Assembly: GCA_036172665.1 (NCBI GenBank)
Contig: CM069871.1
Span: forward strand, 6,386,001 to 6,450,000
Length of the DNA stretch: 64,000 nt
From: Prosopocoilus inquinatus
Lineage: Eukaryota; Arthropoda; Insecta; Coleoptera; Lucanidae
Direction of reading: 5' to 3'
Shown here: positions 1 to 64,000 of the stretch, piece by piece
How the letters are laid out: the number at the start of each line of letters is the position of its first letter
Numbering within the stretch: the stretch's first letter is position 1
Notes under the pieces: model-generated
What the model was told of the DNA's origin: nothing
What the model saw: only the letters and a program-made list of their open reading frames with translations
Databases searched by the model: none
Program-made: the position numbers and the translations under genes

Positions 1-299
1 CAAAGTTCACACAACAACTACTTGGTTGCGTGCACACAGCGCCACCTGCTAAAGTGATTGAAGGCAGTTAGCTCGCAACGATACTCGAACGTGAAATCCG
101 TTGAGCGAATTTTACAGTACTTCTTGTACATTGCAGCGTTTGAAAAGTCGATACATACAAGGAATCTGTAGACGTTCTGGAAACTAATCACAACAGAGAA
201 CGTGAAACGCAAATTGGAACTAATCAATACAACGAAAATCATCTCAAACACATAATTTCTAACATTGTGTATGACAGACGCCGGTTCAACACCTGGACG
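1..299. other. Unassigned AT-rich DNA
   Basis: I see no supported gene or repeat here. A minus-strand open frame crosses most of it (107 codons) but has no recognisable motif and overlaps the SINE-like unit that follows, so I treat it as chance. Confidence 0.4.
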
Positions 300-560
300 A
301 TCCAAGTAATAAGTGGACTGGCCATGCAATCGCAAGGTCATGGATTCGAACCGCGTTCGAGATATTTCTCGGAAGTGGTCGGTATTAGCTTCAGGTGTCC
401 TTCAGTTTAGGGGATACAATTCGACACTGCTTTCCCTTCAACGGCAAAGTCTCAAAGTCATTGAATTCTTCACACATACAAAAATACACTTCCGGTCCTG
501 AGATCTCGACAAGTCGATGACTTAAAATCCGGTTGGGCATCCACCTCAAAAAAAAAAAAA
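300..560 (+). mobile_element. tRNA-derived SINE-like element
   Basis: A tRNA-like head is followed by an unrelated body and a 3' A tail. The internal B box GGATTCGAACC (342-352) matches the RNA polymerase III consensus and lies in a tRNA-like context (CAATCGCAAGGTCAT just upstream). A weak A box candidate is TAATAAGTGG near 307-316. A run of 13 A residues follows at about 547-559. The head, body and A-tail order is the standard layout of a tRNA-derived SINE moved by a LINE partner. I saw no second copy in this window and no clear target duplication, so family membership is open. Confidence 0.55.
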
Positions 561-814
561 AGAAATGAAATAAGAAACGTGACTTACAGTTACCTCTACT
601 GAGCTATAGTATTGGTGGTGATTAACAGAAAGAAGAAGGACACAGTTCTCAATGAAGAGTTCAGCAGTAACACTCATAAAGAGATTAATAGAAACAAAAA
701 AAGAAGAAGTCCAGACAAAGAACGAGACGTCAAAGTGCTGAATCCATTGTAACAAAAAGAAAAAGTAAGCCTTAATGTTGTTGTAAAGGCAAAATAAAGC
801 ATCAAAACATATTA

Positions 815-942
815 GGGCCATTTGCACTACTTTCAGTTAAAATGTAAGGTCCACTTAACTCCATAGAAACGTTTGTTACAATAATTATTTCTATGGAGTT
901 AAGTGGAGCTTAAATTTTAACTGAAAGTGGTGCAAATGGCCC
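815..942. mobile_element. Harbinger/Tourist-like MITE, near-palindromic, 128 bp
   Basis: The element is almost entirely a hairpin. The outer arms begin GGGCCATTTGCAC and pair with GTGCAAATGGCCC at the other end, and the inner arms pair CACTTAACTCCATAGAAA with TTTCTATGGAGTTAAGTG. It is flanked on both sides by TTA (812-814 and 943-945). A 3-bp TTA/TAA duplication with GGGC-type ends is characteristic of PIF/Harbinger-derived MITEs. It has no coding capacity. Confidence 0.8.
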
Positions 943-1051
943 TTAGACATCCAAATTCTATTTTATGAGAATCATTCCACCAAGAATCTTTACACCAACA
1001 ATTCAGAGCTTCATGGTATAAGGAACAGAAAATTGGAAACTAATCATTGAA

Positions 1052-1285
1052 GACCATAACTTCAAAAGGGTCTAAGTACCAAGAAATAAAAAATTGATAT
1101 TTTCATAGCAAATGGGTCTATGGGCAAAGCCCAACGTCATGCAAAATGGTCTATGTACCTGTGGCTAAATAAAACTTGTAATAAATGAATCACAGCTGGC
1201 GATATCTGTATGTGCGTTTAAGATCAGTTTTCTTAATAACTTCTAAACATCTTTTTGGCATTTAGACCCTTTTGAAGTTATGGTC
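1052..1285. mobile_element. MITE with perfect 24-bp terminal inverted repeats
   Basis: The left end 1052-1075 (starting GACCATAACTTCAAAAGG) is the exact reverse complement of the right end 1262-1285. The 234-bp interior is AT-rich and non-coding. No convincing target duplication is visible, so the superfamily is unassigned. Confidence 0.7.
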
Positions 1286-3750
1286 AAGTTATCATCTGGA
1301 CGTGAATGAAGACGTATATAATTTCCTAGCAGAAGATAAAATCAAATGGCTTTAAAAGAACGAGCCTTAACCGATGGATTCTTGCGGAACTAAATCCGTT
1401 GGAAGTGGAAACAAACAAGAACGAGTTGAAAAAAATTGTTTAGAATAGACAGACAGCGAGAGAAATTACATAAAAAAATTTTGGTATGACTTCTCTTCTA
1501 ACAAACGGTAAGAAAAAAGTTATTTGCTACTGGAGATGGAATACTGGAGGTAGATTAGCTGGAAAGGACTAGGGAAAAAGGATATAATTCTTTAACAAAA
1601 AGATAAGAACGATTGAAGGTGGTTACTTTAAAAGGATGCAACTTCATCCATGGATTGCCTGGTTTATGAAGGGTGATAGATCGCTGGGGGAAATTTAATC
1701 GATTGGAAATGGAGACTGGAACAACAAAAATGAAAGTGAGTGAGAAAGTTGAGTAAAATAGAGAAGGTAGCAATCCCAAGAACACGAACAAAAATTCTGA
1801 AACGAATTCATAACCATTATTTATTTCTCTCTTTATTGGTGCTTAAATGAAATGGATTTTTACGCTAATTTTATCAGATCCCTCGGTGGATGGTAAACGG
1901 AGTTTTTCCCCTTCGTTTTAATAAATAATTTAATTAAATTTAACATCTCGCATTTTTATTCATGGGTAATTAGTTCATCAATTCTCTCGATTTTATAAGT
2001 CGTCACACCAAAATCAGAATCCAGTTACTGCAACGACGTAGTGGCCAGGGATTATTAGACGATCACGACAATAATATTGTATAAGTTTATGATTGGGGTT
2101 CTCTGGAAGATTGCAGATTCGAGTAGCAGGTAAAGTAATTTGTAGGTTATTAGAGCATCCCCTCAACGCCAGGCAATAATCCCTAGGTAGAATAGACCTA
2201 GACTTGAAGTAATAAAACTTTTGTGACCTTTTTGAAGACCCGCAGGCCCATGGTTAAATGCATTGATTTCTTTCCAAATTCAGAAGCTAAATTTTCGAGA
2301 ATTTTCGACTTTTCACTATCGCTTGATAAAGCCGAACCCACACCATCGAGTAAGACTAAAGTGGGTTAGGTTAACCGTTCGGCCACTTGACCTGCTTAAA
2401 AATGGTTGGGAATCTCTGACTTGAACCACGTTATTTATTACAAGAAGCAAATGTAGGTTGTCCTGCCGTTAAATTTTCATTAGTCATGACCCTCAAAATA
2501 TGGCAATTGGCCTCCCTGCGAGTTTTATTTTGTTTTTCTTTGGTATTCACCGTGTGAGCGGAACTCCCATATAATTTCAGTGTTTATTTATTTCACTTAA
2601 GTATACTTATGCTGAAGTTTTAGTGCGTTGTCAAAACGAGCAGCATTCATTTATATTCACTTCCGTCGAGAAAGCATCGTTTTGATTGCGGTAAGCGTTC
2701 CTAATCTATTAATCAAAGTAAATTTATGACGAGTGTTATTGCATTTATGAGGTATGAAAATATTCAAGCATTCCAAATCCGTCCCGTTTTCATCAGGCTC
2801 CTGCCGCTGCAGCAACTTATGAAGATAATTAATCGGTATCGTTAAAGCTGCTACGCTTTTTAGCCTCAGCTTCTTCAATAACAGAGAAATTGTTCTGCGA
2901 AGTTGCTAAAAACCGTGAGGTTTTTAGTTATGTCTTAGTAATCGCAAAACTCGTTTTGTTAGTCCACTTCGGTGTATATAATGTTGCTCAATAACCGTTT
3001 AATTGGATTACTCTTTTTAATTGCAAAAAGCCGCCTGCGTTGTTTACTTCTTGGTAAACAAAAAGGTAGCTTTAAAGTGTGGCTCCTTAAAAAAGTTAGC
3101 GCGCTTGTTGCAGCTTTTTTTTCTCTCGCTTTCTTCCAAGGCGTACAGAATTCCTGAGGTGGTAGTTCCAAGGAATTGCATTTATTATTTTTTTTTTTTA
3201 ATTCAGTTCTGCTTTAATATTTTGCCTCAGTCTCAAGTGCAAGTACTAATCGATCCTCTACTTACTTAAAATATTTATAAACCCAACTGCTTGAATTTTT
3301 TTTATTTTCCTCAGCTCGATGGGTCTTTAATTTATAAAATAATACCACTTGATTAGTCGAGTTTTTTTTTTTTTGTTTTGGGGGCCGATTTCTAAAGGTA
3401 TTTTAATTAGCTATAAAGTAGTATGACGCACTGAATAAAGACCGGATTTTCTAGGTTCCTTTGCGCTAATTATAAATTTAATCAATCTCGAACGACGCCG
3501 CAAAGAAATTTCAGACAAAAACTAGGCAGGGAGAGACAACTTTGCTTGAACTTGTTGTAATTAATATTTGGTGTGGTGTTTGCGGCTGACTTTTACTTTT
3601 CATTCAGGAATAAAATTCCCTGCAATTTTAGCCCAAGTTTCTTCTTCTTGTGATCTTATCTATACGATATCCAAAGGCATCATTGAAAACTAATACACTG
3701 CCGCTACTGAAGAAGTAAAACACCCGTTTCAGAATGAATGGAAGAGTCTA
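1286..3750. other. Featureless intergenic DNA
   Basis: About 2.5 kb without a supported gene. Open frames on either strand stay at or below 82 codons and look like composition artefacts. A GGGGCCGATTTC string near 3381 resembles the end of the MITE family seen at 6.7 and 29 kb but has no partner end. Several poly-T runs are present. Confidence 0.4.
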
Positions 3751-3757
3751 CTTCTCC

Positions 3758-3790
<33 letters not shown>

Positions 3791-3797
3791 TCTCTCC
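3751..3797. repeat. CT/GA microsatellite
   Basis: An imperfect (TC)n tract, interrupted by TTT steps. The overlapping 60-codon frame that reads as alternating Ser/Leu/Phe is a consequence of it. Confidence 0.9.
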
Positions 3798-5042
3798 TAA
3801 TAGGCAAGCAAGGCAATCTTTGTATGGAAATAAATGACGGGTTTTATTTTACACGATCGTCTTCAAATTACAACACGCTCTTAGGCTATTTTCGTATACC
3901 CGACGAGCAAATTTAATATTACGAATAACCAATGATGGTATTCAAACCCTCGCAGAATTACACACTGCGTCTTCCATCTTGTTCCGGATGAAGATATTAT
4001 CCTTATTCACTTGTCCAGTTTTTCACGTAATCACGTGTTTGCACCATCTCATGATATTCCATTAAAGCCAAACGAACAGATTCTATTTGATCGGCTCGGC
4101 GCGATGAAATAATAATTTTATTCTTGTTGTGTCATGTACCCTTGTTATGTACGGACTTAAATTCCGCGAACAATTCGCTCGTAGCGCACACGTGTGAAGA
4201 AAAGATTGTGCGATATTTTATTGCTCGCCTGGTATTCAACGAACCAAAGTCACTTTGAGCTAAACATTTGTCTAGTGGTAACGTGCTTGCATGTACATAT
4301 ACATACATTAGTTTATACAATAATGGTAGTCAAGTTATGTAGTCGTATATCCTAGGTAAGTTTTGCATACATGTGTATGTGCTAGACAGTTCGAAAGAAG
4401 ATGGAAAATCGTTATAATGCAGAAGCATAACGTGGCTGGTATGTTCGGATTTAGAAGCTTTCAATCATAAAAAAAATGTTTGGTTGCAAAGATTAGCAAG
4501 TTCTTGACATTTCATTTTCAGTTTCAGGGGCATATAACTTAACTAGACTCTAACGCTGACAATCTGCAAACAGGAGGAAGGAACGATATTAAGTTGGCAA
4601 CCTGAACTTGAGCTCAAGTTCCGTACTCACACACAAACACAAACGAACTCCTACCCCGTTAACTATGGGTCTGTGCGTTTGTTGCACTAGTGTACACTCA
4701 GACTATGTGTGTCTTGTTCTAACCTCATACATTAATACGAGATGAAAATATTTTGAGTGCAGACTAGTGCAATAAACGCGTGATAAACGAACAGACCTTA
4801 TATCTTCTACATAGTACTCTGATGCTCATTTTAATCGTGACGCCTTAAAAACTAGAGGTAGGCAACCCAATCTACATCTCTGTGTTAGTACATGCCACGC
4901 CAACTTAAAATGGGCAGCTTGTATATAGCTTACCATCCAGCTCTTTTTATATGTACGTTATATTAATAGCGCACTAATTTATATAATTTATTCAAATATG
5001 TTGGTTGTTTCTTTTGAGTTGTTTGCTCACAGAAAATGTCAA
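3798..5042. other. Intergenic DNA with a loose inverted repeat
   Basis: No gene is supported. Around 4666-4796 there is an imperfect inverted repeat (GGTCTGTGCGTTTGTTGCACTAGT against ACTAGTGCAATAAACG and GAACAGACC), possibly an old MITE. The rest is unassigned. Confidence 0.35.
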
Positions 5043-5056
5043 AGGTCTTGAAAATG
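5043..5056 (+). repeat. 14-bp target-site duplication, left
   Basis: AGGTCTTGAAAATG, repeated exactly at 5412-5425 on the other side of the foldback element. Confidence 0.7.
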
Positions 5057-5411
5057 GTTGAATTCTTAGCTTTCGGTGGGAATCGCGTGACTCGGATGTC
5101 TTCTACTTCCTCGGGGCTGCTGCTGCTACTGCTGGTGGTGGTCTTGCTGCTGCTTCTTGTAAGTCGATGAGTTCTGCTGGTGGTGCTGTTGCTGCTACTG
5201 GTAGTTTTGCTTCTGCATCTTCTAAGTCGATGAGTCTCATTCATTCACCTACAAGAAGCAGCAGCAAGACCACCACCAGCAGCAGCAGCAGCCCCGAGGA
5301 AGTTCTTCTGCAAAGAAGAACGAAACGTCGGCAGTAGAAGAAATCCGGAACATGCGGTTCCAACTCTAGAAGCCAAGAATTCAACCATGGACAAGGGCCG
5401 CGGAAGCCTTC
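5057..5411. mobile_element. Foldback element with decayed hammerhead half (Penelope/retrozyme-like)
   Basis: The 355-bp segment lies between perfect 14-bp direct repeats. Its two halves are inverted copies. The left half runs from TTGAATTCTTAGC through TTCTACTTCCTCGGGG into a GCT/GGT-rich arm (5109-5161). The right half mirrors it (arm 5250-5299, then TTCTTCTGC and GAACGAAACGTCGGC, then GCCAAGAATTCAACCATGG). The GAAACGTC core at about 5323-5330 is the 3' half of a type I hammerhead, but the CUGANGA half is degenerate (CTGCAAA) and the left arm has lost this part. The block from GAACGAAACGTCGG to the GAAGCCAAG/ATTCAA motif is shared with 16.73-16.83 kb, which supports a common family. Ends read CCGCGGCCCTTGTCCATGG on the minus strand. 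Confidence 0.65.
5109..5299. repeat. Trinucleotide-rich hairpin, arms of about 50 bp
   Basis: Arms 5109-5161 and 5250-5299 are reverse complements apart from a 3-bp indel, and consist largely of GCT and GGT triplets. The loop of about 88 bp carries two copies of TAAGTCGATGAGT (near 5161 and 5223). The serine-rich minus-strand frames over this stretch result from the triplets and are not called as genes. Confidence 0.85.
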
Positions 5412-5425
5412 AGGTCTTGAAAATG
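5412..5425 (+). repeat. 14-bp target-site duplication, right
   Basis: AGGTCTTGAAAATG, identical to 5043-5056. Confidence 0.7.
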
Positions 5426-5788
5426 TGAGGATTCCAGAGGAGAGGTAAACCCTGAAAATTGTGAAAACTGAAGGACTTGAAGAAATGAGTCGTATAATCG
5501 GACCAAATGGCATTGACCTAATCCATTTCCAAGTGGATGTTACTTTGCCAACCGACGACTATAAATGGTTTTACACTTCCTATGACCGAGGCGAAACGGA
5601 TTTAAAACGAAAAAAGAAACAAAAAAGTTCGTTCATGTTACCTATACATACAAAGAGTCTGTTGCGCCACGATAAGATCCCACGATACGTAAGGAAAAGA
5701 AGAATTTTCGAATTGCACGTGAAGCAATTGCTTTTCCTTTTTTCGGGTTTTAGAAATTAACGACCGTCGTATATTTTATCATAAATGT

Positions 5789-6055
5789 CATTTCTTTATT
5801 TATTTATTTATTTATTTCAAAAAGAGAAACACTTAAATATTGATTTTTGATTCGCAATTTCTCCTTCCAGTTTTTGGAAGGACCACCAAGAAATTATTAG
5901 GCCTAATCAGCCACACTAAACATTGTTTTCTACTTTATTACATTATGTTTTCTTTTATTGTGTTATTTTTTGTTTTATTACATTGTTTTTAATTTTATTA
6001 CATTACTTTTCTATTTTATTACATTATTTTTTTTAATTTTATTAATTTACTTACA
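5789..6055. repeat. TTTA microsatellite and degenerate TTTTATTACATTA repeats
   Basis: A (TTTA)n run sits at about 5794-5818. At about 5927-6055 the phrase TTTTATTACATT recurs five or more times with variation. Confidence 0.75.
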
Positions 6056-6071
6056 TAATAGGCAGTCTCAA

Positions 6072-6250
6072 CCCCAGTTTCACAAAAAATATTTAATCAC
6101 TGATTAATTTGATAGCGTGATTAAAGCCTGTGATTGGTTGGATGAAACAATATAATTGGTTGTTTCAAATCTATTGTAAACTTCGTCCAATGACACTCCT
6201 TAATCAGAGAATTAAATTAATCGCTGATTAACAAATCTTTTGTGAACCTA
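6072..6250. mobile_element. MITE family with TTTCACAAAA ends, copy 1
   Basis: The left end GTTTCACAAAAAATATTTAA pairs imperfectly with the right end (reverse complement GGTTCACAAAAGATTTGTTA), and the inner TIR contains TTAATCACTGATTAATTT. The interior matches a second copy at 39956-40135, including GATTGGTTGGATGAAACAAT and AATTGGTTGTTTCAAAT. Two copies in one window with the same internal sequence support a genuine family. Confidence 0.7.
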
Positions 6251-6473
6251 CCGTCATTCTTATACTTTATAAAAATGAGGAGAGAGAGCTTCACGTGCTT
6301 TCAAATGATAAAAACTTTCTATTCCCTTTAAATTTGGTGTTATCCAAAGGTTAAAAATAATCCGTCTTTTTGTTTATTTAATGCATCCGAATAATTTGGA
6401 CATCCGGTGCAATAAATTATGAGCCATTCGCCTGCTTGATGTGTATGATCTTAACTTGAGTAAGTCTTTGAAT

Positions 6474-6630
6474 AATTTCCCGAACATTTTCTTTCGTCAC
6501 ATCTTTTCCCCCTCTCGCAAGAAAGCCACTCCGCAGCAAGTTTGTTTATCTTTAAAAAATTTCCCGAACGTTTCCTTTCGTCACATCTTTCCCCCCTCTC
6601 GCAAAGCAGCCACTCTGCACCAAATTCGTC
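6474..6630 (+). repeat. Two-unit tandem repeat of about 85 bp, with a third copy at 7033-7085
   Basis: Each unit contains TTTCCCGAAC followed by TTTCGTCACATCTTT, CCCCTCTCGCAA and a CCACTC/TGCACC-like tail. The duplication makes an 81-codon frame look repetitive; I do not call it a gene. Confidence 0.75.
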
Positions 6631-6670
6631 TACTTTATGGTTCTATTCAGAAAACAAATTTCAGTAACTT

Positions 6671-6799
6671 TTGGCCGTTTACATAATCAGACTTTAAGGA
6701 AGCTTTAAATTAAAGTCACTTTAAGACTAGGGAAGCAAATGTATTTTTTTAGGTTAAAGCAACTTTATATTTAAAGTCCTATTACGAAATCGGCCCTAA
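6671..6799. mobile_element. MITE with GGCCGATTTCGTAAT-type ends
   Basis: The left end GGCCGTTTACATAATCAG and the reverse-complemented right end GGGCCGATTTCGTAATAG share most positions and then both read GACTTTAA. TAA lies directly after the right end. The ends resemble those of the larger MITE at 28926-29218. Confidence 0.55.
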
Positions 6800-7079
6800 G
6801 ACTCTTTAATACTTAAATATTTAAAATAAAAGAATCGTCTAGAATCGCATTTTCGCAATGTTGCTTCGAATTTTCAGGTTTAAAGTATTAAGCAGTTAAA
6901 GTTACTTAAATTTGCTTCCTGATTAGCACCGTTAACTCCTATTCATTTTTTTAAATTAAATTCTTAAATTTTTAAATCATTAAATTCAAATATTTATGAA
7001 TAGCACCTTTAACCTGATGAATTCTTAAAAAAAATTCCTGAATAATTTCTTTCGTCACATCTTTCCTCCCTCTCGCAAA

Positions 7080-7345
7080 ATGGACATTATAACGAACATT
7101 TTTTTTTAATTACGCTTTTGAAACATGACAGACTTGTGGAAAACAAAAGAAAATAGTGGACATCAAAGGAATAAAAAAAATTGTTAGAAATTTTGTGAAA
7201 AGTCTTTTCGTGGAAAAACGAAAGAAAGTTGTAGGCATTAAATTATTTTACGATTTTCGTTATTTCGACATCATAGAGCGTAATTTTGGATCGAATAAGG
7301 AAAGGAATGCAAGTTGGTCTCTGGAAAAGCAAGAACTCCAGGTCT
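7080..7345 (-). pseudogene. Second decayed cytochrome P450 fragment
   Basis: Reading the minus strand from about 7345 down, a conceptual frame gives TWSSCFSRDQLAFLSLFDPK then LRSMM. This is comparable to the W-R-x-M-R...L-S-P-A-F...K-L-R-S-M segment of CYP9/CYP6 proteins (helix C region). Further down, KRLFTKFLT resembles the K-D-x-F-T-K-F-T-N block. Stops and frameshifts interrupt it. Its 5' flank (7300-7420) is homologous to the 5' flank of the better copy (7950-8070), so the two appear to be tandem duplicates. The call rests on short motif matches and could be wrong in detail. Confidence 0.4.
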
Positions 7346-7435
7346 TCAAGTTGCCTTTAATTTTGTTTCCCTATCGAAAACATCAAATTTTTCCTCCCTG
7401 GAAAATGGTAATCGAATAAAAATAAAGAATGCAGA

Positions 7436-7990
7436 TTGATCTTTAAAGTGTCTCCAGCTTTACCATCATCTTGCTTGACTCTGCCCTTTCTAGCTTCCAT
7501 CAACAGCTGGAGCATATCCTGTCTTACGATGCCCTTTTCTTTTCGCAACTCCATCGTTTCTTTGACGACGCGAATAAAAAAGTCGTTCACCCTTTTCGGA
7601 AACAACGTCAACGAGGAATTTTAACTTGATTACCACTTAAGAAGGCGTACGTTAATTGACTCATCATAGCTGGCATAATCGGAATAGTGCAGCGAAAGCC
7701 AAAAATCGCAATGTCTGGGAGAATCTTGGAACAAAAGCTCGTCAGAAATTCGTGGCGTCTCTTTCCTTAATGTAAAATTCATTGCTGGGGTCTTCCAACG
7801 AATCACACTTAATGCCAAAAGAGGCAGGTCGCTGTGACGTCATTGGTATACTTTGTGAAAGTATCTTTAAGCTCAAGCTCGATGACGTCGTCGTGCTTGT
7901 CCAAGGAATACTGGCTATATTGCTTTGCGCACTCGGAAATCAATGTGAAGATTCAAGAATGTCAGAATGTAGATATTTCGGAACTCCAAG
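7436..7990 (-). pseudogene. Cytochrome P450 pseudogene fragment, CYP9-like
   Basis: Cytochrome P450s are ER-anchored haem monooxygenases; clan 3 members (CYP6, CYP9) in insects often oxidise xenobiotics. Read on the minus strand from about 7940, the frames give ISECAKQYSQY, ELKDTFTKYTNDVTATC, a frameshift, SFGIKCDSLEDPSNEFY, DATNF, a stop, RFLAFAALFRLCQL, two stops, then LFPKRVNDFFIRVVKETM and GIVRQDMLQLLMEARKG (near 7500-7611). These correspond in order to helix C-G of CYP9-type proteins, roughly residues 130-290 of about 500. The haem-binding cysteine region, I helix and N-terminal anchor are absent. At least one frameshift and three stops make it non-functional. The family call is confident; the subfamily is not. 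Confidence 0.8.
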
Positions 7991-8149
7991 TCTTAAAGTT
8001 AGTTGCCTCTTAATTTTTTTTCTTCCTATGGAAAGACATTTTTTTCTCGGGGAAAATGATAAGCTTCACAAAATGAAAACATTTCGTTAAATTCATGCTG
8101 TCATTGTAGATATGGGCGTTGCCCTTTCATCAACATTGGTTACTGTTTC

Positions 8150-8900
8150 TCGTCAAATCAAGTAAAAATTCTCTAATTGGTTATTTTCTACTTTTCTACC
8201 ACTTAAAGTACCTGGCATAATCGGGGCCATGCTTATGTAAGTACAACGTCCACTCTTCGTATCAAGCAGAAATTCACTTGAGTGGATGTTTTGTATTTCG
8301 AAAAAAAAAAGCGGGCGGTGCTCTGTTTCGTCGTCACCCTCAATGGCTGTTTTCAAACTGATGGAACTGTAAGTGGGCGGTCCTTGACCAATTGGAAGTA
8401 ACATTTCTCCTGCTTTTCTCTAGCAAAGTCCGCAAAGTCTAGCAAGTCCATACCGCCTTTACACTTGACGGTTTGTTTACGTTCTTGGTTTTATTGCAAC
8501 ATTTTTTTTTTACGACCAAGAGATTAGCTTGCGTTTACATTTGACCTTTAATACCATTCGTCCTCCCTACCTCCTCTTTTATTCCGTTGGCTGCTCTTGA
8601 TGCTGTCACGATGATTTCGATTGACGTCAACCCTAACTCCAACTTCAAAAGGGGATACGGCAAGTTTTGTCTTTATTAGTTTGCGACGTAGAAGGAGCAC
8701 GCAGACTCGTCTTATGATATCCCCAGCGCACATTGGTGGCCCCACGGTTGTCCATAACCCATGGTGAACAAGGCAAGGCTGTTTTGGTTCCGGCAGGACC
8801 TTGGGGAGGTTCCTGCCAGAATTATACGACTATGGTCGGAGATAACTTGGTGCCCTGGCGGAACAAAAACTCGTCAGAGTTTGTTTCAGCCTCGTCCTTC
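8150..8900 (-). pseudogene. Possible further P450 debris
   Basis: At 8195-8245 (minus) CCGATTATGCCAGGTACTTT, followed by AAGTGGTA, matches 7640-7690 inside the P450 pseudogene. Near 8865-8885 (minus) CTCTGACGAGTTTTTGTTCC resembles the P450 segment at about 7735-7755. The rest shows no recognisable P450 motif. I read this as fragments of older tandem copies. The minus-strand frames of 83 and 65 codons here do not match anything I know. Confidence 0.3.
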
Positions 8901-9141
8901 GAGTTCAGGATAGGTATGTTTGCAAATGTTTTCTCTTTTCGTGCAAGTGACTGTCGTCAAGCGTCTCTTCCCTTACAAGCTTTCACTTCCGGATTTTGAC
9001 TATTTTTTTATATATCGTGCAACTGACGACTTCCGGTTTGTTTTGATGAAAGTGCGACGCCTTTTCGACGTACTGCGAGCATTTGGGACGACTGGTCTTT
9101 CTTTTTTAACTTTCTGCGATATTCAGTACATTTTAAGCTAA

Positions 9142-9619
9142 CTAAGTTTTCGTTGCATAAGTTCGTGTTTTGTTTTGTATTTTCAAATGAGCCATATTGC
9201 CACCTGATTTCTGTATTGTAATTGTCTTTGTAATTAGGTGTAAGTATACAAAAAAAATCCGGATTCTTACAGCTGTAAGAGATGGCCCCTAGAATTGCTC
9301 CGACGAAGTCACAGAAAATAAAATTTCGATGACTATTAATTATTATAAATAAATTATATTATAGATTTTATTTTATTTTTTCTCTGCAGTATTGCTATCC
9401 TAAGCTGATCTTCTAACTTCGTTCCAATGAGTTTCCACGGCGTAAATTTCCACGGCATCTCAAAGTTCCCCTCCGAATTTTTTGATAATTGTCCCATTCT
9501 GCTCTAAAGTACCTTACCGATCATTTCGACACCCTGTATATAGTTTTCTAGTTTTTCTCTCTATTTTTATAGCTCTATTTCAATTTTGCTATGACAAAAT
9601 TAAACTGAAAATCTAAAGT
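9142..9619. other. Intergenic DNA with an ACACCCTGTATA motif
   Basis: No gene is seen. The string GACACCCTGTATA at 9529-9540 is one of several scattered copies of a common insect repeat end (others near 13.39, 23.02, 59.30, 60.74, 60.85 and 61.03 kb). Confidence 0.4.
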
Positions 9620-10070
9620 CAACATGTGTCAGAGTTATTTAAAGCCCCCCCATCTGATACACATGGAAATTAAATTGCAAAATTGAAATTCCAGGCGTGA
9701 CGGGGGTTATTCAAAGCGCCATCTGTTGACCAAGCAGGAAAAATAATTTTAATCGAATTTCCTGTAACGATATTTGATTTTTTAATGCCGAGGTTCTCAA
9801 CAGAATCCCATTTTCTAACTTCGCAATGGCTTTAATTTCAAAATCTAAAATAGAAATACGACGAGATTTATTTATGGCGCCATCTATCGGCCAATAGTGA
9901 AAGCTGTTTTACTCTAATTTCAAATAACAGGATGTCATATTTATTTCATACTACGTTTAGATGGGTTTGTAAAGAAATTAGAAAATAAAAATCAAGGAGT
10001 AAGAACAATTACTCATGCGTCATCTCTTGACCGAACAGGAAAGCAATTTTAATCGAGTTTCAAATATACA
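9620..10070 (-). repeat. Degenerate tandem array with GCGCCATCT motif
   Basis: About three diverged units with a period of roughly 150-170 bp. Key strings are GCGCCATCTGTTGACC (9717), GGCGCCATCTATCGGCC (9876) and GCGTCATCTCTTGACC (10018), each followed by a variable gap and TTTTAATCGA/TCTAATTTCAAAT. The reverse complement, AACAGATGGCGC, is the hallmark of the larger array at 61.8-63.25 kb, so the two belong to one family. Confidence 0.7.
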
Positions 10071-10306
10071 TATACATAATATTGCGTGACTGACTTCTCG
10101 TCAAAAAAAGTTGAGTATTTTTTTATAACTAATTATATCAACGAAAAAAAAATTTTAAGGGCGCATCTAATTAAGTATATACACCTAATTAATATAGACT
10201 CAAAGTCAACGACCCCCCTAAGAAACTCCTCCCCGCCGCTACATGCTCAAGGAGAGACCCCCGACCGATCGCTACGTGTACATCGACCATTTTTTTACAA
10301 AGTATC

Positions 10307-10365
10307 AAAAATTGAATAAAAAACAGATATTATTTAAAAATTGAATAAAAAACAGATATTATTTA
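10307..10365 (+). repeat. Perfect two-unit tandem repeat, 29 bp
   Basis: The phrase ATTGAATAAAAAACAGATAT, followed by TATTTA, occurs twice in immediate succession. Confidence 0.9.
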
Positions 10366-10503
10366 ACACTATAGACTCATAGTCAACGTCCCCTAGAGGT
10401 TATCGGACCCCTTCAGGTCTACCATCCTTTTTTTTAAATTTACAACACTTCTTCAAGGCTTGACGCTGGGAACCCCTGACACCTAAAAACGATTCTGAAA
10501 CCA

Positions 10504-10523
10504 GTGAATGAATGAATGAATGA
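10504..10523. repeat. GAAT microsatellite
   Basis: A short run of GAAT repeats. Confidence 0.85.
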
Positions 10524-11620
10524 AAAGTTTCGAAATCACCTATAATAATTTTTGCTCCCCACACACGTTCGCATATATTAATAAATTATGGTTGCAATCT
10601 CTCTCTAGATGCGTTTATTATAAAAAATGAACTCGCTACTTAACCATTTTATCAGTGCGGCAAAGATAAATCAAAACTAGTAGCGGCGTATGCAAATGAT
10701 ACACGTAATAATTAACAGCATAGTTACGAAACCAACAAGCGCGAGCAAGCAAAAAAGCAAAAAAAAGGAGCAGAACAAAAAACAAAAAGGCAAAGAAGAA
10801 GTGCTGTAGAAAAATAAGATATAAGGAGGCATAATTTAAGATACCCGGCGAAAACCATCCGGTCGAGCAGGATTCTTAATTAAGAAGCGCCCTGACCTGC
10901 GCAAGGCATCGCCCAAGGTCGTCAAACACCTCAAACGCGTTTTTTTTCTTTTTCTTTTTCATCTCGACCTGTCAAAATAAGTGCCGCCGCCGATTGAAGT
11001 ATTCGGGATTGTTTGTTGTTCGAAAACATATTCTCCAAGCCGGATAATGACTCCCACGTTGTATAAAAACGATATAATTAGCTTCGCCTCTTGACAGTCG
11101 CCAGGAACGTGTACTTACGATTAGCGCGAGGAGAGCAAAATATGAAAAAAAGCAGGGGATATGCATGACATACAAGACAGATTAATCTTACTTTGATAAT
11201 AAATAATGAATTAATTGCACCATTACCTTGTTAAACATGCAAATTCGTTGTTAATATTCGCGCACTTGAAATGACTCGAAAACAAACAGCCATGTTTAGT
11301 TTAAACACCCGACGAACCGTCTTGCTTATAAGTAATAACTCCTTTATAAAATTTTAAGTCGCGATGTAAAAGATGAAACAAACACATTGCAGGCTTACTT
11401 TCTGGCAATTTGGGGTGGTCAGCTCTCTCAAAATTCTTTATACTCTGACTGATGACAACAACACCACCCCTGACCTACTGATAATCCAATCTACTCATTT
11501 TTAAACCAACGAACAACGAAGCACCCACCCCTGCTAGCTGATATTTTTCTTGAATGGTGCCTGGTTTCAGAAGTTTCCCAGAAGTGTTTTTGCACGAAAG
11601 CCAAAATAGAGCCGTTGTTG
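10524..11620. other. Intergenic DNA, no gene seen
   Basis: About 1.1 kb. The plus strand is A-rich at 10740-10830 and there is a slightly GC-richer patch around 10840-10930. Nothing is identifiable. Confidence 0.4.
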
Positions 11621-11621
11621 A

Positions 11622-11900
11622 TCAACTTAAATGACTCTTGTACAACGAATTAAGGGTCATCGTATCGTCCGTCTCAACACCGGACGACGAGCAAGATTCA
11701 ACACCATAAGTGCTTTGAAATTTGTTTTGGTGTGACGTCATAAATACTGTGGCATAGTGACATCGTAATTGACGATAACCAACGTGTCCCAGAAACCCGT
11801 TAACTCGCTGATTAATGTTCTTGGATTTAACTTTAAGTGCATTAGTTATAATTTGATTCACGGTTAGGTTAATCGAGATACTCGAATATCTACTGTTAGC
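11622..11900 (-). repeat. Repeat family F, 3' part, copy 1 (open frame)
   Basis: This segment is an inverted, diverged copy of 19395-19720. The minus-strand frame 11622-12005 reads through it without a stop; its conserved part spans from INLTVNQII near 11870 to DTMTLNSLYK near 11635. Shared blocks with the other copy are VNGFLGH, VFMTSHQNKF, STYGV, SCS and SGVET. The upstream third of this frame lies in the unrelated end of the 11904-18806 element, so the full 127-codon frame is not one protein. I do not recognise the product. It may be a former coding exon of a transposon or simply a repeat that stayed open. Confidence 0.5.
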
Positions 11901-12639
11901 TAGCAGGGCCGGCGGAAGGCGGTAAGCAAGGTAAGCAAGGCATGAGAGCGCAGATGCAAGAGGGGCGCTAAAACGATATAAAATTGCCAACTCTATCCAA
12001 CCCAATTGCCACAGCAGAAACCGCCCACGCCAATTCCGTCCAAATTAAAATTATTTTTTCATCACAAAAAAATCAAAACAAAATACGACAAAATCGGTTT
12101 CCAAGTCGACGCACCGCGAAATTTCTGAATCGACAATAATTATAAAAATTAAAAGTAAAAAATGTTGTAAAATTAAAAATTAGTTAAAATATAACTTAGT
12201 CAATCTCAAAGTCATCCCAATTCAATTAAACTCAATCTAACCGTATTTAATCGAAGCAACAAGTTTAAAAAAATTAATAAAATATATTAATTAAAAATGA
12301 TCAAAGCGCAGCTCGAATAATCTCAAGCTCTCGATCCAACAACTGAATTCAGCTCTATTTAACACAAGCAAAAATTTGAAAATAAAAAAAAAACATAAAA
12401 GAATTAAAATTCCATTCAACCCATGTAACAAATTAAGAAAAAGAAATATGTATTAAGAAAGCAAAAATGTGAAACTAAAGCTCAACAAATTTCAAGGTCA
12501 ATCTTACTCGACTGAACTCAACCTAACCGTAACTCAATTGAAGCAAAGCATTTAAAATGCAAAAAAATTCGAAAAAGGCGAAGTCCGACCAACCAAACTC
12601 GACCCAACAACTGAATTCGATTCCGTTTAATGCAAACAA

Positions 12640-12800
12640 AAAAAAAATTAAAGTCGATTCTCGTCCGATGAAAATTGTAAGTAGTAAATGGTTTTAAAAC
12701 TATAACCGGACAGAATTATAAATGCAGAAGCACTCAACGTTTCACTACCGATTGAAGAAGCTATCGGTGGATTAAAACATTAAAAACGCAAAAAGAATAG
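12640..12800 (+). mobile_element. Degraded foldback hammerhead relative
   Basis: It shares TCCGATGAAAAT, GTAAGTAG, ACCGGACAGAA and CACTCAACGTTTC with the ribozyme-bearing element at 32.77-32.97 kb, in the same order. The ribozyme region is eroded: TTGAAGA stands for CUGANGA and TTAAAAC for CGAAAC. A still shorter remnant lies in the opposite arm at about 17985-18055 (reverse orientation), so the insertion predates the inverted duplication. Confidence 0.55.
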
Positions 12801-12897
12801 AAGTAAAAAAATAAAATGAAAAAGCATTTCGATGTCAACCCAACCTAACTGCACTCTAGCCAAGTAAAAAATTTAAAAGTAAGTATTAATAAAAAGT

Positions 12898-13986
12898 TGC
12901 TAGGACCTTCGCAACAATTGACTATCTCTCGCGTGTTGTTTGTCGCGATCGGGACGGTCGAACCTACCTGTGTGTGGTCGGAGGGCATTCTCTCGCAAAG
13001 TAGTGCCCAGCTCAGGGAGACGGTCGTGGGTAATAAAGTTACGCGGCGAGATAGCCGTAGCGATACACTCCGACAGGGGAGAAGGGGCGCCACCTAGTGT
13101 AGCTTTGCGAGGGAGTGAGCTACCAAATACTTCGCTAGGAAAGTATTCGGGTCCCACAGTGAGGTTCAACTCTAAAGGTCCCAGGATCTTTCTCAATAAA
13201 CCCAAAAGGTTCACTTTCCCCGAATGAATCCCCAAAAGAAAAAAAAAAATAAATCCGTACGGGTATATATCTATTGCCACAATAGATTGCACAAATAAAA
13301 TGTGGCTTGCCTAACGGTAGGCTGATACAATGGTACGGATGGTACCCGGTTATGCGTTACGCGATGGATCCAAGCGTTCGCCTTACATGTACAGGGTGGA
13401 TTAATTTCGATGTCTCTTATGGGCATCTCCGTAAGTATAACAGATAGAAAAAAACTAGTGGCCAAGTCTCGATCTCTTTTTTGGAGATTAAGTCAATAGT
13501 GTAAACAAAAATTGGCTATCTTCTTTTGTTTTCAAGTTATGGCCAAAGATTGACATTTTCGACTTTTCGTTTTTCGGTCATATCTCGTTTATTTCTAGAG
13601 GTATTAAAAAACTGTTTGATCATTATTAGGACACTTTTTGGAATTCAATTCAGTGGTGTAGTTGCTTTTTTAATGTTTACTTAAATTTTCAAGTTATAAC
13701 ATAAAGTTATATTTTTTTAAATAGAAACCATAGTATGCAATGCCCTCATTAAATAGAGATTTTTTTCTGTTTTCAAAAATATATACTTTGTTGGGAAATG
13801 ACCAAGCAAGGTACGTACAACAATTAGATAGAAAGCGAGTACACGAGTAACATTTGCACAAATACGCCCTGTGAAAGACATCCAGCGTAACCAAGACAAG
13901 GGGGAAGAAGTGTAAAAACGGATCTGGAACAGAAGAAGAAAACACAGCCTGACCGAAACGGAGAAAACGACAAGCCGAATGTAACA
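12898..13986 (-). mobile_element. Candidate solo LTR, about 1.09 kb
   Basis: This GC-richer block interrupts the left arm relative to the right arm. Read on the minus strand it starts TGTTACATTCGG and ends GGTCCTAGCA, giving the TG...CA termini of LTR retrotransposons. It is flanked by AAGT on both sides (12894-12897 and 13987-13990), a 4-bp duplication as Gypsy-type integrases produce. The opposite arm continues without it. No gag or pol remnant is present, hence solo. Minus-strand frames of up to 130 codons within it are not recognisable proteins. A TGGCGCC string near 13090 is not at an LTR edge, so I do not treat it as a primer-binding site. Confidence 0.55.
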
Positions 13987-14234
13987 AAGTAAAAAAAATG
14001 GATTAAAATGAAACTCAACAAATCTCAAGGTGAACTGAACTTATCTCATAGTGCACTCACTCCATTCTACACAAGCAAAGTAAAAGAATGTTAAAAAAAA
14101 TATATACATGGTTTACAGTTAAACTCAGCAAATCTCAAGGTCAATCCAACCCAACTGGCATCAACCTAATTTCATCTGACGCAAGTAGAAGAATAGAAAT
14201 TACAAGAGAAATTAAAAGATTAAAAAAGTGATTG

Positions 14235-14285
14235 AATGCTTGGCTTTGAATCGTGGACGACGGCCGTGGATAAATCAATTAAAAT
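14235..14285 (-). mobile_element. Remnant of hammerhead-family end in the left arm
   Basis: GATTGAATGCTTGGCTTTGA, then a short gap, then GTGGACGACGGCCGTGG. These are the two ends of the 16727-16826 segment (reverse complement) joined with the ribozyme-half middle missing. Confidence 0.55.
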
Positions 14286-14553
14286 TAGCGTCAATTAACG
14301 TCAAGGTCAATTCTCAATCTCAACCTGACTCCATTTAATACAAATAAAAATTTTTATATTCTAGGAATAATTGAGAGTATAAAATTAAAAATCAAACAGA
14401 AGATGTGAAATGATTTACGACATAGAATAGACAGATGTTTAAGCTGGGCTTGAGTTTAGCCAAAGTTAGAATGTTAAAGGTTAAATTTAATCCCGAGGTT
14501 AAATTTTTTTATACAACGTAACATAAATATCTAAAAAAAATTTTTTTTGTGGA

Positions 14554-14730
14554 TCAAAAATCAAAAACGATTTACAACAATTTTTTTTTAAGTTTCATTA
14601 TGCGTTGACGGCAAGCATGACCGCCTTGCATGGGATGACTTATTATGTAACAAACTGGCTTCAATTTGTAAATTCTAATGCAATGTTAGGTCAAAAAGCG
14701 ACTTGAGGATGTCGATGTTTAATGAATTTG
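14554..14730 (+). repeat. Ribozyme-element body, old copy (R1)
   Basis: It contains AAAAACGATTTACAAC, CATTATGCGTTGACGGCAAG, GCATGACCGCCTTGCATGGG and CAATGTTAGGTCAAAAAGCG, matching the body of the 313-bp unit at 17579-17760 with clear divergence. There is no ribozyme next to it. Confidence 0.7.
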
Positions 14731-15894
14731 TACTTCTTACCTTGGATGCATTCATTCATTGATTCATTCATTCAATCAAGTGACTGCAGACAGACGATTA
14801 ATGAAAACGATTAACCCTTGACTTTGAACTTTGATTACCCAAGAATTTCTGGGTTACTCGATGAATGATGTAAATGGGATGCAAATGGAACTTAAGGTCG
14901 CCGCACAGACAATCCAAAAGAAGTCTTTAAACTTGGAAAAAAATAAATTTGAACTTCGCGATTGCAATTCAAATTTCGTTCGTGATGATTTCATCGGATC
15001 GAGTTGGTTGGTATGCATTGTGTGATGGTGAAAACTGCTCTGCTTTACCTTCCATCGAGCAGATCAATTCTTAACGCTGCGTTTTCTAAGCCACCATGTT
15101 ATTACCCTAGATTCACGTGTGTACAGATTTATGTCTTAACGTTAAGAGGGCACGATGTGGAACACCGGTCGTAAACAAAAATTCTGCTGAATTATTATTC
15201 TTCAGTGCATTTTGCTTCGTTTCTTGCGACATATGTGGACTGTCGTTCGGTCGTAATACACGAAACTAGGTTTATATCACGAAACTGGATGTAAAAACTG
15301 ACCGGCTCCAGTTTTTGTTTACCGTAATTTGCCGCAATTACCGTACTGGTTACGGATTTGCGATGATTTCATCATCGCAATAATAATTGTTGAAAACGTT
15401 TCTTTCTTACTTTCCTGCATAGATCAGGTTTCATAAAAAACCTTTGCATCTTCATATACATATGTGGATTTAATTTATGTGCGTGCGTGTGTGTGTGTGT
15501 GCATACGTGCGATATGAGTTATATTAACCGCTTAATGTTTCCGTGGTGCATAAACTATCGGAAAACGTTAACTTGCAAGCGCTCTCTTCAACTTTATTTG
15601 CTTTCGTTTCCAGTGCAACTACAGAAGATTACATAATCATCACCGGCTTAATCAAATGCATGAGTTGCATAACGATTATGGTTTCAATGTATATGGGTGT
15701 TCCATAAATAATCTTCAACAAAAAAGGCTCTCTGTAAAATAAGACCATAACCTCGCAGAAACAAATTGGTTTTAGGTATTTATGTTTGAGCTTTCGATTT
15801 TCCTAGCATCACGGAATGTGCTTTTAAACCTACGTTGCATAAAAAAAAATGTAACCCGGAATTAAATTAAACCTTGTACACTCTGGCATGCCTG
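14731..15894. other. Spacer of the inverted complex, no gene
   Basis: Single-copy AT-rich DNA between the two arms. It contains an ATTCATTGATTCATTCATTC run near 14752-14778 and a GT microsatellite at 15486-15502. A 64-codon frame at 14831-15025 is unconvincing. Confidence 0.4.
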
Positions 15895-16720
15895 CCGCAT
15901 GCTTTTTAGTAATGTCTCCGCTATAAATGTATTAAATTGCGACCTAATACCTTCTGACTAGTGCAACAGGTAGATAGATCAGCAATCGAGCAAGCAGGCA
16001 TACAAACACCACAAAATTAAAATACCAGGCGAAATTCAAAGAAGATTTGAGTTTCCCATCGGTACACATACACAAAAAAAAAATAATTTTATTTCATATT
16101 CTGGCCTGAGATAAAACTTTCATTTAGACTCGCGACGCTAGCCTACATAATCCTATATTCCATTTTAATACAACTCCTTTGTTGGTTGTCATGTACACGC
16201 TTAAAAATTACATGGTAATTTCAACTATAATTTGTTTTGTTATATTGTTTATGCTACCGTAACTTAATTTTTAGTCAGGAAACTTGACGCCTGTAGTTAT
16301 AAATATCGTTTTAGAAATTCCATTGTGCTTGTGGCAAATAAGACAAATTAGTTGTAGTGGTTTAGTTGTACAAAATAAAAATTTAGTTATTTCTGCCCTT
16401 TTATAAGCTGTCATTACTGTTTTCATTGTTAAAAATTATCAAAATTAGTTTTTGCAACTTTTATTTTGTTGCTGAAAACAAAAATCATCACGAATGTATA
16501 TACTGTTTCCACAACTATCACACCATCAGCTGGGATTATTTTCACTAAAAAATTAGTTGTGACATCGAAAATTTAGTTGGGATTTTTAAGCGTGTAACCA
16601 AACGGTATACGAGCTGTTTCGTAGTTTCCTATTTTACCAGTTAAAATAACGATACAAATTTCCTTCTTGAGAAACTAAAGCTGCTTATTTAACAGATGGA
16701 GCTGGAATTTTTATTTGATT
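15895..16720 (+). repeat. Repeat family F, 5' part, copy 2
   Basis: It is a direct repeat of 18828-19200. Shared strings include ATCAGCAATCGAGCAAGCAG, TCATTTAGACTCGCGACGC and TTGAGAAACTAAA, then ACAGATGGAGCTGGAATTTT. It is split by the TA-flanked MITE at 16196-16594, which is absent from the other copy. Confidence 0.75.
16196..16594. mobile_element. Mariner-like MITE inside repeat F
   Basis: Terminal inverted repeats CACGCTTAAAAAT and ATTTTTAAGCGTG, flanked by TA on both sides. The paralogous F copy at about 19075-19090 runs straight through the insertion point (GTCGTGTTACCAG), which supports the boundaries and the Tc1/mariner-type TA duplication. The interior is non-coding, with several TTTAGTTG/ACAACTA motifs. 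Confidence 0.8.
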
Positions 16721-16726
16721 TTTCCG

Positions 16727-16826
16727 CGGCCGTTGTCCATGATTGAAAACGAATAGAGAACGAAACGTCGGCGGTAGAAGAAATCTGAGACACGCGGTTC
16801 CAACCGGAAGCCAAGCATTCAATCAT
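16727..16826 (+). mobile_element. Hammerhead-family fragment with GAACGAAACGTCGG core
   Basis: It starts CCGCGGCCGTTGTCCATGAT and ends GAAGCCAAGCATTCAATCAT. The central GAACGAAACGTCGGCGGTAG, then AAGAAATC and GCGGTTCCAAC, match the right half of the 5057-5411 element at most positions. The CUGANGA part is not recognisable (TTGAAAA), so it would not cleave. Confidence 0.6.
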
Positions 16827-17094
16827 TTTTTTTTAATATTTTAATTTCTCTTGTAATTTCTAATCTTCTACTTGCGTCGGATGAAATTAGGTTGATCCTA
16901 GTAGGGTTGGATTGACCTTGAGATTTGCCGAGTTTAACTTTAAACCATGTATAATTTTTTTTATATAACGTCTTTTTTTACTTTGCTTGTGTAGAATGGA
17001 GTGAGTGCAATATGAGACAAGTTCAGTTCACCTTGAGATTTGTTGAGTTTCATTTTAATCCATATCTTTTTACTTTATTCAATTTTTTTAATAC

Positions 17095-17235
17095 TTGTCG
17101 TAAATTTTTTAAAAAAATTTGTTGGCCGCCTTGCATGGGGGACTTATTAGGAGCAAATCCGCTTCAATTTGTCTATTCTACTGCAATGTCAGGTCAAAAA
17201 GCGATAGTAAGATGTCGCTGTTTTATCTATTAAAT
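17095..17235 (+). repeat. Ribozyme-element body, fragment R2
   Basis: GGCCGCCTTGCATGGGGGAC, TTATTAGGAGCAAATCC and CAGGTCAAAAAGCGATAGTA match the unit body at 17640-17735 closely. It lies immediately outside the left edge of the intact element and lacks a ribozyme. Confidence 0.75.
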
Positions 17236-17273
17236 TCTTTACTTGGCTAGAGTGCGATTAGGTTGGGTTGACA

Positions 17274-17287
17274 TCGAAATGTTTTTC
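17274..17287 (+). repeat. 14-bp target-site duplication, left
   Basis: TCGAAATGTTTTTC, repeated exactly at 17922-17935. The empty site in the inverted arm near 12814-12828 reads GAAAAAGCATTTCGA (reverse complement with one extra base). Confidence 0.85.
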
Positions 17288-17478
17288 GAACAGATAAAAT
17301 TGCGACATCTTACGATCGCTTTTTGACCTGACATTGCAGTAGGATAGACAAATTGAAGCGGGATTTGCTCCTAATAAGTCCCTCATGCAAGGCGGCCATG
17401 CTTGCTGTCAAAGCATAATGAAAGATTTAGAAAAATTTTTGTGCAAATCGTTTTTGATTGCAGTGAAAACCTCGAGCA

Positions 17479-17527
17479 GCCTCTGGACAGCTGTTTCAGC
17501 CCTGCTTGGGGCTTCTTCAGCAGAGAC
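17479..17527 (-). ncRNA. Type I hammerhead ribozyme (minus strand)
   Basis: This is the exact reverse complement of the plus-strand ribozyme at 17826-17874. In minus-strand order: stem I strand GTCTCTG, core CTGAAGA, stem II AGCCC/GGGCT around a CAAGCA loop, core GAAA, stem III palindrome ACAGCTGT (sharing its first A with the core), cleavage base C, stem I strand CAGAGGC. All invariant core bases are present. Self-cleavage is expected after the C following ACAGCTGT. Confidence 0.85.
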
Positions 17528-17825
17528 GTAGCTCGACATTCCCACTGCAGATCAAAAACGACTTGCCCAAATTTATTCGCAATCAAAAACGATTTGCACA
17601 AAAATTTTTCTAAATCTTTCATTATGCTTTGACAGCAAGCATGGCCGCCTTGCATGGGGGACTTATTAGGAGCAAATCCTGCTTCAATTTGTCTATCCTA
17701 CTGCAATGTCAGGTCAAAAAGCGATCGTAAGATGTCGCAATTTTATCTGTTCATCATTCTTACATCGCATTTGCGAATAAATTTGGGCAAGTCGTTTTTG
17801 GTCTGCAGTGGGAATGTCGAGCTAC

Positions 17826-17874
17826 GTCTCTGCTGAAGAAGCCCCAAGCAGGGCTGAAACAGCTGTCCAGAGGC
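17826..17874 (+). ncRNA. Type I hammerhead ribozyme (plus strand)
   Basis: Stem I is 17826-17832 (GTCTCTG) with 17868-17874 (CAGAGGC), seven pairs with one G-U. The core CTGAAGA is 17833-17839. Stem II is AGCCC (17840-17844) with GGGCT (17851-17855), loop CAAGCA. The core GAAA is 17856-17859. Stem III is the self-complementary ACAGCTGT (17859-17866), so within one molecule it has no loop and would form best between two ribozymes. The predicted cleavage is after C17867. Short palindromic stem III is known for hammerheads of Penelope-like elements and animal retrozymes, where dimers are the active form. Confidence 0.87.
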
Positions 17875-17921
17875 TGCTCGAGGTTTTCACTGCAATCAAA
17901 AACGATTTGCACAAAAATTTT

Positions 17922-17935
17922 TCGAAATGTTTTTC
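17922..17935 (+). repeat. 14-bp target-site duplication, right
   Basis: TCGAAATGTTTTTC, identical to 17274-17287. Confidence 0.85.
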
Positions 17936-18810
17936 ATTTTATTTTTTTACTTCTATTCTTTTTGCATTTTTATTTCTTTAAGTAATCGACCGATAGATAA
18001 AGACCAATTACTTACAATTTTCATCGGACAGGAGTCGACTTTAATTTAATTTTTCTTCTGTTTGCATTAAACAGAATCGAATTCAGTTGTTGGGTCGAGT
18101 TTGGTCGGTCGAACTTCGCCTTAATCGTTTCTTCATTTCTTACATTTTCTACTTTTAATTTTTTGCATTCTAAATGTTTTGCTTCAATTGAATAAGGTTA
18201 GGATGAGTTCAGTCGAATGGAATGACCTTGAAATTCATTGAGCTTTATTTTCACATTTTGCTTTCTTAATAAATATTTCCCTTTCTTAATTTTTTACATG
18301 GATTGAATGGAATTTTAATTTTCTTAAAGTTTTTTTTTATTCTAAAATTTTTGCTTGGATTAAATAGAGTTGAATTCGACACTTTGAGATTATTCGAGCT
18401 GTGCGTTGACCTTTTTTAATTAACATATTTTATTGTTTTTTTTTTAAACGTGTTGCTTCGATTAATCGCGGTTAGATTGAGTATAATTGAATTGGGATTG
18501 ACTAAGTTATATTTTAACTAATTTTTGATTTTTAATCTTATAACAGTTTTTACTTTTATTTTTTTTTAATTATTGTCGATTCAGAAGTTTCGCTGTATGT
18601 CGACCTTGGAACCGATTTTTACCTATTTTGTTTTGATTTTTTTGTGACAAAAAAAAATAATTTTAATTTGGACGGAATTGGCGTGGACGATTTTTCTTGT
18701 GGCAATGGGGTTGGATAGAGTAGGCAATTTTATACGTTTTGTCGCCCCTCCTGCACCTGCGCCCTCATGCCTTCCTTACCTTGCTTACCGCCTTCCGCCG
18801 GCCCTGCTAG

Positions 18811-19435
18811 TAGTTATGTACAATCATGCTTTTTAGTAATGACTACTGCAATAGGTAGACAGATAAGCAATCGAGCAAGCAGGTAAACAAACACAAAATT
18901 AAAATACGAAACGAAATTCAAAAAAGATTTGAGTTTTCCATCGGCACACACACAAAAAAAAATTTTTATTTATTATTCCGCCCTGAGATAAAACATTCAT
19001 TTAGACTCGCGACGCCAGCCCACATAATCCTATACCTCATCTTAATATAACAACTCCTTTGTCAGATGTCGTGTTACCAGACGAAATATGACCTGCTTCA
19101 TAGGTTCCTATCTTACCAGTTAAGTTAACGATACACGAACTGCACTTTTCCATCTTGAGAAACTAAACTGCTGATTGATCAGACGGAGCTGGAATTTTCC
19201 CATCCATCAGAGTTAAAAGTTGGAATTCAAAGAAGTAATAGCTGTTCGGAGACCTCGTTTAACCTAACTTGAAGATAACGATACAACTTTCTGAGCACTG
19301 CGCTTTTCCTTCTTGAGAAACTAAAACTGCTGATTCAACAGATGGCGCTGGAATTTTCCATCAAAATTAGGAGTTGCAATTCGAAAAAAACAATTAGCTA
19401 TTCGAGGGCCTCGATTAACCTAACAGTGACTCGAA
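18811..19435 (+). repeat. Repeat family F, 5' part, copy 3, with 170-bp tandem units
   Basis: The first part (18828-19200) is the direct counterpart of 15895-16720 without the MITE. From about 19106 a unit of about 170 bp occurs twice (19106-19275 and 19276-19435). Each has TTGAGAAACTAAA(A)CTGCTGATT, then CAGACGGAGCTGGAATTTTC or CAGATGGCGCTGGAATTTTC, and ends with CCTCG and TAACCTAAC. The AACAGATGGCGC string links it to the arrays at 9.6 and 61.8 kb. Confidence 0.75.
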
Positions 19436-19779
19436 TTATAATGAATGCATTTAAAATTAAATCCAAGAACGTTAATCAGCAAGTAAACGGGTTTCTGGGA
19501 CACGCTGGATATCCTTACCTACAACATCACTATGCGAGAGTGTTTATGACGTCACATCAAAATAAATTTCCAAGTACATATGGTGTTGATTCTTGCTCAG
19601 TGTTTATGACGTCACATCAAAATAAATTTCACAGCACTTACGGTGTTGATTCTTGCTCGTTGTCCGGTGTTGAGACAGTCGACACGATGACCTTTAGTTC
19701 GTTGTACAAATATTTGCTCGGTAAGATAAATCCTTGTATTTTTTTAAATTCTTCTCTTCTTTATCAATATATTTGTTAA
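19342..19779 (+). CDS. Unrecognised ORF in repeat F (145 codons)
   Basis: The frame opens in the second 170-bp unit and runs through the F 3' part. The region after residue 25 aligns with the minus-strand frame at 11622-11885: shared blocks are INLTV, VNGFLGH, VFMTSHQNKF, STYGV, SCS, SGVET and DTMT. A 60-bp in-frame tandem duplication (19540-19599, 19600-19659) repeats VFMTSHQNKF to DSCS as 20 residues. By hand count about 12 of roughly 29 codon differences between copies are silent, more than chance but far from strong constraint. There is no signal peptide, membrane segment or known domain. It may be a remnant of a transposon protein; expression is unproven. Confidence 0.3.
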   Translation: MALEFSIKIRSCNSKKTISYSRASINLTVTRIIMNAFKIKSKNVNQQVNGFLGHAGYPYLQHHYARVFMTSHQNKFPSTYGVDSCSVFMTSHQNKFHSTYGVDSCSLSGVETVDTMTFSSLYKYLLGKINPCIFLNSSLLYQYIC

Positions 19780-20844
19780 AAGGTACCACTTTCTTTTGTT
19801 CTACTAAATTAATATTAACATTGCATTGGGTTTGACAAATTGAAGGCAGTTTGCAATGATTTGTAACAGTTTTTTTTTATAAATTCATTTTTCATTTTCG
19901 AATGCGAATTTCTTATTTAATGGTTTCATAATAAGCAGTGGCTGTTGCATGAAACCATTTACAGTACAAGATGGTTTATAAGATCAATTCATTTTTTTTT
20001 TTTCATTTTATTTAATTTTCCATTTCATTTTTTAAAATAAACAAAAAATGTCGATGTTCTACCAGTTGGAAACAACAAAAGTTCAACGTAACCAATCACC
20101 ATAAATTTCCGGTGGTTGTGGTGGATGGGTTACGTTACAAGGCAACACTCCAAACCATATGTTCACGTTTTCATGCAATAAATCCGTCCGCTACTTTTGC
20201 GATAATAAATCCGCACTCCCGCCGCCGAACGAACGAACGAACGAACGAAAATAACGTGATAAATGTTGTAATGCATTTTGCATCTGTAATTCTTCAAATT
20301 CGACAGTCCGGGCTGCGGACGGATTAAAACGCGGTTAGATCAAACGCACGTGCAGTTTGCGAGAGCTTTGTTTTGCTTTCCGTATTAATTCAGTTGCCCC
20401 AGTTGCATATGAAATTGTTCACGTAAAACGCGAAACGCAAGGTAGATTTAATGCGGTTTCGATTTGACACACATTCGAGTGTACCGTTGCATACTTTTAT
20501 AGAAAATGATGCTCTATTGGTAACACGGATAGCAAGCGAAACATTCAATCAGAACAGAATGTAAAGAATTCTGAACTTGGAATTACTCGCAATTGTTTCT
20601 TATAAACAAATCAACTCTTTTTGTTATTCAAATGCCTCATACCTACATATATTAGAAAAACAATCATTTTCAAAGTGCGTTCAGAAACCTTCCACTTTGA
20701 AGCTGGCCATGACTTGAGATCCAGACGGTATGTGTTTACTTCGAAACAATTTCTCTAATCTGAGTAACTAAGTAACTGGAAAGATTTGAATTTACTCTCG
20801 CTACAAAAATAATAATAAAAATTTTACTCCTATTTAATTAATAT
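19780..20844. other. Intergenic DNA with a GC-richer patch
   Basis: No gene is supported. The patch at about 20100-20480 is richer in CG dinucleotides and contains (CGAA)n at 20226-20249. The 71-codon frame there has no recognisable motif. Confidence 0.4.
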
Positions 20845-20900
20845 ACTGATCTGAGATAAAGTTTTCATTTAGACTCGCGACCCCAGCTTATATACCGCGA
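20845..20900 (+). repeat. Repeat family F, small fragment
   Basis: CTGAGATAAAGTTTTCATTT, then AGACTCGCGACCCCAGC, matches 16107-16150 and 18982-19025. Confidence 0.75.
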
Positions 20901-21766
20901 TTCTCCCCATATTTTCAGGGTGAATCAAATCATCCAAAAATAAGGTGACTTATATAGGAGTACATTTTTTTTTCAAAAGTGAATAATACAGGAATTATAA
21001 ACCCTTAAATAAGGATGAAAAGAAACTGCTATTTTTGAAAAATAAATTCAAAAACGATTTTAATTCTTCATTTATGTACCCTTCGTATTTCCGAATGTAA
21101 AGAACTCTTCTAAATCATACAGAAGATGAGTGGTTGAGACGAAGATAATATCGAAAACTTCACATCCACAAGCTATTGATTAATTAGAGTCGACAAGGAT
21201 AACGACGAGTTTCTATGAGGATTCCTGTGTTGCCAATTTTTACGCCGGTTTCAAAAAAAAAAATTGCTTAAGCTCACCTAATCATGTTTCCGTGTACAAA
21301 CAAAATAAGAAACATATTACAAAGGCCTCTCACACCATTAATACGTGCGTATTATAATAAATCGTGCAGGTAACGCTGGAAAATTGGACATATGTGCACG
21401 GATGGCACTGCACACGGCGGGAGAGAGAGACAACAAAAAAGTTAAAATATTTGAAGAAATATCCACACAAGAGGTTACAAGTGGGAATGCAATGAAAGCA
21501 GCTGGAATTTCCATTCCATCGTCTTTCAATCTCTTAGATTAATTAATTTTATTATGTCCATTGAAATGTTCTGATGGTTTCACAAAAAAAAAGGCGGATT
21601 TTTATTAAATTAAATTAACTCGTGCGTGAACATTTTCAGAGTACTTAAAGCCGTGTCTCATTTCATAATTTTTTTTTTTTTGTTTTACGAAAGGACAAAA
21701 ATTCAGACAGAAATGTTTCCCGTTTATAATTTAATTGCGATATGATATGTGGGCGGGAGGGGAGGG
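20901..21766. other. Intergenic DNA, no gene seen
   Basis: Two overlapping opposite-strand frames (about 21338-21542) of 63-65 codons cover each other; neither has a known motif. Confidence 0.4.
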
Positions 21767-22240
21767 AGTATTCGCTGCCAGAACTTAAAATAAAATGCTC
21801 TTTACGTATAGTAGCCCCATTTTAAATTGGTTTTTAGTCTAGGACCTGAGATTTATAATTTGATTTTCGACACCCAAAAAGTACTCGCTGCCAGAATTAA
21901 AAAATTAAATAAACTAACTCTTCATGTATAGTAGTCCCATTTTAAATTGTTTTTTTTTCTCTAGGACCTGAGATTTATAATTTGATTTTCGACACCCAAA
22001 AAGTATTCGCTGCCAGAATTAAAAAATAAACTAAAATAACTCTTCATGTATAGTAGTCCAATTTTAAATTGTTTTTTTCTCTAGGACCTGAGATTTATAA
22101 TTTGATTTTCGACACCCAAAATGTACTCGCTGCCAGAATTAAAAAATCAAATAAACTAACTCTTCATGTATAGTAGTCCCATTTTAAATTGGTTTTTACT
22201 CTAGGACCTGAGATTTATAACTTGATTTTCAACACCCAGA
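21767..22240 (+). repeat. Minisatellite, four units of about 120 bp
   Basis: Units start at about 21767, 21880, 22002 and 22122. Each has AGTACTCGCTGCCAGAATTA (or ATTCGCTG), CATGTATAGTAGTCCCATTT, a T-rich tract with CTCTAGGACCTGAGATTTAT and GATTTTCGACACCC. Units 2-4 are very similar and the first is the most diverged. Confidence 0.93.
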
Positions 22241-24317
22241 CACATTTGAGATTGTAAAACGTAAACATTTTCGATTTTAACCGATTATTGACGAAGGCCT
22301 GTTTCAAACGCCGTCGGCCTTTTCAATTGCCACAAACTGAGAAGGTTTCATTTATGACCATTACTATTATGATGATATAACATGCAGCAATGTTAATTGG
22401 CAATTTTCAGTTAGTGGCCGTTAAAGACGTCGAGTGTGTCGAAGAAGGCATAGATTAGGCCCCTCGTAATAGTATTTACTATAACAATAATCACTTTTGC
22501 CCTACTATAAAACGCCATTTTAAAATTTAACTGCCGCATGAAGAGTATTTGACGGAAGTACCTGCGTAACCTAATCGTAAAAGAAAAATATAATTGAATG
22601 ATTACTGGGTGTTTAAATTATTTTACCACAGTAATTTCATAAACAATACCTTGTTGCGTGGTGTTCCTTTACAAATTAATTAGCAGACGTACGCAAGTTC
22701 ATCGCCGGTTCTTCCCACGAGATTGCACCTGTTTACGACGATAACGAGAACAAGTTCATTTTTAAGGAAAGCGCACACCGGGAAACAAAAATATAAACAT
22801 ACCTGCTTTATGCAGCGGCAAAGTTCCACGGTAATAATATCCGAGCGTTAACTTTGCATTGAATGTGCAGATTACACGCCTTTTCGTCTGCGAGCTCGTA
22901 AATTTATCAGTTTGTATATATTTTTTTTTCGCACGCCACTGTGTGACGATTAATAAATGCAAATCTGCTTCATTTCGCAAAGGAAATCATAATGTTGAAC
23001 ACCGCCGTCATGTACGTATGCATACAGGGTGTTGATTAGGATTTTTTTGCCGCAACGCAGATACATACGTGGTTAGGTTAGGTGTGCATAAAATAATAAT
23101 CCATCCATACGATGATGTGATTACATATTTTGTGGTAACGCAATTTACTGACTAACAAAAACATGTAATGCCCGTACGTACTGAAATGCAGTCCGATTTA
23201 GAAAATACATACGTAGTAACTTGCTTGGGTAATATGTAAGACCGCGCCTTCAAGAAACCATACCTAAAAAAAAAGGAATCCAATCTTAAAGCGCAGAAGA
23301 AAACAAACAAAATTTAATTAATTTAATATACGATCTATTAAATGCAAGAACTTAAAAGCTCCGTTATACACACTTAACGCAACTTCTTTCCCTCGACCAT
23401 TCCCATCCCATCCCATCCCATGGATGGTTTTCACATCAATGTAGATCTCGTAAGTTCTGCTTGTAAACATCGAGACGATATTTTTAAGGCATAATTAGTG
23501 AAACTGTAACACTTCGGTTGCGGAATTGAGAACGAGCATGATATGGTAATTGACATTATTTTGCAGCGCAACGCGAGATTCCGTGAAATCTTCTTAGTGG
23601 GGAGTAAAGTAATAACTGTAAAATCTCTAGTCAATGAGATGATGGCGTAATTCCGTAAGCATATGTCTTTCTAATAACCATTACGTTAAGAGTTACAATG
23701 TGAACAAAACGTTGCCCTCTCACTCTTCCTTTAATTATACGTGCAGAAGACCATTTTAGTTAATTTGGTGCAACGGTTGCAGTTTCAATACGACGAAAGC
23801 ATATACACAGATATCTGACCTTGAAAAAAAAAACTTACTTAAGCCCCAATGTAACTATTATCATGTAAATACAAGGCAAGGAATTTAACATGTTAATACT
23901 TTCTCATGATAGCAACCGTCAAGGTGAAAATGTGAGACAGTATCAACAGTCGTCAAAGATTTCTCAGTCAAACGTGTTTTCAAACTTACAACAAATCTTT
24001 TTGGGTCGTTATCCTTCAAGGTTACCTAAGTACTTGAAATACTCACATGTAAATCAAAGAAAATCAAGCAAGTAAATGCAAATGAAATAACGAATAACGG
24101 GGCACGTATTTCGTTTACAAATACCTTAACAGTAAACATATAATGCAACAAATGTGAATTGAGAACGTGTTAATAATAAATCAGAAAATCTAAATGAAGT
24201 TAATTCCGTGTCCTAATTTCGTGCAGCCACCAAGATACTACGTCCTGCGTAGGGCAAAGTACAGGTCCTTGAGCAAAACCTCAGTCCACTTGCCACGATG
24301 TTGTAATAAAAGGAGCA
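22241..24317. other. Intergenic DNA, no gene seen
   Basis: About 2 kb. It has a CATACAGGGTG motif at 23021-23031, a short TCCCA repeat at 23396-23420 and frames of at most 72 codons without motifs. Confidence 0.4.
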
Positions 24318-25110
24318 AGAAAATTGAGGACGTCCACGCTGCTCCAGGCCGCACAAAAAAGGGACGCACGATGCGTCCCCTTGCCATCGGGCAAGAAATT
24401 AAGATTGACTGACCCCGTACCAGCCGCTAGAAAGAAGGAATAAACGATTTGACAAATCGCGAACAATAAACGCCCGTGGAAACAGGCAAGTAAAAAAAAA
24501 GATGAGCGAAGAAAATGGCACCTGCCTGGCAGAACGTAAATTTCCACGTCAGAGAAAAATCCCGTCGAAACGGCGGGCTAACAAACAACGAAGCGAGCTA
24601 AATCCGTCTAAGATAGTCGGGTCACCAAATCCAACAATGGTCCACTTTAAATTCAACCAGATTAATTTAACGGTGGCGCGACCTTCTTAAATCTCTTCTA
24701 AGAAGACACGTGGAGAAAATGGAGGATGTCCACGCTACGCTACTCCACCAGGCGATCCAAGAAAAGCACGCACAAAGCATCACATTGTCGGTGGGCAAGA
24801 AAGAAACATTAACTGCCCCCGTACCACCCTCTAGAAAGAAGGGAATTAACGACATATTACAATCGCGAACAATAAACGCCCGTGAAAACAGACAGGTACA
24901 GAAAAAGGTACAGATTGAACAAGATGGCACCTGCCTTGCTTAAAAGGAAAACCAGCCCAGAACTAGATTTCCAGTCGAAAGAAAAATCGGGCCACTCAAA
25001 CAGCGGGCTAACAAACAACGAAGTGAGATTTATCCGTCGAGGACGGTCGGTCGGATCACCAAATCCAACAACCGCTCTTTTAAATTCATCCAGAACTCAC
25101 TTAATTTAAC
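24318..25110 (+). repeat. Two-unit tandem duplication of about 395 bp
   Basis: Unit 1 is about 24318-24713 and unit 2 about 24714-25110. Shared strings include TCGCGAACAATAAACGCCCG, ATGGCACCTGCC, GCGGGCTAACAAACAACGAA and TCACCAAATCCAACAA. Both units give related open stretches on both strands (for instance an EDVHA start on plus), but reading frames break in unit 1. It may be a former coding or 5' UTR segment of a transposon; I cannot identify it. Confidence 0.8.
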
Positions 25111-25475
25111 GTGCAAACAAACGTCTGCTTTTTAACGTAATCTACAAAGTAGTGCCGATTTAGAAAAATTCCAATACGCACCGCAGCGGGTAGTAACAGG
25201 CAGCGCACGGCGGGAAGCCTACTCGTCAGGCTGATTGAAATCCACGATTGAATTAGCGTAACACACTTCCCGAAGTATATCCGCCTGTAGCGTAGGCAAC
25301 GCTGTATGCAGCGAAGACGGTCTACCCCCACATGTATAGGACACTCAACGACCGTACTTAATTCGTCAAGTTGGCTTGGGAAGAAGCCCAGATAGAAAAA
25401 ATCCACGGTAAAAAGCCTATTTAAGGAGGAATGAAACAACCATTCGGACTAATCTGCTCGTACGGAAAATGCTCG

Positions 25476-25640
25476 TCATAAATACCTGGTTAGGAAGCTG
25501 TCAGGCTTTGAAAAACTTACCAGAATGCATTGATTTGCGCAGAGCATGGGAAACGTTCGTAACAAATGCCTGATTAAGAGACTGTCAGGCTATGAAAAGC
25601 ATAAAAGAACGCTTTGGTTTGCGCAAAGAGTCTTTCCCAG
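25476..25640 (+). repeat. Two-unit tandem duplication of about 83 bp
   Basis: Both units share CTGTCAGGCT, TGAAAA and TTTGCGCA motifs in the same order (for example GGAAGCTGTCAGGCTTTGAA and GAGACTGTCAGGCTATGAAA). Confidence 0.7.
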
Positions 25641-27440
25641 AACACGGAGTAAATGTCTTCTGTTTAGACTTTACTAAAGCATCCTAGCCGAAGTGAACAA
25701 ACAAAATGTCCGCTGCTAAAAAACCACGAGCTGCACTCTATGCGATTAGAGAAACTACTAACTACATAACAGCGAAATTTTGAAACGTAATCTGGATAGA
25801 CGAAACAGATGGATATATGAAAAGTATGTAAACGAGATAGAAAGAAGGACGGTCGAGTTGAATTTTTAGACGAGGTAGACAGATAGACTGTTGTTACAGT
25901 TGCTTTTGCAACCTCGTTAATTTCACCCATGATAGATCACGTACTCTATTTCGTGAAGCCAACAGCATCCGCGATTTCTCTACTGTAGGGATCGCACGTT
26001 CTTAATTCGCAGGCGTGGTCATTCCGAGAATACTTTTCTAATTTACGATTGGCTGATTTCGCACGTGGTACCTTCATTTTTGCGCCCGTCCAACGAGACG
26101 ACGGCGATTTTGACCTCTTGGCAATCATTGAGTGTGTCTCGTTATTGTTTTATGTCCTTTTCTGGAAGGATTTTGGAAACCAACGCCAGTGCATTTTGTG
26201 TGAAACTTAAAAAATATTTTCTTTGTGCTTACTACACCTCATATCATAATTATTTCCTCAAACATGCAATTTCAGGAACAACTGTTTAGATGAATTGCAA
26301 GTTCTTACTTCGACAAACTTATTTGCAACTTAATAACCGATTAATTACAGTTTTCTGCACTACTTTCGTAGCCTGCACAAAACAAAACCTCATCGCTCCA
26401 AATTCCGAAGACAGAGAGATCTCTGCCTCATTTCAACAATAAATCTTGGCGATAATCTAATAACTCGATGACGAATCACTGAAACGGAAAAACACTGTCG
26501 TTAATATGAAAATTTTCACGGTCGTACGCATTTAGGTCTTGGCGGTTAAAATTCGTATGCAAGTTTCTTTATGCGATAAAATCCAGCGGCGGCTGCAGCG
26601 GATTTTCACGCTTTGTTTCCGTCTCCTCGTGGCATTTCAGATTTATTACAATTAACTGCAGCGCACCGTGTATAAGCGAACTTGTGCAGTTAAATGCGAA
26701 TTCATTTTCCAGGAAAACTTCCTGCTCTTCATGCTCTTTGGTTTTTAATTATTTTTCAGAAAAAAAAAGAATATTTCCAATACCTGATGAAAATTACAGG
26801 CATGAACGATTAAACATCTTTCATCTCATTATTGGTTCATTCCTTTTATATGTATGCATAATCGTTTCACAGAAGTCCAAGTAACTAATAATAGTTACAA
26901 TCAGGCGCATGTACTTGGTTCAAATTCAAGGCATACGCAATCATGCAATTAAAGTTGATAGGCCAGGATATTTAGACAACTTAATGGTTACCTGTTTATT
27001 TTGTATATTATAATGTTACGTATCATATTGTGTGCTTCCTTTCGATTAGGAACGAGTCACTACAATTATTATAATGAAAGTAGACGTCGCTGAATTAAGA
27101 TATGAAACGTATTTAAAGCAAGGAAGGTGTAATCGAAGAGTTCAAGGATTACTCAAGGCCATTTATATATATGTACACACCAACAAAAACCAAGATATAT
27201 TATTTTTCAATTCCTTTTGTTATTAAAAAAAAAAAGGAAAAACATTCTTGGTATTCGATTTTTTTTTTTATAATTACAATCTGTTACAGCGAGCTAAAGA
27301 ATTAATTTAAAATAAATAATATACATAGATAATAGGTTTCAAACTATTGTAAATCATTATAAGCTCAATGAAGCAATGAAAGTGTAGCAGAAAAGCTCCA
27401 ATTCCTTTTCGTGTCTTGAACCTCATATGCTGGTTTCCTT
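25641..27440. other. Intergenic DNA, no gene seen
   Basis: About 1.8 kb with no convincing gene. Frames are 60-88 codons with no known motif. Poly-A/T tracts lie at 26760 and 27220-27265. Confidence 0.4.
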
Positions 27441-27461
27441 TTCCGTTTGTGCTGTTCTGTA

Positions 27462-29716
27462 AAGGTAGGGTTTCCGGATTTCCCGGGACAAGTCCGGATT
27501 TTACGGTGGTCCGGACAAGTTTTAATAAATCCTCCGGATTTTCGCGATGGGTCCCAAACCCAAAAAGTGACTGAAGTCGAAGTAGATTTATTGGTTCCAA
27601 AAATACGCATAGAAAGGACCCGGCAATTACAAAAAAAAATAATGCTCCTAATAATAATATGAAAACAATAATGATACGTGGTATAAAACAAAAAGAAATG
27701 AGCGAAAAATGTATCCAAACTGCCAAAAAAATAAATCATATTTCTTAAAATCAAATTTTGTGTGACAAAATTATTAACCCTTTTCATTTAAAAATTATAA
27801 AAATAAAAAATTACACAAAACTCAAATTCAAGGTCAATCCAACCCAACTTAACTCAATTGAACTTTGACTCTACACAAGTCAAGTAAGCTTCAAAAATTA
27901 ACTCAACCAAATTATTATTGATTGATAGACTGTATAAAAAATTACAACAGCAAAAAATGTAAACCGTATAAATTACAAAATGCTCAAGTCCAGCACATCT
28001 CAAGGTCATCCAACCCAACTCAACTTACTCTAACGCAACCTAATCCAAGCAAAATTTAAAAAATTAACAGTTTATTAAAAGTTTAAATAATTAGAACTCA
28101 ATTTAAATTAAGTACATTCCTTTTCGAGGGCAGCTCAATTCAACTAAACTCGACCAAATTATTGTTATTGTCAATTAATAAACTGAGTAAAAAATTACAG
28201 TAGGAAATTAAAAACCACAGAAAAATTAAGTTTGAAGTGCCAAGGTCAAACTAAACGAATTTCGCCCAAAGAAGTATAAAATTAAGAATAGAAAAATATA
28301 ACAGAATTTGTAAAAATTAAATATTCCAGCAAGAAATTTAAAAAAAACACATAAAAATTAAGTCTGAGGTGTCAAGGTCAACGTAACAAAATTTTGCCCA
28401 AAGAATTAAAAAAGCAAACTACATAAAATTGTAAAAATTAAATATTACAGCAGGAAACTAAAAGGGACATGAAAATTAACTCTGAAGTGTCAAGGTCAAC
28501 CTAATCCAATTTTACTCCCAGAAGTAAAGAATGAAAAATAAAAATAAAACTACAAAAAAAAACGTAAAAAATAAATATTACAGAAAGCTTAAGTCCAGCA
28601 GATCTCAACTCAACTGATCTGACTCTACCCAATTCAAGCAAAACTTAAAAAACATAACGATTTATTAAAAATTCAATGACTTGAAACTCAATTAAAATCA
28701 ATCACAGTCGAACAGAAGAAAAGAAGCTACAAAAATTAAAAAGTAACAAAACTTAAAGCCAACTCAAATCAAGTGCAAAGCAATCTCAAGGTCGAATCAC
28801 CTTAAAGGAACTCGACAAAAATAAACTCAACTGAAGAAAACAATTTTTTTTAATTAAAAATTTTAAAAAACTCAATGCATGTCCCATGTCCAAAGGCAAT
28901 CTCAAGGTCAAATCACCCTAACTAACGCCCGATTTCATAATCGAACTAAAGGAGAGAAACTAAAAGTCACAATCTGATCTGTAAGTAACCATAACCTGAT
29001 CTATAAGTAACATTTTTTTGTCATATGACTGACTTTTATTAATAAAAAAAACAAAAGTCGCATGTTTTCGCATTTTTTGCCGTATGACTGTGACTTTTAT
29101 TTTTTTTATTATAAAAGTCACAGTCATATGGCAAAACAATGCGAAAACATGGTTATTTATACATCAGAATGTGACTTTTATTTTAAAGTTTCCTTTAGTC
29201 CGATTATAAATTCGGGCCTTAATTCAACCAAATAAACCCGGCTGGCCCAACTTAAAAAACAAATAAAAAAATTTGAAAATTAAGGAAATAAAGACCAAAG
29301 CAATGCCAAGGTCAAACCAACCCAACTGATCCCAACCTAAACTTTACGTTTGTAATAAAAATGATTGGTTCATTCGAAATCATCAAAGACGCAATTTTAA
29401 AAGCATGATCACGTTTGTTTAACTGACGAGAAGGAAGATCAAAAAAGCTGGATGAAAAAGATCGAGTTGCAGTTATAAAAATAATAACAATAATGACGAG
29501 ATCACAGTGGAAAAATTTTTATTTTTTATTTAAAATTAAAAATTTACATATTTCAGGATTGTGCAAAAAAGAATCATGAAATAAACAAAATGTGAGCTTG
29601 GACTTTATGACCAACTGGTATATGTATATTTTTTGTTCCAACTAATTTTTTAAAATATCTTGACCATCTGGATTTTTAAGTATCCTTGTCCTGGTTTTTA
29701 TATTTTAGAGACGGCA
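27462..29716. mobile_element. Candidate 2.25-kb element built of degenerate repeats
   Basis: The left end has GGTAGGGTTTCCGGATTT, CCCGGGACAAGTCCGGATTT and further TCCGGA/GGACAAG copies. The right end, reverse complemented, has GGGTTGCC and AACCAGGACAAGGAT, then AAAAATCC, in a similar order. The interior (27830-29340) is a degenerate tandem array with CTCAAGGTCAATCCAACCCA and AGCAAAATTTAAAAAATTAA repeated every 80-120 bp. The same phrase fills the arms of the 11904-18806 element, so the two are related. The minus-strand frames of about 140 codons at 27307-27787 have no known domain. Confidence 0.5.
28926..29218. mobile_element. MITE with GCCCGATTTCATAATCG ends, about 293 bp
   Basis: The left end GCCCGATTTCATAATCGAAC, then TAAAGGA, and the reverse-complemented right end GGCCCGAATTTATAATCGGA, then CTAAAGGA, form the TIR. 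TAA and TTA flank the ends. The centre is a second inverted repeat around AAAAGTCACAGTCATATGGC. It interrupts the degenerate array, so it is younger than it. Confidence 0.75.
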
Positions 29717-29743
29717 ACCCAAATAAAGGCCCTACTTCCCGTG

Positions 29744-30095
29744 CAAGATTTAGTTGCGGTTATTTTTTTATTCAAATTCAAATTCAGCACAATTTAAGTT
29801 GTCGAAGTGATTGAACTAAATGTTGTTCACGAAATAGATCTATAAAGTCTATAAGACGAACTTAAGGGAACTACTCTGCTGACAGTTAAGATCGTTTAGT
29901 TGCAGTAAGACGCAATATTTAAAGATTTAGTTGCAGTTATTTTTTTATTCAAATTTAAATTCAGCACAATTTAAGTTGTTGAAGGGATTGAAGTAAATGT
30001 TGTTCACGAAATAGATTTATAAAGTCTAAGACGATCTTAAGGGAACTACTCTGCTGACTGTTAAGATCGTTTAATTGCAGCAAGACGCAATTTTT
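29744..30095 (+). repeat. Two-unit tandem duplication of about 178 bp
   Basis: Both units contain AGATTTAGTTGC, AAATTCAGCACAATTTAAGT, GTTGTTCACGAAATAGAT and GGGAACTACTCTGCTGAC, in order and with few differences. Confidence 0.9.
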
Positions 30096-30299
30096 ATTGC
30101 GCGCAATCTCATTGGTAAATAAGCGCGAGCAATAATTGTTAATTGACTTCAAGGAGAACACTCAAATCTAATGTATTTACAGTCAGGAATTGCCACGATT
30201 CGCTGCAATTATTACACAGAGCAGTTGCTTAAATATTAAGTTGCGAACAAGGTTTAAGGTTATGTAAAGGTCGTTACACAGGTGTATGCAATGGAATTA

Positions 30300-30426
30300 G
30301 GCCCGATTTCTTCACCTCCTGATAAATTTATCTGCCGGGTATTATCCTTGGAAACCCTTGCATCGATAATAGTTTCCGAGGATATTACCTGGCAGATGAA
30401 TTTATCAAAGGTGAAGAAATCGGGCA
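30300..30426. mobile_element. Harbinger-like MITE, 127 bp, with TTA duplications
   Basis: The left end GGCCCGATTTCTTCACC pairs with the right end (GGTGAAGAAATCGGGC). TTA lies at 30297-30299 and 30427-30429. The inner arms pair GATAAATTTATCTGCC with GGCAGATGAATTTATC. A relative in opposite orientation is at 53033-53133. Confidence 0.85.
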
Positions 30427-30589
30427 TTAAAATGATAACGTAACCTTTAAACTCGCTGGCAATTTTACCACAATTAAGCATTTTCTGTATAATTGCAATG
30501 AATGGTAGCAATTTCGGAGTGTAATTGTGTAATTGTTTATATTAGAGTGGTCTTATTAGCAATTCACCAATTCACACACACCGACGCAA

Positions 30590-30765
30590 TGAGCATGCGT
30601 GCAATAAAAATTGCATCTTGCTGCAATACTAATTGCATCATGTAAAGTGACCTTCATAATTTTCATAGCATCGCATTGTGTGTAAAACGATCTTAAGAAT
30701 TATGCTGCCCGTAAGCATGCGCGTAGTAAAATTTGCGTCTTCCTGCAATACAAATTGCATCTTCT
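30590..30765 (+). repeat. Diverged duplication with GCATGCG and TTGCATCTT blocks
   Basis: GAGCATGCGTGCAATAAAAA near 30589 and AAGCATGCGCGTAGTAAAAT near 30712 are each followed by TGCATCTT or TGCGTCTT, CTGCAATAC and AATTGCATC. The period is about 123 bp. Confidence 0.6.
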
Positions 30766-30904
30766 TTAGAAGAGTTTTCGTGACTTTGACGCAATGAACT
30801 AAGTAACTTCTTTTAGAAAAGATCTCGGTGTTTACCGCTAGGAGAATTATTAAGAAATGCAAAGGCCCGGTGATTGTAGTTGTAGTAGAGTACACCGATT
30901 GCAT

Positions 30905-31767
30905 AATAGAAAATTAAATAATAACAACGTTTTCTCGGAATTCTTTGGCTTGAGCTTAGTGGCAAATACCGCAATAAATTGCCTGGCTAATTTAAAAAGT
31001 AAAATTGACATTGTAAGGCGTAAATCGTTTTGATGCACATTAATACCTTGAATTGAGGCGGCGGTAAAAAAATTACACGTAAATGAATTTTATTAAAAGC
31101 ACTCGGAGTTTTTGAAAAGAACATTAAAAGAAATTATTGAAATTCCTCGGCGATTTCGGCGTTAATGTCCGAAAAAAAAGTACATTACGCAGATTGCAAT
31201 TAAAAAATGAGATGGCTTAAGATACTGTTAGTTTAATGCCGGATAATGAGCGGACCTTGCAATGCAATGAGTGTGCGTATTAGGTCGCTGAACGTCAATT
31301 ACTCACGGTCTTCGTACGTCCTTGTAATGAACCCGGCTTAAGAAGTGCACGGAGATTGTCGAACTGCAGCTTGCGAGGCGTGCTTTACGATTGCCCCAGC
31401 TTGCGAAGCTGCGAATTTGCATTCGCAGCAGGGAAAACAATCAGCACTGGAGAGAGGAACTGTTTCACACAATAACAGATACACTACAATTTAGAACTAA
31501 TGTAATCAAATGAAACTCCACGAACGCAAATTTCTGCAATTAAGTTCCTGGCACTTTTGTTGTACGGCGACCGTTTCTTCAGCGACACGATTTCTTCTTC
31601 GTAAAAATAAGAACACAGAAAATTACTTCAGGCCAACATTGCTCGAAATTATCTCACCACGTCCTACAAATTACCAAACAAAAGATATTATGGATTATTT
31701 CCAACTTGCAATGAATTTATGACTATACAGCGGACAAAAAAAGGCAACATCTTACGCATGCGCGCTA
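30905..31767. other. Intergenic DNA, no gene seen
   Basis: No supported gene; frames of 62-70 codons lack motifs. Confidence 0.4.
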
Positions 31768-32752
31768 ATAATAATAATAATAATAATTGTCTTTATTTGT
31801 GTAAACATAACAAAATTAGGAGGAAAAGAACATGATCTCATAAAATACACAAATCGCAAAGCGAAGTTCAGATAGTAATCTGCTTTTAAGCTTAACCTTG
31901 AACAAATTATTGAAAGAAAATAATCGTTGTTGCCTACTAACTACAGTAAATCTAGATTTAACTAAGCTAAGACGCAAAGGAGTAAGAAAAAAAACTGTGA
32001 ACCCCAAAATGAATGAAGAGAAGGTTAATACAATGGCGTACAATCAATTATTAGCTACAAACATGTAAATCAAAAAAAAAAAAAATCCAACCTAAATGAT
32101 ATTTGCTATTAGAGAAAGTGTATTACATAACTACTTTACATGGTTTAATGATTCTGCTTTAGGTATAACACATTTTTGAGTCTGACTTTAAAAACCCGCA
32201 AATCTAGATTTTTGAATTCGAATGCTAAATTGTTGTATTTATTGTAAACAGCAAATGAATAAGATCTCTAGTAAAAAGCAGTTCTGTGCGGAGGTGGTGA
32301 AATCAAACCACGACATTTGGTGGTAAGATTATGTACATCTGATCTGAAACTAATTTTATTGTACAAATATGGCGGTGCTTTAAACATAATTATCTTATGA
32401 AATAATGTTATAGTTTGTAACTCCCGTCGGTTAGCCATGTTAAGCCAACCAATGTCACGTAATTTATGTGAAATGTGGTCATATTTCCTAATGCCATATA
32501 TAAATCGTAAACATGAATTTTGTATTTTTTGTATGCGGTTTTTTGTATAATAATCCAAAGCCAAATGATAAACGGGAGAACAATATGCAAACTGCGACAA
32601 TACAAGAGCATCACATAGACGTTTTTTTGTTTCTATATTTAAAACACCTCGAAACGGAAACAGTTTCCTTAGTTGTATGTAAGCATTAGTAATGTATTTT
32701 GAAATTTGTTCACGATAACGGAAACTATTATCCATTATTATTATTTGCTATA

Positions 32753-32766
32753 TTATTGATATTATT
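32753..32766 (+). repeat. 14-bp target-site duplication, left
   Basis: TTATTGATATTATT, repeated exactly at 32973-32986. The low complexity makes it weaker evidence than the duplications at 5.05 and 17.27 kb. Confidence 0.7.
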
Positions 32767-32972
32767 AATTGAAGTTTGTTCTTGTCCGATGAAAATAGTA
32801 AGTAGAAAGTTTTTTTAATCTCAAACCGGACAGAAAAATGAAGGGAAACACACTCAACGTTTCGCTATATATTTATATTTATACTCCTGACGAAGCTATA
32901 AATCTATAGCGAAACGTTGAGTGTGTTTCCCTTCATTTTTCTGTCCGGTTTGAGATTAAAAAAACTTTCTAC
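32767..32972. mobile_element. Foldback hammerhead element inserted in the LINE
   Basis: The 206-bp insertion splits the LINE. The left arm from AAGTAGAAAG (about 32800) to CAACGTTTCGCTATA is the reverse complement of the right arm from TATAGCGAAACGTTG to CTTTCTACTT (32972), with only a few differences over about 70 bp. The left side has 30-odd extra bases (AATTGAAGTTTGTTCTTGTC then CGATGAAAAT). The central 32881-32924 forms a hammerhead. The layout matches the 5057-5411 element: inverted arms, one-sided tail with a CTTGTCC string, 14-bp target duplication. Confidence 0.85.
32881..32924 (+). ncRNA. Type I hammerhead ribozyme in the LINE insertion
   Basis: Stem I is ATACTC (32881-32886) with GAGTGT (32919-32924), six pairs with one G-U. 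The core CTGACGA is 32887-32893. An extra A (32894) precedes stem II, GCTATA/TATAGC with loop AATC. The core GAAA is 32911-32914. Stem III is the minimal palindrome ACGT (32914-32917) and the predicted cleavage follows T32918. The extra A next to stem II could reduce activity. It is opposite in sense to the LINE. Confidence 0.72.
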
Positions 32973-32986
32973 TTATTGATATTATT
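32973..32986 (+). repeat. 14-bp target-site duplication, right
   Basis: TTATTGATATTATT, identical to 32753-32766. Confidence 0.7.
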
Positions 32987-33305
32987 GTTTCCAAAGAGTA
33001 ATAACTGGGATTTGGAAGGATTTAAGGTTAGGCAATGTTTAGCAGCCTCAGCAAACAATGATTTCAAGTCATCAATAATGAATGAATTAGCTTCACGCCA
33101 GTTAGATGGATCGAAGGAAAAATATAATTGCGTGTCATCCGCAAAAACATGTGCTTTGCACGTCTTTATAACAGATAAAAATTTAGATGTATATAGGGAG
33201 AATAGTAAAGGTCCAATTACCGAACCTTGAGGAACACCCTGAGTAACGGCAAGCGCATTTGAAAAAGATGACCCAATAACCACAGTCTGGACGACACTTT
33301 ATAAA

Positions 33306-34099
33306 CTATCTGTATTCGTAATATCGAATAAATATCGATACGATTTTTTTTTTAATCTTAACCCTTAGTAAGCCAATTGTAACTGAATCTCTTATTTTAG
33401 TTATATCAGGTATTGTAATCACTGAAATTTTTAGAAAAAAATTAATATCGTCAAAACAATAGATTGCAATGCAATGTGTGTGAATAGGAAACAAATCAAA
33501 AAATGCAATGTCTTAATTAGGCTTAGGATATCCATACTTGTATATGCAAATGCATATTTTGAACATTTTTATTACAAGAATGCATATTTTAATTCTTTAG
33601 GGGGCATTAATGCATAATTTGCTGCATTTTTCTTTGTTTTAATTGCAAATTTGCCATTACTTCTTGTTGACAAGTGCAAACCGACACATTATAGTAGAAC
33701 CATAGAATCATAGAACTGTATTTTAAATTTTAAAGGACCTCTAAAATTTAACAGCCCGTTCATAAGTTACAGAATACGCCCCTGAGTGTTCTAAAATCAG
33801 AATACTTGGAAATAGTAAGAGGATTACAACGGTATGGGCCCAGTCTATAGTCTCTTCAATGGGTGTTGCCACATTTAATGTTGACATCTTCAATCTAACC
33901 ATTGCCCATTCTGCCACGAGTCGATTCTTAAATGGTGCGAAAAACGTATATTTAAATTCTTAATAGAAAAATATATGTGTTAATATAAAAAATACTGTTC
34001 ATTTTATAACAGTTAATTTTTAGTGCATGTTTAAATGCATATTTTTTAATATTTTGTAATGTAATGTAATGTAATAATAATGTTTTTTGTAAAACAATT
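33306..34099. other. Unassigned DNA with repeated ATGCATATTTT strings
   Basis: No gene. AATGCATATTTT occurs near 33549, 33581 and 34034, perhaps ends of an old element. (TAATG)n lies at about 34060-34075. Confidence 0.4.
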
Positions 34100-35400
34100 T
34101 GCCATTTAACTTTATAAATGTAATAAAGACTATAAATAATAATTATACTAAAACAAGTACAATTTAATTATACTTAAGCTGTTATCAATCACATTAGAAT
34201 TAAATTAAATAAGCTCGAATAAAAGAAGAGAAAACAAAAGACCATCAAATAATTTATTATCAAAATAAAACAGCGTCAAATCTAATAAAATGAAACCAAA
34301 ATACGATCATCGATGAAGACACGACGACAATAAAAACGTGTAAAACTAAAATAAATATTAAAGAAGAAAGACAAGTAATATAATTAAAGAAATAGAAAAA
34401 AAGTCAAATCGAATGTAAGACAAAAAAAGGGCGATCAACCGACAGGGTTGAACTTTGAAATAAAATAAAAACTCAAATCAAGTATATAAAAAAGTCTCAA
34501 CAAAATGTCAAACAACGATAATTAAATTTCATTTCGAATAAGAGAAAGACAAAATAAAAGACGATCGATTGACAGACGAAAATCAAAATTATATAAAACT
34601 AACGATGAGTCAATTTGATGTAAAATTTTATCATAATCAAAAATTTAACTTAATCAAAAATTAAAACGAAGTCAAACCGCACAAAAGAGAAAACAAAAAT
34701 TGACTGATCACTCGACGGAATTAAATTGTAAGAGAAGCTCAAATCGGGGAAATAATAAAAACAAAAAGAAATTGTTAATTTATAATTAAAAAAATAAAAT
34801 CACGGTAAATTCAATCGAAGAAATTAAAAACTACAAATCGATCCGAAAAAAAAGAAACAAATTGAACTAAATAAAGGCAAGCAAGGAATTAAAAAAAACA
34901 AAAAACAAAAGGTGATCGGTGATTAAGATAAGAGGCGAGTAAGTAAAAAATCTATAACACCAAAGTCAATTCGAATTAAAAGCAGCAGTGAAAATTTTTT
35001 AATCAAAAGTGTGAACAAAAGAGGAAATCAAATTGATAATTCAAATATAAAGTTAAACTGAATCGAGTACAGACAAAATGCGACCGGTATGTAATAAAAA
35101 GAATAAAAAAAAAACAGAATATTAAATAAATAAATTTGTAACAGAAAGAATTTCAGAAAATTCAAAAAGAAAACATTCCAAAAATCAACAGTGGATAAAA
35201 TTTAGAAAGAAAAATAAAAAAGATTTTCAAATTGAAGCTTAATTATATTACAATGACCACGTTATAATAAAAATAAAGATTTAAAATAATTAGTAGCGGA
35301 TACAAAAAAAAAATCAATGACAAGCTACTTAGTTGTAATGAATATGAATGTAATAAACGTCATCCGTGTGCCAATTAAGAAATTAATTTAGGTTTTTTTT
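34100..35400 (+). repeat. A-rich degenerate tandem array
   Basis: Marked excess of A over T on the plus strand. Diverged units recur with GAGAAAGACAAAATAAAAGA, CGATCGATTGACAG and related strings (near 34224, 34420, 34541, 34686 and 34905), at a period of roughly 120-200 bp. No open frame of note. The composition resembles that of the arrays at 12.0-12.9 and 27.8-29.3 kb, but the unit is different. Confidence 0.5.
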
Positions 35401-38400
35401 TATAGTAAAATTATTAGTTATTAATTTTTATCCTTATTATTTTCAGTCCAGGTTGATTAAAAACTTATCATATCTGACTTCTATCAATAAGCCGCTTGAA
35501 GCGACATCTATTATCCCAAAGTGACAACTAATTTAATTGAATATTTAATGTTTATGTTTCGCGTTCATATTCTCAATAAAAACTTCTTTTTTTTTTAATT
35601 AAACTGAAAATATAAATGAACCCCATCTTCCATTCAAAAATGAAAACAATTTTAGTAGCATTTGCAGAATTTCATCTTCACCCGCAAAACCTCTTAACTT
35701 ACACTTAACTAATAACTTAAAATATAAAAAAAATATTTATCACTCGATCGAATAAAAAAAATTGAATTTACACAATACAACCTCGTTAAGGTATTATTAA
35801 AAATTAATTCGACACAAAAAAAGAAAACAACTGAAGAACAACGATTTGAGAATAAAAAAGAGCTATTAAAAGGAGATTGCAAAAAAAATGTAAACAACAA
35901 AGGAAAAATCATGAGACTAAAAAAATATAAAAGACTAAAGAGTATCATAACGTTTTTGACGACTTCATGAGAGATTGGACTCTTTGGTTAAATTTCCCGA
36001 AGAAGCTTAAATGGATTGGTCATAACAAAAGTTGTCAAAATTGCTGTCTACCACCTGCTTGTCCCATCCGGAATTGTGGCGCAGCGATTAGGTCATGAAC
36101 TACTTAACAGCACAAGCCTCGTCTCTATCTCTACCTGTGCAATCCTTGCTGCTGTCAACAATTAATCCGGCAGCTGACGACTTTCGGATGAAGAGAAGAA
36201 GTCCTAAACTCAACTGCAATATAGTAAGAAGCAACCTACAACGCATGACCTTCCACGAGAAGAAATGGTGAAAAAGAAGAAAGTAAGGAATTCGCAACAA
36301 GAAAGATTGGCAGAGCCGAAACGTCACGCAAGAGATTCATAATAACCAAATACACACGTCCGAAAAAAAGAGGATGGAGAAAAAGTAGATGTGGATTGTG
36401 GAAGATTGGGCGCACACGCTGGATGGCACAGAAAATCCAAATCAACAATAAAAGAAAAAAACAAAGGAAGCGAAGAAGAACGAGAAATACGCAAAACTGT
36501 TTAAGAAAGTAATTGCTTCCAAAGATAAATAAATCGAAATCCAATTGCAAACAGAGCAAGCAATAAAATTTTTGCAAGGAAAATATGATTGGGTTCATAT
36601 CTGATGATGGGGTTAATATTTCAGCCAAGTTTTAGCCACATTAAAAATTGCTCACCGGATCAGCTTGTATTGGGATATCGAACATGCAGAAACCATTGGC
36701 GCAAAGCAAACATAAATTAATAATAATTTTTTTCCCATGGTGCCAACTTTTTGGCGGTCACTGTATGTTTGTTGGTCGTACTGAAAATCTGTTCTAAGAT
36801 CATTTTCCTTCATTTGGTCAGCGTGTTACATATTTCTAGTTTGGTTTAGGCAACCCATTACCCAAACGATAAATATACGCCAAATACACAAATGCAAAGT
36901 CCAAAATTCGGCAAAGCTTGATATAAATAAAACAAGTAACCACCCCAAAATTAAAAAACCGCAGAGAACTTCAAGAAAACAATAAACAACTGTTTTGGAA
37001 CAACCCTCCTCCTCCAGTTTCAAGAATTTTGACTTCCGTATTTCATTTCAGCAAATAGTTCCAAGCATAAGAGTGGATTGAGGATCGTGAATCAAGAAGC
37101 AAGCACGCAGGCGAAAGAATGTTAATTCTCTGCATTGGGAAAAACAATAATGACTTTGAAAAAATAAAGCAGACTGTGAATTAAACCGCATAAATCAAAG
37201 ATAATATGCATGGTAATGATACGTGAAAAAGTTGAATGAGCTAATTGAACCAAACCGTTTGGGAAAAGTGGAACAGTTCTCCGCGCATTTGAAGCCAACA
37301 AGAATTGAGAATAAAATTGATTGATCCCCCATCAAACTATAAAGCAGCTAAAGTAAGTAAATTAAAACTTAATTAGGTATCCAAAGTGATATCCATGATA
37401 GGTAGTTCTTGCTCAATATGAAACGTTGTATGTAGCAGTGTGAAATGTTCTTTAACAGTTGGCCGTAGATTTTAAAATTCGTTTCACAGGATGCGTCTGG
37501 AATCTGATTGCAGTTCTCGCATAAGACTTACAAGAAGTAACGGTACGGTAGCCCAGGGACTGAATGCAATAATTTAATACCTCACGCATAAAAGAGTGCG
37601 AGGGATCGATCGATGGATCCTGTTTTCCTGGTGCGTTTGCGTTCCAACCGGCAACCTTCATTGTTCTTTCCTTCTAATGGTACCTGCGCTCGCTGGCTCC
37701 TCAAGTTCAGTGCCACAAAAACTGACACTGAACTATTAACAACAATAAAGAGCAGGATCGAGGACTTGGTACAAAAGTACACAGCATCATCAGCCAATGA
37801 TAAACTTCGCAAGTTATAAATATGTGATGTTCCACCTGCCGTGGACGAGTAGTGGTACGGCCCCACCACCAGGTACTCTTGCAGACTTGATGCAGGAAAA
37901 GAAGCAGTTCGTCGCTCGCCAAAGCATTTCTGTTGTGGTTGTGACCGTGAACGCAACGCAAAAGACAAGGCCAAGGACAGATTGCGCCAGTGTCAGTGTC
38001 ACTCTTCAGTCAACAGTCTCAAGCACCTTACACGGAAACAGGTAGGTGCAATGATCTCTCTTCAGGCGCCTAGTTAGTAGGTACACGTTCAGCATCAGCA
38101 ACCTACTAGCTACGTAATATTTTCTTTCTAAATTTACAAACAATTATTATGGTTGATGATTAAATTTATGTCCTCATGCGTGTGCGTACGTTTATTTAAA
38201 CACGAGAAAATTCCGAGCACGTTTTCATTATCATATTCTACATCTGATTTACGTGTGCGCAGCACGAGCTGAACTTTGCTACTGTGTCGGAAGATACGTT
38301 CAGATCTATCTACCACTGACTGCGTGCTGAGGACGACGCAAACTTGACCCTGTGCGTACGACGACGAGATCCTTGTAAGGACTTACGGCTCGGTACGTTT

Positions 38401-38550
38401 TCTGCGAAAGACATTCATCTTATGGACGGCGACGCATTTCCGCAGAAAGATACTGACCGTTTTCGTCTGACAACCAACCAACTTAATTATCCAAATCCAG
38501 ATACTTTAGCTTTATTAAAAAAAAAAAAAAATTATTTGAACTTTCAGAGT
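35401..38550. other. Intergenic DNA, no supported gene
   Basis: Many minus-strand frames of 60-130 codons fall on plus-strand A/G-rich DNA and are Phe/Leu-rich, so they look like composition effects. Around 36075 TGTGGCGCAGCGATTAGGTC resembles a polymerase III A box but no B box follows. Near 36313-36321 GCCGAAACGTCACGC, after GGCAGAGCC, resembles a hammerhead 3' half without a matching CUGANGA. Around 37580-38000 the DNA is GC-richer and several overlapping frames on both strands are open; none has a motif I recognise. Confidence 0.4.
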
Positions 38551-38621
38551 ATATCGATTGTCTCAAATCAATACCACGTAAGTCTAATATGATTTGTGTG
38601 GTACTGATTTGAGATCATCGA
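38551..38621. repeat. Hairpin, possible small MITE
   Basis: TCTCAAATCAATACCAC pairs with GTGGTACTGATTTGAGA with one mismatch, and an outer ATCGAT/ATCGAA extends it. It is only about 70 bp in total. Confidence 0.65.
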
Positions 38622-38901
38622 AATTCGACTTGATTCAGAGGAGATTTGTGTTTGCCACTTCTTATTAAGTATTTGTCTGTAGACAATAGTGAACAAAATT
38701 ATGGTCACTTTCGCTTAACAACTTCACTTAACTTAATCTTGCAGGATAAACTCGTTTTAAATTATATTAAAACAATTTTAGATACCACATCTAAAAATTG
38801 AAAGGTAAATAAACAAACATTGAGAAATGTAATATTCAGATTAAGCAAAAAAAAAAATTAATGTCTAGGTTAAATTAATAAAGACAATCAGCAATTCAGG
38901 T

Positions 38902-38973
38902 TATAGTAACATGCGTTTTATGAAGACGCAGTTTCTCATCTAAACTGCGTCTTCGCAAAATACATCTTACTAT
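38902..38973. repeat. Hairpin with perfect 13-bp inner stem
   Basis: GAAGACGCAGTTT and AAACTGCGTCTTC flank a 7-base loop. The outer parts (AGTAACATGCGTTTTAT and GCAAAATACATCTTACT) are also largely complementary. Confidence 0.75.
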
Positions 38974-39029
38974 ACCCGAAAAGATATTTTACCAAATAAA
39001 AAAAAAATTAAAGTCAAAAAAACACCAAC

Positions 39030-39940
39030 TCGTCTCAAGTTGCATTTTAAAAGAAACATTCTTTTAAGTTAATCTCAAATCAGTTACATCCTACGAGGAA
39101 ATAAAATTTATGGTGAAGGATAATCACTTTCGTTTGTGTGGAATTTGTAAAGTCAATTGTATAAAAATGAGATATTTGAAGGATTGAACAAAGCAAAATT
39201 GTATTCAAGTTATTTAAGGAAGGAAATGAAGGTAAAGGAATCAAGAATATCCAAATTAGCTATGACATTCATCTTTCCTAAAGACTACATTAATTTTAAA
39301 GATGTTTTTACACTATATTCATTTTTTCTACAAGATTTGATTCAATTTTTTTAAACCCTCTACATATTTTTTAAAGTAAAGAAAATTTAAATCATTTAAG
39401 GTCCTGTTTCATAATCGAGACTTTAAAATTAAAATCACATTCCAATGTATAAATAACTATGTTTTCGCATTTATTTTGACATCTGAGTGTGACTTTAATT
39501 TTAAAATCTCCTTTACTTCGATTATGAAACTGGTTCTAATAATAATTAATTTTTGGAACACTTTATATACTCGTATTCTTTTAAAGTAAAAAAAAAACAA
39601 AGTCATTGAATCAATCTTCAGCTGGTTCTGTATTATGTCAAGTTGCATTGCAAAGGAAACATTTTTATAAAATGCTCGATTCTCAAATCGTAAGAGGAAA
39701 TAAAAATTTAGGGCATCTATGTGAATCATCATTTGAATTTGGAAGTCAATTGTATAAAAATATGGTATAAAAATAAAAGAAGATATTTGAAGGATCGAAT
39801 AAAGCAAAATTGAATGAAAATTTTAAAATATTTTAGAACATTATTGAGAATATTCAAATGATTAGAGACTGCGTTAATTTTAAGGCCGCTTTACAGACTA
39901 TTCTATTTTTTTTTGCAAGATTAGATTCAATTTTTTGAAC
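39030..39940 (+). repeat. Diverged tandem duplication of about 330 bp flanking a MITE
   Basis: Unit 1 (about 39030-39360) and unit 2 (about 39630-39940) share TCAAGTTGCATT, GTCAATTGTATAAAAAT, GATATTTGAAGGAT and AAGATTTGATTCAATTTTTT. The MITE at 39400-39535 lies between them. Confidence 0.7.
39400..39534. mobile_element. MITE with GTTTCATAATCGA ends
   Basis: TAA precedes GGTCCTGTTTCATAATCGAG and follows CGATTATGAAACTGGTTC (reverse complement GAACCAGTTTCATAATCG). The inner TIR has TTTAAAATTAAAATCACA. TAA on both sides fits a Harbinger-type duplication. The end sequence is related to the MITE at 28926-29218. Confidence 0.75.
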
Positions 39941-39955
39941 AATTTAGATTACACA

Positions 39956-40135
39956 CTAACCCAAAGATTAACAAAAATTATTTAATCACTGATTAATTTA
40001 ACAGCCTGTTACTGGTTGGGTGAAACAATACAATTGGTTATTTCAAATGTATTATTAACTTCGTCGATAGACGTTCCTTAATCAGAAAATTAAATTAATC
40101 GTCGATTAACAATTTTTTTGTGCAACTCACCGTAA
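39956..40135. mobile_element. MITE family with TTTCACAAAA ends, copy 2
   Basis: The interior matches copy 1 at 6072-6250, for example TATTTAATCACTGATTAATT, GGTGAAACAATACAATTGGT and TTCCTTAATCAG. The outermost bases have decayed. Confidence 0.65.
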
Positions 40136-40149
40136 ATTGTACAAAAAAT

Positions 40150-41275
40150 TAAACTGGATCAAAAACCATCTGAATAAAAGTAATAAATGAAAAAATATAG
40201 TGGTCTTCATAAAGGATGAAGAGGTTAAGTGAATGGCAGTAACTTTTTAAAGACAAAAAAAATAGCGCATTCAAAAAAGAATTAAAATTTCTTTTTCGTC
40301 AGAGGAACTGTCAGTCCACCGATGACTTTTTCCTTTAAGCCTTGTCTGTACCTAGATTGATATTTAATAACAAATATTATTATTATTATTATTATTAATG
40401 AAATCATCAACTGGAGGCCCCATTTTATGATGTTCAAAAAATAAATTGCATCAAAAACTCTGAAAAAAAATTAAAAATAGAACGTGCCGCATACCTACAC
40501 AACCCGATTTTCTTTTATTCCAAATATTTATTGAAAGAAGTCTTGTGCTTATAAGAAATAGGAGGCCCTTAGTAAATTACTAAAGCCTACTTATAATCTA
40601 ACCCCCTAAGTTGAAGAAGCTGTAAAATAAGCTCCAATAATTTCACAAATTAAAATTACGTAACCGTGCATTTCGAATTCCAAATTAGGAATCTATATCA
40701 TCATTAATCACTCACGTGCCCCATCCAAATTAATTAAAATTATTATTACAATTGATGTTTGATTCACGCAAAAATAGAATGAAATAAATTAATTTATCGG
40801 GCAAAATAAGGTAAAAGCCGTACAATTCCATTCGTCAACGCGAAGATATTATTAACCGTCTATCATAAATGGAATGGTATCAGAAACCATCTGATAATAA
40901 GAAAAAATTCCATGGTCCTCATAATGGGCGAGGAGGCTAAGTGGTTGGCAGTAAGAGTAAATCAAAATGAAAGATCTTTGTTAGAAATACCATCATCCAT
41001 CAACTGTAGGCCCCTTATTTTTATAAATAAATAAATTGCATCAGAAAGTATCTGAAAAAAGAGAACTCTTTTTTTGTTCCAAGTATTTATTCAATGCAAT
41101 CTCGAACTCATAAGAATAGGAGGCCTTTGGTCAATTGCCAAAACTTCATTTTAATCTTAATCTTTGAGTTGAAGGACCTGTAAAATAAGCTCCCAGTAAT
41201 CTCGCAAATTAAAATTAAAATCTAACCACGCAATTCAATTTCCAATTTGGAATTAATAATCATTAATCAGCAAAC
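40150..41275 (+). repeat. Diverged tandem duplication of about 720 bp
   Basis: 40150-40700 and 40870-41275 share CAAAAACCATCTGAATAA/CAGAAACCATCTGATAAT, CATCAACTG, AGGCCCC, ATAAATTGCATCA, ATAGGAGGCC and GTAAAATAAGCTCC in order. A third, partial piece (41745-41970) repeats the segment 40705-40870 (AATCACTCAC, ATTAATTAAAATTATT, GATGTTTGATTCAC, TTCCATTCG). Confidence 0.8.
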
Positions 41276-43300
41276 CTAGGCGCATTTTAGGCGGAAGGTT
41301 TCATTGAATGTACGAGGAACCGAAGTCGGAAAAAGTAAAAGCAAAAACAATAAACCAGTCGAAGCCCGAAAAGTCTATGCGGCACGCAATAGCCACTACA
41401 GTCTTGGTCGACTGGATATAAAAACTTGTTTATATAACCGAAACATTCCCAAATGCACACACTTATTCTTTTTCCAGTGACGTCGCTGTAATTGATACGA
41501 ATTGCAAGTCTTCTTAAATGTTAAATTAAAGAATCGTAATGTTTTCACGACTATTCATTTGAAAGAAACTATAAAGGCAATTCTGTTTTACATCAAACAG
41601 TTCCTTCTGATGTAATGAGCGTGAGGGTGAGAGTGTCTCGGGCATGTAGTCCGTTCGGCGGCGACGTTGAAATCTACGCCGCCGCTGCTTTGTTTATCTT
41701 CATGCTGGTTTTTACCAGTTATCCATATAGGAATGTCCGAGCTTTATTAATCACTCACTTGCTCCAACCAGATTAATTAAAATTATTAATTTCTAAGGTG
41801 TCGTAGAACGAATGCATGCATTGTATCGCCCATCCATGGCGTACGCCTGACTATTGATGTTTGATTCACACAAACAAGTACAATTGAATTAACTAATTAA
41901 TTTACGCGAAAAAAAAACGTAAAATTCCATTCGGCGGCGGCGCGAAGTTATTATTGATCGCCGGTGTTAATTACACCTCATGTGGGATTCAATTAATTTT
42001 TATTGGCATTGTAACTTAATTTTATCTAAAGGCGAGAGAGGCGCATTAATCTTGAGAGGCAACAATGGGCACCCGATACGCATCTCCTCCTCGGCATGCG
42101 AAGGAAGAAGAAGGCTCGCTAATGAAAGCGCGATGCCCGTTAGCGGGCAGCTCCTTGTGTGGGAGTGCACCAGGTCGCACGATCTCCTGGAGAAGACACC
42201 GACCGGGTCACATATGCACAGCAGGGCATATATTGTGCGCCTTACAAAGTTGACACTTCCTTGTAGTAATTACAAGTACCCACCAGAAGAGAAGAAATTA
42301 TGATTTACAGCCGGAGCGAAATGAGAAACTGAATTTCCTGAAACTAAAGTTACATGCAGAAGTTTCTTGCTTTTATTTGAGATCGTGCTCGTGCGCTAAG
42401 AATAACTTTCCAGAAAATCATGTACTTATATGAATGGGATTGTTCATCAACTAGTAGGAAGTTTTAAGTCTAGTCTTTGCAACAATCAAAGTTAAGTACG
42501 TGCTTTGTAAATTACGACCAGAGTCTCTCACGAATAAATCAAGGACGCGTTATTGTCTCCCACTCAACGCGACGGGTGCACTTAGATCCTGGTGGCAATC
42601 GTTGATCGCGATAGATATGACTATTCAAATCATGCCAATGAAAACGAATGAATTAAATTCGCGAGACATTGATTATGATTGACTGCAGTAGACTTGTTGA
42701 GGCGGCAAAGTAGTAGATAAATATAAATACACAGTAATTTTCTTAGATTATAAATGAATGAGGATGTCAAGTATAGTAAACACAGATCTATTTGCATTTC
42801 CAAAGAAAGCAAAAGGTGAAGGAGGTGTTGAAAGTTGAAACTCACTACATGCGACCAGTGTAAGCAAAAGATTCTTCTCCTTCTCCAGGCAATTACCTGA
42901 CCATCTGTTTGCACTCTTCGTCGTCGTCGGTAATCCTGCGCTGATTTATTCCATCTTAATACGTATCGAAAGTGACGTCTCACGTTATTTTATGATTTAC
43001 TCTCGGCGTCCTCGGCGCAAAAATCCAATGCACAGTGTGCCTAGCGCGCACGCGGTCTTCCTACTTTTTCAAAGCAACTCATGCATACCGCATCTACCGT
43101 ACAGGCGTACACAATTTCTACAGTACGTATATCTATGTGTGCACTTTCATGTGCCGACGACGAATCTCTAAAATCCGAGCTATTTCTATTTTAATGCGGG
43201 CAGTATATCAAGGATACGTCCGCGCCGTAAATACCTGAGATGGTTGGCATTGTAAGAACACGCAATACACGTTTGGTTGGTATTGGTTTGATTTGGCATC
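41276..43300. other. GC-richer single-copy DNA, no supported gene
   Basis: A moderately GC-rich, CG-containing patch at about 41920-42260 follows several ATTAATTA strings. The 107-codon frame at 41980-42303 has no recognisable domain. It could equally be regulatory or untranslated DNA of a neighbouring gene; nothing decides this here. Confidence 0.35.
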
Positions 43301-43311
43301 ACCGCAAAACG

Positions 43312-43640
43312 CAATTGTAATTTTCTAATCTGAAAAGCAAAAAAAAATTCTGCTACAGTCGATAAAACGCATGAAATATTTCAACTAAGCAGTGACTTCA
43401 ATGCTAGGCGAGAACGCTAACCTCCTGTACGTATCTACCAAGGATGCTACAAATCAAATTCTTGGAAAAGACTGTTACTTGTATTATCCAATTCACGTCG
43501 GTACGTAATTTTAATTTTCTAACCTAAAAAACAATAATTCCACAGTCGACGAAACGCACAGAATGCGCTTGGATAAACAGAGACTTCAACGCTAGGTGAG
43601 AACAGTAACCTCCTACCTAAGGATGTCACAAGTCAAAAGA
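43312..43640 (+). repeat. Two-unit tandem duplication of about 190 bp
   Basis: Both units share AATTTTCTAA, ACAGTCGA, AAACGCA, GACTTCAATGCTAGG/GACTTCAACGCTAGG and GAGAAC, then AACCTCCT. Confidence 0.8.
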
Positions 43641-44999
43641 TTTACGGTTGCGGCTTTTTGCAGCTGTCATATTGTGTAAAAAAAAGCAAAAGCGAGTGTT
43701 AATTCAACAAGTAAAATTAAATATTTGCAGATGTGTAGCTCAGAGCTTCGCCATTCCATAGACAGGCAGGAAACAAATCGGGATTCATAAAAACCAAAGC
43801 AAAAAATGCAGTGGTTCGAACACTGTTACATTTCTGAAATTAATGCAAAGGGAGACAGAATTAAAAACAGTAAAACATTTTCAAAACGAGTCGTTTGTCT
43901 TTTTTATAACGGACAACGGAAAGAATGTCAGAGCTAATAAACTGAAATTTCGTAGCAACTCTTCTTTCTGTAAAACTCTTCGTAAATGTCAGAAATACCA
44001 GTGACATTTTGTATAATACTCAACGTCAAATATACAAAAAAATTATGGGAAAGTTGCAATTAAAAAAAATACTTACACACAGGCTTTGTTTGAAGAAGGA
44101 TTTGATTAATTTAATACCTAGAATACCTTTACGGTGATTTTAATTTAAAGTTAGATTTACATTGTTAGATGTGACGTGCCCGGCTTTTATTATCCGCTAC
44201 TGTACCCACACAGTCAAAAACTTTATTATCAATTGCAGTGCTGCCAGTAAAATTACGAATCGATGATAGCACAAACGGTTAAGATTAAAAATGGCTAAGT
44301 TGGCAATACAATTAAGAACATCTCTTTTTTCGTTCGGTTATTTACAACAATGCAACCGGATATTCAAGATTGGAGGTTATGATCCTAAAAATTATCGGCG
44401 TTTTAAACGAAATCCCGCGAAAATAATCTATTGCAATGAAAATATTGTATTGTTCTAAAGCATAGAAAAAAATATTTTAAATGAATTTATTAGAAAACTT
44501 TACGAAGTTGAATTAAAAATGTCAAATACAGTAAGGCCTCTATAATTCGAACATCATTGTCAATCAAAACGTCAGTTTTAATTCCAAAAGTTACAAATTT
44601 TCAGATATACATATATGTGTTACCGTCTACCGAAAAAGGTCGAAAACAACTTGAATTTTTAAGAAATTACTCGCAGTATTCAAAATTAAAACGTCAATCT
44701 CCTTACTTTTAGTAAAATACAAGTCAAGCACCAATCTTTGACAATCAAACATAACGACCAAAATTTATTGCTCGCGACTGTACGTCATTTTTCTCAATGC
44801 TACGTGACGCCATTTTTCAACGCTGTATGACGTCATTCACGGGCATATGACAACCGCTACATTACGGTACCGTTGTCCTAAGCAAGCCAAATTCAGTTTG
44901 CATTGCATTTATAGTTTCTGCCTGTTCGATTATCCGAACGTTTCGAAAATCCCAATCAAATCAGTGCGATTTTTAGTTCGGATTAAAGAGGTTGTACTG
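43640..44999 (+). repeat. Repeat family G, most diverged copy
   Basis: Near 43640-43760 it resembles 47030-47160 (TTTTGCA, TTAAATATTTGCAGAT and CAGAG followed by GCTTCG). At 43790-43870 it resembles 45450-45530 and 50470-50550 (GTGGTTCGAACACTG against GTAGTACGAACACTA). It ends with the pogo-like element at 44529-44999. Confidence 0.55.
44529..44999. mobile_element. Pogo-like element, non-autonomous, 471 bp
   Basis: The left end CAGTAAGGCCTCTATAATTC, then GAAC, and the reverse-complemented right end CAGTACAACCTCTTTAATCC, then GAAC, share the pogo/Tigger-type CAGT...CCTCTNTAAT pattern. TA flanks both sides (44527-44528 and 45000-45001). Confidence 0.75.
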
Positions 45000-45423
45000 T
45001 ATATCCAGCAGGCTTTCCTCCTAAAATTCTGTAGCTTTCAAAAGTAATAAAAATTGCTACCGATTCCTTCAATCCATTTGACGTGTGAAAAATAAAATTT
45101 CTGCTTCGAAATTTTGAGATTGAGTTGAGATTCAAGTTCTGAAATCACTGACGACTTCTTTAGAAATTAAAATTCTTTTGGCAGGTCAAGATTAAGTGGA
45201 ATAATAGAAAAGTATATTTGTTTGTGAGCAAAAATTTAAATTTCTTTAATTTTCTTTCAAAAGGTTATTTCGAAAGGTAGGTGCCTGTAGCGTCATCCCT
45301 ATTGCTACGCCACTGAAACTGACAATGTATTGTGAGTGACGTCATACATTTACATTTCCGTGGACTACATTTATCAAAAAATTATTTGGGCCTATGGTAT
45401 GTTATTTATTTCATAATTGGGCA

Positions 45424-46975
45424 GGAAAAACTCAACATTCTTAAAAAGCAACAAAAAAACCCAGTAGTACGAACACTACGAAACTTTTCTTCTTGTATTT
45501 GATGCAAAACAAGACAAAATTAGGTGTAACAATTAATCCTTACAACGTATAAAAACTATTTTATTGAAACTGTGGCTGAAAAATCTTTTTTATTGGAATT
45601 TAATGTGGTTTCAAAATTAATTAAAATTTTTAAAAAACAATTACAATCCCTTTCCTTGAATTCCGTTTAATTCCTTTTAATGCAACGTTCCTTACGAGGA
45701 AGATAAATTTCGCTCTCAAAAAGACGTTTTCCTAACATCACGTTTTTAATAAACAAAATATCTTTGTGTTAATTTTTTGATTAATAAAAAGGAACGGATG
45801 TGGAGGTGCTTTCTTGCGCAAATGTGACAACAAAAAAGTAAACTTTTAAACAGATTGTAAGTTTCGTACATTACAGACTTCCATTTAAGGACGTCAACGA
45901 CTTCAAAGGCCGTCTCATCTTTTAAATAACTTGAGCAAAATGAATTACAAATATTTACAATAACCAAGGAATCAATTTCGATGTGCCCCAAACTAATCAA
46001 TAAACCATCGCGAGTTCCACAACATTTTTCTTAGCGTTTTCCTTAATACACTTGACAATAAACTAGATAATTTGATAGCAAGCTCCAGCAGCTAACATTT
46101 TGTTTATAATCATAACTAGACCAAATATAAATTTTAATAAGCATTATTAGATAACAACGATTGAAATAATTACAAAAAAAAAAAGTTACAGTGAAACCCC
46201 GATCATTCGAGCCGTGTAATTCAAGGCGCAGAAATACTTCCCCGTAGATACAGTGAAACTCAGATTATCAATTTTGGAAATCGAAATAATTTTGTTTCAC
46301 CTTTTTTTTTCAATCAAAGCCATCATATTTATCCCAGTTTATTAAAATATGATTTCAAGCTTCAATAATATAAATGCCAGTTAAAATATGTACATGCAAT
46401 TATATTGTGTTTCGATTAATTCCATCCACAGGGATTTTCTGAACTACTGAAAAGATTTGGTCACAAAAACTCCGTTGCAGTAGCGGTTGAATTGAATTCG
46501 ATTTTACACCACATTCAAATTCAACGCCATCTATCCATTGAGTTTATTCATAAATTGTACAGCAAATGTTCCAATCGTTTTGAGGTCAAAATTTCGAAGC
46601 TTTTACTTTTATCAGTGCAGCAACGTCCACTCTTCCACGTGCATATTAAATTCCGTCTGCTGATTAGTGGTGTCACGACGATTTCATGGAATTGTTGTCC
46701 ACCCCCATCTGTCAAATTTAGTTTAAATTACTAACGTACATCGATTCATACTCATTTTAAATTTCTGTTTTCTGCAGTTGCTTCTGACTTATCAGCATTG
46801 CACTTATGCTTTCTCGTCATCACCAGTTTTCATTTTCAAATTCCACACTGTAGGATAATCGAGTTTCTACTGTACATCATGAACTCTATAATGTTAAGAA
46901 ATTTATTAACCCCAGTCCTTTTACTGGCCTGGTGTTTTATTTTGAAATATGAACCCGAGAACAACATACATACTT
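45424..46975 (+). repeat. Repeat family G, copy 1 of a 1.55-kb direct duplication
   Basis: It matches 50445-51990 with high identity, from about the GAACACTA string through the pogo-like element and ending near TATGAACCCGA. Short frames in it (for example 45746-46000 minus, 46492-46734 plus) are near-identical in copy 2 because of the duplication; they lack known domains. Confidence 0.85.
46189..46872. mobile_element. Pogo-like element inside copy 1, 684 bp
   Basis: The left end CAGTGAAACCCCGATCATTC and the reverse-complemented right end CAGTAGAAACTCGATTATCC, TA on each side. A second CAGTGAAACTCAGATTATC lies 60 bp inside the left end, like a repeated end. No transposase is seen. Confidence 0.75.
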
Positions 46976-47079
46976 TTAAACCGTCCACTTTTACTTTTTC
47001 GGTTAATGCCCTTTATCTATTGCGCTACTTTTTGCAACTGTTGCATTGTGTTCAAACCACTTTTTTAAAATAAAAAAAA

Positions 47080-49848
47080 CAACTAAAAGTGTGAGTGGCA
47101 ATTCAATAAATAAGTTTAAATATTTGCAGATACCTCAGAGATAGCTTCGTCCTTCGAAGTTCAACGGAACAGTATACTTTACGGTACATTTGCCAATATA
47201 ATCAAAAATGTAAACACGCCGGGAAAAAAATTTGAATGTTATTAACAATGCAGAAGAGTTTTGCGTCTTTTCAATAAGTACCAAAAAAAAATCAATTGAA
47301 ACGTCATAGGAAAAAATGTTGATGTTCAAATTGAATCTGTTTGTTAAGCACGACCTTCCTTCCTCTTCTTAAGTGTTTTTCAGTTATAATACAGTTACTA
47401 TTTTTAGCTTGGCGATTAAAAACCATTTCATTTCAAAACTCGAACTCGTCCGTTATTGCATTGCGTTTATCTCCGCCTTATTAAGGTGAGTTTAACATGA
47501 ATGAGTTGTTGATTTTTATCAACGGACGTCACTTAACTTCCAATTACTTTTCCGCCTGTCGTAAAATCGATTCTTTACCACGCGCGCGCAAATACCTTTT
47601 TTTTTTTCTAATTAATTATCGGTGATCGGTTTCGGTCTTTTTTTCCCCAAAATCGAATTCGTTCCTCGGTTTTACCGAATGACAGAATCACTTCTGCCAA
47701 TATTTCTTCGTTGAGGCGGACGAATTCATCGGGCGCATTAATTCGAGGTGAACGAACTCGGGACTTACTTTGTGCTCGCGCGCGAAAAATGAATTTCGGA
47801 TAATTACGTATACGAAAAAGCAATTACTTTTTAATTATGATGCTTTTAAATTAACAATTTAATGAAACCGAATTTTCTCTTCTTCATGGTCGCGAAATAA
47901 AAGAGACGAGGCCGCCGCGGCTCCGTCTTCCAACTTAATGTGTATTATTAATATTAATGAAGAAGAAGTTTATGCTTTGAAGACGTCGCTTGAAACTCTT
48001 GAGTCCTGTTTAAGCCAATAAAAGAAACGCCACATGATTAAACCATCATATATCTTCAGCGCACTGTCAATCATAACTTGATGAGAACTGTTATTATAAA
48101 TTTATCCTCCTCCTATTGTTATCTTGTATATTCATTTTCTAAATAAAAAATAAACTGGTCACTTTCATTTTCTATAAGCGTTTCAAACGCCAAAACGTTT
48201 TGTTTCATCTTAAGTTTCGAATAGAAATAGAACCATTTCTACTTACCTTACGTCCGCCTGAACAGAACTCAACTCATGCACTTAGCAGCGTCTGTAATCA
48301 TACCTGTCTAATTATGTATCATGTTTCCATATCGTCATTCTATAAATATAGAAACACACCTCGTGATTTTAAGATTCAGCTGAAATCAAAATTCAAACAA
48401 GTTTGTTGAAAGTTCGATCGGAGACAGTTACATAAGCGGACAAGGAGTAAGATCACTGAACTCTAAATAACCATCATTAAAAGTTAAAGATGAGCAATAT
48501 TATCGAAGTAATCATAATTATAAACATTTCTTCTTTTTTTTACAATCTGCATAATTTACTACCGCGCCTTTTTACGACGTTGCCGCTGCTTCCCGTCTTG
48601 AACGCTGAAAAGCCATTTGTGTCATGGTTCAAAATCACTTGCATCGTTTAAAAATCAATCAGGCACTTAGGTTTTTATGTTTTCATAATAGTGCTGAAAA
48701 GGTAATAATATTCGTAACATAATATACCCGAGTGTTTGTGTGAGAAAACGATGCGAGGAAATCACAGTAAAGAATCAATAGGTAGTAGCGCGGATATTCG
48801 AAACGTGCAGGCAACTCTGAGAAATATTTTAATGTTATCTCATGCTGAAGCATTAAACACCATTCTCTCTCGCACATTGATATTTGAAACCTGCTTTCAG
48901 CTGATACTCTGGCAATTACTCTCGATCTTTCATACACATATCGACACATGGCTGGGTGCTATTGTGGCCTCACCTAATCCCTCGTTCACCATGGAGGAAA
49001 TGTAGTATAAGTATGTTGTACACGATGAATACATTCACTGCTTCAAATTCTTTCACACGTGAATGAGATTTTTGGTTTACTCGTGGAAACAATTGTTAAT
49101 ACGGACTAAACGTATAGATTAAACTGTCATAAAAGCAATGTAAAATTATAGTCATACGAATGCACCTGGGGAAAGCAGGCTGAAAAATACGCAACGGTTC
49201 TGTAGGCTACACGTAGAAGGCACTTAATAACACGTCCAGTATAATGTACATAAATTACCGCTTAAAGAGCTTAAAAGGTGAAAACTATCAGGGAGAATTT
49301 GCGAAATTACAGTGTGACAATGGAAATTGTTCGGCCGACCATCCGGCCGAAAATTGCACGTCTCAATAACAGTATACCGAATCGGCGAAGGCTAAACGTT
49401 CTGGAGTTACGGTAATACTTCTTGACCTATTGGATAATGCGTGTGTGTGTGTTTATCAAGTTTATTGTTGCACAAATTACTCTCCATATACGTACGTTCG
49501 GAATGACTTGTATAATTTGCTCGGGGAATACAATGAAATGAACGTATCTTCTCTGCAGGACAGCTACTCATAATGAGCAGCGAGCACCAAACGAGAAAAT
49601 AGTTTGTATCGTTTCACAACAGACTATGTACAGTTGCTTTGACGCGGTAATAACCAATTCAAAATTTGTTTTCATACGAACCAAGATTTCCCATAAACGT
49701 TAAATAATAAGAAGAACAAATCAATTAAATAATATGTATACCGTACGTGTCGAGTGCTTATTGTCACACATTGTTAATATTCGTTTATTTGGAGGAAGAA
49801 AAGATGCACCGCAGTCTAGAGTGCGACAGTTCACGAAGTGACAATAAA
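47080..49848. other. Intergenic DNA with a GC-richer patch
   Basis: 47080-47180 belongs to repeat G. The patch at about 47440-47950 has CGCGCGCG strings, ATTAATTA sites and higher CG content, and could be regulatory. No gene is supported; frames here reach 89 codons without motifs. GTGTGTGTGT is at about 49441-49452. Confidence 0.35.
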
Positions 49849-50325
49849 GTCATAACACGATCTGTATAATACTATATAATAACTCGAGACAACTTAGAAA
49901 TGGCATGGTCGTCAAGGTTTCGTTATCCTTTAACAACTTCCCCATACGTTGCCTTTTAATTCTAAAATTGCTGATCCCTATCCAAGAATCTAGTTTAAAA
50001 AAATTATGCTACCAAACAGAGCAAAATAAAATAACTTGCCCTTGAATCATTGTATTTTTTTAAATATTTTAAGGTTCATGATATGACTATAGAGTTATAA
50101 CACGATCTGTATAATAATATATAATAATTTGAGCAACTTACTCAATGTGTCATTGGCGATTGACAACTTTATTTTTCAAACCTAAAATTATTATACAGAT
50201 GGAAGAATGTAGTTTAAAAAAACGTAATACTAATGCTCTCCCAAACAAAGCAAAATAGGAAATCAAATTAGCTTTTGAATCATTGTATTTTTTTAATATT
50301 TTGGTTTTGATAACTTTTAAAAACA
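49849..50325 (+). repeat. Two-unit tandem duplication of about 240 bp
   Basis: Units start at about 49849 and 50089. Shared: TAACACGATCTGTATAAT, ATATAATAA, TAGTTTAAAAAAA, CAAACAGAGCAAAATA/CAAACAAAGCAAAATA and TTGAATCATTGTATTTTTTT. Confidence 0.9.
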
Positions 50326-50444
50326 ACGTAAAACACTTTTTGAAGAAATAAAATAAAACAGAGCTGAAACATTTTGTAAAACAAAAAAGAAATGGAGCAA
50401 GTATTCATAACTGCTATGAATATCTAATTATTTATTTAAACTCT

Positions 50445-51990
50445 GGAAAAGGAAAAAGTCGAAAATCTTAAAAACCAACAAATAATGTATAGTATTTCGA
50501 ACACTATCGAACTTTTTCTTGTAGATTTGATGCAAAACGAAACAAAATTAAGTGTAACAAACAACCCTTACATGGTCTAAAAACAATATTTTATAAAAAC
50601 TGTGACGGAAAATTTTTTTTTCTTGGAATTTAACGTTGTTTCAAAATTAATTAACTTTTTAAAAACAATTACAATCCCTTTGCTTGAATTCCGTTTAATT
50701 CTTTTTAATGCAACGTTCCTTACAGGGAAGATAAATTTCGCTTTCAAAAACGTTTTCGTAACATCACGTTTTTAATAAACAAAATATCTTTGTGTTAATT
50801 TTTTGATTAATAAAAAAGGACGGATGTGGAGGTGCTTTTTTGCGCAAATGTGACAACAAAAAAGTAAACTTTTAAACAGATTGTAAGTTTCGTACATTAC
50901 AGACTTCCATTTAAGGACGTCAACGACTTCAAAGGCCGTCTCATTTTTTAAATAACTTGAGCAAAATGAATTACAAATATTTACAATAACCAAGGAATTA
51001 ATTTCGATGTGCCCCAACCTAATCAATAAACCATCGCGAGTTCCACAACATTTTTCTTAGCGTTTTCCTTAATACACTTGACAATAAACTAGATAATTTG
51101 ATAGCAAGCTCCAGCAGCTAAACATTTTGTTTATAATCATAACTAAACCAAATATAAATTTTAATAAGCGTTATTAGATAACAGCGATTGAAATAATTAC
51201 AAAAAAGAGTTACAGTGAAACCCCGATCATTCGAGCCGTGTAATTCAAGGCGCAGAAATACTTCCCCGTAGATACAGTGAAACTCAGATTATCAATTTTG
51301 GAAATCGAAATAATTTTTTTCACCTTTTTTTTTCAATCAAAGCCATCGTATTTATCCCAGTTTATTAAAATATGATTTCAAGCTTGAATAATATAAATGC
51401 CAGTTAAAATATGTACATGCAATTATATTGTGTTTCGATTAATTCCATTCATAGGGATTTTCTGAACTACTGCAAAGATTTGCCGATCACAAAAACTCTG
51501 CTGAAGTAGCGGTTGAATTGAATTCGTTCTTATACCACATTCAAATTCAACGCCATCTATCCATTGAGTTTACTCATACACTGTACAGCAAATGTTCGAT
51601 TCGTTTTGAGGTCAAAATTTCGAAGCTTTTACTTTTATCAGTGCAGCAATGTCCACTCTTCCATTTGCGTAGTAAATTCCATCTGCTGATTAGTGGTTTC
51701 ACGACGATTTCATGGAATTGTTGCCTACCCACCCCCATCTGTCAAATTTAGTCTAAATTACTAGCGTACATCGATTCATACTCATTTTAAGTTTCTGTTT
51801 TCTGCAACTGCTTCTTACTTATCAGGATTGCACTTATGCTTTCTTGCCATCACCAGTTTTCATTTGCAAATTCCACACTGTAGGATAATCGAGTTTCTAC
51901 TGTACATCATGAACTCTACAATGTTAAAAAAATTATTACCACCCGTCCTTTTTCCGGTCTGTTCTTTTATTTTAAAATTTGAACCCGAAA
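50445..51990 (+). repeat. Repeat family G, copy 2 of the 1.55-kb duplication
   Basis: Direct copy of 45424-46975, about 5.0 kb downstream. Differences are mainly substitutions and one- or two-base indels in homopolymers. Confidence 0.85.
51213..51902. mobile_element. Pogo-like element inside copy 2, 690 bp
   Basis: Same ends and TA flanks (51211-51212, 51903-51904) as the element at 46189-46872. Confidence 0.75.
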
Positions 51991-53030
51991 ACTATAGACA
52001 ATAAATAAAATTACTGAATGTTGTACGGTGTGTTCGGGAATGCAATTTTATTAACTAACATGCGAGTGAGGTTGAAGTAAAATGTGGTGATCACGTTCGT
52101 TCGTTTCCTATAACGCAAGTTGCAATTTGAGGCGGCGAATAAGCATTTCATGAATAGGAGAATTTCCCGTTGGACAAACAAGGCAAATGGCACATAAGGT
52201 CGTCATCAATGTCGCCATGTGGAGGTTCGAACTGTGACCTGCGTGCACGCCGAAGCAATAGATTTAACTTGGCGCTCATGAAACTTCGCAAAGCCGGTGA
52301 TTAACTCGAAGGCCTACGGCCCGTAATTCTCAGAAAGTTACGCAGTGCCATTGTGCCACAGCCGCAGAAGAATGTTATTAGATCGCAGAAGTCTCTCTCC
52401 TGTAACTGTAAGCCACAGGTCAAACACCCAGCTACTGTATTCCCTCTTCTGCAGATGGAAGGAAGTTCGGGGCGTGAATTACAGGTCACTTGGCCAAGGT
52501 TTCCTTTAGCAAAACCAGATTGTTCGTGTTCATTCCGAAATGCGTATGTATGTGTAACGTGGTACCGTAGCACCCATTCAGATTAGTGAGAATTTATCAA
52601 TATGCGAAGGCCGTCGTCTTCAGCGACTCCCACGCCGCCACAGAAGCATTGTTAATATGCAGACAGCTTGGATTTAACACAACACCCGAACGAGTTATTC
52701 TTTAGTTATTCATCGAACCGACCGCATACGTAAACAGTTATGTGCCTATTACTAAATGTAGGAAGAAGTCAACGAACTAGATGGCTCATTAGCACATTTA
52801 GAGCAAATTGGTTTTCTAATTATTACTGATTTACACGACATATAACGACAGATTTCAATTTTACTCACGTAGGTCTCGTGTTACGTACTACCAGAGACTC
52901 GTGTCGATAAATCAAAGACTAACGAAGTTTTTCGTCTCCTCGTGTTATTTGCTGCAAGAACTGAAAACGCCCTCTTACAATCTAATTAATGGAATCTTCT
53001 TGCAAATTATTTTATTTTTGGATTTTCTTA
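51991..53030. other. Intergenic DNA, no supported gene
   Basis: 52300-52586 is open on both strands (90 and 77 codons), with a cysteine-rich look, but neither frame has a known motif and they overlap each other. Confidence 0.35.
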
Positions 53031-53032
53031 AG

Positions 53033-53133
53033 AAGGTCCCATTTTTTCACCTCCTCGATATAATGAGGAGAGTGGTTTCCAAGGATAATACCTGGCAGAT
53101 AAATTTATCAGGAGGTGATGAAGAAATTGGGCT
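53033..53133. mobile_element. Relative of the 30300-30426 MITE, inverted
   Basis: GGTTTCCAAGGATAATACCT, then GGCAGATAAATTTATCAGGA and GGTGATGAAGAAATTGGGC, is the reverse complement of the left half of the 30.3-kb element. The left end, GGTCCCATTTTTTCACCTCC, is the matching inverted end. Confidence 0.8.
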
Positions 53134-53271
53134 TTACTCATCTATTGACATTGTTTCTGGGGTACCATGATGTCCAATTCTGAGGCCATTCTCTTTTCTA
53201 ATCCAATGATACATCTTCAAACGATCCAAGCTCAAATTCGATTTACTTCATTCCACAAGAGACCGGTAGGA

Positions 53272-53475
53272 TTTTCATAAATCAAGACCTATTTCCATTC
53301 TGACCTACAAAACCGAAATACGGAAGAAGTTATCCAAACCAAAGGTGAAGAAGTCTGACAAAACTAAGTCATGACAAGCGGTAGGAATTGGATTGGACCT
53401 ATTTCAATCTTGCCGTACAAAACAGGATGTTGGAAGTTATCCAGCGTAAAGATGAAGCAGTCTTAAAAGGAAGGT
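53272..53475 (+). repeat. Two-unit tandem duplication of about 110 bp
   Basis: Shared: GACCTATTTC, CATTCTGACCTACAAAAC or AATCTTGCCGTACAAAAC, GAAGTTATCCA, AAAG(G)TGAAG/AAAGATGAAG and GTCT. Confidence 0.7.
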
Positions 53476-53744
53476 AGGAATTGGATTCGAAAGAAGTTCA
53501 AAGGTGTCGCGACCTTACAAAGCGTAGAAGACCATGAACAGGACATCAAAATAAAAGAGAGATGGAATCCCAAGTTGATGCTCTACCTGGAGGAAGGTAT
53601 GGAAGAGGACCTAATGGTGTAGACTTTTATTATTTGATTCTCTTCTATAACCATTCTACCTTTGACCATATTAACGTGCATTTGAACTCAAAGGAACGCA
53701 GCAAACGATCGTTACCTCTGTAAATCAATCCATGTACTTGTACC

Positions 53745-53770
53745 ACCACCATCATCATCATCATCATTCA
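53745..53770. repeat. CAT/CCA microsatellite
   Basis: ACCACCACCATCATCATCAT and continuing. Confidence 0.9.
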
Positions 53771-56321
53771 TTGTTGGAACTGAACTTTCTTTCTGCAAAG
53801 CTTTTATTATCTTCATGATACATCTGCACGTGCAATTTGCGAACAAGAAAAATATGTTAATGATGACAACATTCCGGCACTTACCAAAGCGCGAGCATAA
53901 GGTTTAATGGACGACGTGCGAGATAAGAGGAAGACAATGCGAATAAATCAATCCGGTGATTCTCGTCGCTCATTGCGAGATATGCGTAAGCTCCGTTAGT
54001 TCTTAACGGCATCCAGAGAGACCACTGATTAATCTTCTTTGCAAAACGCGACTGTAAATAATACGTCTCAATACGACAGAGATTCATCTAGGAAAGTACA
54101 GCTAAGGCTAAGCATCCACATCTGCATTTAAGACGTTCTTCATCTTCAACAATGGACAATGTGATTCCTGTTCAAATGATGAAATGAAACTTTGGTTTAG
54201 AAAGTGAAATGCCGTGCCGGAGGACTTTGTCCTTCCTTCCCCTTCCCCCCTCCAAAAACGAAGGCTTCACAAATAACACTACCCAAAGCACGGAAAAGGT
54301 ATTGACTTTAACGTGCTATGCGTTAGAATTCGATGTTTGGCAGGCAAATATAACCGCCTTGTAGTTTGTAATATGTTCTATTTGATTAACAAAGAAACGC
54401 TTTTATGGGAAACACCGTAGACTTTACACAACAAATTTACTTCCACCGCGGCGGCCTAATCCCAAAGCACACAATAACTCCCCGTTTGCATTATTTTGTG
54501 TTCCGATGCAATAATACAGAAGACGGAATCTCATGAATTTTATATTCGGAATGAATTAGTTTCCTGCACCGCATTACAAAAAACGACCAACGACGAGGAC
54601 GACGAGTAATAATCAGATTTATTTTCTTGTTGCTGTGCTCCCCCCCTCCCCCCGCCTTTTCATAACGAGAGTAAAATTTAGCTCAATAAAATCGAACGTT
54701 ACGAGAATATTTATTGTATAACCTAGCCAAGGACGTTAGAGGTAACGCATTCACTACTTAATGATGAGCACTAACCTACTACAGAGTGTAGCTACGCAAG
54801 TATGTAAGTAAGTACATTTTATATCTTGTGTATACGTACATATATACAAACTGGATATAAGTAAGTAGGTAGTCCACCCAACAGTAATTCTTGAATGCAG
54901 AGCGACCGCAATCTAGTTACCGATTAAAGTACCCTAAATTCGCATTCGCATTCGCATAATCATAACACCCATTGTGGATTGCCATAATGAAACAAACCTG
55001 TCGGAACCCGGTGACACACTGTCAATTGTGTCGTCAGAAAAGTACCGTCGCAGTCGTAATGAACGCTAAATTACTTTAGTAACTCATTTTCAAGCAAGTC
55101 TATAAACTGTTGTTCATAATGATAAGACAAAACAGGTTGCTGTGTTTAATTGAATATGCAAAGATATTTGTGTGTGTGTGTAACACTTACGTTCTTGGTG
55201 ACATACTGAAGAAGTCGCCCGGTAAATAAAAGTCCCGTTCACTTCGAAATTAAGCACGACATTCAATTATGGTATCGTTCGCTCCTATAAGGACCACGAA
55301 ATTATTACCGAGTGGTCGCATTTTAGGCGGTCGCGATTGTACATCTGGGTTCGATTTTTGATTGATCAAACTAAACTCGGTTTAATACAACACAATAACG
55401 CACAAAAATAATAATGACACATTTACCTAGATATAAAGTTTATTAAAAAACTTAATTAAATCTACTACTACTATTTATATGTTGTATTATATATGTTATA
55501 TTTTGACCTGTCCTATGTACATGTTGGTTTAAAGGACTAATGAAGATTATGATTATGAAATCGATGACTATGGTAACCTGCCTGCCGCACTCAATTTGTA
55601 TCAAAATTGATATAAAATTTAACGACGTGTCATATGGGCCTCCCTGTATCATGTATACTTCTGTTACCTTTCGATTAAAACAACGATTAGGAGATAGGAA
55701 AGAGACAAATTATTTTTGAACTGAAAAGTCCTAGTGAAGAAGAATTTATCTTTCCCCTAAAATTCTAGAAAATTTCCAAAAAAATGTTTGCAACAACTTA
55801 TTCAGAAATAATTATTAAGTAAAAGCGTTTTAATTAATAATTTAATTTTTTTTATATAAAAATACATATTGTCAGTATAATAGTTTCCAGTTGCTTTAGG
55901 TCAACGATCCTTAAACTGTTGCAAATAATGATCGCAGTTCAAAAATATAAAATATGATTTTGTTGTAATAAGAAATTATTAAATACTAAGAGATAGTGAC
56001 TTGCCAGAAACTTTTCTTTAACGAAAAGACTTTCGAGCCCCCAAACTGTCACAAACTTTTGGAACCACTTCTCCTCAATGGTCTGAAAATTGTTTTCTTT
56101 TTTCTCCAGCCTGCTGTTTACTTGAAAAATGTTTCATTATGACTTCATTTGATGCTTACGACTCGTAAATGACTTTTGATTAAAAAGAGTTTCACTTTCT
56201 TTTTAATTTTAGGGAAATCAAGTTATGCATGAAGCTATATCACAATTTTTTTTTTATCTGTATTTTTTGTTACCCAATTAATAATAATAATATTTTATTT
56301 TGAGTTTGCTTGAACTTGGTT
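53771..56321. other. Intergenic DNA, no gene seen
   Basis: About 2.5 kb. Includes a C-rich tract at 54638-54657, ATTCGC triplication near 54938-54957 and frames of at most 68 codons without motifs. Confidence 0.4.
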
Positions 56322-56550
56322 TACTTGAAACCGAGTTTTTCTTCTTTAATTTTCCAACAGTTTCTAAAATCACTAAACTCAGACTTTTTGTTTTATCTAA
56401 CCGACGCATAGTCCAAAAATTAAACCAGTGGTTCCCAAACTTGAAACTGAATTTTTCTTCTTGAATTTTCAACAGTTTCTAAAATTATTAAACCCACGCT
56501 TTTTGTTATTTATTTAAGCGACGCATTGCCCAAAAATTAAACCGATTCTC
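56322..56550 (-). repeat. Two tandem units of about 115 bp, third copy at 57626-57742
   Basis: Each has TTTTTCTTCTT, AATTTTC, AACAGTTTCTAAAAT or CAATTTCCAACAT, CGACGCAT and CCAAAAATTAAACC. Copies 1 and 3 are followed by GTGGTTCCCAAACTT or GGGTTCCCAACTTTT, a hAT-type end motif. Confidence 0.8.
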
Positions 56551-56559
56551 CAGACCCCT

Positions 56560-57010
56560 TTCCATCCATCTTCTTCTTTCTATGCTTTCTTTTTTCCATT
56601 CTTACTTTATATGCTTCTTAATAGTATTTTATTTCCTCTCATCCTCATGACATACCCAAACCATCCCAATTATCCTTCCTCTATTGGAGATTGAATTGGT
56701 TTTGTCTGAAGGTTCTCCCTATAAATCGTAATAGTATTATCCACCTTTGTTATTCCTTCTTCGGCCCTTTATATTTGAGCTTTAAAGTCGGAAGTAAGTC
56801 GAGTTGCCCTCCTGGTCTTTTTTCGAAGCGTTTTTCCATCCTCTCCTGTTCTACGTCCTTAGTCTATTTCTCAATCAATTTGGTGCCTTCTTTTTTCGGC
56901 TGCCTTCCCTGCGTCTTTGCTTTTTTCGTTTTCTTTTTCTTCTTCTTACTTCTTATCGTTTTGTCCCCTCCCATTTTCATTACCTGCCCAAATCACTTCA
57001 GTTATCCTTC
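56560..57010 (-). pseudogene. LINE C-terminal scraps (two copies)
   Basis: On the minus strand at about 56625-56675 one frame reads LGWFGYVMRMRGNKILLRS; at about 56950-57000 another reads WAG/FGQVMKMGGDKTIRSK. These match the W-[FY]-G-H-V-x-R-M...GRPR region downstream of the reverse transcriptase in several LINE clades (RTE, CR1 and others). They are too short to assign a clade. The plus strand is C/T-rich, giving spurious Phe/Ser-rich frames (for example 56691-57056). Confidence 0.5.
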
Positions 57011-57190
57011 TATCTTCCATAAGAGCTTGGTTTTATTTGGCTGGTTCTCTCTGTAGAAACAGTTTTTCATTTCATTCAACTTTGTTTTTTCCTTTACCTC
57101 CCCAAGGACTTCACTTTGGCACTTTATAGTTGTTTCTTTTTTTTTGTAGCAAATTCATTAAATATTTCAAGCGTGTGGCAGCACTAAGTT

Positions 57191-57630
57191 CTTTTGATTT
57201 CGATCGTTAGCGTTTCTCTTCCTACCCCTTCTCGTTCCTATCCTCAAGTAAGCACCATATCTTTCTCTAAATCTTCCTGTTAGCTTTGGCCTAGCTTCAT
57301 TGATTTGCCTTTCGGCTTCATCTTAATTGTTAGAAAAGCGTGAGTTCTAAAGACTCTTCCAAAATACGTTCTTCCTACGAGTGAATGCCAAATTTTTTTT
57401 TTCGATCATTTTCGTTTAATTTCACTTCTTCCCTTCCTGATTTAGACTCTTCTCCCTCTATTATTTCCTTTGATGCATTCTTTTTCGTCTTCGTTTTCGA
57501 CTAAGCGCTTAAATCCTTTGGATTTCGATCGTTCTTGATTCCCTTCCTACCCCTTCTCGCCTCTGTCCTCAAGTCACTTCTTTTCTTAAACCTTCTTGTT
57601 AGCTTCGTTGTAGCTTCAAGTTTCCAACCT
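57191..57630 (-). repeat. Diverged two-unit tandem repeat, about 326 bp period
   Basis: TTTCGATCGTT, CTTCCTACCCCTTCTCG, TCCTCAAGT and CTTGTTAGCTT(C/T)G occur in order near 57200-57290 and 57525-57615. Confidence 0.7.
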
Positions 57631-58072
57631 AAAACTGAGTCTTTCTTCTTTAATTTTCAACAATTTCCAACATTATTATACTGAGACGTTCTGTAATTTA
57701 TCTAAGCAACGATGCGTTGTCCAAAAAATAAACCAAGGGTTCCCAACTTTTTTAAGCTGGATTTATTAACTGACGTTCTCGTAAGCCTTGAAGTACAAGG
57801 TTTTAAATGAGATTTATTTGATTTTGAGAAGTTATAATAAGAGAGCCATAATACTAAATAAAATATTGTTTGACAGTGTGGCCGAAGGGACCCGCATTAA
57901 ATAAAACAACCTTTCATCGACCCCTAGAGGTGCATCAACCCCATTTGAGTTCCCATCGATCTCGTTGGGATTGCCACAATTGAACAAAAAAAGCCTTCGT
58001 TTATGCGAATAGAAAAAAAAAACATGTTTCGATAAGTTTCTCACATTATAATTTAGAGTTTCCACTTTAGAC

Positions 58073-58254
58073 CAGTGATTCTCAAACTGGAAGGCGCGAA
58101 AATTTAACAGAAATGTAATTTTCATAACAAAACATAAATTAATAAGAAAATATGTTCTTATAAGTAAACTCATGAAACAGAGGAATAGGTGGAGGTGCCA
58201 AAGTTAGATCCTTTTTTAAGGGAGGTGTAGTAACAAAAAGTTTGGAAACCGCAG
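58073..58254. mobile_element. hAT-type MITE, 182 bp, with perfect 8-bp duplication
   Basis: Ends CAGTGATTCTCAAACT and AGTTTGGAAACCGCAG (reverse complement CTGCGGTTTCCAAACT). CTTTAGAC occurs at 58065-58072 and 58255-58262. An 8-bp duplication with CAGNGGTTC-type ends is diagnostic of hAT elements. Confidence 0.88.
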
Positions 58255-58513
58255 CTTTAGACCTTACTAGATTCTTCATATATTCATTGAATCAATTTGA
58301 TAGTTGTATCACAAATGTTTATAAAAATTTTCGAATTAAAAAAAAAAACTTGTGTCATTTAATTCACTCTATGCAACAGTTAACTTATTATCAACTTATT
58401 TATTTACAATAAAACTGGCAATACTTTATTTAGGAACTTAAGAAAAATAGAACGCGAATTCAATTGAAAAATTTAAGCGCGTTGTGTCGTTTAAGTATAT
58501 TAAATCATTAAGC

Positions 58514-58684
58514 CAGCGGTTCCCAAGTTGTGGTGCGCGGAGTTCTCCTCGATTGATTCTCAAGAGCTCCATCCAGGGTAATAATGTTTTATAAATAGAA
58601 AGATCTAAACATTTTTCTTGGACTCCAAGAGACTCTTTTACTTCAAAGACGACCACCCTAGCGGAAAAAGTTTGGGAACCGCCG
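58514..58684. mobile_element. hAT-type MITE, about 171 bp, second family member
   Basis: Ends CAGCGGTTCCCAAGTT and AGTTTGGGAACCGCCG. The flanks are less clean: TTAAATCATTAA occurs on both sides, two bases outside the element ends, and the adjacent 8 bases match only partly. Confidence 0.75.
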
Positions 58685-58699
58685 CCTTAAATCATTAAT

Positions 58700-59285
58700 T
58701 CCGTCTCGAATGCAAATTTCTCTTGTTGTTACTTTTTCGGACGTCAATTAAAGATGCGGTTTGTGGTTCGTTCACAAAACAGTGCGCTCATGTTTCATCT
58801 TAAACCGATAGCAGCAAGAAGCAAACACATAAATATGCAAATACTTTTTGAGTTATTGCGGCTGAGAAGCAAAAATACAAAAAAAAATAAACAAACAGCA
58901 AGAAAAGAAGTATAATTTTCTGCATCTCAGCGGCGGCGGCGGCGGCGAAAACTTTTTATTACTGTCACAGGTCTTACATGCGATGCCCACCTTTTCCATG
59001 TCGTGCATTTACTACTCCGCTTACTTTGTTTAAATCACCTTTCGCATAATTAGGGTGCGTTGACTCGTTGCATCTCGTTAGATTTTTAAGAATGCGTAAT
59101 TAAGACCAGACTAATTTATGAGCCACATCAATCATACCCGTATTTAAAGTGCATTCAAGAAATAAATCGCTTACAAGGCTGCGAGAAATAAATAATTACT
59201 TTTGAATTAGGCACAAACCTTGCAAGGTTGCAAACAATAAGTGATTACTTTTGAGTTCAGAGGCATAGCATTGGCCATCTCTTGC
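58700..59285. other. Intergenic DNA, no gene seen
   Basis: A GGC trinucleotide run at about 58929-58946; nothing else identifiable. Confidence 0.4.
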
Positions 59286-59439
59286 CTTTTTTATATACAG
59301 GGTGATTTTTATCATACATGTGAAAACCCGGGAAACGATCGTTTGTAACAAATAATGACTAATGAGATAAAAAAAAATCTAGTAAAAACTTCTTAGTCAC
59401 CGAGACACGATAATGAATTTGAAACGAATATTATTTTCT

Positions 59440-60040
59440 CATTAATGGTACTGAAAGGCTTAAGTGGTGCTCAAAAAAGATGAGATATCTTCATTCGGAA
59501 GTGTGTTAAGACAGTGTATACTGTTCTATTTCTTGTACAAGATTTGGTTCCATTTTATGAACAGTTATTTCAATCATACACTAAATGGCACTTCCAAATC
59601 ATACGTGTAAACTTCTTCTAAATTGAAACTAATCCTGTACAAGAAACAAGGTAGTCTAAATCAGACTTTAAATGGTTGATATCATTTACTCTTCACATAT
59701 GATATTGTAAAAAGCATGTAGTAATCATTATAAAAGTCATTAATAGTATTGAAGAGTTCCTGTGTCCTCAAAATAGACGAGATACTCTCATTTGTAAGAG
59801 TCTTAATGCCTTGTATATGATTCTATTGCTTGTACAAGATTTGGTTCCATTTCCTGAACAGTTATTTATGTTATATACTAAATTCTACCTCCAAATCATA
59901 CTTGTAAGCTCGCTCCAAATTGAAACAAATCCTGTATACAAGAAATAAGGTAATCTAAACCAGACTTTAAATGGTTGGTATCATATACTCTTCTTATATG
60001 ACATTGTAAAAGTCATGTTGTACTTAATGAATAAAAGAGG
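59440..60040 (+). repeat. Two-unit tandem duplication of about 299 bp
   Basis: Units start at about 59443 and 59742. Shared: TGTACAAGATTTGGTTCCAT, GAACAGTTATTT, CCAAATCATAC, AATCCTGTA and CAGACTTTAAATGGTTG. An ATATACAGGGTGATTTTTAT motif lies upstream at 59297. Confidence 0.9.
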
Positions 60041-60730
60041 AAAACAACAACTGTATACACGAAGACCGTTTTATTATTCTTGTAAACAGCGTTCTTTTCG
60101 TCGACTGCGCTAATCATTTTAAGTGTCTTATCAACATGGTTGATTTGAAGGCTTCTTCGCAAGGGATAATTTGTTGCTGACAATCGTAAATCTGATGCGG
60201 CCCTCCTAATGAATGCGACTGCAGCGGCACGCGATGGACGGACGGCTCGTTTACCTCGTCCGCGGGCGCATTCACGACCACTTGTGCAGCAATTTAAATT
60301 GCCGGTGTTAAAACGGGTAGTTATGGTAATGGATTGTTGTTGTTATGTGCCGGTTCTTGTCATACGCAGCGAGCGCTTCGATTTTTATCAGGTGCGAAAG
60401 CCGGACTAACTAATACGTTTGTGTCAGAATGTAAACGCCACGGGGTGATAATAACAGCCTTATTGTTTAGCCTCTCGTGCGCCCCATCACAAACGGCGCA
60501 TAAATTATCGTTTCGTTTTCGTTTCATTCAATCCTCGAGCGGGGAAAGTAAACACCACTGTTTTTTTTCTTTTTTTTTTCAAATCGATAGATCCCGCATC
60601 GCGTGCGATTTCGCAGTCGCAATTTACAAGGCGAAAACATCAAATCTGTCTCTGATTTAACAGGAAATAATAAACTGGTTTAATTCGGCGGTTAAATTAA
60701 AATATTACAGCACCAAAACGAAATAAATAA
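60041..60730. other. GC-richer patch, no supported gene
   Basis: 60180-60660 has raised GC and CG content and frames of 66 and 108 codons in different phases, neither with a recognised domain. It is a candidate for a regulatory element or exon of a neighbouring gene. Confidence 0.35.
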
Positions 60731-60735
60731 ATTAA

Positions 60736-61034
60736 ACACCCTGTATTTCTCTAACGGATTTGCTTAGAACATAAATGTATTAGAGTATTTTGCTTAACTT
60801 GATTTGCTTGTCAAATAGGTGGAAAACTGGCCTTTACTCACGGGTCACCCTGTATATACAATTACCAAGGCAAAGTTCAATAACTCTATAGCGATGTAAA
60901 GTACACAAAATAGTTTCAGATAAAAGTTGCAGAAAACAAAAGTCTGAACGTTAAAAAAAAAACTTTTAAGTATACAGAGTGTCTTACAAAAGAGCGAGTA
61001 AATCGATACCAGGAATTTGATACACCCTGTATAC
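60736..61034. repeat. Cluster of ACACCCTGTATA repeat ends
   Basis: ACACCCTGTATT at 60736, TCACCCTGTATATA at 60845, TATACAGAGTGTC (opposite orientation) at 60971 and ACACCCTGTATAC at 61022. The last two face each other 40 bp apart. This recurrent motif is common in insect genomes at repeat edges; the family is not identified here. Confidence 0.55.
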
Positions 61035-61099
61035 AAGCTTCACACACCTAGGAGTTTATATTTGAAACAAAGTGTTTATCCTATCAACTGCAGTTGCAA

Positions 61100-61152
61100 A
61101 CAAATTAATTAATTAATTAAATACTTAAACCGATAATTAATTAATTAATTAT
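61100..61152. repeat. TTAA/TAAT simple repeat, palindromic
   Basis: ATTAATTAATTAATTAAAT and, 20 bases on, ATAATTAATTAATTAATTAT. Confidence 0.85.
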
Positions 61153-61261
61153 AGAAAGAAGTTTTAATTGTTGTGCAGTTTAATAATCAATTTGCTGCTA
61201 AACTATCGATTGTCTCAATAGGTTTGTGCGAGTTCAAGTTCAAGGACAGTTCAGAACCATC

Positions 61262-61316
61262 CGTCAGGAGCACGCGCACAACAAAAAAAAATTATGTAAT
61301 GCGCATGCTCCTGACG
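61262..61316. repeat. Hairpin, 17-bp stem with one mismatch
   Basis: CGTCAGGAGCACGCGCA (61262-61278) pairs with TGCGCATGCTCCTGACG (61300-61316) around an A-rich 21-base loop. It has no T run after it and is more likely a MITE core than a terminator. Confidence 0.75.
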
Positions 61317-61779
61317 TATCTAGGACGCTTCTTGAGACTAACATTGAAGCACATCGTATATTTTATTATTATTATAACAACAAATACTAAAATAAAACAG
61401 AAATAGAAATCAAGTGCATTGAGATTCCGCACTCCTCCCCCTCTCGCTACCCCAATCGCGACATCTGTTGCATTAATGACGCAAGCTTCTTAATTAAAAA
61501 TTCCGTTTCTTCGGCAATTAGAAATGCAATTTAACACTTGTGCTGTGCCCGGTAAGAAGAAGAGATTTTCGGAAAAATCACGATTGCAATTTTAAATTTA
61601 ATTTCGTGTTTAATCGAATTTCTTTCCTTTTTTTGTTTTCTTTTTTTGACGAGTTTATTTTCGAAATAAATAATATTTAGATACAAGGACTAAATCACTG
61701 AATTACATTTTAAAGAGACTTATTTCTCACGAGTTAACTCATACTTAAACATTAAAAAAGAAAAGAAGCGAAGGGTTGA

Positions 61780-63250
61780 AAATTCAAACCGTTTCCAGAC
61801 GACAGGTGGCGTTAACAACCTGTAAATTAGCAACAAATCGCTTCCGGAAGCATCGAACATTCCTTTCTTATTCTGTTTCAATTTTCCTGTTTTTTTTTTT
61901 TTAAATAGCGTATTCAAAAATCACATTTTCAGTCAACAGATGGCGTTAAAAATCACTATATTAGCATCCAACCTCTTCCGAAAAAAAATTTGTTCTTATA
62001 ATTCACAGATGGTACTTTTATTAGAAATTAAAAACTGAAGAAGAATCGGACGTTTTTTTGTTTTAATTTTTCCTATTTTAAAGAAAGAGGGAAAAAAGGA
62101 GCGTTAAAAATTCAACAGATGGAGTCAACAATCATCTGTAAATTAGCATCTAACCCCTTATGATTTTTTTGGACACACTGACAGTTTTCTCAGAAATAAA
62201 AAAAAAACTAGAAGTTTAAAAAGAAAAACAGAATTCTCGCTTCCAGCTGATTACAGAGGAACTTAAAATTGCTCGACATTTTTCTTTTGTTTTATGATAT
62301 GTCCTGCTCCTACAATTCACTCATGGTTTTCTTAGAAACAAAAGAAAGAAGGAGAAGAATCGGACGTTTATTGTTTTAATTTTAATTATATTTTAAAGAA
62401 ATAGAAAAAAGGCAGTGTTACAAATTCAACTTTTTCAGACAACAGATGGCGCTAACAATCAGCTGTAAGTTGTAACGTCTAACCTCTTCTGATTTTTTTT
62501 TTTTTTGGCCACACTAACGGGTCTTCTCAGAAACAAAAGAAAACTAAATGTTTAAAGAGAAAAACAGAATTCTCGCTTCCAGCTGATTGGAGCTGGAACT
62601 GAAAACTGCCTGACATTATTCTTTTGTTTTATGATCTGTTTCTTTAAAAACAAAAAAAAAATAATAATTTTGTTCTTATTATAGACGTGGTTCCAAAGCT
62701 GGTTTCAATTGAAAAAAAAAAAATGGAAAGATGGCGCCACTTGCCTTAGTTTGTTTAGCATTAAAACAACATTTTTTTAAAATTTAAATTTGATGTAAAT
62801 TGATGTTGGCTTTTGAATTCTGATAAATTTGGATACACCATTATTCTGTTTATTAAAAACAAACGTTTGATTTAAATGTAGATATTAATGAATTTGGATA
62901 GATGGCGGGATAATCATTATTTTGTTTATTACTAAAGACAATCTGTTTTTTTTTGTTAATTTAAATTTGATAGACATTCCAATGCTAGACTTTCGTTACA
63001 AACAAATTCGGGCAGATGTCGCACTTCTTGCCATTGTTTTGTTCACATTAAAATTAAATTTCATGGACATTCCAATGCTAGATTTTTATTGCAGATGTAT
63101 TTGGATATGGTGGCCCGATGACTGGCTTTATTATTCTGTTTCTTACTGAGAGCAATCGTTTTTTTTTTATTTATTTTATTTTTTTTTTGACATTCCAAGC
63201 AACTAGATCATAAATTCATATAAATTTGGATAGGCGGCGCGCTTACTTAC
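61780..63250 (+). repeat. Degenerate AGATGGCG array
   Basis: About nine diverged units over 1.45 kb with the key string near 61804 (GACAGGTGGCGTTAACAA), 61934 (CAACAGATGGCGTTAAAA), 62111, 62440 (CAACAGATGGCGCTAACA), 62733, 62905, 63012, 63104 and 63232. Between them GTTTTAATTTT and CAGAATTCTCGCTTCCAGCT, followed by GATT, recur. It is the opposite orientation of the array at 9.62-10.07 kb. Confidence 0.75.
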
Positions 63251-64000
63251 ATTAGCTTCGTTCACATTAAAATCATATTCAAGGCTGGAAAAACTTAATT
63301 TAATTTATTCTGAGACGCTCGTGCGATTGAACAAATTATTTATTGATAATAACGGGAATTAAAGGCGGTTTAAAAAAAATATTAAGAACCGTTATTTTAT
63401 ATTGCAGCAATAAAATGGCTATTGTTTCTATTTAGTATCCTATAATTCGCGTAATGACGAAATAAGACGTCTCCTGTCACATTAAAATTGACGCTTCGTA
63501 TAAATAAAAACTCCTCAAGTAACTACAACGTGTACCGTGTTAAGAAGCCGAAAAATTTGTAAAATACTATAAGAGGAAGTTTCTAGAAGTTTTATTTCTA
63601 TTCTAACTTACTGATCTGATTTTTTGTACAAGATTTGATACAATAGAAATAAATTAGAAAAAAAAAAAATAGAAAACAGTACAATAAAAATAAATAAAAA
63701 TAGAAAACAGTACTTCTAAACACGTTGAAATTCTACAAATCACTTATTCCAAAAAAAATTGCCCCCAACCTCTTATAATAAAAACAGCCTTTAACAAAAT
63801 TACTTAACCTTGTATAAGAATAAGGGTCTTTGGCACAATTAAAATTATAAATAAGTGCATAAGTAAGCAAGTATGAAGCAAGAAGGATTATAAAACATTC
63901 ATATTGCGACTCTTCTTGAGAAACGATGACCTGAGTCAGGGATGTGCGAAACCCCACTCTCGACTGTTTGAGAAAATCTAGACTTGACTTTTATAAAATA
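63251..64000. other. Intergenic DNA, no gene seen
   Basis: A short direct repeat (ATAGAAAACAGTAC at about 63670 and 63705) and TGTACAAGATTTGATACAAT at about 63625, similar to the 59.5-kb units. No supported gene. Confidence 0.4.

Follow-up and report, generated by a model that had tools for sequence, protein, structure and literature searches.

The window analysed here is a stretch of 64,000 nucleotides from the beetle Prosopocoilus inquinatus (C3:6386001-6450000 of a 650-Mb genome in 173 contigs), and it contains an insert of two divergent arms of a repeated unit, with one hammerhead motif in each arm. Window positions are used throughout, and unit coordinates refer to a 312-bp majority ruler. 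The features of the locus are as follows.

17274..17287, no strand: left copy of the 14-bp target-site duplication TCGAAATGTTTTTC
17288..17921, no strand: whole insert, two divergent arms of a putative retrozyme, 634 bp (boundaries from BLAST and the target duplication)
17288..17582, minus strand: minus arm, starting at unit position 193, outward end at about unit position 174 (end type B)
17579..17921, plus strand: plus arm, starting at unit position 1, one full unit, outward end at about unit position 30 (end type A)
17579..17582, no strand: central junction 193|1, 4-base overlap GCAA/TTGC
17479..17527, minus strand: type I hammerhead of the minus arm, predicted cleavage between 17486 and 17485, identical to the plus copy
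17826..17874, plus strand: type I hammerhead of the plus arm, predicted cleavage between 17867 and 17868 (Rfam RF00163, 25.8 bits)
17922..17935, no strand: right copy of the 14-bp target-site duplication TCGAAATGTTTTTC
12772..12879, minus strand: empty (pre-insertion) site in the inverted arm of a larger host repeat (99/109 columns; inverted repeats I17 and I19)
17123..17239, plus strand: older one-armed unit fragment (unit positions 64-183) in the left flank of the insert
14557..14747, plus strand: older diverged unit fragment (repeat families D2, D8 and D10)

An earlier note on this DNA had described two hammerheads in inverted 313-bp units between perfect 14-bp repeats, with an empty site near 12.82 kb, and all of this held up. 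The two hammerheads are identical over 49 bases, the direct spacing of the units is 313 bp, and the inverted arms match over 174 nt at 99% and over 162 nt at 98%. The flanking copies of TCGAAATGTTTTTC are exact and enclose exactly 634 bp. When the flanks were joined with a single repeat copy and compared with the reverse complement of 12772-12879, 99 of 109 columns matched. A mobile hammerhead element between exact target duplications, with a surviving empty site, is therefore confirmed, and the recent mobility that the note had suspected was borne out as well. The host of the insert is a large diverged inverted repeat (11638-14227 and 16829-19709, ∼79-95% identity in collinear pieces). Elsewhere the window holds a tandem array of a 120-bp unit (21786-22238, 3.8 copies) and a segment with strong GC skew (-0.27) and AT skew (-0.27) at 56001-58000.

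The unit has a GC content of 43%, and the longest open frame within the insert is 104 aa, with no coding capacity for a reverse transcriptase plus endonuclease that would make the insert itself a Penelope-like element. A Pfam scan of eight window frames gave no match at E≤0.01, and no long direct terminal repeats of the window copy were listed beyond the 41-nt unit overlap. Since release of a unit requires two cleavage sites and the window copy has one ribozyme per direction, this copy by itself is predicted to be unable to release a unit-length circle, whereas multi-unit copies such as L009 could do so.

The hammerhead motif has a CUGAAGA plus GAAA core, its stem III is short and its cleavage site is of GUC type. 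A long hairpin encloses it (z -8.8 against 200 shuffles), and we predict it to be a type I hammerhead ribozyme. With the Rfam model Hammerhead_1, the plus copy (17827-17873), scanned within a 121-base stretch, scored 25.8 bits (E 1.1e-4) and so stayed under the gathering score of 34. The scan of the whole window yielded no match at gathering scores, and a scan of 6.5 kb at E≤5 returned ten sub-threshold matches of miRNA, snoRNA or sRNA type and no hammerhead; the motif of the window copy surfaced in the 121-base scan only. The earlier note had regarded covariance scores under threshold as evidence against a hammerhead, and formally the window copy falls on that side of the line. This sub-threshold score is not decisive, because hammerheads of the same genome pass the cut-off (at least seven, among 74 scored of 83,220 candidates), and of two older relatives of the window unit that have the flank GCAATCAAAAACGATTTGC in common, L050 passes (36.3 bits) and L055 lies just below (33.7 bits). 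By reading, the first pair of stem II in the window copy is A-U, where a G-C pair is expected in a hammerhead, and this likely accounts for the low score.

Among the other hammerheads above the cut-off, L052 and L053 have the same flanks, while L048, L049, L051 and L054 fall outside the window family and have in common a downstream motif like AATCGAAACTGACTTGCAACTA with small changes; these four perhaps represent other retrozyme or Penelope families. Across seven loci and the window, 93.7% of the pairing cells could pair, as against 29-52% for slid versions, and stem I shows changes on both sides at three of its six pairs. The covariation score of stem I stands out, being reached by 9 of 500 shuffles, but the number of pairs with two-sided changes is not exceptional (reached by 282 of 500). 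The hammerhead and the rest of the unit did not differ in conservation (33/1,645 versus 210/9,275 cells, p 0.59).

The element is abundant. Exact matches to the 31-base ribozyme core number 12,493 across the 650-Mb genome (6,195 and 6,298 on the two strands), while the reversed pattern, used as a genome-wide control, gave 0 matches. The first 100 of the core matches by position form 73 clusters, in which the order of neighbouring cores can be read free of BLAST query bias. Of 27 such neighbour pairs, 21 were in the divergent '-+' order, four were '--', two were '++' and none was '+-'. A single exact core made up 50 of the 73 clusters, a figure that counts exact cores and not short or mutated arms. 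The head-to-head layout is common in this retrozyme family.

For the architecture of individual copies, we read the window copy and 39 other loci (one of them extended), which were the best 40 of 1,428 BLAST candidates with the window element as query. These loci hold 45 parsed clusters, of which 44 entered the duplication test, and collapsing five same-site pairs left 40 distinct insertions. BLAST pieces below 84% identity and clusters with fewer than 150 matched bases were excluded from parsing onward, which removed older fragments in L013, L018, L022, L024, L028, L030 and L037. Because the query is itself two-armed with the centre 193|1, the set over-samples both of these properties.

The two arms are oriented with the unit's 3' side outward, and their outer ends fall into two classes, A at unit position ∼27-39 and B at ∼168-175 (mostly 171-174). 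These classes were assigned by hand, with the target overlap also subtracted by hand; for L017, L019, L028b and L030, which have no clean duplication, they rest on the BLAST ends. One A and one B end were found in 31 of the 40 insertions, two A ends in one (L020) and two B ends in none (binomial p 8e-9 for 31 of 32, in this hand-classed and query-biased set), and either arm can be the A arm. The other eight insertions are one-armed (L045, L046 and L047), rearranged (L042) or have an end fitting neither class (L027, L032, L035 and L036). The units, 312-313 bp long, may stand in tandem: L009 has seven full plus units and one partial unit, and L056 is also a multi-unit array.

The inner junctions are variable, often with microhomology. 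Among the 34 junctions listed for the 36 two-armed insertions, the join 193|1 carried by the query recurs 11 times, at different sites. Of the other 23, 15 overlap by at least 2 bp (6.7% expected), three overlap by 0-1 bp and five contain inserted bases.

Several loci have a history of their own. L010 (C4) and L011 (C2) agree in flanking letters and duplication, with one versus two full units in the minus arm, so that either the unit number changed or the locus was duplicated. In L023 and L025, and again in L026 and L038, the retrozyme occupies the same site in repeated host copies. The frames near these retrozymes resemble a Polinton-type DNA polymerase; two of them were scanned, with no Pfam match. 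Because same-site copies lie beside such frames, some retrozyme copies may have spread together with a host element. L032 contains, beside its rearranged retrozyme, an open frame (1423-1899, minus strand) that matches Parvo_NS1 (E 1.7e-17), a parvovirus-like fragment. In L028, two retrozymes (4584-5224 and 7278-7553) have an RCC1-repeat frame in their vicinity; among PDB entries this frame matches HERC2 best (3.8e-65) and plant UVR8 nearly as well (1.1e-60).

Exact target duplications of 12-14 bp flank 28 of the 40 insertions. A duplication score of at least 9.5 was reached by 30 of the 44 parsed insertions, the five same-site pairs included, and by 1 of 383 mismatched flank pairs. We aligned the sites of 27 insertions with exact 12-14-bp duplications. 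These sites are rich in A and T and approximately symmetric: A occupies +3 and +4 in 20 of 27 each, and T occupies -5 in 19 and -4 in 23 of the 27. Both ends of these insertions consist of unit sequence at the two preferred positions, with no added A run. At end A, the target often shares a long overlap with the RNA (11 bases in the window copy), in contrast to end B, where 20 of 27 overlaps span 0-3 bases, and base pairing with the target may therefore help at end A.

Next, the arms of single insertions were compared, with 32 of the 40 distinct insertions entered and arms compared in 31. The median divergence was 1.4% between the arms of one insertion and 4.4% between different insertions. 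The partner arm was the nearest relative in 13 of 31 cases, with L019 (rank 25) and L016c (rank 16) as counter-examples. Rare variants are shared as well: A11G occurs in both arms of L012 and elsewhere in one unit of L041, and the pair A9G and A10G occurs in both arms of L014, but its two members occur only singly in L040 and L037. In L009 there were 0 differences over 7,936 compared sites within arms. The low divergence and the shared rare variants suggest that both arms were usually copied from the same RNA species. Such a shared template would fit one RNA circle, and a homogeneous linear multimer would be compatible too.

The same genome harbours a candidate partner, a Penelope-like element for which the domain evidence is a GIY-YIG endonuclease within an open frame (PF01541, 33.5 bits against a cut-off of 22.6). 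All 150 candidates scored, out of 2,232 in a first look, exceeded the cut-off, and open frames of up to 788 aa surround the endonuclease in five rows. Where two GIY-YIG hits lie within 10 kb of each other, 47 of 48 pairs are in the '-+' order, one is '--' and none is '+-'; 55 of the 150 hits have no scored neighbour within this distance. The four partner insertions that we read, chosen among the short ones, are all head-to-head palindromes with 98-99.5% inverted identity, and in each of them one arm bears a tail of ∼37 nt that is absent from the other. Target duplications measure 15 bp in L057 and 12 bp in L058, and at least 12 bp in L059 and 9 bp in L060, the last two meeting the edge of the locus. 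Reading by eye placed a hammerhead-like core at the beginning of the partner frame, with the ATG in stem II; Rfam returned no hammerhead in the partner at E≤1. From the predicted cleavage site to the two ends, the distances are 48 and 85 nt in the partner and about 57 and 197 nt in the retrozyme. Downstream of the hammerhead, retrozyme and partner were compared twice: a weak common motif close to the first end is no more than suggestive (p 0.031), and the other comparison was null (p 0.82). On these sequence grounds, the insertion footprint of the retrozyme appears to match that of the GIY-YIG Penelope-like element, in line with the link to Penelope elements and retrozymes drawn in the first interpretation.

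In the portions covered of Cervera and de la Pena 2020 (PMC7229834), metazoan non-LTR retrozymes are low in GC and free of LTRs; they carry a type I hammerhead in a unit measuring a few hundred bp, form tandem arrays from dimers up to multimers and have target duplications above 4 bp. The beetle element agrees in each respect: it has the type I motif, 312-313-bp units in up to seven full tandem copies (the published range being repeats of ∼150-450 bp as dimers to multimers), low GC with neither coding capacity nor LTRs, and duplications of 12-14 bp. It differs in that it usually consists of two divergent arms with two preferred ends and 12-14-bp duplications, while the words 'inverted' and 'head-to-head' have 0 occurrences in the main text of PMC7229834, as far as covered, and in that a candidate mobilising element can be named here. 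Among the open-licence papers listed in our literature search, none describes head-to-head retrozymes in its title or abstract opening. Plant LTR retrozymes (PMC4918200, covered in part) are likewise hammerhead retroelements with a circular RNA, a circle that would have to be assumed here; they differ in their type III ribozymes, LTRs, 4-bp duplications and Gypsy-type mobilisation (PMC7229834 and PMC7761336, in part). The W-elements of Schistosoma (PMC8490949) resemble the beetle family in their satellite-like repeats, functional hammerheads and hints of target duplication, and the portions covered of that paper contain no two-armed insertion rule.

The closest likeness in insertion structure is to GIY-YIG Penelope-like elements, namely those of Adineta vaga (PMC3846280) and Poseidon of Anolis (PMC11167929). 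The parts of these papers covered describe inverted head-to-head pseudo-LTRs, an optional tail of 30-40 bp on one copy, target duplications at AT-rich targets and a hammerhead upstream of the end. The retrozyme similarly has head-to-head arms with outward 3' sides and two alternative 3' ends, normally one per arm. In contrast, it is non-coding, its ends lie ∼140 nt apart as against ∼37 in the partner, and its hammerhead is a full type I motif, where Penelope elements are reported with a minimal form. The earlier note had singled out the head-to-head arrangement as the unusual part, and this did not stand: the arrangement is common both in the retrozyme family and in the Penelope-like element of this genome, and PMC3846280, in the part covered, already reports inverted pseudo-LTRs that come with short duplications and of which one inverted copy may bear a 31-bp tail, head-to-head being the commonest inverted arrangement observed.

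We therefore regard the beetle element as a probable non-autonomous metazoan type I non-LTR hammerhead retrozyme that would be inserted by a Penelope-like enzyme through two-sided target-primed reverse transcription, a reading to which we assign a probability of about 0.82. Its scope is one genome, and its end rule comes from the query-biased, hand-classed set. The mobilising enzyme would be the reverse transcriptase plus GIY-YIG endonuclease of the Penelope-like element, and the endonuclease would leave 3' overhangs of 12-14 bases at an AT-rich, roughly symmetric site. Each overhang would prime directly on retrozyme RNA, one at site A and the other at site B, and on a circular template copying could proceed round several times and give tandem, near-identical units. 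The two cDNA 3' ends would then anneal by a few bases and be filled in, producing a head-to-head array, and hammerhead cleavage of tandem transcripts would supply unit-length RNA. Since both cDNAs would be primed on sense RNA and meet head-to-head, this two-sided model needs no antisense template, whereas PMC3846280, in the part covered, proposed self-priming on one. The head-to-head layout is best explained by this mode of insertion rather than by any requirement for a ribozyme on each strand. Overall, the first interpretation was partly supported, in its hammerheads, duplication, empty site and Penelope link, and not in what it made of the inversion.

Other origins of the two-armed structure were weighed against the same data. 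Ordinary twin priming by a LINE also yields inversions with target duplications, and a reverse transcriptase frame that we took for a LINE (RVT_1, in L017) exists in this genome. It is nonetheless very unlikely that a LINE enzyme mobilises the retrozyme, because both ends of the 27 aligned insertions are unit sequence at two preferred positions with no A run, and because the GIY-YIG element shows this two-ended structure too. On the surface, inverted repeats flanked by a target duplication look like the terminal inverted repeats of a DNA transposon, yet the outer ends are two different unit positions, the arms differ in length (up to seven full units), the centres vary and the longest frame of the insert is 104 aa; that a DNA transposon or a simple genomic inversion made the palindrome is barely credible. 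An assembly artefact was also judged unlikely, given insertions with different flanks, duplications and an empty site. More weight, though still a low probability, goes to a heritable palindrome, an inversion that arose once in a head-to-head element which now transposes itself and has its centre copied along. The centre 193|1 does recur at 11 different sites in copies from ∼93% to more than 99% identical to the consensus; however, the query over-samples this centre, for which reason we dropped its recurrence as proof. The other 23 listed centres differ, most of them with microhomology, and the 193-arm terminates at A or at B, depending on the insertion.

The more serious competitor keeps the Penelope machinery and replaces the circle by a linear multimeric transcript, which we consider unlikely on balance but distinctly less so than the heritable palindrome. 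Multi-unit arrays exist in the genome (L009 and L056), and in the covered part of PMC11167929 unprocessed RNA was the dominant substrate of the Penelope enzyme in vitro. On the other side, near-identical arrays with an insertion's own variants (L009, L014) fit copying of a circle, and animal retrozymes are reported as abundant circles (PMC7229834, in part); with both observations a homogeneous linear source would also be possible.

The two-sided insertion by a Penelope-like enzyme thus preferred here can be set beside the biochemistry of PMC11167929, as far as its covered portions go. There, a purified Penelope enzyme was shown to cut both strands and extend them, from two start sites that lie within the RNA and bound or match the genomic tail, and it did not need hammerhead cleavage in vitro; completion of the insertion is left to additional steps awaiting experimental validation. 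No difference in start site between the strands was seen, so that these data do not predict an obligate A/B rule. Furthermore, the start site of the Poseidon enzyme was not homologous to the cut DNA, while end A of the retrozyme often overlaps its target. A more far-reaching proposal, which we hold tentatively and at slightly less than even odds, is that such retrozymes depend as obligate parasites on Penelope-like elements and that a single symmetric mechanism inserts both. A dimeric enzyme would cut a roughly palindromic AT-rich site, the resulting 12-14-base 3' overhangs would have to start at two different sites of one RNA circle, and the cDNAs would each travel round the circle and finally meet by microhomology, with no separate second-strand step; head-to-head arrays would therefore arise directly from insertion.

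As movers of animal retrozymes, Penelope-like elements have been named as strong or likely candidates on the basis of co-occurrence, shared type I hammerheads and tandem copies (PMC7229834 and PMC7761336, in the parts covered), and here the insertion scars of a retrozyme match those of a Penelope-like element of the same genome. This would turn a published suspicion into testable evidence, in which each step gives a numerical prediction, and both the two preferred ends and the place where the arms meet are relevant to the completion of Penelope insertion.
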